This document shows positions 1 to 57,698 of a stretch of 57,698 nucleotides of DNA, piece by piece (position 1 is the first letter of the stretch; the number at the start of each line of letters is the position of its first letter). The notes beneath the pieces were generated by a model. That model was not told the origin of the DNA. It saw nothing but the letters and a program-made list of their open reading frames with translations, and searched no databases. The translations under genes and the position numbers were made by a program. The stretch comes from Deltaproteobacteria bacterium. GTDB lineage: Bacteria > Myxococcota_A > UBA9160 > SZUA-336. Location of the stretch: assembly GCA_016875225.1 (NCBI GenBank), contig VGRW01000016.1, positions 1-57,698 of the forward strand, in the 5' to 3' direction.

Positions 1-120
1 CCCCTCGAGCACGTGCACGACCATCGGCTTGCCGCCGACCTCGACGAACGCCTTGCTGCGGCCGCGAATCGCGCGGCTCGCGCCGCGGTCTCCGGCCACC
101 AGAATCGCCTGCACGCGCAT
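1..120 (-). CDS. Nucleotidyltransferase (NTP-transferase fold), N-terminal fragment
   Basis: Only the first 40 codons lie in the window; the gene starts with ATG at 120 and runs off the left edge. The translation opens MRVQAILVAGDRGASRAI and continues to a segment reading SKAFVEVGGKPMVVHVLEG. An N-terminal beta strand followed by a glycine-rich loop, then K-hydrophobic-V-x-GGKPM, is the hallmark of MobA/GlmU/RmlA-type enzymes, which transfer a nucleotidyl group onto a sugar phosphate or cofactor. The loop is a variant (AGDRGASR rather than AGGxGxR). The substrate cannot be told from this fragment. It diverges from the ABM-domain gene at 274, and the 153 bases between them show no clear promoter. 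Confidence 0.72.
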   Translation of the reverse strand, partial: MRVQAILVAGDRGASRAIRGRSKAFVEVGGKPMVVHVLEG

Positions 121-273
121 GCCCAATGGTGACCCGACACGAGGAAAAGTGATACCCCGCCCGGGCTTGCGGGAGTCCAACCGACGGCAGCAAGCGCGCG
201 ACCCGCCGCCCCAATTGCCCGTCGCGCGAGGCTTCGTGCAGACTACCGGCACGACGACTCGAGAGGAGCAGAG

Positions 274-555
274 ATGCCCAGCGTAGTGGCCACCCTGAAG
301 GTGAAGAAGGACAAGATCGACGAGGCCAGGAGCTTCCTGCGCACGCTCGCGGCAACCGTGCGCGCGAACGAGCCGGGCACGACGGCCTACGTCTTCCACC
401 AGCGCAAGGACGATCCCAGCGTCTTCGTCGTGTACGAGAAGTACGCCAGCGACGAGGCGTTCAAGAAGCACGGCGAGAACCTGCGCGCCCAGGGGGCCGG
501 CTTCGTCGCGATCCTCGACGGGCGGCCCGAGATCGTGATGCTCGACGAGATCTAA
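274..555 (+). CDS. ABM-domain protein (putative quinol monooxygenase)
   Basis: This 93-residue protein is a single ferredoxin-like ABM (antibiotic biosynthesis monooxygenase) domain. Visible features are an opening beta strand (VVATLKVKKDKIDEA), the central PGTTAYVFHQRKDDPSVFVVYEKYAS segment (two strands, described in part) and the DEAFKKHGENL helix. Members are small dimeric cofactor-free oxygenases, or stress and catabolic proteins acting on quinols or reactive carbonyls; the substrate here is unknown. The ATG follows a GAGGAG ribosome site at good spacing. A 40-base gap separates it from the SGNH hydrolase downstream, so the two may be co-transcribed. Confidence 0.8.
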   Translation: MPSVVATLKVKKDKIDEARSFLRTLAATVRANEPGTTAYVFHQRKDDPSVFVVYEKYASDEAFKKHGENLRAQGAGFVAILDGRPEIVMLDEI

Positions 556-595
556 GACCGGCCAAGCCGAAACAGCGCCGGGAGAGCGAGCCGCG

Positions 596-1711
596 ATGAT
601 CCGCAACCTGGGGGTGAGCCTGCTCGCGATCCTGTTGGCGCTCGCCGTCTGTGAGGGGCTCTTGCGCCTGTTCGGCGCCGACGTTCTGCCCAAGCCGGAC
701 CTCTACGTGATGGATCCCGAGGTGGGCAAGCGCATGCGCCCCGGCTGGGAAGGCGACGAGTTCAAGGCGCCGGTCAAGATCAACTCGAAGGGCCTGCGCA
801 ACCCCGAGACGCCGTACGAGAAGCCCGAAGGCGTGTACCGGGTCCTGGCGGTCGGCGACTCCTGGACGTTCGGATTTCGCATGAACGAGCCGGACGCCTA
901 CCCGAGGCAGCTCGAGCGCATCCTGAACGAGCGCGCTTCGCTGCGCGGCGATCCGCGCCGCTTCGAGGTGATCAACGCCGGCGTGATCGGATACTCGACC
1001 GACCAGGAGGCCGCCTGGCTCCGGGTCGAGGGTTGGAAGTACCAGCCCGACGTGGTGCTGCTCAGCTACTACCCGGTGAACGACACCCACAACAAGCTCG
1101 CGATCTACAAGAAGCGCTTGGCGCTGCACGAGATCCACCCCTGGCTGCTCGAGCTGGCGGAGGCGCCCAAGCGCCTGTACCTGCGGCAGTTCTGGAAAGG
1201 GGCGAAGCGCACGGTCCAGCAGCGCTTCCGGGTGGCTCGAGCGGGCGGCGACCCGAAGGCCGGCGGGACGGACTGGACCCGCGCCTATCGCGAGGGCGGC
1301 GCGGGCTGGGAGGCAGTACGCACCGCGCTGGCCGAGATCGGCCGCGACGCGCGTCCCCGCCAGATACCGGTGCTTGCGGTGCTGCTGCCGGATGCCCAGA
1401 ACCTGGAGCGCTACTCGTCCGAGTACCACCCGAAGGTCGCGCCGATGATCGCGGGAGCGGTCGCCGAGGCGGGCCTGGACTTCTTCGACCTCGAGCCGAC
1501 GTTCGCGCCGTGGAAGAACAGGGAGGACGAGGTGCGCTTCGGGGTGCTCCGCCACCCGAACGCCAAAGGCTACGGCGTCATCGCCAGCGCGGTCGCCGAC
1601 GAGCTCGGACGGCGCTACCTGGGGTGGAACGCGCCGCCGAAGGCGATGGTGGAGATGAGCGGGATCGAACCGCCGACCTCTGCGTTGCGAACGCAGCGCT
1701 CTCCCAGCTGA
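596..1711 (+). CDS. Membrane-anchored SGNH/GDSL hydrolase
   Basis: The 371-residue protein has an N-terminal hydrophobic anchor (about residues 5-22) and then an SGNH hydrolase fold. Block I is VGDSWTFG with Ser89, block II the NAG around Gly129, block III YYPVND with Asn162, and block V RHPNAKGY with His320. Such enzymes remove or transfer acyl groups on envelope glycans or lipids. The Asp that normally lies three residues before the catalytic His is Val here, so the catalytic dyad may be atypical. The frame has no stop of its own before the tRNA gene: the last ~22 codons are antisense to tRNA-Ala and the TGA at 1709-1711 lies within the tRNA D-arm complement. The native C-terminus may have been lost. 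Confidence 0.82.
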   Translation: MIRNLGVSLLAILLALAVCEGLLRLFGADVLPKPDLYVMDPEVGKRMRPGWEGDEFKAPVKINSKGLRNPETPYEKPEGVYRVLAVGDSWTFGFRMNEPDAYPRQLERILNERASLRGDPRRFEVINAGVIGYSTDQEAAWLRVEGWKYQPDVVLLSYYPVNDTHNKLAIYKKRLALHEIHPWLLELAEAPKRLYLRQFWKGAKRTVQQRFRVARAGGDPKAGGTDWTRAYREGGAGWEAVRTALAEIGRDARPRQIPVLAVLLPDAQNLERYSSEYHPKVAPMIAGAVAEAGLDFFDLEPTFAPWKNREDEVRFGVLRHPNAKGYGVIASAVADELGRRYLGWNAPPKAMVEMSGIEPPTSALRTQRSPS

Positions 1712-1722
1712 GCTACATCCCC
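1647..1722 (-). tRNA. tRNA-Ala (anticodon CGC)
   Basis: The minus strand folds into a complete 76-nt cloverleaf. The acceptor stem is GGGGATG paired with CATCTCC, with one G-U pair. The D stem is GCTC/GAGC, and the anticodon stem CTGCG/CGCAG encloses loop TTCGCAA (anticodon CGC, reading GCG). The T stem is GGCGG/CCGCT with loop TTCGATC. An encoded ACCA 3' end occupies 1647-1650. GCG is a very frequent codon in this GC-rich DNA, so a dedicated tRNA fits. It lies antisense to the 3' end of the SGNH hydrolase gene and diverges from the Hsp70 gene. Confidence 0.96.
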
Positions 1723-1812
1723 TTCCGGTAGGGGCGTACCTTAGACCCCCGCTCCGCCGCGTGCCAGCGGGGCTCCCGCTCAACGGCTGCACATCCCTGC
1801 CGATAGGGAGGC

Positions 1813-3936
1813 GTGGCCGGGCCGGTCGTCGGTATCGATCTCGGAACGCTGAACAGCTGCGTCGCCGTCGTGAAGGACGGCAAGGCGGTGGTTCTGGCGG
1901 ACGAGGCCCGCACCACGACCCCCTCCTGCGTGGCGATCCACCAGGGGCGGGAGCTGGTCGGAGCCGCCGCCCGACGCCACGCGGTCACCTCGCCGCAGAG
2001 CACGGTGATCGCCGTGAAGCGCCTGATGGGCCACGCCTTCGATTCGGACGAGGTCCGCGCCGCCGCCGCGCGCGTGCCCTACACGCTCTCGGCGAGCCCG
2101 CTCGGCGGCGTGGTGCTCGAGGTAGAGAACTCGCAGCTCACGCCCGTGGAGGTCTCGGCGAAGATCCTCGCGCGAGTCCGCGAGGTTGCCGAGAAGGCGC
2201 TCGGCGAGCCGGTGACGCGAGCGGTGATCTCCGTCCCCGCCCACTTCAACGACGTGCAGCGCAAGGCGACCAAGCTCGCCGCGGAGCGCGCCGGCCTCGA
2301 GGTCCTGCGGCTGATCAACGAGCCGACGGCCGCTGCGTTCGCCTACGGGTACAAGAAGCACCAGGACTTCACGCTCGCCGTCTACGATCTGGGCGGAGGC
2401 ACGTTCGACGTCACCGTGATGCGCGCCCGCGGCGACACCTTCGAGGTGGTCGCGACCGACGGCGACTCGTACTTGGGCGGCGAGGACTTCGACTACGCGA
2501 TCGCGGAGTGGCTCGAGAGCGAGTTCAACGCCGAGCACGGGAGCGATCTCTCGACCCAGCAGGCCGCGCGGCTGCGCCTGAAGGAGGCCGCCGAGAAGGC
2601 CAAGGTCGAGCTCGCCGCGGCCGAGGTCGCGCAGATCGACCTGCCGTTCCTCGCGGTGCTTCCGGACGGCAGTCGCGTGAACTTCTCGCGCACGCTCTCG
2701 CGCCAGAAGCTCGCGGACCTGTGCAAGCCCTTGATCGAGCGCACGCTCGAGCTCTGCGACCGCTGTCTCTCCACCGCCCGCATCGTGCGCGGCGAGGTCG
2801 GCGAGGTTCTTCTCGTCGGGGGTCAGAGCCGCATGCTCGCGGTGCGAGACGCGGTCAAGTCGTACTTCGCCAAGGAGCCGCGCCGGGACATCAACCCCGA
2901 CGAGGTGGTCGCGATCGGCGCGGCGCTCTACGCATACTCGATCTCGGCCGACGAGCTCCAGCAGGCGGCCGTCGACGCCGCCGAGGACGCGTACGACGTC
3001 GCGGTGCGGCGCACCGAGGTCGCGCGCAAGATCGTGCGCGAGGTCGAGGATCTGCGCGCGAAGCCCCTGGATGATCGGGGTCTCGCGGCGCGCCTGCAGA
3101 CGCTGCTCGCGGCCACGCAGGCGGACGGCACGATCCCGCCCGAGTTCAACGACACCACCGTTCCCGGCTCGATCGGGCCGATCACCTTCGGTGTCAGCGA
3201 GTCGCAGGAAGACGACTCGCCGCGCATGCTGGAGCCCGCGCACGAGCCGCTGCAGCTCGAGGGGCTGCTGGGAAACTCCGCCGGCGGCGACAGCGAGCTT
3301 CCATCGGCGGTCAAGGATCTCAAGGACGAGCTGCTGCAGCTCGACTACAAGGCCGCGGAGCTGATCGAGCAGCTCGCCGTCGACGTGCGCGACGGCGAGG
3401 CGTCGAAGCTGCTCGAGGTCGCGAAGGAGCGGCTCAGCGACAACCTCGAGGTCGCGAAGGACGCGTCCGACGAGGTCGTCGAGCAGATCAAATCCGCCGT
3501 CGAGCACAAGCAGGCGCGGCGCGTGAATCTTCGCGACGTGACGTCGCTTCCGCTGGGGATCGCCAGCGCCGGAAACATCTTCACCGTGCTGATCGATCAG
3601 AACGTCGTCGTTCCCACCGAGCTGAAGCGCGTCTTCACGACCCATCAGGACGGCCAGGCCGAGGTCGAGATCCGCGTCTTCCAGGGACGCGCCCGCAACG
3701 TCGGCGACAACCAGCTGCTCGGCTCCTTCGTGCTCGAGGGCATCGCTCCGGCCCGGCGCATGGAGCCGAAGATCGAGGTCGCCTTCCGCATCGACGAGAA
3801 CGGCATCCTGGCGGTTCGCGCGTGCGATGCGGAGTCCGGCGCGCAGCAGGGCATCCGGATCGAGGACCCGCTCGGCCTGCAGCAGGTCGAGCCGGCCGAG
3901 CCCGCTGGCGAAGACGGTCTGGACGTCGAGCGCTAG
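1813..3936 (+). CDS. Hsp70/DnaK-family protein with rearranged C-terminal half
   Basis: The 707-residue protein begins with a complete Hsp70 ATPase domain (residues 1 to ~378): phosphate-1 loop VGIDLGTLNSCVAVV, connect-1 NEPTAAAFAYG, phosphate-2 YDLGGGTFDV (191-200) and adenosine motif VLLVGGQSRM. A predicted helical, acidic region of ~190 residues (380-570) comes next. Only then is there a substrate-binding beta domain (about 571-690), which opens with DVTSLPLGI, the equivalent of DnaK's DVTPLSLGI. No helical lid follows it. Canonical DnaK has linker, beta domain and lid in that order, so here a helical segment has been placed ahead of the beta domain. It is probably a specialised ATP-dependent chaperone rather than the housekeeping DnaK; no dnaJ or grpE is adjacent. 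The GTG start follows GGGAGG very closely, and its stop overlaps the convergent gene by 4 bases. Confidence 0.88.
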   Translation: MAGPVVGIDLGTLNSCVAVVKDGKAVVLADEARTTTPSCVAIHQGRELVGAAARRHAVTSPQSTVIAVKRLMGHAFDSDEVRAAAARVPYTLSASPLGGVVLEVENSQLTPVEVSAKILARVREVAEKALGEPVTRAVISVPAHFNDVQRKATKLAAERAGLEVLRLINEPTAAAFAYGYKKHQDFTLAVYDLGGGTFDVTVMRARGDTFEVVATDGDSYLGGEDFDYAIAEWLESEFNAEHGSDLSTQQAARLRLKEAAEKAKVELAAAEVAQIDLPFLAVLPDGSRVNFSRTLSRQKLADLCKPLIERTLELCDRCLSTARIVRGEVGEVLLVGGQSRMLAVRDAVKSYFAKEPRRDINPDEVVAIGAALYAYSISADELQQAAVDAAEDAYDVAVRRTEVARKIVREVEDLRAKPLDDRGLAARLQTLLAATQADGTIPPEFNDTTVPGSIGPITFGVSESQEDDSPRMLEPAHEPLQLEGLLGNSAGGDSELPSAVKDLKDELLQLDYKAAELIEQLAVDVRDGEASKLLEVAKERLSDNLEVAKDASDEVVEQIKSAVEHKQARRVNLRDVTSLPLGIASAGNIFTVLIDQNVVVPTELKRVFTTHQDGQAEVEIRVFQGRARNVGDNQLLGSFVLEGIAPARRMEPKIEVAFRIDENGILAVRACDAESGAQQGIRIEDPLGLQQVEPAEPAGEDGLDVER

Positions 3937-5558
3937 GCGCCCGACCCGGAGCTCTTCTTGCCGAGCGCGCCCGCTGGATGCCGCCTGGCGTAGTCCTCGC
4001 GGGTGAATCCCTTCGCTTCCTGGAGCGCCACCGACAGCGCGGCCAGAACCAGCGTCTCGGCCAGGATGCTCGCGCGCGGCGCGAAGCCGAGCGCGTCGCC
4101 CTCCTCCGAGACGTGCGCCGCGAGCACGACGTCGGCCTCGCGCGCGAGCGCGGAGTCCGGGTTTCCGGTCACCGCGATCAGCTTCGCCCCGAAGCGCTGA
4201 AGCGCCGCGACCCCGCGCAGCAGCTCTTCGGTTCCGCCGCTGTTCGAGATCGCGATCACGACGTCGCCGGGCCGGGTCTGTCCGACGCTTCCGTGTGTCA
4301 CTTCGGTGCCGTGCAGGAACGAGGCGGGCGTGCCCGTGCTCGAGAGCAGCGAAGCCGCGTAGCGCGCGACGTGCTCCGGCTTTCCCACACCCGTGACGTG
4401 CACGCGGCCACCCGCGCTCTCCGCGGCGAGGATCAGGTCCGCCGCCGCGGTGAGCGCCGCGAGGTCGGCGCGCGCGGCCACGTTCGCGAGCTCGCCCGGG
4501 ACGACCTTCAGGAACTGCTCGAGCGCGCGGGTCGCCGAGTTCGCGTCGCGGCCGAGCGGCCGCAGCACGAGCGGGCCGCCACCGAGCGCGGCGTAGAGTT
4601 CGAGGACGCGCGCGCGCGCCTGCTCGGGCGCATCGGGGAAGGCTCCGATCTGCTCGCAGCAGGCGCCGCCGGCGGCATTCCCGAGCTTGGCCGCGCTCTC
4701 CAGATCGAGCCCCGCGTGCAGCCCGGCGAGCAGACCGCCGAGGAAGGCGTCGCCCGCGCCGGTGGTGTCGACGACGCGAACCTGCGCCGCCGGCACCGCG
4801 ATCGCCTCGCCCTCGGCGAGCAGAAGCGAGCCGGCGGGGCCGAGCGTGAGCGCGATCAGCTTCGCGCCCGTGCGCTCGGCGAGCTCGAGCGCGCGCGAGC
4901 GAGCCGCGCCTGGTGCGACCAGCCCGTCGAGCGCGGCGAGCGACGGCTTGATCACGTCGGCGAGGCGGAGCACCGCGAGAAGCTCCTTTTCGCTGCCGAG
5001 CGCGGGCACCGCGTCGGCGAGCGAGACGTCGAGATCGACGACGGTCCGCGCGCCTGCCGCACGCGCCAGCTCGAGCACCCTTCGCACCGTCGCGAGCGGA
5101 AGCTGCGAGACTTCACTCGTGACCACGCTCGCATCCGCGACGATCGTCGCGTGCTGCGCCTCGACCTCGGCGGCGGTGTACTCACCGGTCGCCCCGCGCG
5201 CCATGTAGATCGCGCGCGCGCCGCTCGGATCGACGTAGACCTGCGCGAACGACGACGCGCTGCCGTCGCGCAGGATGCGATGCGCGATTCCGATCCGCTC
5301 CATTCCCGCACGCAGGAGGCGACCGTTCGGATCGTCGCCTTGTTTGCCGAAGATGACCGTGCGCAGCCCCAGCAATCGCGCCCAGCCCAGATGGTTCAGC
5401 ACCACGCCGCCGACCAGTCTGCGCACGACGTTGCCGCGCTCGTCGCTGCGCAGCAGGCTCTTCTCGTCGGCGCCGAGGATGCGCTTGGCCAGGTGGATCT
5501 CGTCGACCACCATGCTGCCCGTGCCCGCGACGTCCCAGGACTTCGCGCGCGCGCTCAC
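3933..5558 (-). CDS. PfkB-family sugar kinase fused to SIS-domain sugar-phosphate isomerase
   Basis: The 541-residue protein joins two enzymes. Residues 1 to ~320 are a ribokinase/PfkB kinase: VDTTGAGDAFLGGLLAGL is the PfkB signature 2, with catalytic-base Asp270 and the anion-hole GAG. Residues ~365-541 are a SIS domain of the KpsF/GutQ (arabinose-5-phosphate isomerase) type: TGVGKPEHVARYAASLLSS, then DVVIAISNSGGTEE, ending in the family hallmark REDYARRHPAGALG-like segment (here TREDYARRHPAGALG). A GTG start at 5558 is chosen because GGAGGAG precedes it and it shares GTGA with the stop of the DapA-family gene. The domain pair suggests consecutive phosphorylation and isomerisation of one sugar released by the upstream lyase. 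The substrate is inference only. Confidence 0.85.
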   Translation of the reverse strand: MSARAKSWDVAGTGSMVVDEIHLAKRILGADEKSLLRSDERGNVVRRLVGGVVLNHLGWARLLGLRTVIFGKQGDDPNGRLLRAGMERIGIAHRILRDGSASSFAQVYVDPSGARAIYMARGATGEYTAAEVEAQHATIVADASVVTSEVSQLPLATVRRVLELARAAGARTVVDLDVSLADAVPALGSEKELLAVLRLADVIKPSLAALDGLVAPGAARSRALELAERTGAKLIALTLGPAGSLLLAEGEAIAVPAAQVRVVDTTGAGDAFLGGLLAGLHAGLDLESAAKLGNAAGGACCEQIGAFPDAPEQARARVLELYAALGGGPLVLRPLGRDANSATRALEQFLKVVPGELANVAARADLAALTAAADLILAAESAGGRVHVTGVGKPEHVARYAASLLSSTGTPASFLHGTEVTHGSVGQTRPGDVVIAISNSGGTEELLRGVAALQRFGAKLIAVTGNPDSALAREADVVLAAHVSEEGDALGFAPRASILAETLVLAALSVALQEAKGFTREDYARRHPAGALGKKSSGSGA

Positions 5559-6655
5559 GGCTCCTCCGCGCATTCGGGGTCCGAGCACCAGCGGGCGGGC
5601 AGCGCCTTCGAGAAGCCCTGGCAGAGCCGCTCCAGCGCGTCGTCGAAACGCGCCGCTTCGTCGGCGGCGAATGCCGCGGTTCCGCGCGCGACGGCGTCGC
5701 TCGAGAGCACCCCGCGGCGCAGCAGCCCGCGCTTCAGCGCGGCCAGGCTCCGTTTGCCGGACGCGAAGCGGTAGCTGGCGGAGAAGGCGCGGAAGAGCGC
5801 GGCGAGCTCGTCCATGCGCTCGACATCGCCCGCGCTCGCCACCTGCCAGGCACGCCGCCACTCGCGAGGAAACAGGTTCGCGGGCCCGGAGACCACCCCG
5901 GCCGGGAGCAGATCGTGGAGCAGGAAGCGGTTCCAATGCTCGCGCAGAACGGCGAGCAGGCCGGTGCGGGGGCGCATCATCTCGAGGATGTGCATCGCTT
6001 CGCCGACGTAGATGCCGAACGCACCCAGGTCGCGGAACTGTCGCGCGGCCTTGGTGTAGTGGCCCAGCTTGCGCGCGGGCGCCGAGACCTTGATCCCGCG
6101 CACGAAGTCGAGCCGCGAGAGCTGCTTCACCCACTTCGTGCGCAGGTGCGCGACGTCACCCGCCGAGATGTCCGCGTTGTCGTACAGGAAGATCGGGAGC
6201 CGGTGGTCGCGCGCGTCGAGCAGGTCGGCGATGTCGCGCGTGACGAAGCGCACCGGATCGTCGACGTCGCGGATCGCCAGCGGAGCGATCACGCCGGCGT
6301 GCGCCCCGAGATCGAGCGCGAGCTCGAGCGTCTCGAGCGTCTCCTCGCGCGTCGGTGCGGTCAGACCGACCCAGGCTTCCACCGGCTGGTGCCCGGCCTG
6401 CGCGAGCCGCGCCTCGTGCTTGCGCGTCTCTTCGACCACGACACGGATCACGCGGTGGCGGCGCGTCTGGTCCAGGCGGTTCCACTCGCCGGTCGTGCCC
6501 ATCACGAAGATCACGTCGGCGCCGCGGCCCTCCTGGATCAGGTAGCGCACCAGGCGACGCTGATCGGCGTCGATCGGCTCGCCGCCCGCGTCGAGGCAGG
6601 TGATGCAGGGGATCGAGAGACCGCTGCGCGGCCGGTAGTCCTCGAGCGTGCGCAC
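5555..6655 (-). CDS. DapA/NanA-family class I aldolase or synthase
   Basis: This 366-residue TIM-barrel protein belongs to the dihydrodipicolinate synthase/N-acetylneuraminate lyase family, which forms a Schiff base with pyruvate or another keto acid. Visible features are the GTTGEWN carboxylate-binding loop (53-59), the tyrosine of FLYDN (Tyr158) and the Schiff-base lysine of VRGIKVSA (Lys189). It is longer than the typical ~295 residues, with extra C-terminal helices carrying many Arg and Ala residues. It lies between an ABC importer and a kinase/isomerase fusion in one operon, so a catabolic lyase (keto-deoxy sugar or nonulosonic acid type) fits better than lysine synthesis. The start is GTG at 6655, 9 bases after the permease stop. 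Confidence 0.82.
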   Translation of the reverse strand: MRTLEDYRPRSGLSIPCITCLDAGGEPIDADQRRLVRYLIQEGRGADVIFVMGTTGEWNRLDQTRRHRVIRVVVEETRKHEARLAQAGHQPVEAWVGLTAPTREETLETLELALDLGAHAGVIAPLAIRDVDDPVRFVTRDIADLLDARDHRLPIFLYDNADISAGDVAHLRTKWVKQLSRLDFVRGIKVSAPARKLGHYTKAARQFRDLGAFGIYVGEAMHILEMMRPRTGLLAVLREHWNRFLLHDLLPAGVVSGPANLFPREWRRAWQVASAGDVERMDELAALFRAFSASYRFASGKRSLAALKRGLLRRGVLSSDAVARGTAAFAADEAARFDDALERLCQGFSKALPARWCSDPECAEEP

Positions 6656-6664
6656 GCCCCGAAC

Positions 6665-7669
6665 TTACGTCCCCTGCCGGCGCGGGTCGAGGGCGTCGCG
6701 GAGCCCGTCGCCGAGCAGGTTGTAGGCGGTCACCGTGACGAAGATCGCGGCGCCCGGGAAGACGGCGAGCCACCAGGCGGTGGTGTTGGACTGCGCGACC
6801 GCCAGGATCGAGCCCCAGGTGACGACGTGCGCGGGCACTCCGATGCCCAGGAACGACAGCCCCGACTCGGTCAGGATCGCGCTCGCCACGCCGAACGACA
6901 TCGACACCAGCACGGGCGCGATCGCGTTGGGCAGGATGTGGCGAAGCATGATCCGAGTGTCTCGCGCGCCGAGACTCTGGGCCGCCGCGACGTAGTCCAT
7001 CGCGCGCACGCGCAGGAACTCGCTGCGGATCAGCCGTGCGATCCCGACCCAGCCCGTGAGTCCGAGAATGACCATGATGAGATAGATCGAGGGCTTGAAG
7101 ACCGCGGCGACGGTGATGATCAGGAAGAAGGTCGGGATTCCGAGCATGACTTCGAAGATCCGCGAGAGCAGAAGGTCCGCCGGTCCACCGTAATAGCCGG
7201 CGATCCCCCCGAGCAGCACGCCGATCGACGCCTGGATCGCGACGACCACGAGACCGATCGTGAGCGAGACGCGTATGCCGTGGATCAGTCCGGCGGCGAC
7301 GTCCCGCCCCAGGCCGTCGGTGCCGAGCCAGTGCGCGGAGGAGGGCGGCTCGAAGACGTCGCCGCTGATGTCCGGCACCGTCGCGCTGTAGGGGATCGGC
7401 GGCCAGAGCACGACGTCGGCCGATTCCGCGAGCTTGGAGAAGCGCTGATTCGCGAGCTGCGCCGGCCACTGCCGCAGGCCGAGCCAGACCTGGTAGTCGA
7501 TCAGCACCGGGAAGTGGCTCTCGCCTTCGAGCTCGATGTAGTACGGCTTGTCGTTGGCCACGAAGTCGGCGGCCAGCGCGAGCGTCGCGAGCAGGCCGAT
7601 CACGGCCATGCCGAACACCGCGCGCCGCTCGCGCAGGACTCCTCGCCAGACGCGGCCGCCGCCACTCAC
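6665..7669 (-). CDS. ABC transporter permease, DppC/OppC type
   Basis: The 334-residue inner-membrane protein has an N-terminal membrane segment (about residues 14-34), a long extracytoplasmic loop, and a BPD_transp_1 core. The EAA-like loop YVAAAQSLGARDTRIMLRHI couples to the ATPases. The motif HWLGTDGLGRDVAAGLIHGIR is the classic DppC/OppC signature (HxLGTDxxGRD). It pairs with the DppB-type permease, whose stop it overlaps (GTGA), so translation is probably coupled. No ATPase gene of this system lies in the operon; the ATP-binding subunits must be encoded elsewhere. The loop of ~100 residues between the first and second membrane segments is longer than usual. Confidence 0.88.
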   Translation of the reverse strand: MSGGGRVWRGVLRERRAVFGMAVIGLLATLALAADFVANDKPYYIELEGESHFPVLIDYQVWLGLRQWPAQLANQRFSKLAESADVVLWPPIPYSATVPDISGDVFEPPSSAHWLGTDGLGRDVAAGLIHGIRVSLTIGLVVVAIQASIGVLLGGIAGYYGGPADLLLSRIFEVMLGIPTFFLIITVAAVFKPSIYLIMVILGLTGWVGIARLIRSEFLRVRAMDYVAAAQSLGARDTRIMLRHILPNAIAPVLVSMSFGVASAILTESGLSFLGIGVPAHVVTWGSILAVAQSNTTAWWLAVFPGAAIFVTVTAYNLLGDGLRDALDPRRQGT

Positions 7670-8694
7670 GCGTTCGACTTCCCGAAGCTGATGCGCGGGT
7701 CGACGAGCACGAGCGCGAGGTCCGCGAGCAGGATGCCGACGAGCGTGAGGAACGAGCTCGTCGCGAAGAGCGCGAGCACGACCGGATAGTCGCGCGCGAG
7801 CACGGCCTGGTAGCCGAGCTGTCCGATGCCGGGAATCGAGAACATCTTCTCGATGATCACCGAGCCGCCGATCATGCTCGGCAGGACTCCGGCGACGATC
7901 GTCACCATCGCGATCAGCGAGTTGCGCAGCATGTGCCTGAAGACCACCGTGCGCTCCGGAACCCCCTTCGCGCGCGCGGTTCGGATGAAATCCTGGCGGG
8001 CGTTCTCGAGCATCGCGGAGCGCATGTACCGCGACAGCTCGGTGTAGCTGCCGAGCGTGGTCACGAAGATCGGCAGCACCAGATGGTAGGAGAGGTCGCC
8101 CAGGCGCTGCCCGAGCGGCCAGTCCGCGCTGTACTCGAGCGAGCGCAGGCCGGCCGGCGGGAACCAATTGAAGTAGTCCCCGCCGCAGAAGTAGACGATC
8201 AGCAGCACGCCGAGCCAGAAGCTCGGCACCGAGTACTGCATGAAGATCGCGGCCGTGAGGAACCGATCGAGACGGGTGTCGGGGCGGACCGCGGAGTAGA
8301 TGCCGAGCGGAATCGCGAACGCGTACATGATCAAGAGCGAGATCGACGCGATCGTGATCGTCACGGGCAGGCGCGGCCGGATCTTCTCCCAGACCGGCTG
8401 GCGGTCCTTCAGGCTCGTGCCGAGATCCGCGCGCACGAGCCGGCCGAGCCAACGCACGTACTGCACCGGGATCGGCTGATCGAGCCCGAGCTCGCGGCGC
8501 AGCTCCGCCTTGGCCTTCTCCACGTCGCCGAGCTTCTGCGTGCTGATCCCGCCTTGTCCGGCCGCGAGCCCGCCCGCGAAGAAGAGCTCGACCGGATCGC
8601 CCGGCGCCAGGTGGATGATCGCGAACCCGATGAATGTGATCCCGACGAAGGTCGGAACGAGCAGCAACAGGCGACGGGCGACGTATTGCAGCAT
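7666..8694 (-). CDS. ABC transporter permease, DppB/OppB type
   Basis: The 342-residue permease has the DppB/OppB start MLQYVARRLLLLVPTFVGIT, the HLAPGDP motif after the first membrane helix, six predicted membrane segments and the EAA loop DFIRTARAKGVPERTVVFRH. It forms the translocation pore with the DppC-type protein and is fed by the lipoprotein encoded just upstream. The ATG at 8694 is preferred over longer versions because it gives the family-standard N-terminus and lies 11 bases after the upstream stop. Dipeptide, oligopeptide, nickel, glutathione and some sugar and sialic-acid importers share this architecture, so specificity cannot be assigned. Confidence 0.88.
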   Translation of the reverse strand: MLQYVARRLLLLVPTFVGITFIGFAIIHLAPGDPVELFFAGGLAAGQGGISTQKLGDVEKAKAELRRELGLDQPIPVQYVRWLGRLVRADLGTSLKDRQPVWEKIRPRLPVTITIASISLLIMYAFAIPLGIYSAVRPDTRLDRFLTAAIFMQYSVPSFWLGVLLIVYFCGGDYFNWFPPAGLRSLEYSADWPLGQRLGDLSYHLVLPIFVTTLGSYTELSRYMRSAMLENARQDFIRTARAKGVPERTVVFRHMLRNSLIAMVTIVAGVLPSMIGGSVIIEKMFSIPGIGQLGYQAVLARDYPVVLALFATSSFLTLVGILLADLALVLVDPRISFGKSNA

Positions 8695-8705
8695 CGCGCT
8701 CGTGC

Positions 8706-10505
8706 CTAGCGGTACTTCTGGCTCGCGACCGGAACCCACCACTCGGGCTCCTGCGTCGCGCCGGTCGGGTACCAGGTCACGCCCTGGAAGCGGCGGTCGT
8801 AGGCCGTGAGCGACTTCGGCGCGTACACCCAGGTGTAGGGCTGTTCGTCGTACAGGATCTCCTGCACGCGATCGTAGAGGCGCTTGCGCTCGGCCGCGTC
8901 GAACTCGACCCGGTACGCCTCGAGCAGCCCGTCGACCTCGTCGTTCTTGAACGAGATGTGGTTCGAGCCACCGGCGACCGCCTGCGACGAGTGCCAGATC
9001 TGGAACAGATCCGGCGGAATCGTTCCGCTGTTCGTCCAGCCCAGGATCACCGCGTCGTAGTCGAAGCTCTTCACCTTCTCGAGCAGGATCGACCAGTCGA
9101 TCGCGCGGAAACTCGCGTCGATCCCCGCGCGCTTGAACTCGTCGACGACCACCAGGCCCAGATTCCGGCGATCGTCGTTGCCGGAGTTCGAGACGATCTC
9201 GAAGCGCAGTGGCACGCGCTCACCGTCGACCTCTTTGTCGAGGATCCCGTCGCCGTTCGAGTCGCTCCAGCCCGCCTCGGCGAGCAGGGCCTGCGCGCGC
9301 GCGGGATCGAAGGCCCACGGCGCGAGGCCGGAGTTGAACTCCGGCCGGCCCGGGTAGATCGGGGACTCGACCGGGTCGGCCAGGCCGAGCAGAAGCTTGT
9401 CGCAGACGTTGCGCTTGTCGACCAGGTGCGAGAGCGCCTGCCGCAGGCGCTTGTCCGAGAAGATCGCGCGCTTCTGGTTCCAGCCGATGTAGGTGTAGCT
9501 GCCGGCGCGATCGACGTGCTTCACGATCCGCTCCCCGAAGCGCGGGTCACCGGTCTGCTTCAGGTACTGCACCGGGCGCAGGCCCATGAAGTCGATCTTC
9601 CCGGCCTTCAGCGCCGCGAGCGCCGCGTCGAAATCGTTGATCACCCGGTACACGACGCGGTCCACCCATGGATCGCCGAGCAGCGGCTGCCCGGGCGCGA
9701 AATAGCCGGCGCGGTGGCGCAGCTCGATCTTCTCGCCCGTCACGTAGTCGCGCGCTGGATCTTCGAGCACCAGTGCCCCGGGGCCGAGCGGGCGGCGGTT
9801 GAAGCCCTCGTTGAAGGCCTTGGCGAAGCGCTGCGCGCGCTCCTTCTTCGCGGGCTCGAGCTCGTCCCAGTGGTTCAGCTCCGCGACGCTGATTCCGTCC
9901 AGCAAGTTCTCCGGGTCGTAGTAGGCGCGCGGGATCGGGGCGATTCCGCCCAGCATCCAGTCGTTCAGGAAGTACACCTCGCCGAGCGAGATCCGGACGG
10001 TGTGGGGATCGACGACCGCCGCGTCGGCCACCGAGTCGTAGTAGTTGCGCTGTGGAGCCGCGTTCACGATCGGGTGCCGGATCGCCTTCAGCGTGAAGAC
10101 CAGGTCCTCGGCCGTGAGCGGCGTACCATCGCTGAACGAGACGTCCTCGCGCAGGCGGTAGGTGTAGGTCAGGTGGTTGCCCGAGACATCGGGAAGGGCG
10201 CTCGCGAGCAGCGGCTCGAGAGTCAACGTGTTCTGGTCGATCCGCACCAGCGTCGGAAAGATCCAGCCGAGAACCGCGCTCGCGCCCGCGTCGTTCGAGG
10301 TGAGCGGGTTGAGATTCTCGGGATCGGCGAGCGCGTGGATCACCAGCCAGTCGCCCCGCACCGGCGGGCCGGCATCCGCGGGCGCGGCCTTCGTCTCGGC
10401 GGTCGATTCGTCCGGCGCGGAGGTCGTCTTCTCGCTCTCGTCCGGTCCGCCGCAATTCAAGAGCGCAAGCGAGCAGACGAGCGTGCAAAGCCGCAATCGA
10501 ATCAT
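8706..10505 (-). CDS. Family-5 extracellular solute-binding lipoprotein
   Basis: The 599-residue precursor begins MIRLRLCTLVCSLALLNCGG, a lipoprotein signal with lipid-attachment Cys18, followed by a ~30-residue acidic and Pro/Ala linker. The body is an SBP_bac_5 fold (DppA/OppA/NikA): LREDVSFSDGTPLTAEDLVF near residue 120 and ALSHLVDKRNVCDKLLLG further on are family landmarks. It captures the substrate on the periplasmic side for the two permeases. It is longer than average for the family (about 530). GGGGGGA precedes the ATG. It is the first gene of the five-gene leftward operon; a palindrome about 60 bases upstream may be its control site. Confidence 0.87.
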   Translation of the reverse strand: MIRLRLCTLVCSLALLNCGGPDESEKTTSAPDESTAETKAAPADAGPPVRGDWLVIHALADPENLNPLTSNDAGASAVLGWIFPTLVRIDQNTLTLEPLLASALPDVSGNHLTYTYRLREDVSFSDGTPLTAEDLVFTLKAIRHPIVNAAPQRNYYDSVADAAVVDPHTVRISLGEVYFLNDWMLGGIAPIPRAYYDPENLLDGISVAELNHWDELEPAKKERAQRFAKAFNEGFNRRPLGPGALVLEDPARDYVTGEKIELRHRAGYFAPGQPLLGDPWVDRVVYRVINDFDAALAALKAGKIDFMGLRPVQYLKQTGDPRFGERIVKHVDRAGSYTYIGWNQKRAIFSDKRLRQALSHLVDKRNVCDKLLLGLADPVESPIYPGRPEFNSGLAPWAFDPARAQALLAEAGWSDSNGDGILDKEVDGERVPLRFEIVSNSGNDDRRNLGLVVVDEFKRAGIDASFRAIDWSILLEKVKSFDYDAVILGWTNSGTIPPDLFQIWHSSQAVAGGSNHISFKNDEVDGLLEAYRVEFDAAERKRLYDRVQEILYDEQPYTWVYAPKSLTAYDRRFQGVTWYPTGATQEPEWWVPVASQKYR

Positions 10506-10565
10506 TGGTTCCCCCCGATGGACTCGCCCGAGATCTTGCCGCGGCAAGAAAGTCCTCGCACGGAG

Positions 10566-10581
10566 CATAGCTCGCGCTATG
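10566..10581. promoter_or_regulatory. Palindrome in divergent intergenic region (operator candidate)
   Basis: CATAGC-TCGC-GCTATG is a perfect inverted repeat with 6-bp arms and a 4-base centre. It lies between the binding-lipoprotein gene (leftward, start 10505) and the small gene at 10639 (rightward). Each half gives a partial -10 match: TATGAT on the plus strand and TATGCT on the minus strand. No good -35 element is seen on either side. A repressor site controlling the importer operon is possible, but the repeat is short. Confidence 0.3.
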
Positions 10582-10638
10582 ATCGGTCTCGTTCCTGATC
10601 GTCCTCCCCGATTCACAACTTCCCCCCTCGAGGGATGC

Positions 10639-10872
10639 ATGAGCCGCAGCGCAGACTGCAGGGGTGGCGATCGCCGCGCGAATTCGCGCGGCGTACCGCT
10701 GGAGCTGGTGATTGGCCGAGAGACGATTCACGTCTGGCTCGACGACGCTGGAATCCACTTCCGACATGCCGACGGTTCGTCCACCGAAGGGCACCTTCCC
10801 TGGTCGGTCGCGATCGCGATGTCGCTGATTCCCGCGAATTCGCCGCGAATGGGAACGATCGAGGCCGCGTAG
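10639..10872 (+). CDS. Small conserved-looking hypothetical protein
   Basis: A 77-residue protein starting at an ATG nine bases after GAGGG. The core reads LELVIGRETIHVWLDDAGIH, then a stretch ending LPWSVAIAMSLIP; alternating hydrophobic residues suggest a small beta sheet followed by a helix. There is no signal peptide or membrane segment. It ends six bases before the membrane-anchored kinase-like protein at 10878, so the two are probably one transcript and may work together. I do not recognise the family. Confidence 0.5.
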   Translation: MSRSADCRGGDRRANSRGVPLELVIGRETIHVWLDDAGIHFRHADGSSTEGHLPWSVAIAMSLIPANSPRMGTIEAA

Positions 10873-10877
10873 CTGGA

Positions 10878-11630
10878 ATGGATCCCCTCTCGCTTCTCTT
10901 CGGACTTCTCGGATTCCTGGCAGGAGGCGGATTCGCCTGGCTGGTCCTGAGGCGTCGGGCGACGCTCGTGGCCGTCGACTCACCCGTGCAGCGAGAGCTC
11001 ACGGAGGAGCGCAAGCCACTCACGCCGGTGCGCGAGGTCGCCGCGGAACGGGAGCCGGATCGCGCGCCGCCGCGCCATCTGGTCTCGCTGATCGGCGATG
11101 CGATTCGCGAGCCGCTGAGCCAGCTGCGCCGCTCGGGCGAGGTGCCCGGCGAGGCGCTGGCCCGGCTGGAGCGGATTGCCTGGCAGATGCGGATGTTGGT
11201 GACCCGGCCGCGGCCGATGCGCGCGGCGCCTACCGCTCCGATTGCGCTTCTGCAGGAGGCCGCCGAGCAGATCCCGCTCCTGCGCGACGGCTCGGTCGGG
11301 GCCTCGTGGTCGGTGCTGAACCGGCAGCCCGTCCACGTCGACCCGGAGCGGATGCGCGCGGCGTTCCGCGCGCTGCTCGAATCGGGCGCGGATCTCGCCG
11401 GCGTGGGCGGACGGATCGGAATCAAGATCCTGCGCGGGGACGTGCCAGGCTTCCCGGTCCAGATCGAGATCGAGATCGGCCGCCGCGGGACCGAGCTCGA
11501 CGCTCTCTCGATGCTCGTGACTCGCCATCTGATCGAGAGCCAGGGCGGCCGGATCGAGATCGACGGGAACCTGACGCGCGTCTCGCTTCGCAACGCGGGC
11601 CCCGAGGAGCAGATCGCTTCGGTGGCGTAG
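10878..11630 (+). CDS. Membrane-anchored protein with degenerate histidine-kinase ATPase-like domain
   Basis: The 250-residue protein has one N-terminal membrane helix (about 4-24) and a cytoplasmic part. Residues ~70-110 (VSLIGDAIREPLSQLRRSGE, then RLERIAWQMR) resemble a dimerisation helix pair without a phospho-accepting His. The C-terminal ~140 residues follow the HATPase order: PVHVDPERMRAAFRALLESG at the N-box position and LVTRHLIESQGGRIEIDGN like the last helix and strand. The N-box Asn and the glycine-rich G1/G2 boxes are missing, so ATP binding is doubtful. It may be a pseudo-kinase scaffold or sensor. This is inference from pattern only; it could also be an unrelated fold. Confidence 0.55.
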   Translation: MDPLSLLFGLLGFLAGGGFAWLVLRRRATLVAVDSPVQRELTEERKPLTPVREVAAEREPDRAPPRHLVSLIGDAIREPLSQLRRSGEVPGEALARLERIAWQMRMLVTRPRPMRAAPTAPIALLQEAAEQIPLLRDGSVGASWSVLNRQPVHVDPERMRAAFRALLESGADLAGVGGRIGIKILRGDVPGFPVQIEIEIGRRGTELDALSMLVTRHLIESQGGRIEIDGNLTRVSLRNAGPEEQIASVA

Positions 11631-11658
11631 CCGGCGCCGCGCGAGCGGCGACCCGGAG

Positions 11659-14438
<2,780 letters not shown>

Positions 14439-14442
<4 letters not shown>

Positions 14443-15392
14443 GACGGGAGCCGCGACAGCTCGCGGCGCAGGAGCACAAGGAAGAGCGGCCCGCCGACCA
14501 GCGCGGTGAGGGCACCGACCGGGAGCTCGATCGGCGCGAGCACGACCCTCGCCAGCGTGTCCGCGCTGACCAGGAACGCCGCGCCCGCGAGCGCCGATGC
14601 CGGAAGCAGCGTGCGGTGGTCGGAGCCGATCGTGAGCCGGACCAGATGCGGAACGATCAGGCCGACGAATCCGATCAGGCCGGAGACCGCGACCGAGGCG
14701 CCGATCAGCAGCGCGCTCGCGGCCAGCACGTTGCGGCGTACTTGCGGGACGTCGACACCGAGATGTGCCGCGGTCGCGTCGCCCTGCGCGAGCAGGTTCA
14801 ATGCGTACGCGTGGCGCAGCGCGATCGCGAGCCCGATCGCGGAGAGCGCGGCCACGCCCGCGATCAGCGGCAGCTCGACGGGACGGATCGCGCCGATCAG
14901 CCACAGGAAGACGCTCGCGACGCGCGACAGGTCCGCTGCGCTGGTCACGAAGACGATCAGCGACGACGCGAACGCGTTGAACACGACGCCCGTGAGCAGC
15001 AGGCTGTGCGCGGGCGCGCGCCCGCCGGCGGCCGCGATCGCGTAGAGCAGCAGGCTCGCGCCGAGCGCTCCGGCAAACGCGACCAGTGGCACCGCGGACC
15101 CGCCCAGCCAGAGCCCGCCGCCGAGCGCGAGCGCCGCGACGCCGGCCAGCGCAGCGCCGCCCGAGATCCCGAGCACGTACGGATCGGCGAGCGGATTCTG
15201 CAGCAGCGCCTGGAGCAGGGCGCCCGCAGTCGCGAGGCCCGCGCCGACGATCGCGGCGAGCAGCGCGCGCGGCAGGCGGATCTGCAGCACGATCTCGGCC
15301 GTCGGGTTCTGCGCGGATCCGAGCAGCAGGCTCGAAGCGATGCAGGCCAGCAGAAGCAACGAGAGCCACGCGAGCGCAGGGCGGGACCTCAC
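14439..15392 (-). CDS. ABC transporter permease, FecCD/BtuC type
   Basis: The 317-residue polytopic membrane protein is of the FecCD family: LQIRLPRALLAAIVGAGLA, ALLQNPLADPYVLGISGGA and SGLIGFVGLIVPHLVRL are its diagnostic segments, and about ten membrane helices are visible. It forms the channel of the BtuFCD-like importer. A GTG at 15392 is chosen because it shares GTGA with the binding-protein stop and has GGAG about nine bases upstream; a GTG at 15407 in the same frame is the alternative. The substrate (B12, haem or siderophore) cannot be decided from the sequence. Confidence 0.9.
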
Positions 15393-16258
15393 GGCGCCTG
15401 GCTCCACGTCCGGCCGGGATGCACACGAGCGCGCAGGATCTGCGCGCCCTCGGCAAGCCGGGTTCCTGGCAGCGTCGCGACTCCTGGCGCAACGATCTCC
15501 ACGCGGCGCACGAAGCCGTAGCGCGACCAGTAGCCGTGCGCCTCGCTCTGCGCCTGCGGTCCCGTCGTCGGCTCGCGGGTCGAGTCGATCAGAACGTCGG
15601 GCGCGCGCTCGGCGAGCAGCTCGAGCGAGACCTGCGGGTACGCGCCCGAGAGATCGCCGAAGACGTTGCGGCCGCCGGCCAGCTCGATCAATGCGCTCGC
15701 GAAGCTGCCGCCGGCCGCGACGTAGAGCGGCTCGCGTTCGACGACCAGCGCCACGCTCGGGCGCTCGAGCCCTTCGACCGAGCGCGACACCTCGGCGAGC
15801 TGCTCGCGAACCCGCGCGACGAGCGCTCGGGCGTCGGGCTCGCGCCCGAGCTCCTTCCCGATCTGCGGGTAGGTTTCGAGCACCTGCTCGAGCGATCCGC
15901 TCGAGTCGATCTCCCGCACCCGTACGCCGCGCGCGCGAAGCTGAGCGAAGAACGCCGCCTGTGACTCGCTGCGCACGCCGAGCACCAGCGTCGGACGCAG
16001 CTCGAGCGCGCGCTCGAGGTCGGGCGCGAACAACCCTCCGAGTGATGGCAGCTCGCCGAGTCCGGAGAGCACCTTCGAGTACTGGTCTACGCCGACCAGC
16101 GCCTCCCGCCCGCCGAGCGCGACGACGACGTCCGTCGTCGACGGCGAGAGCGAGATCACACGAAGCTCGTCCGTCTGCGAGACGGGCTCACCCGCGCGGC
16201 ACGCGCAGACGAGCGCGACGGCGAGCGAAATCCAGCGAGCGCTTCGGGGGGTGCGCAC
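15389..16258 (-). CDS. ABC transporter substrate-binding lipoprotein, BtuF/FecB-like
   Basis: The 289-residue precursor has a short signal ending VALVCACRAG, with probable lipidation at Cys20. The mature part is a class III binding protein: RVISLSPSTTDVVVALGG, DLERALELRPTLVLG and the LAERAPDVLIDSTRE region are the usual BtuF/FepB landmarks. It delivers a corrinoid or chelated metal to the permease. The GTG start lies 84 bases after the comEA-like gene. There is no room for, and no sign of, a cobalamin riboswitch upstream, which weakens but does not exclude a vitamin B12 role. Confidence 0.85.
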   Translation of the reverse strand: MRTPRSARWISLAVALVCACRAGEPVSQTDELRVISLSPSTTDVVVALGGREALVGVDQYSKVLSGLGELPSLGGLFAPDLERALELRPTLVLGVRSESQAAFFAQLRARGVRVREIDSSGSLEQVLETYPQIGKELGREPDARALVARVREQLAEVSRSVEGLERPSVALVVEREPLYVAAGGSFASALIELAGGRNVFGDLSGAYPQVSLELLAERAPDVLIDSTREPTTGPQAQSEAHGYWSRYGFVRRVEIVAPGVATLPGTRLAEGAQILRARVHPGRTWSQAP

Positions 16259-16300
16259 GGAGCTGTTCTAACACTTCGCTCCCGCGCCCGTCGCGAAAGC

Positions 16301-16335
16301 GGGGGCGCGACCGACCGGGTGGCGGCCGCGCCCCC
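16301..16335 (-). terminator. GC hairpin after the comEA-like gene
   Basis: GGGGGCGCG at 16301-16309 pairs perfectly with CGCGCCCCC at 16327-16335 across a 17-base loop, just beyond the comEA-like stop. No strong U-run follows on the minus strand (only GCTTTC), so it is a weak intrinsic terminator or an attenuator before the importer operon. Confidence 0.45.
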
Positions 16336-16342
16336 GGACCGC

Positions 16343-16687
16343 TCAGTTACCGGGCTGCGCGGTCGTCTTGCCGTCGAGCGCCACGTGCGGCCTGATCCGC
16401 TCGAGCGCCTTGTCGCCGATCCCCTTCACTTCCCCAAGGTCGTCGACGCGCTTGAACGCGCCGTGCTCCTTGCGGTACTCGAGGATCGCCTGCGCCTTGG
16501 CCGGCCCGACGCCGGGCAGGAGCGCGAGCTCCTCCGCGGTCGCCGAGTTCACGTTCACGACGCCGACGATCGCGGCGCCTCCGGCACGCCCTGCGGGCTC
16601 GTTTCCCGCAGCGGCGGCCACGTTGCACAGAAGCGCCACCAGCGCGAACGCGCTCGTGGCCCGGACGATCGTTGCTCGCATCTTCAT
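16343..16687 (-). CDS. ComEA-like exported helix-hairpin-helix protein
   Basis: The 114-residue precursor has a signal peptide (about MRATIVRATSAFALVALLC to the AAAAG region) and then a C-terminal ComEA domain of two helix-hairpin-helix motifs: ELALLPGVGPAKAQAIL and DDLGEVKGIGDKALERI. Such proteins bind double-stranded DNA without sequence specificity in the periplasm, often during DNA uptake for transformation. There is no membrane anchor after the signal, so it resembles the short soluble ComEA of Gram-negatives. The ATG at 16687 has AGGAAAGG upstream at good spacing. No other competence gene is close by. Confidence 0.85.
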   Translation of the reverse strand: MKMRATIVRATSAFALVALLCNVAAAAGNEPAGRAGGAAIVGVVNVNSATAEELALLPGVGPAKAQAILEYRKEHGAFKRVDDLGEVKGIGDKALERIRPHVALDGKTTAQPGN

Positions 16688-16746
16688 ACCCTGCCTTTCC
16701 TTTGTTGGGGTGAGGAAAGCGGGTGAGGCGGGGGAAACCGGTGTGA

Positions 16747-17757
16747 CTAGCTCTGCCGGCCGACGACGAAGTCCGCGAGCGCGAGCATCGCGTGCTTGGC
16801 CTCGCAATCGACGAACGGCTCGATCTGCGAACGCGCCTGGCTGCCGAGAAGCTGCGCTCGGGCGAGCGCGCTCTCGACGCCGCGGTGCCGCTCGACGCAC
16901 TCGGCGACGCGCTGCACGCTCTCGCGGTCGGGGCTGCGCCCGGCCGCGCTCTGCAGCGCGAAGTCTTTCAGCAACGACGAGATCGCGTCGCGCTCGCCGG
17001 TGCTGCAGCGCTTCAGCGTCGCGATCAGCGGCAGGGTGAGCTTTCCCTCCGCGACGTCGGTGAGCGGCGCCTTGCCCAGGTCCCTCTCGCTGCCGGAGTA
17101 GTCGAGCGCGTCGTCGACGAGCTGGAAGGCGAGGCCGAGAAGCCAGCCGTACTCGCGAACCGCGCGTCGCTCGGAACGCGTGACGCCGCCCAGGATCGCG
17201 CCGGCCTCGGCGGCCGCAGCGAGCAGGCTCGAGGTCTTTCCGCCGATCACCTCGAGATAGGTCGACTCGCTCATCTCCGGATCGAAGCTGCGCGTGAGCT
17301 GCAGGACCTCGCCCTCGGCCATTGCGCGGATGCTCTCTGCGAAGGCCGCGAGTATGTCGGCATCCCCGTCCTCGACCAGGGTCTGGCAGGTTCGCGCGTA
17401 CAGGAAGTCTCCGACCAGGATCGCGAGCTTGCTGCCGAACCGGGCGTTGACGCTCGGTCGACCGCGCCGGGTCTCCGCGCCGTCGACCACGTCGTCGTGC
17501 AGCAGCGAGGCGCTGTGCAGGTATTCGGCCGCGGCGGCGATCTGGATCGCGCGCGGCCCACGGTAGCCGCAGAGCCGAGCCGCGAGCAGAACCATGACGG
17601 GCCGGACGCGCTTGCCGCCGCTTCCGAAGGTGTGTTCCCCGATCGTGGGGATGACCGGCGCGACGGATCGCATGCCTGCGCGCATGACGCGCTCGACCTG
17701 ATCGAGGTCTTCGCGCAGGAAGGAGATGATGCGCTCGAGATCGGGGGCGGCTGTCAA
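16747..17757 (-). CDS. ispB: Polyprenyl diphosphate synthase (octaprenyl-type trans-prenyltransferase)
   Basis: The 336-residue enzyme condenses isopentenyl diphosphate onto an allylic primer to build the side chain of quinones. The first Asp-rich motif is LLHDDVVD (88-92), the second is FQLVDDALDY near 217, and GGKRVRP binds diphosphate. Ala/Ser residues just before the first motif suggest a long-chain product. The start is uncertain: TTG at 17757 gives the best N-terminal match but has only a weak ribosome site. A sigma70-like promoter lies at 17787-17816. It is divergent from bioF. The exact chain length, and so the symbol, is an inference. Confidence 0.85.
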   Translation of the reverse strand: MTAAPDLERIISFLREDLDQVERVMRAGMRSVAPVIPTIGEHTFGSGGKRVRPVMVLLAARLCGYRGPRAIQIAAAAEYLHSASLLHDDVVDGAETRRGRPSVNARFGSKLAILVGDFLYARTCQTLVEDGDADILAAFAESIRAMAEGEVLQLTRSFDPEMSESTYLEVIGGKTSSLLAAAAEAGAILGGVTRSERRAVREYGWLLGLAFQLVDDALDYSGSERDLGKAPLTDVAEGKLTLPLIATLKRCSTGERDAISSLLKDFALQSAAGRSPDRESVQRVAECVERHRGVESALARAQLLGSQARSQIEPFVDCEAKHAMLALADFVVGRQS

Positions 17758-17786
17758 CTCGCTTGCATCCGGTAGGAGGTTCGGCG

Positions 17787-17816
17787 AGTCTAGCCCGCGG
17801 CGGGGGGCGCTGTCAA
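17787..17816 (-). promoter_or_regulatory. Sigma70-type promoter for the polyprenyl synthase gene
   Basis: On the minus strand a perfect -35 TTGACA (17816-17811) is followed, after 18 bases, by TAGACT (17792-17787) as the -10. The start codon of the polyprenyl synthase is 30 bases further on. The -35 nearly touches the bioF start on the other strand, so the two divergent genes may interfere with each other. Confidence 0.6.
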
Positions 17817-17824
17817 AGAATCTG

Positions 17825-19021
17825 ATGCCAAATCCGCTTGCATTCCAGGGAGTTAACGAAATTACTCGGCTCGATGCGGAGGTCGGCGTCGAGCTCGATC
17901 GGCTGCGCGAGCGAGGCCTGCACCGGCGCCTTCGACGTGTCGAGGGGCTGCAGGCGCCGCGGATGCGCGTCGACGGTCGCGACTGCCTGATGCTCGCGGG
18001 CTCGAACTACCTCGACCTGGCCGGCGACGCGCGCGTGATCGCGGCCGCGCAGAGGGCCGCCGAGGAGTACGGCACCGCGGCGGCCGGCTCGCGCCTGATC
18101 AACGGGAACCTCGCACTGCACGAGGAGCTCGAGGGCGAGCTTGCCCGCTTCACCGGCCACGCGGCCGCGCTCGTGTTCAGCAGCGGCTACATGGCGAATC
18201 TGGGCGTGCTCGGCGCGCTCTGCGGCCCGGACGACGTGATCGTCTCCGACTCGCTGAACCACGCCAGCATCATCGACGCCTGTCGGCTCGCTCGCGCGCA
18301 GACGCGCGTCTTCGCCCACAACGATCCCGAGGACCTCGCACGCGTGGCCGCGGGACTGGTCGGATTCCGGCGCCGCGTGCTGGTAGCCGACGGCGTGTAC
18401 AGCATGGACGGCGACCGCGCACGCCTGTCCGAGCTCGTGCCGATCGCGCGCGACCACGAGATGATCGTCGTGCTCGACGATGCGCACGGTCTGGGCTGTC
18501 TCGGCGCGAGCGGCCGCGGTGCGAGCGAAGTGGAGGGCGTCGCGGTCGATCTCCTGATCGGGAATCTCGGCAAGGCGCTCGGCAGCTTCGGGGCGTTCGT
18601 CGCCTGCTCGACACGGGTGAGAGAGCATCTGGTGAACGCGTCGCGCAGCTTCATCTTCACCTGTGCGACCGCGCCGCCAGCGCTCGGCGCCGCGCTCGAG
18701 GCGCTGCGCATCGCGCAGTCCGAGCCCGAGCGCCGCAAGCTGCTGTTCGAACGCGCCGAGCAGCTTCGCGTCGGTCTGCGCTCGGCCGGCTACGACACCG
18801 GCGAGAGCACCACGCAGATCGTGCCCGCGATCGTCGGCGACAACGAAGCGGTGATGCGGCTCGCCGACGCCGCGCTCGAGCGCGGCGTGTACGCGCAGGG
18901 CATCCGCCACCCGTCGGTGCCGCACGGCACGGCCCGGATCCGCTTCACGCCCACCTGCGCGCACTCCGCGCAGGACGTCGCGCGGGTGATCGAGGTCTTC
19001 TCGGAGCTTCGCGCCAGATGA
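17825..19021 (+). CDS. bioF: 8-amino-7-oxononanoate synthase
   Basis: The 398-residue PLP enzyme condenses pimeloyl thioester with L-alanine in biotin synthesis. Landmarks are GSNYLDLAGD near the N-terminus, TAAAGSRLINGNLALHEELE, the aldimine-stacking region NHASIIDACRL, DDAHGLGCLG (PLP-ring Asp) and LIGNLGKALGSFGAF with the Schiff-base Lys. It heads a bioF-bioA-bioD operon; its stop overlaps the bioA start (ATGA). The ATG at 17825 has only a weak ribosome site. bioB, bioC and bioH are not in the window. Confidence 0.93.
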   Translation: MPNPLAFQGVNEITRLDAEVGVELDRLRERGLHRRLRRVEGLQAPRMRVDGRDCLMLAGSNYLDLAGDARVIAAAQRAAEEYGTAAAGSRLINGNLALHEELEGELARFTGHAAALVFSSGYMANLGVLGALCGPDDVIVSDSLNHASIIDACRLARAQTRVFAHNDPEDLARVAAGLVGFRRRVLVADGVYSMDGDRARLSELVPIARDHEMIVVLDDAHGLGCLGASGRGASEVEGVAVDLLIGNLGKALGSFGAFVACSTRVREHLVNASRSFIFTCATAPPALGAALEALRIAQSEPERRKLLFERAEQLRVGLRSAGYDTGESTTQIVPAIVGDNEAVMRLADAALERGVYAQGIRHPSVPHGTARIRFTPTCAHSAQDVARVIEVFSELRAR

Positions 19022-20376
19022 GCCGAACGCGCGAGCTTCGCGAGCGCGACCAGCGCGCGCTCTGGCACCCGTTCACCCAGATGAGCGACTGGATGGACGG
19101 CCATCCGGTCGTGATCGATCGCGGCGAGGGGAACTACCTGATCGACACAGACGGGAACCGCTACCTGGACGGCGTCTCCTCGCTCTGGGTCAACTTGCAC
19201 GGCCACGATCACCCGATCCTGCGCGCGCGGATCCACGCGCAGCTCGACAAGCTCGCGCACTCGACGCTGCTCGGGCTGGCAGGAGTTCCGTCGATCGAGC
19301 TCGCCGAGAAGCTGGTCGCGATCGCGCCGCCGGGACTCACGCGCGTCTTCTACAGCGACAACGGCTCGACCGCCGTCGAGGTCGCGCTGAAGATCGCCTT
19401 CCAGTACTGGCAGCAGAAGAGCGAGGAGACGCGGGTGCGAACGCGCTTCGTCGCGCTTCGCGACGCGTACCACGGCGATACGCTCGGGGCCGTCGCGGTC
19501 GGCGGCATCGAGCGCTTCCACGAGGCCTTCCGGCCGCTCGTCTTCGACGTGCTGCGCGCACAGAACGCCTACTGCTATCGCTGCCCGTACGGGCTCGAGC
19601 AGCCAGGCTGCGGGATCCACTGCCTGGAGTCGCTGGAGGGAATCCTCGAGAGACACGGGCACGAGGTGGCCGGCGTGGTGGTCGAGCCGCTGCTGCAGGC
19701 GGCCGCGGGAATGCTCCTGCTCCCCGACGGCTGGCTGCGCCGCGTGCGCGAGCTCTGCGATCGCCACGGCACGCTCCTGATCGTGGACGAGGTCGCCACC
19801 GGCTTCGGGCGCACCGGGAGGATGTTCGCCTGCGAACACGAGAATGTGTCGCCCGACCTGATGGCGATCGCGAAGGGCATGACCGGCGGCTACCTGCCGC
19901 TCGCCGCCACGCTGGCGACCGAGGAGATCTTCTCGGCGTTCCTCGCGCCGACGCACGCGTCGCGCCAGCTCTTCCACGGGCACTCGTACTCCGGCAACGC
20001 GCTGGGCTGTGCTGCGGCGCTGGCGAATCTGGAGATCTTCGAGACGGAGGATGTGCTGGGCCGCGTCGCCCGCACCGGCGCGCGCCTGGCGCTACGGATG
20101 GATGAGCTCCGCGAGCGCGCCTGCGTGGGCGACATCCGCCAGCGCGGCCTGATCGCCGGCATCGAGCTGGTTCGCGATCGGGCGACCCGCGAACCCTTCG
20201 ACCCGCGCGATCGCATCGGGCACCTGGTCTGCTCCGCGATGCGCAAGCACGGCATCATCCTGCGGCCGCTCGGCGACACGGTGGTGGTGATGCCGCCCCT
20301 CTCGGTGAGCGAGGCCGAGATCGACGCGATCATGGACGCGCTCTCGGCCTGCATTCGCGAAGTGACCGGCGCTTGA
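19018..20376 (+). CDS. bioA: Adenosylmethionine-8-amino-7-oxononanoate aminotransferase
   Basis: The 452-residue class III aminotransferase makes 7,8-diaminopelargonate using S-adenosylmethionine as amino donor. It opens with LWHPFTQMSDW, the BioA signature, and has FYSDNGSTAVEVALKIAFQY, the DEVATGFGRTG motif and the Schiff-base lysine in LMAIAKGMTGGYLPLAATL. Length is normal. It is translationally coupled to bioF upstream and bioD downstream (TTGA). The conserved pairing with BioF and BioD makes the assignment firm over other class III aminotransferases. Confidence 0.94.
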   Translation: MSRTRELRERDQRALWHPFTQMSDWMDGHPVVIDRGEGNYLIDTDGNRYLDGVSSLWVNLHGHDHPILRARIHAQLDKLAHSTLLGLAGVPSIELAEKLVAIAPPGLTRVFYSDNGSTAVEVALKIAFQYWQQKSEETRVRTRFVALRDAYHGDTLGAVAVGGIERFHEAFRPLVFDVLRAQNAYCYRCPYGLEQPGCGIHCLESLEGILERHGHEVAGVVVEPLLQAAAGMLLLPDGWLRRVRELCDRHGTLLIVDEVATGFGRTGRMFACEHENVSPDLMAIAKGMTGGYLPLAATLATEEIFSAFLAPTHASRQLFHGHSYSGNALGCAAALANLEIFETEDVLGRVARTGARLALRMDELRERACVGDIRQRGLIAGIELVRDRATREPFDPRDRIGHLVCSAMRKHGIILRPLGDTVVVMPPLSVSEAEIDAIMDALSACIREVTGA

Positions 20377-21044
20377 GGGCCGTCTTCGTCACAGGCACCG
20401 ACACCGGCTGCGGCAAGACGACCTTCGCGTGCGCGCTCGCGCGAAGCGCCCGCGAGGCGGGACGCCGCGTCCGGATCCTGAAGCCGATCGAGACCGGCTG
20501 CGAGCGCGGAGTCCCCGCGGACGCGCTCGCGCTGGCGCGCGCCGCCGGAGACGACGCTCCGGTCGAGCGGCTCTGCCCGGTTCGACTCGCGCTTCCGGCT
20601 GCGCCCGAGTGCGCGGCGCGCGCCGAAGGAGTGGCGATCGAGCTCGCGCCGATCGAGGCGGCGTTCGCACGCGCGAAAGTGGACGCGGATCTGACCATCG
20701 TTGAAGGCGCCGGCGGGCTTCTGGTCCCGATCACGCCGGCGCTCGACATGGCCGGACTCGCCGGCCGGCTGCGGCTTCCGCTCGTGGTCGTCGCGCGTGC
20801 CGCGCTCGGCACGATCAACCACACGCTGCTCACGGTCGAAGCCGCGGGCGCCCGCGGCCTGCGGGTCGTGGGCGTCGTGATCGACCACGGCTGCGCCGAC
20901 CTGTCCGCCGCGGATCGCCGCAATCTCGACCTGCTGATCGAGCGGCTGCCGGTTCCGCTGCTCTGCGAGCTGGCGTTTGGCGCGACCCGGCTCCCCGCGA
21001 GCTTCGATCTCGCGGCGTTTCTGGCTTCGGCCGGCAACTCCTGA
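20373..21044 (+). CDS. bioD: Dethiobiotin synthetase
   Basis: The 223-residue ATPase closes the ureido ring of dethiobiotin from diaminopelargonate and CO2. The P-loop is VTGTDTGCGKTTFACALA, and VEGAGGLLVPI is the second conserved motif. The TTG start shares TTGA with the bioA stop; no other start in frame keeps the P-loop strand intact. It is the last gene of the biotin operon; the next gene starts 37 bases on and may or may not be in the same transcript. Confidence 0.92.
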   Translation: MRAVFVTGTDTGCGKTTFACALARSAREAGRRVRILKPIETGCERGVPADALALARAAGDDAPVERLCPVRLALPAAPECAARAEGVAIELAPIEAAFARAKVDADLTIVEGAGGLLVPITPALDMAGLAGRLRLPLVVVARAALGTINHTLLTVEAAGARGLRVVGVVIDHGCADLSAADRRNLDLLIERLPVPLLCELAFGATRLPASFDLAAFLASAGNS

Positions 21045-21081
21045 CTCAAGCCGCGGCCGGCTCTCGCCGAACCAAGCTCGG

Positions 21082-21672
21082 ATGGCGCGCGGCCAGCAAG
21101 ATCCGATTGACGAGGAGCTCGATGAGCTCGACCAGGGCCTGAAGCGCCTGCGCGTGGAGTACGACCAGTTCTTCCTGGGAATCCTGAAGCGCCCGCCCGA
21201 GGTGCTTCAGGGGCGGATGCAGAAGATCATCGTCAAGTACGCGAACCAGATCCTGCGCAAGACGCACCAGAAGTTCCGCTTCAACCAGCTCAACTCGAAG
21301 TTCCAGATCTACCGCCAGCAGTGGGGCCGAACGCTGCGCCAGATCGAGTCGGGCACGTACCGGGGACACCGCTTCAAGGCGAAGCTCCACGAGCGCGAGC
21401 GAGGGCTCGGCGCGGAGCCCGAGACTCCCGGAGCGGAAGCGAGCGAACCTTCGGCCAAGGCGAACCCGATGGATCAGCTCTACGACGCGCTGGTCGCGGC
21501 TCGAAGGCGCGCGGGGGAGTCCGGTCCGGACCCCGACCGCGCCAAGCTCGGCGAGCTCGTGCGCAAGCAGACCGCGGCGCTGCGCGCGAAGCACCCCGGC
21601 GCGAAGGTCCGCTTCCGCGTTGCGGTGGACGGGAAACGCGCGAAGCTCGTCGCGTCGGTCGTGAAGGACTGA
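21082..21672 (+). CDS. MXAN_5187-family C-terminal domain protein
   Basis: The 196-residue soluble protein has an N-terminal predicted coiled coil (ELDELDQGLKRLRVEYDQFF, followed by a Lys/Arg-rich helix), a Pro/Ala/Glu linker around residues 115-130, and a C-terminal segment PMDQLYDALVAARRRAGESG leading to LRAKHPGAKVRFRVAVDGKR. This last pattern resembles the C-terminal domain described in the Myxococcus protein MXAN_5187, whose function is unknown to me. The GC-rich start region has no clear ribosome site. The family link is from remembered pattern and should be checked. Confidence 0.6.
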   Translation: MARGQQDPIDEELDELDQGLKRLRVEYDQFFLGILKRPPEVLQGRMQKIIVKYANQILRKTHQKFRFNQLNSKFQIYRQQWGRTLRQIESGTYRGHRFKAKLHERERGLGAEPETPGAEASEPSAKANPMDQLYDALVAARRRAGESGPDPDRAKLGELVRKQTAALRAKHPGAKVRFRVAVDGKRAKLVASVVKD

Positions 21673-21716
21673 GCTCGAGCTTGCGCTAATCTGCGCGGCT
21701 CGAGCGACGGGGTAGC

Positions 21717-22823
21717 GTGTTGACCGCGAAGATTCCGATGGTCGATCTCGAGCAGCAGACGCAGGCTCTCTGGCCGGAGCTCGAGAAGGCGGTGCTCGAC
21801 GTGCTGCGCTCGGGCCGGTTCATTCTCGGCCCGAACGTCGAGGCGTTCGAGCGCGAGGCAGCCGAGTTCCTGCGCGTGCGCTTCGCGGTCGGCGTCGGCT
21901 CGGGCACCGACGCGCTCGTGGTTGGCCTGCGCGCGCTCGGAATCGGCCCCGGCGACGAGGTGATCGTTCCCTCGTTCACGTTCTTCGCGACGGCCGAAGC
22001 CGTGAGCCTGGTCGGCGCCACGCCGATCTTCGCCGAGATCGACCCGAAAAGCTTCTGCATCGACCCGGCAGCCGTGCGCGCGGCGCTCGGCTCGCGCACG
22101 CGCGCGGTCGTCCCGGTGCATCTCTTCGGCCACGCGGCGAACGTGCCGGCGCTTCGCGAGATCGTGCGCGGGAAGGGCATCGCGATCCTGGAAGACGCGG
22201 CCCAGGCGTTCGGCGCCGAGCTCGGCGGAAAGCGCATCGGCGGCCTCGGCGATGCAGCGGCGTTCTCGTTCTTCCCTTCGAAGAATCTGGGCGCATTCGG
22301 CGAGGCGGGCCTGATCGCGACCAACGACGAACGCATCGCGGACTCGGTGCGAAGCCTGCGCGCTCACGGCTCGCGGCAGCGTTACGTGAACACCGAGATC
22401 GGCTACAACGCGCGCCTCGACGAGATTCAGGCCGCGTTGTTGCGAGTGAAGCTTCCGCACGTGGAGCGCTGGAACGACGAGCGGCGTCGCGTAGCGGCCG
22501 AGTACACTTCGAGCCTCCGCGGCCTGCCGGGTCTGACACCCCCGAGTGTCGCGTCCGGCAGCACGCACGTCTTCCACCAGTACACCCTGCGCATCGATGG
22601 CGGGCGGCGCGATGCGGTCTCGCGCGCGCTTGGCCAGGCGGGCATCGCCACGCAGGTCTACTACCCGATCCCGATCCACCAGCTCCCGGTGTACGCGGAC
22701 CGGAAGGTCTCGCTGCCGATCACCGAGCGAGCCGCCGCCGAGGTGCTCTCGCTGCCGATCTATCCGGAGCTCTCGAGCAGCGACGCGCGGGAGATCGCGC
22801 GCCGCGTGCGCGAGTCGCTCTAG
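21717..22823 (+). CDS. DegT/DnrJ/EryC1/StrS-family sugar aminotransferase
   Basis: The 368-residue PLP enzyme aminates a keto sugar nucleotide for cell-surface polysaccharide or lipid A-type sugars. Landmarks: VGVGSGTDALVVGLRALGIG, DEVIVPSFTFFATAEA, ILEDAAQAFGAELGGKRIG, and the Schiff-base lysine in FSFFPSKNLGAFGEAG (Lys189). YYPIPIHQLPVY near the C-terminus is typical of the WbpE/WlbE-type branch acting on UDP-linked 3-keto sugars. The GTG at 21717 is used; the next in-frame start (TTG, 21720) is as good. It is not flanked by other sugar-nucleotide genes and ends convergent with the diiron-protein gene. Confidence 0.87.
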   Translation: MLTAKIPMVDLEQQTQALWPELEKAVLDVLRSGRFILGPNVEAFEREAAEFLRVRFAVGVGSGTDALVVGLRALGIGPGDEVIVPSFTFFATAEAVSLVGATPIFAEIDPKSFCIDPAAVRAALGSRTRAVVPVHLFGHAANVPALREIVRGKGIAILEDAAQAFGAELGGKRIGGLGDAAAFSFFPSKNLGAFGEAGLIATNDERIADSVRSLRAHGSRQRYVNTEIGYNARLDEIQAALLRVKLPHVERWNDERRRVAAEYTSSLRGLPGLTPPSVASGSTHVFHQYTLRIDGGRRDAVSRALGQAGIATQVYYPIPIHQLPVYADRKVSLPITERAAAEVLSLPIYPELSSSDAREIARRVRESL

Positions 22824-22844
22824 CCGCTCCGGGGGCGGTGGCGT

Positions 22845-23798
22845 TCAGGCCACCAGGCCGATCTCCCGGTACTTGGGTGCCGTGCGCTCGGTGATGATCC
22901 CGAGCTTCTCCAGCTGCGGCATCACGTAGTCGCGGAACGGGCTGGGCTGCGTGGCGCGGAAAGCGGGATCCGAGAACTTCTCGCGCATCTCCGCGAGCGC
23001 CTTCTCGCGGTCGATGCCGACTTCGGCGAGCACGTTCAGCGTCGAGATTCCGCCCGAGCCCCCGCGCCCGACCACCGCCGAGACCGCGCCGAAGGCGAAG
23101 TCCTCGAGATCGTCGCGCGCGGCGTCGGTCATGCGGGGCAGCTCGTCCTTCATGTAGATCAGCCCGTACGAGACGTGGCGCGCCTCGTCCTGCGCGGTCA
23201 GCTCGACCACCTTGCGCAGGAGCTCGTCCTTGGAGCCCTCCTTCATCAGCTTGAAGGACCCCATCGCCAGGCTCTCGACGATGATCTGCATGCCGACACA
23301 CTTCTTCTGCCAGGTGTCCGCGGCCAGGATCGCGTTCAGCACCGCCTGGAGCTGCGGATCGATCGGGTAGACCCGGTCGAGTCGGGTGATGTAGCGGTGG
23401 AACACCTCGACGTGGCGCGCCTCGTCGACCACCTGTGTGGCTGCGTAGAGCTTGCCGTCGGTGTCGGGCACCACGTCGACCAGCTGGCCGCAGCAGAGCA
23501 GCGCGCCCTGCTCGCCGTGCAGGAACTGCGAGAGCCGCCAGGCCGCGAGGCGGATCTGGAGGTCCTTGCGCGTGCGGTCGGGCAGCGCCTTCACGAAGTC
23601 GAACTGGCTCATCACGTTCTGGCGCGGGTCGAGAATGTCGCCGTCGCGGTCGATCTCGAGGCTCCAGTCGATGTCCGTCGCGGCGTTCCACTGCTGCTTC
23701 TTCGCGACCTCGTACAGCTCGCGAAGCGCCTTGATCTTCGGCTCGTAATCGAACTTCCAGAGGGTCTTGACCTGACTCGTGAGCTCATCGAACGACAT
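22845..23798 (-). CDS. Ferritin-like diiron protein (putative oxygenase/oxidase)
   Basis: The 317-residue helical protein carries a complete R2-like diiron ligand set: Glu96 (HGEQ), Glu126 and His129 (VVDEARHVEVFH), Glu175 (IIVESLAMG), Glu205 and His208 (TAQDEARHVSYG). This 4-Glu/2-His pattern belongs to the ferritin/ribonucleotide reductase R2/N-oxygenase superfamily, which activates O2. A ferredoxin gene lies 10 bases upstream and could deliver electrons. The ATG follows AAGGAGAA at ideal spacing. The substrate is unknown; N-oxygenation, desaturation or hydroxylation are all possible. It is the last gene of a TetR-ferredoxin-diiron operon. Confidence 0.85.
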   Translation of the reverse strand: MSFDELTSQVKTLWKFDYEPKIKALRELYEVAKKQQWNAATDIDWSLEIDRDGDILDPRQNVMSQFDFVKALPDRTRKDLQIRLAAWRLSQFLHGEQGALLCCGQLVDVVPDTDGKLYAATQVVDEARHVEVFHRYITRLDRVYPIDPQLQAVLNAILAADTWQKKCVGMQIIVESLAMGSFKLMKEGSKDELLRKVVELTAQDEARHVSYGLIYMKDELPRMTDAARDDLEDFAFGAVSAVVGRGGSGGISTLNVLAEVGIDREKALAEMREKFSDPAFRATQPSPFRDYVMPQLEKLGIITERTAPKYREIGLVA

Positions 23799-23808
23799 GG
23801 CTTCTCCT

Positions 23809-24042
23809 TCATTCCTCGACCAGGATTCCCCCGGTCGGGCAGTATTCGGCGGCCTCATGACAGGCGGCCTCCTCATCCGGACTCTCAGGCTGCCGCACGA
23901 CCCGCGCGACCGAAGTGTCCGCGGGCGTTTCCAGGTTGTCGGGGGCGCGCTCGCGGCAGAGCCCGCAGCCGATGCAGAGCCGCTCCTCGACGTGGAAGCG
24001 CGCGTAGACGGCGCTCTCCTCTTGCCTGGCGCGCGGGATCAC
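23809..24042 (-). CDS. Single-cluster ferredoxin
   Basis: The 77-residue iron-sulfur protein has CIGCGLC (Cys23, Cys26, Cys29) and a distal EYCPTGG (Cys68), the ligand set of a [4Fe-4S] or [3Fe-4S] ferredoxin of the kind that serves P450s and oxygenases. A fifth cysteine (Cys61) is seven residues before Cys68. Acidic residues dominate the middle. Its place between the TetR regulator and the diiron protein, with 10-base gaps on both sides, argues that it reduces the diiron centre. GTG start; the ribosome site is weak. Confidence 0.85.
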   Translation of the reverse strand: MIPRARQEESAVYARFHVEERLCIGCGLCRERAPDNLETPADTSVARVVRQPESPDEEAACHEAAEYCPTGGILVEE

Positions 24043-24052
24043 GGTCGGCCAC

Positions 24053-24709
24053 TCATCGCTGCGGCTCCTCCGCGAAGACGTAGCGGTGGAACATGTCGAT
24101 CAGCTCCGCGAGCACCCGCTCCGGCGCGGGCTCGGTCATGCGGTGCACGAACACTTCGCGGGCGGCCACCTCGATCGAGCGCCGCAGCAGGAACGCGGCC
24201 GCCAGCGGGTCGAGCTCCGCGCGCACGATGCCGCGCTGCTGGCCGACCGCGAACAGGTCGCGCATTCGCTCGATCCCGATCTGGGTGATCCGGTCCAGCC
24301 GCGCGCGCACCTCGCCGTCGCGCTCGGCGAGCTCGAGCAGGACCAGGTAGAAGCTGCCCTCACGCCGGAGGCGCTCGTAGGACGCGCGCAGCCCCTCCGC
24401 GAGGCCGGCGCGCGGGTTCTCGGCGAGCAGCCACTCGACCCCGAGCCCGCCGCGGGCGCGCTCGATCTCGCGGTCGCCCCAGTCGTCGATCAGCGCCAGC
24501 AGAAGCGCGCGCTTGTCGGGGAAGTGGTGGTAGAGCGTGCCCACGCCGACACCGGCGCGCTGGGCGACGTCGGCCATGCTGGTCGGCTCGTATCCGCCGC
24601 GCGAGAACAAGAGCTCCGCCGCGTCGAGCACCTTGCGGCGGGTCGCGATCGCGCGCGCCTGCGGGCGCCTGCCGATCGGAGCGAGTCTCGTGCGAGCTGG
24701 ATGCGCCAC
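24053..24709 (-). CDS. TetR/AcrR-family transcriptional regulator
   Basis: The 218-residue repressor has an N-terminal HTH: RRKVLDAAELLFSRGGYEPT, then SMADVAQRAGVGVGTLYHHF with FPDKRALL closing the domain (about residues 24-70). The C-terminal ligand-binding and dimerisation half is all-helical with no recognised ligand signature. It heads the operon with ferredoxin and diiron protein, so it most likely autoregulates that cassette in response to the diiron substrate or product. The GTG start is 20 bases below a small inverted repeat that may be its operator. Confidence 0.88.
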   Translation of the reverse strand: MAHPARTRLAPIGRRPQARAIATRRKVLDAAELLFSRGGYEPTSMADVAQRAGVGVGTLYHHFPDKRALLLALIDDWGDREIERARGGLGVEWLLAENPRAGLAEGLRASYERLRREGSFYLVLLELAERDGEVRARLDRITQIGIERMRDLFAVGQQRGIVRAELDPLAAAFLLRRSIEVAAREVFVHRMTEPAPERVLAELIDMFHRYVFAEEPQR

Positions 24710-24729
24710 GACCCCGGAGGCTATCCGGG

Positions 24730-24759
24730 ACCAAAACCGAACGCAAGCTCGACTTTGGT
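24730..24759. promoter_or_regulatory. Inverted repeat upstream of the TetR gene (operator candidate)
   Basis: ACCAAA at 24730-24735 and TTTGGT at 24754-24759 form an inverted repeat with an 18-base centre, in the 88-base gap before the TetR gene. TetR proteins usually bind such spaced repeats near their own start. Arms of 6 bp are short and can occur by chance. Confidence 0.3.
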
Positions 24760-24797
24760 TCGCAACGCTCCGGAAACGCAGAACGATCGGAGCAGAT

Positions 24798-26300
24798 CTA
24801 GTTCCGCGGCGGACCGCTCACGGCCGGCGGTTTTGACGGCCAGGCCTGGAAGGACCCGCGGTGGCGCATCAGCGCGCTGCGGATCACGTCGATGTAGACC
24901 AGCTTCCGGATCATGTACGAGTGCGTCTCTTTCGGGTCCAGGTACAGGTTGTAGAGACGCCCATACGGGTACTGCTGCAGCACGCCTGTGAAGCCGCCGG
25001 GATTCACGACGTCGGTCGAGTCGTCGGAGATCGCCGCCGTCATGTACTTGTACTCGCCGACTCGCACCGCCGAGAGGTGGAGCGTCAGCCAGTAGTAGTG
25101 GAATTTCCTGCAGGTGTCGCCGTCGGGCGCCAGCAGGAACGAGGTCTGGTCGATCGAGTCGATGAAACGGTCGGTCGGCACGCGCTCGGGGATGCCGGCC
25201 AGATTCAGGCAGGTCGCGAAGAGATCGAGCTGGTCGAAGATCCCGTCGCTGGCGCGCGGCTCGATCATTCCCGGCCAGGAGAAGACCCCGGGCACGCGCA
25301 CGCCCCCTTCCCAGGTCGAGCCCTTGGCGCAGCGGAACGGCGTGACGCCGGCGTCGGGCCAGGTCTCCATCTCGGGACCGTTGTCGGAAGACACGAAGAC
25401 CAGCGTGTTCTCGAGCTGTCCTGTCGCCTCGAGCTTGCGCACCAGCCGGCCGACGATGTCGTCGAGCTCGATGATCGTGTCCTTGTAGGGATGCTTCGAC
25501 GGCGACTTGCCGAGGAACTTCTCGTGCGGGTAGTTGTCGAAGTGCGCGCCGCGCGTGCAGTGGTACAGGAACCACGGGCGCGAGTCGCGCGCCATGCGCT
25601 CGATGAAGCGCTCCGAGTAGCCCGCCCACTCGTCGTCCAGCCGCGAGAGCACCGGGATCGTGACCTCCTCGACCACCTCCGGCTGGCCGCCGCGCTGCGC
25701 GTGCACCCAGCACTTGTTGAACGGCAGGTTCTCGACCCAGCGCCGGCGCTCGTCGCTGTAGACGACTTCGGGGAAGAAGTACGGATCACGCCATTCGGTG
25801 TACATGTCCGAGACGCTCAGGAAGCCGAAGAAGTCGTCGAAGCCCGCGTTCTGCGGCTGCGAGGGCAGGTTCTCGCCCATGTGCCACTTGCCCACGGCCT
25901 GGGTCGCGTAGCCGGCGCCGTGGAGCAGCTGCGGCAGAGTGACCTCGCCCTCGAGCCCGCCGGGCATGCCGTACATGGGCGGAACCAGAAGTCCATGCCG
26001 CATCGGCAGCCGGCCGGTCATGAGCGACGCGCGCGACGGCGTGCACGAGGGCTCGGAGTAGCACGAGGTGAGCAGCAGCCCGTCACGGGCGAGGCGATCG
26101 ATGTTCGGCGTGGGGGCACCGGCCATGACTCCGCCGCCGTAGCAGCCGAAGTCGCCCCAGCCCACGTCGTCCATGAGCACGATCAGGATGTTGGGCTTGC
26201 GGCCGGTGCGGCGTTCGAGGTCCGCGAGCTTGCGAGCCGCCGCTTCGGCTTGCGCAGGATGCGAGAAGACGGGCTCGATCGTGATCGGATCGAACGCCAC
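24798..26300 (-). CDS. Arylsulfatase-type sulfatase
   Basis: The 500-residue enzyme is a type I (formylglycine) sulfatase that cleaves sulfate esters. The maturation motif is CTPSRASLMTGR with Cys86 as the residue converted to formylglycine; Ca ligands Asp44-Asp45 sit in VLMDDVGWGD; AVGKWHMGE is the second signature, and SSDNGPEMETWP supplies the distal metal ligands. No signal peptide is visible: residues 1-35 are a charged helix, so it may act in the cytoplasm, unlike most relatives. It begins one base after the atpC stop. No formylglycine-generating enzyme gene is in the window. Confidence 0.9.
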   Translation of the reverse strand: MAFDPITIEPVFSHPAQAEAAARKLADLERRTGRKPNILIVLMDDVGWGDFGCYGGGVMAGAPTPNIDRLARDGLLLTSCYSEPSCTPSRASLMTGRLPMRHGLLVPPMYGMPGGLEGEVTLPQLLHGAGYATQAVGKWHMGENLPSQPQNAGFDDFFGFLSVSDMYTEWRDPYFFPEVVYSDERRRWVENLPFNKCWVHAQRGGQPEVVEEVTIPVLSRLDDEWAGYSERFIERMARDSRPWFLYHCTRGAHFDNYPHEKFLGKSPSKHPYKDTIIELDDIVGRLVRKLEATGQLENTLVFVSSDNGPEMETWPDAGVTPFRCAKGSTWEGGVRVPGVFSWPGMIEPRASDGIFDQLDLFATCLNLAGIPERVPTDRFIDSIDQTSFLLAPDGDTCRKFHYYWLTLHLSAVRVGEYKYMTAAISDDSTDVVNPGGFTGVLQQYPYGRLYNLYLDPKETHSYMIRKLVYIDVIRSALMRHRGSFQAWPSKPPAVSGPPRN

Positions 26301-26301
26301 G

Positions 26302-26706
26302 CTACCCCCGGAGCGCGTCCACGCGCGCCTGCGCGCACTCTACCGCATCGCGGAGCTTCGCCACCTGCTCGGGCGGTGCGTAGGTACCGGCATTGGCGAG
26401 TGCCGCGGCGGCATCGGAGCGCCTGCGCTCGGCCTCGGTCGCGTCGATCTGCTCGGAGAGCTCCGCGATCGGCGCGAGCACCGTGACTCGCTCCAGGGTC
26501 ACTTCGGCGAAGCCGCCGGTGATCGCGGCGCGCCGATTGCGACCCGACTCGATCCAGCGCACGACGCCCGGCTTCAGCTCGACGAGCACCGGAGCATGAC
26601 CGGGCAGGACGCCGAACTCGCCCTCGCTTCCGGGAGCCACCACCTGCTCGACGTCGCTGTCGACGAGCGGACGGGCGGGCGTGACGATCGAGAGCCGCAT
26701 GCCCAT
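26302..26706 (-). CDS. atpC: ATP synthase epsilon subunit
   Basis: The 134-residue protein is the F1 central-stalk epsilon subunit, which couples rotation and inhibits ATP hydrolysis. The N-terminal beta sandwich shows MRLSIVTPARPLVDSDVEQV and GSEGEFGVLPGHAPVLVEL, followed by the two-helix C-terminal domain (EQIDATEAERRRSDAAAAL). The ATG at 26706 or the in-frame ATG at 26700 can serve. It is the last ATP synthase gene of the operon and is followed after one base by the sulfatase gene. Confidence 0.95.
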   Translation of the reverse strand: MGMRLSIVTPARPLVDSDVEQVVAPGSEGEFGVLPGHAPVLVELKPGVVRWIESGRNRRAAITGGFAEVTLERVTVLAPIAELSEQIDATEAERRRSDAAAALANAGTYAPPEQVAKLRDAVECAQARVDALRG

Positions 26707-26712
26707 CGCGGA

Positions 26713-30547
<3,835 letters not shown>

Positions 30548-30551
<4 letters not shown>

Positions 30552-31102
30552 GTCACGGGCCCTTTCCTGAGAGTTTCGCCGAGAATGCCGAGCTGGGTGC
30601 GGATGCTGCCGTCGAGCAGCAGATCGCCGACTCGCGCGACGATGCCACCGATCAGTGTTGGGTCGATCTCGACCGAGAGAGTCACGCTCGCGTTCACTCG
30701 TCGGGAGATCGCCTGCCGCAGCTGCTCTTCCGCATCGGGTGCGAGCGGCCGCGCGCTCTTGACGCGGGCCTCCACGCGGCCGGCCTCGGAATCGACGAGC
30801 GCGCGCAGCTCGTCGCGGATCGCGAAGAGCAGCGGCATCCGGTTGTGGTCGACGAGCAGCTCGCTCACCACCAGCACCTGCTGCGAGATGCCCAGCCGTT
30901 CCGAGAGCGCCTGGATCAACGCCTTGCGCTCGGTCCTCGGATGGATCGGCGTGAGCAGAACGTGCTGGAGTTCGGAGCTGTCCGAAATCTCCTGCGCGAG
31001 CGTGGTGAGCTCGTCGAGCAGCTGCCTGCGGGCGGCCGCATCCTGGCCGAGTCCGAAGACGGCTTGCGCGTAGCGCCGCGCGATCTCCCCGCCGCCGATC
31101 AA
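30548..31102 (-). CDS. atpH: ATP synthase delta subunit
   Basis: The 184-residue stator subunit links F1 to the b/b' stalk. The N-terminal helical domain opens [18 protein letters not shown]; the C-terminal segment [20 protein letters not shown] matches the family signature. The start is TTG at 31102, sharing TTGA with the atpF stop; no ATG or GTG in frame would keep the first helix. It overlaps atpA downstream. Confidence 0.94.
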
Positions 31103-31674
31103 GTTCGCCTCTCGATCTGCTGGACGAACTCACCGACCAGGCGACGGTCGTCGTCCGGGGTCATCCCTTCGCGAAGGATCTCGGCGGCGAGGCTCGTGGC
31201 GAGCTGCGCGGCCTCCGCCTGTAGCTCGCGGCGCGCGCGCGCGATCTCCTGATCGGCGGCCCGGCGCGCCTCCTGACGGATCCGCTCGGCCGCGAGCGTC
31301 GCGCGCTCCATCGCGAGCGCACGCTCGGACTCGGCCTGCTCGCCGGCGAGGCGGAGGAACTCCTCGTGCTCCGCGCTCGCTCGCGCGAGCCGGGCGTTCA
31401 ACTCGGCGGTCTCGACCCGAGCCGCCGCGAGCGCGGCCTCGGCATCCTGGATCTGGCGCCGGATGCCGTCGCTGCGGTCGAGCATGAAAGCCTTTAGCGG
31501 CTCGCGGGAGAAGTACGCGATCACGCCGAGCAGGATGGCCAGGCCCAGCGCGTGGAAGAAGAAATAGGACCAATCGAGTCCGGCTTCGCCGTGCTCTGCG
31601 GAAGACGCGGCGGCGAGAGCGGGGACGGCCGCGAGCGCGGCACACCAGATCGACATGGGAAGCGAGCGCCTCAT
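31099..31674 (-). CDS. atpF: ATP synthase b subunit
   Basis: The 191-residue peripheral-stalk subunit has an N-terminal hydrophobic export-like segment ([20 protein letters not shown]), then the true membrane helix ([18 protein letters not shown]) and a long charged coiled coil of Ala/Glu/Arg. A cleavable signal before the membrane helix is seen in several delta-proteobacterial b subunits. The ATG at 31674 overlaps the stop of the preceding stalk gene (TGATG). It pairs with the b'-type subunit. Confidence 0.92.
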
Positions 31675-32189
31675 CAAAGCGCCCTGCCGAGGATTCGAGC
31701 CGCGGCTTCGCGGGCGAGCACGCGAGCATCCGCAGGTAGGGCGCCTCTGGCTTCGGCTAGCTCCACCTGGACGGACTGGCGGACGCTCTCGACGATTCCA
31801 TTGGCGTCGGCCCGAGCTGCCTCGAGGAGGGCGCGTTCGCGTGGTTCGCCGTCGGAGAGGATCGCGTTTCGCCGCGCTTGAGCAGCCGCACGCGCCTCTA
31901 CGAGGCGAGCTTCGATCGCGGTCCGCGCCGCGCGCGCCTCTTCTCCCAGCTGTTCCACCTGCGCGAGCGCTCCGGCCGTGCGGGCCTCTCGCTCGTCGAG
32001 CACTTGGAGCAGCGGCTGCACGAGGAGGCGGTTCACCGGATAGATCAGCAGCAGGAACAGCGCGATGTTGGTCGCCACCGTCGTGACGTCCGGATACAGG
32101 TTCAGCTCGGAGGCCAGCGCGGGGACTGGAATCGCCGCCCCAGCCACGATAGCGATCGGGAGGAGCCAGGAGCCAGGCTCGGAACGCAC
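31674..32189 (-). CDS. atpF': ATP synthase b'-type subunit
   Basis: This 171-residue second stalk subunit has a hydrophobic export-like segment (WLLPIAIVAGAAIPVPALAS), a membrane helix (VATNIALFLLLIYPVNRLLV) and a coiled coil. NLYPDVTTVATNIALF resembles the b' proteins of photosynthetic and delta-proteobacterial ATP synthases. GTG at 32189 is preferred: GAGGGG precedes it and the signal segment follows directly. Longer versions would add an Arg/Ser-rich tail that looks non-coding. Two different b-type genes imply a heterodimeric stator. Confidence 0.88.
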   Translation of the reverse strand: MRSEPGSWLLPIAIVAGAAIPVPALASELNLYPDVTTVATNIALFLLLIYPVNRLLVQPLLQVLDEREARTAGALAQVEQLGEEARAARTAIEARLVEARAAAQARRNAILSDGEPRERALLEAARADANGIVESVRQSVQVELAEARGALPADARVLAREAAARILGRAL

Positions 32190-32336
32190 GGTGATCCCCT
32201 CTTGTATCGCAGGTCCCTCACCGCGGACCACGGATGCTGACGACAGTCCTGAGCCCACGATGACTCGCCTCCGCGCGCTCGCTTCGCGCGCGCGGACAGA
32301 GCCCCAGCGGGTCACGACCCCGCCTCGGCGGCCGGC

Positions 32337-32364
32337 AGTATGGCAAAGGCCCTTTCCAAGTCAA
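32337..32364 (-). promoter_or_regulatory. Candidate sigma70 promoter of the atpF'FHAGDC operon
   Basis: On the minus strand TTGACT (32364-32359) and CATACT (32342-32337) are separated by 16 bases, with about 140 bases of leader before the first stalk gene. The rest of the 32190-32429 gap shows no gene and no clear terminator for the bactofilin transcript. Confidence 0.45.
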
Positions 32365-32429
32365 TCAGCGCAAGTGCCACATTTCGCTGCCTATCTCGCA
32401 GAGATCGGGTGTCGGAGCGATCGGGTGGT

Positions 32430-32789
32430 TCAGCGTCGGGGTGCGCCGATCGGCCCGCCTCCCGTGGGCTCGCCCATCTCGATGCGCGCGGTAATCCGCG
32501 CGCCGTCGTCGATGCGAATCCGAGGAGTCCGAACTACACCGTCCAGGCGGCCCTGCGGGCCGACCTCGACGCGCTCCTTCGCAGTCACATCTCCAACGAC
32601 GGACCCGCGCACGATCAGACAGCGGACGTCGAGCTTTGCGTCGATCGTCCCGCTCTCGCCCACGATCAGGGTGCCGTCCGCGTTTGCCGTGCCGCGGAAG
32701 TGCCCGTCGATCCGAACCGAGCCGGTGAACGAGATCTTTCCCTCGAACGAGGTGCCGCTGTCGAGGAAGGTCTGAAGCTCCGCCTTCAC
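32430..32789 (-). CDS. Bactofilin
   Basis: The 119-residue cytoskeletal protein is a right-handed beta-helix built from short repeats: GTSFEGKISFTGSVRIDGHF, GTANADGTLIVGESGTIDA and VRGSVVGDVTAKERVEVGPQ. Bactofilins form nucleotide-free filaments at poles or division sites. The GTG start shares GTGA with the parB stop, tying its translation to the segregation genes. In Myxococcus xanthus bactofilins scaffold the ParABS machinery (established); the same role here is inferred from gene order. Confidence 0.9.
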   Translation of the reverse strand: MKAELQTFLDSGTSFEGKISFTGSVRIDGHFRGTANADGTLIVGESGTIDAKLDVRCLIVRGSVVGDVTAKERVEVGPQGRLDGVVRTPRIRIDDGARITARIEMGEPTGGGPIGAPRR

Positions 32790-33688
32790 GATTCGTCTCC
32801 CAGGAGCCGATCGCTGAGGCGCTCGAGCTCGCTCTCGCCGTGGAACTCGATCTCGATTCGCCCGCGAGCTCGTCGCCCGACGATGCGGACCTTCGTCTTC
32901 AGATCTTTCCTCAAGCGCTCTTCGAGATCGATCACGTGTACGTCTCTCGAAGGACCGGGCCGCGGCCGTTGACGCGCGCTAGACGCAGCGCGTCGGCCAA
33001 GCTCCTCGGCTGCCCGCACCGAGAGCCCCTGGCGAACGATCTGGTCGCGCAGCATTGCGCGCTGCGGCGCCGGGACCTGCAGGATGGCCTTCGCATGGCC
33101 CATGGAGATGCGCTGGTCAATCAGATCTTGCTGAATCGGGCCCGTGAGCTCGAGAAGTCGTAGGTGATTCGACACACTCGAGCGATCCAAGCCCACTCGG
33201 CGCCCGACTTCGTCCTGCGTCATTTCCTCGTCTTCGACGAGCACCTTGAACGCCTGCGCGAGCTCCATCGGGTTCAGGTCAGCGCGCTGAACGTTCTCGA
33301 CCAGCGCCATCTCGACGACTTGCCGATCGCTCGCGTCGAGCACGACCACGGGCACCTCGTCGAGGCCCGCGATCTGCGAAGCCCGCCAGCGGCGCTCGCC
33401 GATGATCAGCTCGTAGCCGTCACCGCGCTTTCGGACGACCAGCGGCTGGAGCACTCCCTGCTCGCGAATCGACGCCGCCAGGGCGGAGAGGTCGCTCTCG
33501 CGAAACGTCTTCCGCGGCTGACTGGGATTCGGCGCGATTCGCGAGATCGACACGAAGAGGGGCGCCGCCGCGGAATCCTCGTGGGCGAGGATCTCGCGGT
33601 CGCCCGGAGCCGTCCCCACCGATGCCGAAGCTGCTGTCGACGGAATCAGGGCAGAGAGACCGCGTCCGAGCGCCTTACGTGTGGCCAT
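32786..33688 (-). CDS. parB: Chromosome-partitioning protein ParB
   Basis: The 300-residue CTP-dependent DNA clamp loads at parS and spreads. The N-terminal tail RKALGRGLSALIP is the ParA-stimulating segment. The CTP-binding motifs are IIGERRWRAS (97-103) and ENVQRADLNP (131-140), the HTH that reads parS is MTQDEVGRRVGLDRSSVSNH (about 156-175), and the C-terminal dimer domain is ELERLSDRLLGD. The ATG lies 14 bases inside the parA end. Two parS-like sites lie just beyond parA. Confidence 0.95.
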   Translation of the reverse strand: MATRKALGRGLSALIPSTAASASVGTAPGDREILAHEDSAAAPLFVSISRIAPNPSQPRKTFRESDLSALAASIREQGVLQPLVVRKRGDGYELIIGERRWRASQIAGLDEVPVVVLDASDRQVVEMALVENVQRADLNPMELAQAFKVLVEDEEMTQDEVGRRVGLDRSSVSNHLRLLELTGPIQQDLIDQRISMGHAKAILQVPAPQRAMLRDQIVRQGLSVRAAEELGRRAASSARQRPRPGPSRDVHVIDLEERLRKDLKTKVRIVGRRARGRIEIEFHGESELERLSDRLLGDES

Positions 33689-34463
33689 GATTGATCCTCT
33701 CCAGAATCTCCTCGGCGAGCTGCAGATAGCTGAGCGCGCCCTTGGAGTTGATGTCGTAGAGAAGCGCCGGCTTGCCGAAGCTCGGCGCCTCGGACAGCCG
33801 GACGTTCCGGGGAATCACCGTCCGAAACACCTTTCCCGGGAAGTGCTCGCGGGTCTCTCGCGCGACCTGCATCGCCAGGTTGTTGCGCACGTCGTACATG
33901 GTCAGCAGCAGGCCCTCGATCTCGAGCGTCGGATTCAGAGACGAGCGGACGAGATCGATCGTCTGGGTGAGCTTTGCAAGGCCCTCTAGCGCGAGATACT
34001 CGCATTGCAGAGGGACCAGAAAAAAGTCGGCGGCCACCAGGGCGTTCAGCGTGAGGAGCCCGAGCGAAGGCGGCGTATCGATCAGAACTACTCGAAAGTG
34101 CTCACGAATTTCCGATATCGCGCGCTTCAGCCGTTGCTCGCGATCCACGGCCGTGGCGAGCTCGACCTCTGCGCCGACGAGTTCCGTCGACGAGGGCGCG
34201 AGCTTCAGGAACTGAAGCTGCGTCTCCAGCAACACCTCTCCGAGCTTCGCGTCTCCGAGCAGGGCGTCGTAGGTGTCGCCGGAATAGTCCGACGGCGAGA
34301 AGCCAAGGCTCGACGTCGCGTTCGCCTGTGGGTCCAGGTCGATCAGGAGTGTCGGGCACTCTGCTGCCGCCAGCGAAGCCGCAAGATTCACCGCGGTCGT
34401 CGTCTTGCCGACGCCGCCCTTCTGGTTCGCAACGACGATGACTCGAGCCACTCTCCACCCCAC
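33675..34463 (-). CDS. parA: Chromosome-partitioning ATPase ParA (Soj)
   Basis: The 262-residue deviant Walker ATPase has NQKGGVGKTTTAVNLAASLA, with signature Lys15 and P-loop Lys20, then LLIDLDPQANATSSLG and VVLIDTPPSLGLLTLNAL. It binds the nucleoid as an ATP dimer and pulls ParB-parS complexes. The start is GTG at 34463; a GTG at 34451 gives the tighter N-terminus ARVIVVANQKGG and is an equal candidate. It overlaps parB. There is no N-terminal HTH, so it is a chromosomal rather than plasmid-type ParA. Confidence 0.95.
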   Translation of the reverse strand: MGWRVARVIVVANQKGGVGKTTTAVNLAASLAAAECPTLLIDLDPQANATSSLGFSPSDYSGDTYDALLGDAKLGEVLLETQLQFLKLAPSSTELVGAEVELATAVDREQRLKRAISEIREHFRVVLIDTPPSLGLLTLNALVAADFFLVPLQCEYLALEGLAKLTQTIDLVRSSLNPTLEIEGLLLTMYDVRNNLAMQVARETREHFPGKVFRTVIPRNVRLSEAPSFGKPALLYDINSKGALSYLQLAEEILERINHGHT

Positions 34464-34491
34464 GGCGTACCGCGTCCGGATACTACCTCAT

Positions 34492-34507
34492 CGTTCCACG
34501 TGCAATG
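34492..34507. promoter_or_regulatory. parS: parS-like site 1
   Basis: CGTTCCACGTGCAATG matches the 16-bp parS consensus family (TGTTCCACGTGGAACA) at 12 positions, with the central CACGTG intact. It lies 29 bases upstream of the parA start, next to the origin region, where parS sites are expected. The left half is near perfect and the right half is degenerate. Confidence 0.5.
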
Positions 34508-34534
34508 GGCGGAAAACTCGAAGGCCTAGGGACT

Positions 34535-35086
34535 TCAATCCGTTCCACGGGAAACCGCCGCCGCAGGGATGCGCAAGATGGCTCCACCCGAGGCCAGCGG
34601 GATCGATCGCGCGTCCGGGCGCTCGACGCCGGGCCCGGCCCAGACCCAGATCTCGCCGCCCTCGGACACCCATCCCCGGCCGAGCTCCGCGGAGCGCTCC
34701 GGGTGGGCAACTGCGCGAAGCAGCACACGATCGAAGCGCTTCGGCGCGGGAGCTTCGATCGACCGACGAAGGATGTCGACCTCGAGCGTGAGAGCCCGAG
34801 CGACGTGCCGGAGAAAGGCCACGCGCTTCTCGCGGATCTCAACCAGACTCACGCGGAGGTCGCGGCGCGAGATCGCGATCGGAAGCCCGGGGAAGCCCGC
34901 GCCACTGCCCAGATCCACGACGGAGAGGCCCTGGTCCAGGTGGGGAACGGCGGCGAGCGCATCATCCACATGCCTAGCGATCGCCGCCGGGTCGGTCGAC
35001 CCGACCAGGTTCATCCGCTCACCCCAGAGGGTGAGCTCCTGAATGAAGCGAGAGAGAGCCGCTTCCGAGGTCGCCTCTCGACTCAA
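34535..35086 (-). CDS. rsmG: 16S rRNA (guanine-527-N7) methyltransferase
   Basis: The 183-residue SAM-dependent methyltransferase modifies G527 of 16S rRNA. LWGERMNLVGSTDP and SVVDLGSGAGFPGLPIAI are the family signatures; VSLVEIREKRVAFLRHVA follows. TTG at 35086, overlapping the jag stop (TTGA), gives the shortest version that still holds the first helix; it is slightly shorter than E. coli RsmG (207). In most relatives mnmE lies between jag and rsmG; here it is absent. Confidence 0.93.
   Translation of the reverse strand: MSREATSEAALSRFIQELTLWGERMNLVGSTDPAAIARHVDDALAAVPHLDQGLSVVDLGSGAGFPGLPIAISRRDLRVSLVEIREKRVAFLRHVARALTLEVDILRRSIEAPAPKRFDRVLLRAVAHPERSAELGRGWVSEGGEIWVWAGPGVERPDARSIPLASGGAILRIPAAAVSRGTD
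34541..34556. promoter_or_regulatory. parS: parS-like site 2
   Basis: CGTTCCACGGGAAACC matches the parS consensus (TGTTTCACGTGAAACA or the TTCC variant) at 12 of 16 positions and keeps both half-sites apart from the central T. It lies inside the last codons of rsmG, 33 bases from parS-like site 1. Two similar half-perfect sites so close together make chance less likely. Confidence 0.5.
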
Positions 35087-36042
35087 TCGGGCGTAATTCG
35101 AACCCGCTTGCGCGGACCCTCGCCCTCGCTCTCGGAGCGAACCCCGCGCTCGTCCTTCAGGGTGTTGTGCACGACCCACCGCTCGCGCGAATTCATCGGC
35201 CGCAGAAGCTCCGGCTCTCCGGAGCGACGCACGATCTCCGCGGCCTCCCGAGCCATTCGTTCGAGCGCCGCCTCGTCGATCCCGCTGCGATCGTCGGAGT
35301 CACGTCGGGAGTCCGACCGCTCGCGTCGACCCTCTTCGCGCCGTCCGTTGCGGCGCGGCCGCTCGTCGCGCTCTTCGCTCGCGGCGCGGCGCGCGCCTCG
35401 GATGTCCACGCGCGCGGCCACTTCCTCATCGACGAGGACTTCGGCCGCGCGATGGGCCAGATGGGAAATCGCGGCCGCGAAGCGCGGCTCTCGATCGTTC
35501 AGTGCCGTAATCGCCTTTCCGTCCAGCGTGATGATGATGTCGCCCTCTTCGGTCTCCGTCTCCGTGAGACCGATGCCGCGAAGCTTCATCCGCTCCAGAA
35601 TCCCGGCTACGAACTCGCCGACCGGGCCGAGATCTCCTTCCTCGAGATCCTCCTCGGTTTCCTCGGGCTCCGGCGCAGCTCGAGGAGCCGGGGGAGGCGG
35701 CGCGGGGCGCTCGCTTCGGGGACGCTCCTCGCGCCTCGGCCGCTCGGGCCGCTCAGATCGGGCCGTGCGTTCGTCCCGCCGTTCGTCTCGTCGCTCGGGG
35801 CGCTCGGATCGCTGCTGCGGACGCTCCTCGGAGCGCCGCTGCTCGCGCGCGACAGGCCGGGCCGAGAGCGGCGCGGCGATGACGAGCACGTTCGAGCCCA
35901 GACCCGAAACTGTTACTGTGGCGGGAACCACCCAGAAATCGATCTGGTCGGGCGCTACCCGGAAGAAGCTGGCTGCCTTGGCCAAGGCTTCGTCCCGGGT
36001 CTCGGCCACGAATTCCCGAGCGTCGTCCACGGATGCGTTCAT
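35083..36042 (-). CDS. jag: RNA-binding protein KhpB (Jag/EloR) with long Arg/Glu-rich inserts
   Basis: The 319-residue protein has three domains: Jag-N (1-55, FVAETRDEALAKAASFF-like segment), KH (about 143-215, GDIIITLDGKAITALNDRE, where GDLGPVGEFVAGILERM begins) and R3H (256-319, ERWVVHNTLKDERGVRSESE ending in GPRKRVRI). Between Jag-N and KH lies ~80 residues of Arg/Glu/Pro repeats (about 60-140), and a second basic stretch (218-255) splits KH from R3H. The family normally has ~200-260 residues. KhpB binds RNA and affects cell-wall synthesis. ATG start 22 bases after yidC. Confidence 0.93.
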   Translation of the reverse strand: MNASVDDAREFVAETRDEALAKAASFFRVAPDQIDFWVVPATVTVSGLGSNVLVIAAPLSARPVAREQRRSEERPQQRSERPERRDERRDERTARSERPERPRREERPRSERPAPPPPAPRAAPEPEETEEDLEEGDLGPVGEFVAGILERMKLRGIGLTETETEEGDIIITLDGKAITALNDREPRFAAAISHLAHRAAEVLVDEEVAARVDIRGARRAASEERDERPRRNGRREEGRRERSDSRRDSDDRSGIDEAALERMAREAAEIVRRSGEPELLRPMNSRERWVVHNTLKDERGVRSESEGEGPRKRVRITPD

Positions 36043-36064
36043 TTCTCGATCCTCCGAGCTCCGG

Positions 36065-37738
36065 TCAAGTCGCCGGCGCCGTCGGCGTCGGCGTCCGGTT
36101 GACGTAGAGCTGCTGCGCGATCCCGAGAAGGTTGCTCACGAACCAATAGAGCACGAGCCCCGACGGGAACTGGTAGAACATGAAGGTGAATGCGACACTC
36201 ATCAGTGTCATCATCTGCCTTTGCTGAGGATCCGCGTTCGGCGCCGGAGTCAGCCTCTGCTGCAGGAGCATGGAGCCGCCCATCAGCAATGGAAGCACGC
36301 GGATCGGAAGACCCGCGATCGCGAAGAAATCCTCTGCGGCCGACAGGTCGTTGATCCAGAGCGCAAATGGAGCATGGCGCAGCTCGATCGAGGTCTGCAA
36401 CGCGAAGTACAGCGCGATCATGAAGGGCATCTGGACCAGGATCGGCACGCATCCGCCGCCCATCGCCGAGAGCGGATTCATCCCTTTCTGGCGGTAGAGC
36501 TTCATCATCTCCTCTTGGAGCTTCTCGCGGTCGCTGCCGTACTTGGTCTGAAGCTCCTTCATCTGCGGCGCGATCACCGCGAATCGCTTCATCGACTTCA
36601 TCGAGCGCTGCGTCAACGGGAACGTCACGACGCGGACGAGCAGGGTGATCAGGATGATCGCGATCCCGTAGTTCGCGACGACGTTCGCGTGGGTCCAGCG
36701 AAGCATCGCCTCGAACGCATGCACCAGCGGGCGCACCAGCGCCCAGCCGGCATCGATCGAATTCTCCAGACGCGGGTCGACGGTGGCTACGAGCTCGGGG
36801 GTCTTGGGGCCGAAGAACAGCCGGTAGCTCCGCTCCACGCCGGTCCCAGGCGGCACGTCGAAGCTCGCCGCTCCGAGCGCGGCCTGTCCCAGATCGCGGC
36901 CGAGCGGCCCTAGAAAAGCCGTGCTGTCTCGCGGGCTGTCGGGAATCGCGGCGATCAGGAAGTACTGGCTGTCGACCCCCACCCACTCGACGGGCGCCGG
37001 GTACGCGGTCCCCGTCGGAGCCGCGCGCCCGAGCAGACCGCCGAGGAAACCCGCCGTGCCGATGCCGGCCACCGGCATGCGCTTCGCCTCGCCGTCCACC
37101 GAGGCCACCACGCTGTAGTTCAAGAAGAAGTCCGGCGCTCCGTCGTTTCTCTGCTGGCCGTAGCCCACGACGTCGAGCTTCGGCCTGACCGCGGCAGAGC
37201 TCTGATTCTGGATTGACACGGTCGCCCGACCGCCGTAGCCCGTGTCATCGACTTCGACACGACGCGTCACCGCGACCCCGTCTCGCTCCGCGCGGAGCTC
37301 CACCGAGCGCGGACCAGAAGCGACGATCTCGTACACCGAGCCCTCGAGCGAGCGAAGCGGCTCGGGACCGAGGAAGATGAAGAGCGCCCCCCGGGGCTCG
37401 CTGGTCACCAGCTCCACTGGCCCGGAGTGCTTGTCGACCGTGGCGCGGTACTTGAGCAGCTCGACGCGCTCCAGACGGCCGCCGAGATTGCTGACGCTGA
37501 CCCTGACCGCGTCATTCTCCAGCGTCACAGTCTTCGCCTTCACTTCGTCCAAGGCCCGCTCGATCGGGACGGGAGGCTCGGCCTGTCCCTCGCCGCTCGG
37601 GGCCGCCGCGGGCGGCTCTTCGGAGGACTTCGGCTCGACCGCCGGCAGATCCGCGGGAGGAGGCGCCGGTGCGAACACGAATGACGCGACCATCAGTGCG
37701 ACGGCGGCGGCAATAGCTGCGATCTGTACGCGATCCAC
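36065..37738 (-). CDS. yidC: Membrane protein insertase YidC
   Basis: The 557-residue insertase has an N-terminal membrane helix (about 5-22), a Pro/Ala/Glu-rich linker, a large periplasmic beta-sandwich domain (about 70-340) and the five-helix insertase core. Core markers are NYGIAIILITLLVRVVTFPL, containing the conserved hydrophilic-groove Arg, the cytoplasmic coiled coil (MKELQTKYGSDREKLQEEMM) and FMFYQFPSGLVLYWFVSNLL. GTG at 37738 is chosen: GGGAG lies nine bases ahead. It inserts membrane proteins, including ATP synthase c subunits, with or without SecYEG. Confidence 0.95.
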   Translation of the reverse strand: MDRVQIAAIAAAVALMVASFVFAPAPPPADLPAVEPKSSEEPPAAAPSGEGQAEPPVPIERALDEVKAKTVTLENDAVRVSVSNLGGRLERVELLKYRATVDKHSGPVELVTSEPRGALFIFLGPEPLRSLEGSVYEIVASGPRSVELRAERDGVAVTRRVEVDDTGYGGRATVSIQNQSSAAVRPKLDVVGYGQQRNDGAPDFFLNYSVVASVDGEAKRMPVAGIGTAGFLGGLLGRAAPTGTAYPAPVEWVGVDSQYFLIAAIPDSPRDSTAFLGPLGRDLGQAALGAASFDVPPGTGVERSYRLFFGPKTPELVATVDPRLENSIDAGWALVRPLVHAFEAMLRWTHANVVANYGIAIILITLLVRVVTFPLTQRSMKSMKRFAVIAPQMKELQTKYGSDREKLQEEMMKLYRQKGMNPLSAMGGGCVPILVQMPFMIALYFALQTSIELRHAPFALWINDLSAAEDFFAIAGLPIRVLPLLMGGSMLLQQRLTPAPNADPQQRQMMTLMSVAFTFMFYQFPSGLVLYWFVSNLLGIAQQLYVNRTPTPTAPAT

Positions 37739-37749
37739 TGCCGAACTCC

Positions 37750-37944
37750 CTAGGGAAGATCCAGCCCGCCACCGCCGAGCGGGTGGCAGCGCGCGATCCT
37801 GCGCAGCGCACGCAATCCCCCGCGCGCCGCGCCATCGCGCTCGATCACGGCGACTGCAAACTGGGAGCAGCTCGGGTTGAATCGACACGCCGATCCGAGC
37901 CAGGGTGAAATCACGAGCCGATACCCGCGGACCAGCGCGATCAA
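37750..37944 (-). CDS. yidD: Membrane-insertion accessory protein YidD
   Basis: The 64-residue amphipathic protein matches YidD: ALVRGYRLVISPWLGSACRF, NPSCSQFAVAVIERDGA and ARCHPLGGGGLDLP, with the conserved C-R-F-x-P-x-C-S and CHP motifs. It aids YidC-dependent insertion. The TTG start at 37944 shares TTGA with rnpA; longer versions lack family similarity. It ends 11 bases before yidC. Confidence 0.92.
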   Translation of the reverse strand: MIALVRGYRLVISPWLGSACRFNPSCSQFAVAVIERDGAARGGLRALRRIARCHPLGGGGLDLP

Positions 37945-38267
37945 CGCGGCGCTTCCGACCCGTCGGGCGGCGCGAGTCTCAGATCGAGATCCTGGCGCAG
38001 CTCCGCCAACCGCAAGGACGGCGGGATGTCGCGCTTGGCGATGAGGACTAAATCGCACGATCCGAACTCTCGGGAACGACTGCGAAACCATTCGCGGGCG
38101 AGGCGCTTGATCCGGTTGCGCCGCACGGCGCCGCCGACCTTGCGCGTGACGGTGATGCCTAGGCGGGTGGGTCCGCCGTCCTTTCGATCCATGAGCAGTG
38201 CAATGAAGAATCGGGTCGACCGGCGTCGACCGGACTCGGAGACCGCGACGAAGTCACTTCTGCGCAT
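37941..38267 (-). CDS. rnpA: Ribonuclease P protein component
   Basis: The 108-residue basic protein is the cofactor of RNase P, which matures tRNA 5' ends. The signature RKVGGAVRRNRIKRLAREWF (RNR motif) is complete, preceded by RLGITVTRKV. The ATG at 38267 gives the start MRRSDFVAVSES; GGAGA sits very close to it, so an upstream non-ATG start remains possible. It lies between rpmH and yidD as in most bacteria. Confidence 0.93.
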   Translation of the reverse strand: MRRSDFVAVSESGRRRSTRFFIALLMDRKDGGPTRLGITVTRKVGGAVRRNRIKRLAREWFRSRSREFGSCDLVLIAKRDIPPSLRLAELRQDLDLRLAPPDGSEAPR

Positions 38268-38316
38268 TCTCCGACGAAGAACCCCGCGGCCAGTGCCGTC
38301 CGGCGCCGACGGATGG

Positions 38317-38466
38317 CTACCTCTTCTTCGAGACCCGCGTGAGCTCGTGACGACCCTTCGCGCGCCGACGCGAGAGCACATTGCGCCCGGCTGTGGTGCT
38401 CATCCGGGCGCGGAAACCGTGATTGCGTGCGCGCCGGATTCGGCTGGGTTGGAACGTGCGTTTCAT
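38317..38466 (-). CDS. rpmH: 50S ribosomal protein L34
   Basis: The 49-residue highly basic protein reads [20 protein letters not shown] and ends [17 protein letters not shown], diagnostic for L34. ATG with AGAGG upstream. It is the first gene of the leftward rpmH-rnpA-yidD-yidC-jag-rsmG-parAB-bactofilin series and marks the replication-direction switch with dnaA. Confidence 0.97.
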
Positions 38467-38501
38467 CAGAATGCCTCTAGAGCCGAGCGACTCGGTGGGC
38501 G

Positions 38502-38533
38502 TGTATAGAAGCACCGGCCCCGAGCAGTGTCAA
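38502..38533 (-). promoter_or_regulatory. Promoter of the rpmH operon
   Basis: On the minus strand a perfect -35 TTGACA (38533-38528) is followed by TATACA (38507-38502) after 20 bases, or by a poorer TTCTAT hexamer at 17. The rpmH start lies about 36 bases downstream. A short GC hairpin (ACCGAG/CTCGGC type) in the leader lies between promoter and start. Strong promoters here are usual for rpmH. Confidence 0.6.
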
Positions 38534-38654
38534 CGTCGTCTCGGCCGAGGCTTTCTCGACGAGAATCCGCGCGGCGTTCTTGCTTTGCTGCGCGCCGCTT
38601 TGATATGAGCACGAAGTCCCACCCGTCATCGCCTCGTGAAAGGTCCGAACCCCC

Positions 38655-39971
38655 ATGACTGCCAGCGCTCCTGGCCTCGTCTGCACGGACGCGGCGACCT
38701 CGCTCTGGAAGTCGGTGCTTGGCGCCCTGTCGCATCGACTTTCCCCCGCGACCCGCGACTCGCTCTCGCAGAGCACCCGCTGTCTGGAGCAGGCCGTGGG
38801 TTCGCTGCGCCTCGCAGTGAATCGAAGCGAGATCGAGACCTGGATTCGGGCCGGCCACGTCGCTGCGATCGAGTCTTCGCTCGCGAGCCTGACGGATGGA
38901 GCGGTTGCGCTTGCGCTGATACCGGTCGACGACGTCCGGGCGCTTTCGGGCGACCCGAGCTCGAGCTTCGAGGGCTTCGTCGCAGGCCCTGCGAACTCAG
39001 CGGCTCTCGCTCGCGCGCGCAGGTTCGCTGGCGACGGCGTTGCCGAAGGCGGCGGGCTCGTGATGAGCGGCGCTCCCGGTTCCGGAAAGACGCACCTGCT
39101 GCGCGCGATCGCGGCGCGCCGCGAGGGCTTCGACCCCGAATCAGCCGTTCTGTACCGGCGCGCGGACCAGCTGTCGCTGGACCTCGTCGGCGCGATCTCG
39201 ACCGGAGACCTCTCTTCGTTCCGCGAGCACCTGCTCGCCTCGGCCGCCCTGCTTCTAGACGACGTGCACGACCTGAAGGGCCGGGAAGCGACACAGGAAG
39301 AGCTGGTTCGCGTGCTCGAGCTGGTCGAAGAGCGCGGCATCCCGGTCGCGGTCGCGACTGCAAAACCTCCGGAACGCTGCGCGGGCCTGATCGAGCCGCT
39401 GCGCCGGCGTCTCGGGCGCCTCGAGTCGGTCGCGGTCCGACCGCCCGAATGGGAGACCCGTGTAGCGATCGTTCTCGCGAGAGCGCGCCAGTGGGGCGTC
39501 GAGCCGGCGCCCGCGGTCGCCGCCCTGCTCGCCAGCGGCGTGCGGGGCGACCTCGGTCGCCTCGACGCCCTGCTCACCAGGTTGCTCAGCCAGTCGTCCT
39601 GGTGCGGCGGCCTCGAGGCCGCCGAGGCCGTCAAGCTTCTGCTCAGTCACGCGAGCGACCCGCCGATCCGCATCACGCCCGAAGAGGTGATGAGCGCGGT
39701 CTCGCAGCAGTTCAACCTGCGCCCGCGCGACCTGCGTTCCGGCAAGCGCAGCGCGCGCTTCACCACGCCGCGACAGATCGCGATGTACCTGGTCCGGCGG
39801 CACTGCGGACTCTCCTACCCGGAGATCGGCCGGCGATTCGCGAAGCACCATACGACTGCGCTGCACTCCGATCGCGTGATCCAGAGCCAGCTGAGCGAGA
39901 ACGCCAGCCTGCGAGCGGCGGTGCTCCTGGTGGAGAAGGAGCTGATGCGCGTATCGGAGGACGGTGGATGA
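38655..39971 (+). CDS. dnaA: Replication initiator DnaA (divergent)
   Basis: The 438-residue initiator has domain I (about 14-80, LWKSVLGALSHRLS and SEIETWIRAGHVAAIESSL), little linker, an AAA+ domain with Walker A GAPGSGKTHLLRA (139-146; GLGKT is usual), Walker B LLLDDVHDLKGREATQEEL (199-), sensor and PPEWETRVAI, and domain IV (338-438) with TTPRQIAMYLVRRH and YPEIGRRFAKHHTTALHSD. In domain IV the usual GGRDHTTVLH is AKHHTTALH: one residue shorter, with His398 in place of the base-reading Asp (E. coli Asp433). The DNA specificity may therefore differ. It forms filaments at oriC and melts the origin. Start ATG at 38655, with AAAGG at longish spacing. Confidence 0.93.
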   Translation: MTASAPGLVCTDAATSLWKSVLGALSHRLSPATRDSLSQSTRCLEQAVGSLRLAVNRSEIETWIRAGHVAAIESSLASLTDGAVALALIPVDDVRALSGDPSSSFEGFVAGPANSAALARARRFAGDGVAEGGGLVMSGAPGSGKTHLLRAIAARREGFDPESAVLYRRADQLSLDLVGAISTGDLSSFREHLLASAALLLDDVHDLKGREATQEELVRVLELVEERGIPVAVATAKPPERCAGLIEPLRRRLGRLESVAVRPPEWETRVAIVLARARQWGVEPAPAVAALLASGVRGDLGRLDALLTRLLSQSSWCGGLEAAEAVKLLLSHASDPPIRITPEEVMSAVSQQFNLRPRDLRSGKRSARFTTPRQIAMYLVRRHCGLSYPEIGRRFAKHHTTALHSDRVIQSQLSENASLRAAVLLVEKELMRVSEDGG

Positions 39972-40126
39972 GCGGTGGAGAACTCGAGCCCGAATCGGCA
40001 CTCCACCGTCGGCCCACGGATCCTCCCGGCCGGCACCGGGATCGCCGTGGAAAGATCGTCGAGCCCGATCGCCAGGTTCGAGGAGTTTTCCAGATTTCCA
40101 CCGCTCTCCCTCCTACTCCTACTCAA
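39962..40126. other. oriC: Candidate replication origin (oriC) with DnaA-box-like motifs and DnaA-trio-like tract
   Basis: The dnaA end and the 196-base dnaA-dnaN gap hold five TCCAC cores within 140 bases: CGGTGGA at 39962 and 39973 (the second reads TTCTCCACC on the minus strand, two changes from TTATCCACA), TCCACCG at 40002, CCGTGGAAA at 40045, and TTTCCACCG at 40095, which is preceded by TTTTCCAGA at 40086. After the last box comes a GC-rich 10-base spacer (40103-40112), then CTACTCCTACTC (40113-40124). Its complement reads 3'-GAT-GAG-GAT-GAG-5', close to the DnaA-trio pattern of the bacterial basal unwinding element. A more A/T-rich stretch follows. The location beside dnaA and at the strand switch supports oriC. 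Confidence 0.62.
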
Positions 40127-40167
40127 CTTGCTTTAAGATCAGGATCAGAGGTGGGAGGAGAGTGGAC

Positions 40168-41274
40168 ATGAAGCTTTCGATCGAACGAGACGAGCTTCTG
40201 AGAGCCCTGGGGCGCGTCCAGGCCATCGTCGAACGACGCGGCACGATGCCGATTCTCGCGAACGTGTTGATCGAGGCGCGCGAAGACGGCCTGACGCTCG
40301 CCGCCACCGACCTCGAGGTCGCCGTGATCGCCAATCACCCCGCGGCGGTGAAGACCCCGGGGACGGTCACTCTCGGCGCCAAGAAGCTCTTCGAGATCGT
40401 CCGCGAGCTCGAGGGCCCGGAGGTCGTGCTCGGCAGCGAGGATGGCGCGCGTGTGACGCTCGCGTGCGGTCCGGCCAAGTTCTCGCTGCTCTCGACCTCG
40501 CCAGAGGAGTACCCGTCGGTTCCGAGCGCAGAGGGAGTTGCGTTCGCGCAGATCGATACCGCGCTTCTCGGCGAGCTGATCGACCACACGCTCTACGCCA
40601 CCTCGAGCGACGAGACCCGCTACAACCTGAACGGCGTTTTCATCGAGAGCGTCGACGGCAAGCGGATCCGGTTCGTCGCCACCGACGGGCATCGGCTGGC
40701 GATGATCGAGCGTCCCGTGCCCACGGCGGTCGGATTCCTAGCCAAGGGCGTGATCGTGCCGCGCAAGGGCGTGGCGGAGATTCGCAAGCTCTGCGACGAG
40801 GGCGAAGGGGCTCTCGATCTCGGTCTCGGGGACGGTTTCCTGATGGTCCGGCGACCCGACCTGCTGCTCACGACCCGGCTGATCGACGGCGAGTTCCCGA
40901 ACTACCGCCAGATCCTGCCCAAGGGCCACAAGGTGCGGCAGGTCGTCGAGCGGGAGCGCCTGCAGCACGCCGTTCGCCGCGTTGCCCTGATGGCGCACGA
41001 GCGCTCGCGGGGCTTCCGCTTCGTCCTGAGCGACGGGCAGGTCGACCTCTCGGCGAGCAACCCCGACCTCGGCGAGGCGCGCGAGGTGCTGCCCGTCGAG
41101 TATCAGGGCGCGCGCTTCGAGACCGCGTTCAACGCGCGCTACCTGCTCGACGTGCTCGGCTCGATGTCGGCCAAGGAGGTCGTGCTCGAGCTATCCGAGG
41201 AGCTCAGCCCCGCCCAGTTCCGACCCGCGGACGACCCGGACGAAATTGCCGTGATCATGCCGATGAGGCTCTAG
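40168..41274 (+). CDS. dnaN: DNA polymerase III beta sliding clamp
   Basis: The 368-residue clamp has the three repeated domains of the family: domain I with TMPILANVLIEAREDGLTLA, domain II with RFVATDGHRLAMIERPVP, and domain III ending EIAVIMPMRL, the usual clamp C-terminus. It encircles DNA and tethers polymerases and repair proteins. GGAGGAGA precedes the ATG. recF, normally next in this gene order, is missing; gyrB follows after 183 bases that contain no recognisable gene. Confidence 0.96.
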   Translation: MKLSIERDELLRALGRVQAIVERRGTMPILANVLIEAREDGLTLAATDLEVAVIANHPAAVKTPGTVTLGAKKLFEIVRELEGPEVVLGSEDGARVTLACGPAKFSLLSTSPEEYPSVPSAEGVAFAQIDTALLGELIDHTLYATSSDETRYNLNGVFIESVDGKRIRFVATDGHRLAMIERPVPTAVGFLAKGVIVPRKGVAEIRKLCDEGEGALDLGLGDGFLMVRRPDLLLTTRLIDGEFPNYRQILPKGHKVRQVVERERLQHAVRRVALMAHERSRGFRFVLSDGQVDLSASNPDLGEAREVLPVEYQGARFETAFNARYLLDVLGSMSAKEVVLELSEELSPAQFRPADDPDEIAVIMPMRL

Positions 41275-41355
41275 CCGAGAGCTTCGCGCTGGGCTAGTTT
41301 TCCGAGCGTTTGCAGCACCTTGCGCCGCAACGGGCCCCTTGCATCCGTCGCCTGA

Positions 41356-43893
<2,538 letters not shown>

Positions 43894-43903
43894 GCGGGAA
43901 CGC

Positions 43904-46369
43904 ATGACCGACACGCCAGAGACTCCCGCGCTGCCACCAGTGAACCCTCCGATCCCCGTCGCGATCGAGGACGAGATGCGCCGCTCGTTCCTCGACTACT
44001 CGATGTCGGTCATCATCAGCCGCGCGCTGCCCGACGTGCGCGACGGGCTCAAGCCCTCGCAGCGGCGCATCCTGGTCACGTTCAACGACCTGAACCTGAC
44101 CTCCGACCGGCCCTACCGGAAGTGCGCGAAGATCGCCGGCGACGTCTCGGGCAACTACCACCCGCACGGCGAGGCGGTGATCTACCCGTCGATCGTGCGC
44201 CTCGCCCAGCCGTTCTCGCTGCGTTACCCGCTCGTCGACGGTCAGGGGAACTTCGGATCGGTCGACGGCGATCCCCCGGCGGCCATGCGCTACACCGAAG
44301 CGCGTCTCACGCGGATCGCGGCAGAGATGCTCGCCGATCTCGAGCGCGAGACCGTCGACTTCGTACCGAACTACGACAACACGCGCACCGAGCCGATCGT
44401 CCTGCCGACGCGCATCCCGAACCTGGTGATCAACGGCTCGTCGGGAATCGCGGTCGGCATGGCCACGAACATCCCGCCGCACAACCTCGGCGAGACGGCC
44501 GACGCGCTGATCCTGCTCGCTCGAAATCCGCGCGTCGGGCTCGACGAGCTGATGGAGAAGCTGCCCGGGCCCGACTTCCCCACCGGCGCGCTGATCTGCG
44601 GCGGAAGCGGAATTCGCGAGGCCTATCGCACCGGCCGGGGCCTGCTCACCGTGCGCGCGCGAGCGGCGACCGAGGAGATGCGCGGCGGCCGCGTGCGCAT
44701 CGTGCTCGACGAGATCCCGTACATGGTCAACAAGGCTTCGATGATCGAGAAGATCGCGGAGCTGGTGCGCGACGGGCGGATCGACGGCATCTCCGACGTC
44801 CGCGACGAGTCCGACCGCCGCGGCATGCGCGTCGTGGTGGAGCTGAAGAAGGACGCGGACGACCAGGTCGTGCTGAATCAGCTCTTCAAGATGACGCCGA
44901 TGCAGACCACGTTCGGCGTGAACATGGTGGCGCTGGTGCGCAACCGGCCGCAGACGCTCGGCCTGATCGCACTGCTGCAGCACTTCCTCGACTTCCGCCG
45001 CGAGGTCGTGCGCCGGCGCGCGGCCTTCGACCTTCGCCAGGCCGAGGCGCGCGCACACATCCTCGAGGGCTTCAATGTCGCGCTCGACCACCTCGACGCG
45101 CTGATCGCGCTGATCCGCGCCAGCCAGAGCCCGGCCGAGGCCCGCGAAGCGCTGATGGCGCGCTTCTCGCTCTCGGAGCGACAGGCGCAGGCGATCCTGG
45201 AGCTGCGCCTGCAGCGGCTCACCGCGATGGAGCGCCAGAAGATCCTCGACGAGCTCGCCGAGGTGCGCGCGAAGATCGAGGAGCTGAAGGCGCTGCTCGC
45301 CAGCGACGAGAAGGTCACCGAGCTGATCGTCCGCGAGCTCGAGGAGATGCGCGAGAAGTACGCGGACCCGCGCCGAACCGAGCTCGCCGCCGCGGTCGAG
45401 GACTTCACGACCGAGGATCTGATCGCGGAAGAGGACATGGTCGTGACCATCACCCACCGCGGCTACGCCAAGCGGCACGTGCCCACGCTCTACCGGGCGC
45501 AGCGCCGCGGCGGAAAGGGAAAGGTCGCCGCATCGACGGCCGACGAGGACTTCGTGTCGATGGTCTTCGTGGCCTCGACGCACGCCTATCTGCTCTGCTT
45601 CACCAACAAGGGCCGCGTGCACTGGCTGAAGGTCCACGAGCTTCCCGAGCTCTCGCGCGGCGCGAAGGGCAAGGCGCTGGTGAACCTGCTTCAGCTCGCC
45701 GAGGGCGAGCGGATCCAGGCGATCCTGCCGGTGCGCGACTTCGGCGAGGGCGGCTACGTGGTGCTCGCGACACGGGACGGAACGATCAAGAAGACCGAGC
45801 TCGCGCAGTACTCGAACCCGCGCCGCGGCGGCATCATCGCGATCCACATCGCCGACGGAGACGAGCTGATCGCGGCCTCGCGCACGAGCGGAGGCGAGCA
45901 GATCCTGCTCGCCACGCAGGACGGAAAATCGATCCGCTTCAACGAGGAGCAGGTCCGGCCGATGGGCCGCGCGGCGACGGGCGTGCGCGGCATCTCCACG
46001 CGCGAGGGTGACGCCACCGTCGGAATGGAAGTGCTGAAGCCCGGCAAGACCATCCTCACCGTGAGCGAGAACGGCTTCGGCAAGCGCTCGCCGCTCGAGG
46101 AGTACCGCGAGCAGAACCGCGGCGGGCAGGGGATCATCACCATCAAGACGACCGAGCGGAACGGCCAGGTCGTGGGGATCATGCAGGTCGACGATCGCGA
46201 CGAGATCATGCTGATCACGAGCGGCGGAAAGATGATCCGCACGCGCGTCGCCGAGATCCCCAGCATGAGCCGCAACACCCAGGGCGTGCGGCTGATGGAG
46301 CCGTCCGAGGGCGAGCGCGTGGTCTCGGTCGCCAAGCTCGGCGAGGAAGACGAGGTCGAGGGCGCATGA
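43904..46369 (+). CDS. gyrA: DNA gyrase subunit A
   Basis: The 821-residue subunit cuts and rejoins DNA; catalytic Tyr130 lies in [10 protein letters not shown]. The WHD, tower, coiled coil and the C-terminal beta-pinwheel with its GyrA-box-type QRRGGKGK motif (here [12 protein letters not shown]) are all present, so it is GyrA rather than ParC. The quinolone region reads [14 protein letters not shown]: Ala91 stands where E. coli has Ser83, and Pro95 where it has Asp87. Both water-metal-bridge anchors are lost, which predicts low natural quinolone sensitivity. The stop overlaps hemL (ATGA). Confidence 0.97.
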
Positions 46370-47652
46370 ACACGTCGCGCTCCAAGCAGCTTCTCGAGCG
46401 GGCGCGCAACGTGATCCCGGGCGGTGTCAACAGCCCGGTCCGCGCGTTCGGATCGGTGGGCGGGCAGGCGCGCTTCATCCGCTCGGCCTCGGGCGCGCGC
46501 ATCGTCGACGAGGACGGCAACTCCTACATCGACTACGTCGCGTCGTGGGGCGCGATCCTGCACGGGCACGCGCACCCGGTCGTGCTCGAGGCGATCGCGC
46601 GAGCGGCCGCGCGCGGCACGAGCTTCGGCGCCCCGACCGAGGCCGAGATCGCGCTCGCGGAACGCGTCTGCCAGCTCGTGCCGTCGCTCGAGATGGTGCG
46701 ATTGGTCTGCTCGGGCACCGAGGCGACCATGAGCGCGATCCGCCTCGCGCGCGGAGCGACCGGCCGCGACCGGGTCCTGAAGTTCGACGGCTGCTACCAC
46801 GGCCACCCCGATCACATGCTCGCCGCGGCGGGCTCGGGGGTCGCGACGCTCGGCATCCCCGGCACCGACGGCGTGCCTCGCGCGGCGGTCGCCGACACGG
46901 TGGTGCTGCCGTTCAACGATCTCGAAGCGGTCGAATCGCTCTTCGCCTCGCGCGGCGCCGAGATCGCGGCGGTGATCGTGGAGCCGGTCGCCGCGAACAT
47001 GGGACTGGTGCCTCCCGTCGCCGGTTTCCTTTCGGGACTGCGCTCGATCTGCGACCGGCACGGGGCGCTGTTGATCTTCGACGAGGTGATCACGGGCTTC
47101 CGCGTCGCGCTCGGCGGAGCACAGGCGCGCTTCGGCGTCGCGCCCGACCTGACCACGTTCGGCAAGGTGATCGGCGGCGGCCTGCCGGTCGGCGCCTACG
47201 GCGGCCGTCGCGCGCTGATGGAGCGAATGGCTCCACTGGGCCCGGTCTACCAGGCGGGCACGCTCTCCGGAAATCCGCTCGCCACCGCCGCGGGCCTGGC
47301 CGCGCTCGAGCTCGCCGCGCAGCCGGGCGTCTACGAGCGACTCGAAGCCGGCACGAAGAGGATGGCGGACGGGCTCGCTGGACTCGCGCGAGAAGCGGGC
47401 GTGCCATTCACCGCGAGCTCGCTCGGCGGCGTCTTCGGCTTCTTCTTCCACCCGGGGCCGGTGCGAAGCTACGCGGACGCTCAGAAGTGCGACACCGCGG
47501 CGTTCCGCAGCTTCTTCCACTCCATGCTCGAGCAGGGCATCTACCTGGCGCCGTCCCCGTTCGAGGCTGGCTTTCTCACCTGCGCTCACGGCGACTCCGA
47601 GCTCGACCAGACCCTCGAAGCCGCCCGGCGCGCATTCGCGCGGGCGACCTGA
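46366..47652 (+). CDS. hemL: Glutamate-1-semialdehyde 2,1-aminomutase
   Basis: The 428-residue PLP enzyme makes 5-aminolevulinate for haem and other tetrapyrroles by the C5 route. It opens with [19 protein letters not shown], the HemL signature; the [20 protein letters not shown] segment and the Schiff-base lysine of [18 protein letters not shown] (Lys267) follow. It is coupled to gyrA by ATGA and adjoins atpZ directly (TGA then ATG). hemA and other haem genes are not in the window. Confidence 0.95.
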
Positions 47653-47901
47653 ATGGCCGACGAGCCGCGCCGCGGCCCTCGTCTGCCGGCGGTCCGGATG
47701 GGCCGGGGGATCGAAGCGGCCTGGGAGGCGGCGCTCTCGATCGTGCTCGGCGCGGTGCTCGGGATCTACGGCGACCGCTGGCTCGGCACCTCGCCGGTCC
47801 TGATGATGGTGTTCCTCGCGCTCGGCGCGACCGTCGCCTTCCGGCGGCTGATCGCGCTCGGAAAGCAGTCCACGAAGGACGAGGAAACTCCTCCGCGTTG
47901 A
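47653..47901 (+). CDS. atpZ: AtpZ/AtpI-family Fo assembly protein
   Basis: The 82-residue protein has two membrane helices (AAWEAALSIVLGAVLGIYGD and VLMMVFLALGATVAFRRLIA) joined by a short loop with the conserved Gly and Asp, and charged ends. AtpZ/AtpI proteins help assemble the c-ring and may form a small cation channel. It directly follows hemL and overlaps the next gene (TTGA). No ribosome site is obvious apart from within hemL. Confidence 0.82.
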   Translation: MADEPRRGPRLPAVRMGRGIEAAWEAALSIVLGAVLGIYGDRWLGTSPVLMMVFLALGATVAFRRLIALGKQSTKDEETPPR

Positions 47902-48266
47902 GTCGGCGCAGCGCTTCGTTGCACGCCAAGTACTTGATCGTGCTCGCGCTTGCAATCGCGGGGGCGATTCCGTATGGATGCGACGCCGCTTGGAGCGCGG
48001 CCGCGGGCGGAGGGATCCAACTCTTGAATCTGAGCGTCCTGGAGCGAGGCGTGCGCGCCGCGTTTTCGACCGGCGCCGCGGATCAAGCGACCGCGATCGC
48101 GCAGGTCATGCTCGTGCTTCGCACCGTTCTCTTCTTCACCGCGGTGATCTACGTGCTCGCAGCCACTCCCGTTCTGCCGCTCGCGTTCCTGGCCGGCCTG
48201 CTCGCGATCGTTCCGGCGGCGATCTGGCACGGGCTCACCCCGCAGGCGCCGCAGGCCCCCCGATGA
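47898..48266 (+). CDS. atpI: ATP synthase subunit I
   Basis: The 122-residue membrane protein has four hydrophobic segments (LIVLALAIAGAIPYG, GGIQLLNLSVLERGV nearby, VMLVLRTVLFFTAVIYVLA, LAFLAGLLAIVPAAIWHG) and matches the ATP_synt_I pattern of an unessential c-ring assembly factor. The TTG at 47898 shares TTGA with the atpZ stop; the end overlaps atpB (ATGA). Weak sequence conservation in this family keeps confidence moderate. Confidence 0.75.
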   Translation: MSRRSASLHAKYLIVLALAIAGAIPYGCDAAWSAAAGGGIQLLNLSVLERGVRAAFSTGAADQATAIAQVMLVLRTVLFFTAVIYVLAATPVLPLAFLAGLLAIVPAAIWHGLTPQAPQAPR

Positions 48267-48955
48267 GCCACCCCCCCTCCATCTTCATGATCCTCGAGGC
48301 CGCGGTGCCGCTGCTGCTGCAGACGGTCGTCGCCGCGATCCTGCTGGTGCTGCTGGTCTCGTGGCGCGTGCGCGCGGGGCTGGGTCCCGACGCGGTGGTT
48401 CCCGACGGGCGCGTGTCGCTTCGCAACTGCTTCGAGGTCATGTTCGAGGGCATCGCCACGCTGGCCCACGACTCGATCGGCCATGATTGGCGCAAGTACA
48501 TGCCCATGCTCGGAACGCTGGGCGTCTTCATCCTGATCGGGAACCTGATGGGGCTCGTGCCAGGGCTCGGCGGTCCGACTTCCTACATCGAGACGAACCT
48601 GTCCTGGGCGATCGTCTCGGTCGTCACCTCCGAGGCGGCGGCGATCCGGGTGAACGGTTTCGGGGGCTGGCTCAAGCACATGTCGCCGGGCCCGATCTGG
48701 ATGGCGCCGCTGATGCTGCCGATCGAGCTGTTCAGCCACCTGATCCGCTTCGTCTCGCTCACCATCCGCCTCACCGCCAACATGTTCGCGGACCACACGC
48801 TCGCGGCGATCTTCATCGGCTTTGGCGGGGTGGTCTCGATCTTCGTGCCCTGGATCGTGCTCGGTCTCGGGGTCTTCATCTGCTTCGTGCAGGCGTTCAT
48901 CTTCACTTTCCTCACCAACATCTACATTGGGATGGGGCTCGAGGAAGCTCACTAG
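48263..48955 (+). CDS. atpB: ATP synthase a subunit
   Basis: The 230-residue Fo subunit forms the proton half-channels. SLTIRLTANMFADHTL carries the essential Arg and the family signature, and NLMGLVPGLGGPTSYIETNL is the other conserved segment. Five to six membrane helices are visible. It overlaps atpI and is 13 bases before atpE. The Fo genes are thus separated from the F1 genes by about 16 kb. Confidence 0.95.
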   Translation: MSHPPSIFMILEAAVPLLLQTVVAAILLVLLVSWRVRAGLGPDAVVPDGRVSLRNCFEVMFEGIATLAHDSIGHDWRKYMPMLGTLGVFILIGNLMGLVPGLGGPTSYIETNLSWAIVSVVTSEAAAIRVNGFGGWLKHMSPGPIWMAPLMLPIELFSHLIRFVSLTIRLTANMFADHTLAAIFIGFGGVVSIFVPWIVLGLGVFICFVQAFIFTFLTNIYIGMGLEEAH

Positions 48956-48968
48956 AAAGGGAGTAGCG

Positions 48969-49277
48969 ATGCGTGCGTTCTTCTTCGTGGCGGCCGTTCT
49001 GGCCATGGCTCTCTCGCCGGACCTGGCCTTCGCCGCCGAGGGTGGCGGCGACTCGAGCTGGGGGATCGCGATCGGCTCGGGCCTCGCGATCGGCCTGGCG
49101 ATTCTCGGCGCCGGCATTGCGCAGGGCATGACCGCCGCGAACGCCGTCCAGGGCATCGCGCGCAATCCCGGCGCGGCGGGCGCGATCCAGACGCCGATGA
49201 TCATCGGTCTGGCGCTGATCGAGTCGATCGCGCTGCTCGCCTTCGTCATCGCCTTCTTGATTCAAGGCAAGATCTAA
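48969..49277 (+). CDS. atpE: ATP synthase c subunit
   Basis: The 102-residue precursor has an N-terminal signal-like segment (MRAFFFVAAVLAMALSPDLA to FAAEG), then the two-helix hairpin with the conserved polar loop ARNP (Arg65). The ion-carrying Glu85 sits in LALIESIALL. Gln52 and Ser86 match two of the ligands of Na+-type rings, but the Thr and Tyr of the full Na+ site are Ile87 and Leu90, so H+ coupling is more likely. AAAGGGAG precedes the ATG. A terminator follows. Confidence 0.95.
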   Translation: MRAFFFVAAVLAMALSPDLAFAAEGGGDSSWGIAIGSGLAIGLAILGAGIAQGMTAANAVQGIARNPGAAGAIQTPMIIGLALIESIALLAFVIAFLIQGKI

Positions 49278-49300
49278 CGCGGCCTCCGTGCCACGACTCC

Positions 49301-49342
49301 GCGCCCGGGCGTTCTCACGAGCGCCCGGGCGCGCTCGTTTTT
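49301..49342 (+). terminator. Rho-independent terminator after atpE
   Basis: GCGCCCGGGCG (49301-49311) pairs with CGCCCGGGCGC (49322-49332) across a 10-base loop, followed after GCTCG by TTTTT (49338-49342). It ends the hemL-atp transcript. Between here and tmk (49343-49523) nothing else is recognised. Confidence 0.82.
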
Positions 49343-49523
49343 CGCGTGCTTGCGCGCGGCACGCGCCTTGCTCTCTCGATCCGTCGGGTGGAACGGAACT
49401 CCCTCTAACGGGACCAGGGACTCCGGGAAGCCCACGTCGGATGGGGAACGGGGAAAGGCGCACGATGAACGGGGTGAGGCGTGCGCATTCCCCATCCGGC
49501 AACCCCGGTGTCAGACTGAGCGC

Positions 49524-50111
49524 GTGACGGCGCGCGGCAGATTCCTGGTGCTCGAGGGCATCGACGGCTCGGGAAAGACCGAGCAGACGCGGCGCCTGGC
49601 CGCCTGGCTCGAGCAGCGGGGACACCGCGTGGTGTCGACCCGCGAGCCCACCGACGGCCCCCACGGCCGGCGCTACCGCGCCTGGGCGCGCGGCGAGTTC
49701 GAGGCCAGCCCGGACGACGTGCTCGAGATGTTCCTCGCAGACCGCCGCGAGCACCTCTCGCGCGTGGTGCTTCCCGCGCTCGTGCGCGGCGAGATCGTCG
49801 TCTGCGACCGCTACAAGCATTCGACGCTCGCCTACCAGGCCGCGCAGGGGATCGACCGCGCGCGGCTGCGCGCGCTCTTCGTCACGCCCGAGTTCCCGGA
49901 GCCGGATCTCGTGCTCTGGCTGCGCCTGCCCGTAGCACAGGCGCTGTTGCGGATGGGCGCGAACGCGACCGAGCGCTTCGAGCGCGCCGAGTTCCTGGAG
50001 CGCGTGGACGCGGAGTACGCGAGGCTCGGGCTCGAGGCGATCGACGCGAGCCTTCCGCCCGACCGCGTCGAGCGCGCGATCCGCGAGCGCGTCGAGCGCG
50101 CGCTGGCGTGA
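49524..50111 (+). CDS. tmk: Thymidylate kinase
   Basis: The 195-residue enzyme phosphorylates dTMP to dTDP. The P-loop is FLVLEGIDGSGKTEQ, followed by the STREPTDGPHGR substrate region, the LADRREHL segment and the DR(Y/H) motif in VVCDRYKHSTLAYQ. The LID region is short. GTG at 49524; no good ribosome site. It heads a three-gene overlapping set with pnuC and the NadR-like kinase (GTGA junctions). Confidence 0.92.
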   Translation: MTARGRFLVLEGIDGSGKTEQTRRLAAWLEQRGHRVVSTREPTDGPHGRRYRAWARGEFEASPDDVLEMFLADRREHLSRVVLPALVRGEIVVCDRYKHSTLAYQAAQGIDRARLRALFVTPEFPEPDLVLWLRLPVAQALLRMGANATERFERAEFLERVDAEYARLGLEAIDASLPPDRVERAIRERVERALA

Positions 50112-50698
50112 GCGAGGCGAGCGCGATCGAGTGGATCGGCGCGGCCGCCGGCCTGGCCTGCGTCTGGCTGCTCGCGCGCGCCAGCATCTGGAACTGGCCG
50201 GTCTCGATCCTGAACACCACGCTGTACTTCGCGGTCTTCCTGCGCGCGCGGCTCTACGCCGAGGCGCTGCTGCAGATCGTCTTCACACTTCTCGGTGTCT
50301 ACGGCTGGTGGAGCTGGCGCTTCGGCGGCTCGCTCGGCGCGGAACTCGCGATCCGCCGCGCCACGCGCTCCGAGCTCGCCGCCGCCGCCGCGCTCGCGCT
50401 GGCCGGCACCGCCCTCTCCGCTCTCCTGCTCGCGCGCGCGACCGATTCCCCCGCGCCGATCTGGGACTCGAGCGTGCTCGTGCTCTCGCTGCTCGCGACC
50501 TGGGCCCAGGCCCGCAAGATCCTCGAGAACTGGTGGATCTGGATCGCCGTCGACCTGATCTCGGTCCCGCTCTACGTCACGCGCGAGCTGTACCCGACCG
50601 CCCTTCTCTACACGCTCTTCCTGCTGATCTGCCTGTCCGGCCTGCGACGCTGGACGGTGTTGCTGCGCGAGCAGCCCGCCGCGGAGGCCCGACCGTGA
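50108..50698 (+). CDS. pnuC: Nicotinamide riboside transporter PnuC
   Basis: The 196-residue membrane protein has about seven hydrophobic segments and the PnuC signatures NWPVSILNTTLYF, YGWWSWRFGG and ENWWIWIAVDLISVPLY; the Trp and Asn residues in these line the nicotinamide riboside site. It facilitates diffusion of nicotinamide riboside, which the adjacent kinase traps as NMN. GTG start overlapping tmk. Confidence 0.92.
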   Translation: MSEASAIEWIGAAAGLACVWLLARASIWNWPVSILNTTLYFAVFLRARLYAEALLQIVFTLLGVYGWWSWRFGGSLGAELAIRRATRSELAAAAALALAGTALSALLLARATDSPAPIWDSSVLVLSLLATWAQARKILENWWIWIAVDLISVPLYVTRELYPTALLYTLFLLICLSGLRRWTVLLREQPAAEARP

Positions 50699-51276
50699 CC
50701 GCCCGCCGCGTGGTGCTGGTCGGCGCGGAGTCGACGGGCAAGACCACCCTCGCCCAGGACTTGTGCGCCGCGCTGCGCCGCCGCGGCGGCGCGCTCGCCG
50801 CTACGCGCTGGATTCCGGAGTACGGCCGCGAGTACACGATCGAGAAGCTCGCGCGCGAAGGCGGCCCCGACGCGCGGATGGACGCCCTCGTCTGGACCAG
50901 CGCCGACTTCGTCGCGATCGCGCGCGAGCAGAACGCGCTCGAAGCGCGCGCCGCGCTAGATACCGGCCCCGTCCTGCTCTGCGACACCGACGCATTCGCG
51001 GTCGGCGTCTGGCACGAGCGCTACCTGGGCAATTGCTCGCCCAAAGTCGAATCCCTCGCGATCACCGAGCCCTCGCTCTACCTGCTCACCCACCACGACG
51101 ATGTGGCGTTCGAAGCCGACGAGATCCGCGACGGCGAGCGCTTCCGCGCCTGGATGACCGACGCGTTCGTCGAGCGGCTGCGCGGAAGCGCACACTGGCT
51201 GGCGTGGGTGCGCGGGGGGCGCGAGGAGCGGGTCGAAACGGGCCTTCGGGAGATCGAGCGGTTCTTGCGGCCATAG
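50695..51276 (+). CDS. NadR-like ribosylnicotinamide kinase (kinase domain only)
   Basis: The 193-residue AAA_28-type P-loop kinase opens VVLVGAESTGKTTLAQDLCA and has TRWIPEYGREYT and LLCDTDAFAVGVWHERYLG, matching the C-terminal kinase domain of NadR. The NadR repressor HTH and NMN adenylyltransferase domains are absent, so it phosphorylates nicotinamide riboside to NMN and leaves adenylylation to another enzyme. GTG start overlapping pnuC, which supports a salvage role. Confidence 0.87.
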   Translation: MTARRVVLVGAESTGKTTLAQDLCAALRRRGGALAATRWIPEYGREYTIEKLAREGGPDARMDALVWTSADFVAIAREQNALEARAALDTGPVLLCDTDAFAVGVWHERYLGNCSPKVESLAITEPSLYLLTHHDDVAFEADEIRDGERFRAWMTDAFVERLRGSAHWLAWVRGGREERVETGLREIERFLRP

Positions 51277-51289
51277 CCCCAGCATGGCG

Positions 51290-51316
51290 ATGTGGATAAT
51301 CCTGGATTATCCACAT
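51290..51316. repeat. Perfect 27-bp palindrome containing two consensus DnaA boxes
   Basis: Arms ATGTGGATAATCC (51290-51302) and GGATTATCCACAT (51304-51316) are perfect inverted repeats around a single T. Each arm holds TTATCCACA, the strict E. coli DnaA-box consensus (51291-51299 on the minus strand, 51307-51315 on the plus). The downstream arm overlaps the start codon of the DUF4143 ATPase. It is much more A/T-rich than its surroundings. Uses could be an operator for that gene, a replication-linked protein site, or the boundary of a transferred module. Confidence 0.85.
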
Positions 51317-52553
51317 GTGCATGTTTCACAGGCGTTGGATCGAGGCTGCGCTTCGCGGTCGCGTTTCGGCCAGCAAGGTGCGCATCCTGCTCGGCGCGCG
51401 GCAGACCGGGAAGACGGCGCTGCTTGCGAAGCTTCTGGCCGGCCCCGGCACGCACGTCGTGAACCTGCAGGACACGGGGCTGCGCCGCCGCTTCGAGGCC
51501 GACCCCGCGGCTTTCGCACGCGAGGTTCGGGCGCTGCCGCGCGGCGCCCGCAACGTCCTGGTCGACGAGATCCAGAAGGTTCCCGCGCTTCTCGACGAAG
51601 TGCAGGCGCTGTATGACGCCTCGCCATCGCGCTGGCAGTTCTTCCTGACGGGAAGCTCGGCGCGCCGACTCAAATCTCACTCCGCGAATCTGCTCCCCGG
51701 CCGCAGCCATCTGTATCGCCTCTTCCCGGTCAGTGCCTGGGAGCTGGCGCGCGAGGACGACCGCCCGGCACTCGCTCTGTCCGCGGGCTCGAGCGCTGGC
51801 CCCGCGCCGGAATTCCCGACGCGCTCGCTGGCGCGCACGCTGCAGCTCGGCTGCCTCCCCGGAGTCCGGGCGGAGCGTCCGGAGACCGCAAAGGCCACGC
51901 TCGCCGCGTACGTCGAGCACTACCTAGAGGAAGAGATCCGCCGCGAGGCGCTGGTGCGCGACGTCGGGCCCTTCATCGTGTTCCTCCGCCTGGCCGCGAT
52001 CGAGTCCGGCGGGCAGATCAACCTGGCGCGCCTCTCGCAGGAGAGCGGCATCCCCGCCAGCACGCTCAAGAACTTCTACCAGGTCCTGGTCGACACGTTC
52101 GTTGGCTACTGGATCCCTGCCTACTCCCGCCGCTCGCGCAAGCGCCTGCTCACCGCGCCCCGCTTCTATTTCTTCGACGTCGGCGTGCGAAATGCCGCGG
52201 CGGAGCTGCCGCAGTCCGGCCCGATCGCCGCCGAGCTCGCGGGTCCGCTTCTCGAGCAGTGGGTGGCGCAAGAGCTGGTCGCGCGCGCCGCTTACCTGGG
52301 CCGGGGCCAGCGCGTGAGTTTCTGGCGCACCACCTACGGCGTCGAAGTCGACTTCGTGTGGGAGACCCCGCGCGGAGACATCCCCATCGAGGTCAAGTGG
52401 ACCGAGCGCCCGCGTCCAGGCGACGCGCGCCACCTCGAGATCTTCCTCGACGAGTTCCCCTCGCGCGCCCGCCGTGGCCTGATCGTCTGCCGCTGCGAGC
52501 GCGCGCAGCAGCTCACCGACCGCGTCCGCGCGATTCCGTGGCACGACCTGTGA
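51315..52553 (+). CDS. AAA ATPase with DUF4143 domain (AAA_14 family)
   Basis: The 412-residue protein has the AAA_14 layout: short MFHRRWIEAALRGR opening, Walker A LLGARQTGKTALL, Walker B NVLVDEIQKVPALLDE, sensor FFLTGSSARRLKSH, then a DUF4143 domain with winged helix (LSQESGIPASTLKNFYQVL) and a nuclease-like fold end (VEVDFVWETPRGDIPIEVKW: the D, E and K of a PD-(D/E)XK-like site). The role is unknown; families are spread by transfer. Either ATG at 51315 or ATG at 51321 can be the start; the first lies inside the palindrome. No antitoxin or mobile gene adjoins. Confidence 0.88.
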   Translation: MCMFHRRWIEAALRGRVSASKVRILLGARQTGKTALLAKLLAGPGTHVVNLQDTGLRRRFEADPAAFAREVRALPRGARNVLVDEIQKVPALLDEVQALYDASPSRWQFFLTGSSARRLKSHSANLLPGRSHLYRLFPVSAWELAREDDRPALALSAGSSAGPAPEFPTRSLARTLQLGCLPGVRAERPETAKATLAAYVEHYLEEEIRREALVRDVGPFIVFLRLAAIESGGQINLARLSQESGIPASTLKNFYQVLVDTFVGYWIPAYSRRSRKRLLTAPRFYFFDVGVRNAAAELPQSGPIAAELAGPLLEQWVAQELVARAAYLGRGQRVSFWRTTYGVEVDFVWETPRGDIPIEVKWTERPRPGDARHLEIFLDEFPSRARRGLIVCRCERAQQLTDRVRAIPWHDL

Positions 52554-52584
52554 GGGTTCCGCGCCGCGCACGGCGGCCCGCGCG

Positions 52585-55500
52585 TCAGACCTCGGCGAAC
52601 AGGAACTCCAGATCATCACGCGAAAGGCTGCGGGCGAACGCCTCGTCTCCGAGCACGTCGCGCACGATCGCCTGCTTGCGCTCCTGCAGCTCGAGCACCT
52701 TCTCTTCGATCGTCCCGCGCGCGACCACAAGGTACGCGACGACCGTGCGCGTCTGGCCGATCCGGTGCGTTCGGTCGATCGCCTGCGCCTCGACCGCTGG
52801 ATTCCACCACGGGTCGAGCAGCACCACGTAGCTCGCGCTGGCCAGGTTGAGGCCGCTCCCACCGGCTTTGAGCGAGATCAGGAAGGCGCACGGCGAGGGA
52901 TCGTCCGTGAACTCCGCGACGACCTTCTCGCGCTTCACCGTCGCGCCGGTGAGCAGGTGCGAGCGGATGCCCTGGAGCGTGAGCTCGCGGCGCACAAGCT
53001 CCAGAAAGCGCACGAACTGCGAGAACACGAGCACCTTGTGGCCCTCCGCGACGAGCGGCTCGATCAGCTCGACCAGCGCCTCGAGCTTGCCGCTGCGCTG
53101 TGCGCTGCCGCCGCCGGCCAGCGCGGGGTGGCAGCAGATTTGTCGAAGGCGAAGCAGCGCGGCGAGCACCGCGATGCGCTTGCGCGCGTTCGCCTGCGCC
53201 GACGTCGCCCGGGCCCCGGCGATCGCCCTCGCGCGCGCGAGCTCGAGCGCGTAGCGCTTGCGCTGCTCGCCCGACAGCTCGCAGTCGCGCCGCTCCTCGA
53301 TCCGCGCCGGCAGCTCCGGCGCGACCTCCTGCTTCAGCCTGCGCAGCAGAACCGGTCGCAGGCGGGCGGCCAGCAGGGCGCGCGAGCGCGGCGCGGATTC
53401 GTCGCGCTCGAAGCGCGCCACGAAGGACTTGCGCGTGCCCAGGTAGCCCGGGTTCGCGAACTGCATCAAGCTCCAAAGGTCGAGCGGTCGGTTCTCGAGT
53501 GGAGTGCCGGTCATCACCAGCCGGTGTCGCGCTTCGAGCTCGCGAACCGCGCGCGACACTCCCGAGTCGGGGTTCTTCACGAACTGACCCTCGTCGAGGA
53601 TCGCGGCGTGAAGCGGCACGCCGCGCCAGGCTTCGATGTCGCGGCGCAGCAGCGAGTAGCTCGTGATCGCCAGGTCGCAGCGCTCGAGGGATCCGAGCCG
53701 CGCGGCACGCTCGGCTCCGCGCTCGAGCGCGAGCACGCGCAGCCCGGGCGCGAAGCGCTCGGCCTCGCGCAGCCAGTTGTGCGCGACCGAGGTCGGACAC
53801 ACGACCAGGCTCGGGCCTGCGGACGGCTCCAGCTCGCGCAGGTGCAGCAGCCACGCGAGCGCCTGGAGCGTCTTGCCCAGCCCCATGTCGTCCGCGAGCA
53901 GCGCGCCCATGCCGAGCGAGGAGACGTACGCGAGAAAGTCGACGCCCGAGCGTTGGTACGGCCGGAGCTTGCCGCGCAGGCCCGCGGGTCTCTTCACGCG
54001 CGGAACCCCCGCAAAGCGAGCCACGCGCTGCCGGAGCGCGCGCGCGTGCTCGGCGGCGGCGGGATCCACCGCGAGCCGCTGCAGGAGATCGAGGCTGCCC
54101 TCGCTCGCGCCGGCGAGCGCAAGCGCCCCGACGCGGCGCGGCCCCGCACCGGGCTCGACGCCCAGCTCGGCCAGCGCAGCGAGCAGCGCCTCCTGTTCCT
54201 CGCCCGCCGCGCGCCGCACCCAACCCGAGCGCAGGCGGACGAAGCGCTCGGTCGACGCCAGCAGCTGCGCGCGCTCCCCGTCGCTGAGCGCCGCAGCCTC
54301 GTCCTCCCAGGCGACGTCGATCTCGAAGAAATCGATTCCCGAAGGGGCGAGCGACGCTCGCACCCGGCGCGCCGCATCCGGCTCGAGCAGGCGCCGGACT
54401 CGCGGCGACGCCAGAACCGTGACCTCGCCGCGCGATTCCGCGACGGCGTCGGCCAGCTGCGCGAGCACCGCGCCGTTCACGGGCACGAACCAGCCGATCG
54501 TGTCCTTCGGGATTCGCGCGCCCGTTGCGCTCGCGAAGCGCGCGAGCAGTTCGTCGACGAAGCGCCGCGCAGGCGCGACCGCCGCCGGGTCGGGCTCTTC
54601 GAGCCCGATGCCCGCCTTCTCGTCGCCGTCGCTCGGGTGCTCGTGCCAACCGCCGCTCGCGCGCGCATCGAACTCGCGCGCGCCCGCGGGAAACGAGCCC
54701 TGCCGGTACCAATCCGGCGGTCCCGTGTGCGCCACGAGCCGAAGCTCGAGCGCGGCCTCGTCGACCAGATCGACAATGACCTGCGCCGTCACCGGAACGT
54801 GTCGCACGAGCGGCGCCAGGCTTCGCGCGAGCTCCGGTATGCGGCCTGCGAGTCGCCGCACGAGCGGAAGCACCTCGGCGCGAAGCTCGATCCCGCCGGC
54901 CAGCAGCGCGCTCTCGACCAGCTCGATCGGCGGCGCCGTCTCGACGCGAGCGAACCCGCCGTCCGCGGCGACCGCGGCCACCCGCGCCGCCACCCCGTCG
55001 CGCGTCCGCGCCGGCAGCACCAGCACGCGGTCGAGCCGCAGGCATCGCCCGTCGGCGAAGAAACAGTGCAGCGCGAGGCGCGGTGCCGCCGCGTCGCTCT
55101 CGAGCGCGGGCGCGATCCGGGCCGCGCCGGGCGCGAGGCGCACCGGCCCGCCGGGCACGAGCCCGGTCCTCTGCGCCAGCGCAGGATCCAGGTCCGCCGC
55201 GATGCTGAAGAGCGGGCTCTCCGCCGCGCGCTCGAGCAATCGGCGGGGGTCGGGCGGCGCCGCCGCGTAGTGCTGCGGGCGCTCCGAGAGGTAGCCGCCG
55301 TCGAGCACGAAGCGAAGCAGATCGCGCTCGTCGTCCGCCAGCACGTCGCGCCTGGAGTCCGCTTGGCGAAGCAGACCGAGGAGCGCGGATTCGGCGCGCA
55401 GCTCGTCGTGAATCTTCGGCGACGTGAGCCGCACGCGCGCGCCGAGCCGCACGCCGCCCCAGGTCGAAGTAAGGCAGAGCTCGAAACGCAATCGCCTCGC

Positions 55501-56184
55501 GAACCCCGGAGCCGAGCCGGCCGTCCAGGCGTCGAGCGCCTCGAGCGCACGCTCCGCGCTGCGGCGCGCGTTGCGCTCGGCCAGATCGCGCCGCGCCAGG
55601 AACGGCGCGAGCGCGGGCGGCAGCTCGAGCTGCCCCGCCCGCTCGATCTCGAACGCGAGCCGAAAGCAGCGGAGCTCCGGGTCCGCCTCTTCGAAGCAGC
55701 CGCGCAGCGCGTTGCGCAGCTCCCCGTACGCGAGCCGCGAGCCCACGGAATGCGCGAGCGCATCGAGCGCGAGCTCGGCGTGCCACGGTTCGCTCGCGCT
55801 CTGCACTCGCGCCACGATCTCCGCCGGCGTCGGCTCGGCCGGAGCGGCGCGTGCGCGGCGTTCGACGGCGCCCTCCACCTCGATCCCGCTCAGCGCCTCG
55901 AGGCCGAGCGCGTACAGGTGCTTGCAGTCCATGGTCATCGGGCAGCTGCAGCTCCCCAGCCAGCGCCCGCCCCCGAACGACCACTCGCACTCGTACGTCT
56001 CGGTGCCCTCGACGAGCGCGAACAGCACCTGCCCGTCGAACTCGATCTGACCCACGCGCCCGTCGCGCGCATACCGCGTTCCGCGCCCGCGGATCAGACT
56101 CGGAAACGCGCGGATGCCCTTCTCGAGGCTCCGCCGCTGATCCGCGGAGAGCGAGACCGGTGAGTCGCTAGCCGAAGACGTCAT
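52585..56184 (-). CDS. SWIM zinc-finger SNF2-family DNA translocase/helicase
   Basis: The 1199-residue protein has an N-terminal SWIM zinc finger (SCSCPMTMDCKHLYALGL, near residue 78), a long central region of ~650 residues without recognised motifs, and a C-terminal SNF2 ATPase (about 740-1199). Motif I is LLADDMGLGKTLQALA, motif II is LDEGQFVKN (DEGQ rather than DEAH), motif III MTGTPLENR, and motifs V-VI include KAGGSGLNLASASYVVLLDP and DRTHRIGQTRTV. Such proteins move along DNA or remodel bound proteins such as RNA polymerase. ATG at 56184 is preferred; ATG at 56235 adds 17 residues. It is divergent from the DUF6880 gene. Confidence 0.92.
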   Translation of the reverse strand: MTSSASDSPVSLSADQRRSLEKGIRAFPSLIRGRGTRYARDGRVGQIEFDGQVLFALVEGTETYECEWSFGGGRWLGSCSCPMTMDCKHLYALGLEALSGIEVEGAVERRARAAPAEPTPAEIVARVQSASEPWHAELALDALAHSVGSRLAYGELRNALRGCFEEADPELRCFRLAFEIERAGQLELPPALAPFLARRDLAERNARRSAERALEALDAWTAGSAPGFARRLRFELCLTSTWGGVRLGARVRLTSPKIHDELRAESALLGLLRQADSRRDVLADDERDLLRFVLDGGYLSERPQHYAAAPPDPRRLLERAAESPLFSIAADLDPALAQRTGLVPGGPVRLAPGAARIAPALESDAAAPRLALHCFFADGRCLRLDRVLVLPARTRDGVAARVAAVAADGGFARVETAPPIELVESALLAGGIELRAEVLPLVRRLAGRIPELARSLAPLVRHVPVTAQVIVDLVDEAALELRLVAHTGPPDWYRQGSFPAGAREFDARASGGWHEHPSDGDEKAGIGLEEPDPAAVAPARRFVDELLARFASATGARIPKDTIGWFVPVNGAVLAQLADAVAESRGEVTVLASPRVRRLLEPDAARRVRASLAPSGIDFFEIDVAWEDEAAALSDGERAQLLASTERFVRLRSGWVRRAAGEEQEALLAALAELGVEPGAGPRRVGALALAGASEGSLDLLQRLAVDPAAAEHARALRQRVARFAGVPRVKRPAGLRGKLRPYQRSGVDFLAYVSSLGMGALLADDMGLGKTLQALAWLLHLRELEPSAGPSLVVCPTSVAHNWLREAERFAPGLRVLALERGAERAARLGSLERCDLAITSYSLLRRDIEAWRGVPLHAAILDEGQFVKNPDSGVSRAVRELEARHRLVMTGTPLENRPLDLWSLMQFANPGYLGTRKSFVARFERDESAPRSRALLAARLRPVLLRRLKQEVAPELPARIEERRDCELSGEQRKRYALELARARAIAGARATSAQANARKRIAVLAALLRLRQICCHPALAGGGSAQRSGKLEALVELIEPLVAEGHKVLVFSQFVRFLELVRRELTLQGIRSHLLTGATVKREKVVAEFTDDPSPCAFLISLKAGGSGLNLASASYVVLLDPWWNPAVEAQAIDRTHRIGQTRTVVAYLVVARGTIEEKVLELQERKQAIVRDVLGDEAFARSLSRDDLEFLFAEV

Positions 56185-56356
56185 GGATCGGGCCGCTTCC
56201 TCACGGGCTTCGAAGGGGAGGTTCCCCGGAACCATACCCGCGTCGCGGAGGGAAGATCCAGCGCCGGGCGGGGCTGTGATCCAGCGAGCCCGCGTGGGAG
56301 ACTACGTACCCTGCAACGCGATCGACGGCGCGGGGTCCAAGGGAGGTGCCGATTCT

Positions 56357-57698
56357 ATGGCAGGCGAGGGACGCATCGATGCCGATGAGCTCCGCGCCAG
56401 GCTCGCGCGGACCGCGCCCGAATCACTCGCCGCCTTCCTCTCGCGTCTCGCCGAGGAGGACGAGGCCCTGCGCGACCGGATCGAGACGCTCGCGCTGGGC
56501 GCCGATCCCGCCGCGCTCGCCGCCGCCTTGGACCACCGGCTGAAGCGATTCCGCAGCGGGCGTTCGTTCATCACGTACGGCGAGAGCGGCGCCTTCGCCC
56601 GCGAGCTGCAGGGATGGCTCGACGACGTCGAGACGCAGCTCCTGGCCACGGACGCGGAAGCCGCGTGGAAGCTCGTCGACCGCTTCATCCGCGCGGACGA
56701 GCGGATTCTCGGGCGCGCCGACGATTCGAACGGGTCGATCGGCGGCGCCTTCCGCCGCGCGTGCGGCCTCTGGCATCGCGCGGCCGCGGCGCTGCCCGCC
56801 GAGCCCGCGTGGGTCGAGCGCGTCCACGAGCTGCACGCGGGGGACGAGTACGGCACGCGCGACGCGCTTCTCGACCACGCGGCGACGCTCCTCTCGGAGC
56901 TGGAGCTCCGCCGGCTCGCCCGCATCTACGAGCGCGAGGCCGAGTCGGCGCCGCACGACCGCGAGAGCTACCGGAGCCTCGCCGCCGGCGCGGCCCTGGG
57001 CCAGATCGCGTGCGCTCTGGGGGACGCCGCCCTCTACGAGAGATCGGTGACGATCCGCTCGCCGCACCCCAACCCCCTGCAGAGGCAGGCCATCGCCGAG
57101 CAGTATCTGCGCTTCGGCCCCGTGGAGCGCGCCGTCGAGTGGCTGATGCGAGCCGACAGCGCGGACCGCGCGGATTTCTCCGGCAAACGCCTCGAGCTGC
57201 TCGCGCGCGCCTACGAGAAGCTCGGAGATCGCGACGCACTTCTCGACGCGCGCCGGCAGATCTCCGAGGCCTCGTTCAGCGCGCGGGTCTTCGACGCCTA
57301 CGCCGCTCTCCTGCCTCCCGAGTCGAGAGCGGCCGCTCGCGAGGCCGCCATCGCGCGCGCGGAGCGGAGCGACCGCATCGCCAGCGCGAGCGCATTCCTT
57401 CTCGATCTAGGCGCCGATGAACGGGCGGCGGCCAAGGTGTTGCGCGGCCGCGCGCAGCTCGCCGACGGTCCCTACGACGCGCTCCTCTCGCTCGCGCAGC
57501 GCTTCGAATCGGCCGGCCACCCGCTGCCCGCGATCGCCTGCTACCGCGCTCTCACGGACCAGATCCTCAGCGAGAAGCGAACCAGCGCCTACCGGCACCC
57601 TCAGTGGCCACCTCAAAACCGGCCAGTCGTGGCCGGGTCAAAACCGGCCAGTCGCGCGTCCGGGACAGGGTCTGTCTACTTCGAATCGCCTGAGTCGT
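56357..57698 (+). pseudogene. DUF6880-type helical repeat protein, interrupted by a mobile-element end
   Basis: From ATG at 56357 (GGGAGG ten bases upstream) the frame stays open to the window edge, 447 codons. Residues 1 to ~412 are all-helical, Ala/Arg/Glu-rich, with DUF6880-like landmarks: HRLKRFRSGRSFITYGESGA, WKLVDRFIRADERILGRADD then SNGSIGGAF, and RRQISEASFSARVFDAYAAL. The family normally ends in a helix after a YRHA-type motif; here similarity stops at KRTSAYRH (about 57598) and the next bases are tandem 25-bp repeats typical of an insertion-sequence end. Everything after is probably read through the element. A SWIM/SNF2 protein is divergent next door. Confidence 0.7.
57600..57698. 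mobile_element. End of an IS21-like insertion element (partial)
   Basis: Two tandem 25-bp units lie at 57605-57629 and 57630-57654; they differ only in the bases before TCAAAACCGGCCAGTCG, which is identical in both. Tandem 20-25 bp terminal repeats are typical of IS21-family ends, where IstA binds several copies. Protein similarity of the upstream gene stops just before the first repeat. The transposase genes and the other end are outside the window, so family and exact border are inferred. Confidence 0.55.

Follow-up and report, generated by a model that had tools for sequence, protein, structure and literature searches.

A gene-specific palindrome at the start of an AAA_14/DUF4143 ATPase-nuclease gene is probably an operator for the protein's own winged helix

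The DNA analysed here, referred to as the window, is a stretch of 57,698 nucleotides from a Deltaproteobacteria bacterium. It contains a gene for an ATPase-nuclease with a palindrome at its start. The features of this locus are listed below; residue numbers of the window protein are counted from ATG 51315.

51290–51316, no strand: 27-bp perfect palindrome following the family pattern, arms of 13 bp around the centre T51303, predicted operator of the ATPase gene
51291–51299, reverse strand: TTATCCACA of the left arm, its match to the DnaA-box consensus considered coincidental
51307–51315, forward strand: TTATCCACA of the right arm, its match to the DnaA-box consensus considered coincidental
51308–51313, forward strand: TATCCA, weak candidate -10 with a poor match to the consensus, 7 nt before ATG 51321, proposed by analogy with TAATTT/TAATCT of the homologs L029/L030
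51321–52553, forward strand: ATPase-nuclease gene of the AAA_14-wHTH-DUF4143 (PDC-S01) type, from profiles, the N-termini of homologs and the distance of the start to Walker A (-72), which is that of the family
51315–51764, forward strand: AAA+ ATPase domain, residues 1–150, Walker A GARQTGKT and Walker B DEIQ
51960–52184, forward strand: winged helix-turn-helix (wHTH), residues 216–290, wing strands 264–267 and 283–286, the sole region that predicts the palindrome sequence
52056–52094, forward strand: recognition helix, residues 248–260, with 249 the best single predictor and 248 among the top five
52212–52550, forward strand: C-terminal part of DUF4143 with the PD-(D/E)XK residues E314, D346 and E359-x-K361

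The gene probably starts at ATG 51321 and not at ATG 51315. This start is preferred because the nearest homologs, L029 and L030, begin with MFK.., which aligns with MFH.. of the window protein; its distance to Walker A is also that of the family. The palindrome had been described as covering the start codon, which holds for ATG 51315 only. Relative to the likelier ATG 51321 it probably spans -31 to -5, i.e. it ends 5 nt upstream.

The window protein matches AAA_14 with 77.1 bits (cut-off 27) and DUF4143 with 107.4 bits (cut-off 28.1), both above the curated cut-offs. All seven PDC-S01 profiles of PADLOC also match, the best being PDLC04790 (E 1.2e-75), which covers the whole length (residues 3–411). 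The Walker residues G27, G32, K33, D84 and E85 are intact, and so is the PD-(D/E)XK site, where E314, D346 and E359 are invariant and K361 is found in at least 90% of the sequences (85 sequences). The AlphaFold2 model (mean pLDDT 91) consists of an AAA+ domain, a helical linker, a winged helix with helices 217–229, 237–244 and 248–260 followed by the two wing strands, and a C-terminal part with the PD-(D/E)XK residues. A fold search with this protein gave no close solved structure; the best match was the P. abyssi Walker ATPase 2qen, followed by RuvB and Orc1/Cdc6.

Two more DUF4143 genes are found in the same genome, at G000:C121 807–1985 (L002) and G000:C13 976–2151 (L003). The start of one is preceded by a short palindrome of another sequence, TCTAAAG-N5-CTTTAGA, and none was found at the other. 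The convergent neighbour of the window gene (52585–56235, reverse strand) is an open reading frame of 1216 amino acids that reads like a SWIM/SNF2-type helicase. In sister genomes its best matches reach only about 41–49% identity, so the neighbourhood is not conserved.

The palindrome has the structure ATGTGGATAATCC-T-GGATTATCCACAT, in full ATGTGGATAATCCTGGATTATCCACAT, and both its perfect symmetry and the two perfect DnaA boxes claimed in the initial annotation are exactly as described. No other palindrome in the window combines perfect arms of at least 13 bp with a loop of at most 4. Its occurrence by chance is, however, less improbable than first claimed. As a bare palindrome it is only mildly surprising, as 19 palindromes with such arms and loops and of any composition arose when the full window was dinucleotide-shuffled 150 times, about 0.13 per window. 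It is non-random because it is AT-rich within GC-rich DNA, is placed at a gene start and follows a family-wide pattern. Two further perfect palindromes of the window, CGCCGCGCGAATTCGCGCGGCG and ACGCCGCGCTCGAGCGCGGCGT at 10672–10693 and 18867–18888, are GC-rich with 11-bp arms and are near chance level. Dispersed copies of the REP/RAYT type were not found, either for the palindrome in the genome of the window or for the subfamily motif described below in the genomes searched for it; each is a single copy per genome.

As both arms are a perfect TTATCCACA, the two inverted boxes could bind the host initiator and thereby titrate DnaA or couple the gene to replication. However, neither the window nor the rest of the 3.87-Mb assembly contains a further copy, and several boxes conserved at homologous loci, as in clusters of the oriC or datA type, were not found in the window, the genome or the homologs. 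The palindromes of homologs are also unrelated in sequence. A scan of 84,980 species genomes with the pattern TGTGGATAATN{0,8}ATTATCCACA gave 44 stretches with a palindrome of the window type, and none of the 44 adjoins an AAA_14 ATPase, i.e. the same sequence elsewhere is unlinked to this family. A DnaA-titrating or regulatory site is accordingly extremely unlikely, and the match of the arms to the DnaA box is a coincidence of sequence. The same scan answers the proposal that the palindrome sequence always precedes AAA_14/DUF4143 genes: it does not. Absence of the sequence upstream of homologs had been put forward as grounds for giving up any link with the family, and absent it is; however, this is the wrong test, since the sites are gene-specific. 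For the same reason the search for the exact sequence fails, while a search for any palindrome at family starts succeeds.

Many of the 44 stretches are a hairpin in Acinetobacter located beside one conserved gene of 481 amino acids. Here, TGTGGATAAT-N6-ATTATCCACA lies about 40–55 nt past one end of the gene, whose product has the N-terminus M.FN.RY...LYHHQ (L145, L149, L152–L154, L156, L159–L163, L165, L169, L171, L172, L176–L179, L181 and L187). It is probably a conserved hairpin or terminator. In three Bacillota genomes (L151 7141–7167, L167 5056–5082 and L182 2566–2592), a perfect double TTATCCACA palindrome lies within the first codons of a gene of about 300–350 amino acids, where it reads VDN..DYP, so that two inverted DnaA-box matches are found in the coding start. 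We presume that this protein resembles YwlC/Sua5.

To describe the starts of the family, 295 ATPase genes were anchored at Walker A. They come from the phylum of the window, the phyla of two further reference genomes and a few other genomes; the labels Pseudomonadota and Actinomycetota of the taxon sets were assigned from the named species used as centres. Strong palindromes, i.e. those with a score of at least 10, cluster in the 100 nt around the start in all four taxon sets (27/147, 11/65, 13/67 and 6/16), compared with about 0–5 per 50-nt bin elsewhere along the genes. They are found at 37 of 186 ATPase starts but only at 10 of 229 neighbouring gene starts, which are rough calls, and at none of 186 shuffles (Fisher p=7e-7). 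When the family is collapsed at 50% identity, 17 of 113 representatives retain a strong start palindrome. The palindromes are AT-rich, 64% AT against 43% in the surroundings. In about half of the family genes no palindrome can be recognised at the start; some of these have direct repeats of 22–23 bp instead, and at others nothing was found. Start palindromes are frequent in AAA_14/DUF4143 genes, and their sequence is particular to each subfamily.

The region before the start also contains a promoter-like signal. Promoters played no part in choosing the start codons. Of 273 genes, 56 have a TANNNT ending 6 nt upstream of the start and 16 have one ending 7 nt upstream, compared with about 7.5 at other positions. 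All three large taxon sets show this peak (18 of 54 genes in the Pseudomonadota set), and after clustering at 50% it is kept by 19 of 100 representatives against 3.5 elsewhere. Among 379 neighbouring starts (rough calls) there is no such peak, with 5 and 8 at these positions against a mean of 4.2. Aligned on the -10, a -35 TTG.AA appears at a spacer of 17 nt, and a Shine-Dalgarno core is found in just 4 of the 72 genes with TANNNT at 6–7 nt. The palindrome overlaps the core promoter in 102 of 130 genes. At the level of the family, a symmetric site is therefore located at the gene's own promoter beyond what is found by chance and at other gene starts, as would be the case for an autoregulatory operator. 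The natural reading is a promoter whose +1 would be the start codon, with an operator laid over it.

For the window gene itself, a promoter scan of the start gave no sigma-70-like match, and its -10 and -35 are not evident. The position of the palindrome agrees with the core promoter of the family while its sequence does not. The putative operator of the window gene is thus assigned because of the family pattern.

One subfamily has the site CCTTGCAA-(21)-TTGCAAGG (CCTTGYAA/TTRCAAGG), which is found in 23 genes from two phyla, as given by the taxon sets. The outer distance is 37 bp in 19 genes and 38 bp in 4, and in most of the 23 the site ends directly before the ATG or other start codon. The exact half-sites, searched in twelve genomes, are present in five, once each and at the ATPase gene. 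Ten plasmid homologs fetched afterwards (from Sphingobium, Rhizobium, Mesorhizobium, Aminobacter, Shinella, Bosea and Agrobacterium) all have this motif, or one closely similar to it, immediately upstream of the annotated ATG. The family ATPase gene directly adjoins repC of the repABC replication module on rhizobial plasmids (L446, L448 and L449), and in L448 a VapBC-type pair and a DEAD/DEAH helicase come before it. Other plasmid ATPase genes (L447 and L450) are found beside integrases and Fic genes. Phage decoy operators were also considered: scanning viral contigs for CCTTGCAA-N21/22-TTGCAAGG gave 42 matches, none before an ATPase, and those inspected are mostly inside phage genes, so they provide no evidence for decoys.

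In another clade, the related half-site CTTGCAATTGGACG is arranged as direct repeats every 22–23 bp (L070, L079, L233 and L238; 46 in L234). Such repeats could not form a hairpin and could bind an array of proteins. As a separate observation, L011, L070, L079, L104, L106, L233, L234 and L238 belong to a clade where 22–23-bp direct repeats of CTTGCAATTGG.CGG precede the start. Here, a TACGAT/TACAAT follows one TTGCAA at a distance of one repeat, which is also a promoter-like spacing (18 nt).

The palindrome could also act in the transcript, folding into an mRNA hairpin that hides the ribosome site or the start codon. The RNA of the window can form a 12-bp stem, and AAGG, the end of the right arm in the CCTTGCAA subfamily, adjoins the ATG. 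However, the fold of the window is no better than that of shuffles (z -0.97), and mismatches between arms are 28 G.T against 21 A.C, i.e. the G.T pairs tolerated by RNA are not significantly favoured. Both the sequence and the spacing of half-sites are conserved beyond mere pairing, the related half-site forms direct repeats, and where a leaderless promoter is recognisable the palindrome is mostly upstream of +1. We consider a hairpin very unlikely.

The initial annotation had also considered a recombination edge of a transferred ATPase module. The palindrome would then border a mobile module, either as the edge left by recombination or insertion or as the target of the nuclease itself. Family genes are patchy, multicopy and often plasmid-borne, some beside integrases or repC, the intact PD-(D/E)XK site would allow for a nuclease target, and in the CCTTGCAA subfamily conservation ends at the outer edge of the palindrome, save a short AT-rich TTTAT. 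This last feature would, however, also result if promoter, operator and gene were transferred together. Further, the 3' end of family genes has no matching palindrome peak, the promoter elements coincide with the site, and no empty site was found in sister genomes, where the flanking helicase gene has no close ortholog. An edge or nuclease target is highly improbable.

The sequence of the palindrome follows the protein. Palindrome similarity rises with protein identity, with an excess over the symmetric null of about 0.3 at <25%, 2.6 at 50–60% and 6.2 at 60–75%, and at a protein identity of at least 40% pairs from different phyla are about as similar as pairs from the same phylum. Recent copies retain the arms and alter the spacers (L130/L311 at 92% identity, L097/L098 and L206/L209). 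The closest relatives of the window gene (37%) have just the GGATAATC/GATAAT core in common with its palindrome. Insulation of paralogs, i.e. diversification for orthogonality, was considered and rejected: palindrome pairs from the same genome are no more different than pairs from different genomes at equal protein identity.

In a column scan, we asked whether residue identity predicts palindrome similarity after removing overall identity, using permutation tests that do not include a full phylogenetic model. For the first 92 genes, the top two alignment columns are 249 and 248, at the start of the recognition helix. With all 142 genes, column 249 is still first (p=0.04) and the top 15-residue window is 235–249 (p=0.02). 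By region, the wHTH alone is associated with the palindrome sequence (p=0.002; helices 235–260, 0/2000 permutations), while the AAA+, linker and nuclease regions show no association. A held-out set, made up of genes added once the first test was done, again shows an association for the wHTH only (p=0.0075); here the signal is in the wing and not in the recognition helix, and the max-window test is non-significant (p=0.14). The covariation signal is modest. Taken together, there is moderate evidence that the ATPase's own winged helix may read the palindrome.

Palindromic operators of separate repressors are common, so the site could belong to a host regulator and not to the ATPase itself. However, it follows the ATPase protein across phyla, differs between paralogs within one genome, is unique in the genomes tested and covaries with the ATPase's own wHTH, and we regard a host regulator as very unlikely. 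The palindrome sequence tracks the DNA-reading domain of the protein, and neither the host nor DnaA. Among the three readings first offered, DnaA titration and the recombination edge are not supported, whereas the family palindromes and the wHTH covariation support a predicted operator for the ATPase's own winged helix, in the unforeseen form of a gene-specific site.

We suggest that the palindrome of the window is probably a gene-borne autoregulatory operator, which would be read by the ATPase's own winged helix and overlie a promoter of the family type. Binding, repression rather than activation, and the inducing signal are steps that we infer: (i) the ATPase-nuclease would dimerise or oligomerise, so that its own winged helix reads both half-sites; (ii) the site would lie over a sigma-70-type core promoter with +1 at or next to the start codon, giving a leaderless mRNA; (iii) an occupied site would block RNA polymerase, so that the ATPase-nuclease represses its own gene; and (iv) the gene would become active again once the protein leaves the site or adopts another state, e.g. 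on meeting invading DNA. It can further be speculated, although we find it rather unlikely, that the palindrome is a docking self-site that holds the ATPase-nuclease inactive and self-repressing. Invading DNA would then both derepress the gene and release the nuclease, and the site would be the sensor and safety catch of a one-gene defence unit.

Most likely, the palindrome of the window is an autoregulatory operator and exemplifies a family-wide organisation that would combine promoter, operator and gene in a portable unit. If each gene has a matched operator and a leaderless promoter, it would amount to an independent cassette of about 1.3 kb, able to do without a ribosome site of the host. 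Such a cassette may regulate itself in whichever host it enters, and this would help to explain the spread across phyla and the many copies per genome. The family also offers hundreds of natural protein-site pairs and a predicted reading head, consisting of the recognition helix and the wing.

The proposed arrangement resembles antitoxin-type autoregulation and the C proteins of restriction-modification systems, where a gene-borne DNA-binding protein controls its own promoter via inverted repeats. However, antitoxins and C proteins are separate regulator genes, while here one protein would combine ATPase, wHTH and nuclease.

By its full-length profile match and its domains, the window protein is like PDC-S01, which would give it a candidate role in defence. 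PDC-S01 (AAA_14 and DUF4143, ATPase-PD-(D/E)XK) is one of the candidate phage-defence singletons of PADLOC; PMC12988326, in its treatment of presence and phylogeny, reports it as the fourth most common defence across prokaryotes, and states that experimental validation is pending for most PADLOC candidates of the PDC kind. How the genes of a family reported among the commonest candidates are switched on appears unstudied, and in the literature searched no operator, leaderless promoter or autoregulation is reported for PDC-S01. A family member can be induced, as RNA of Thermus thermophilus TT_P0211, which has the same domain content (AAA_14, DUF4143), is up 6.6-fold with plasmid DNA when Argonaute is present (PMC4406477). 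RptR, the autoregulated repressor of a phage-defence island, represses defence genes from palindromic or repeated sites that overlap a -10 box (PMC12255303), and the family is similar in its candidate defence genes with such sites and predicted autoregulation. However, RptR is a separate protein, a small repressor whose 6-bp site, TAGCTA, is conserved among homologs (PMC12255303), whereas here the predicted repressor is the ATPase-nuclease itself, and its site is longer and differs in sequence from gene to gene.
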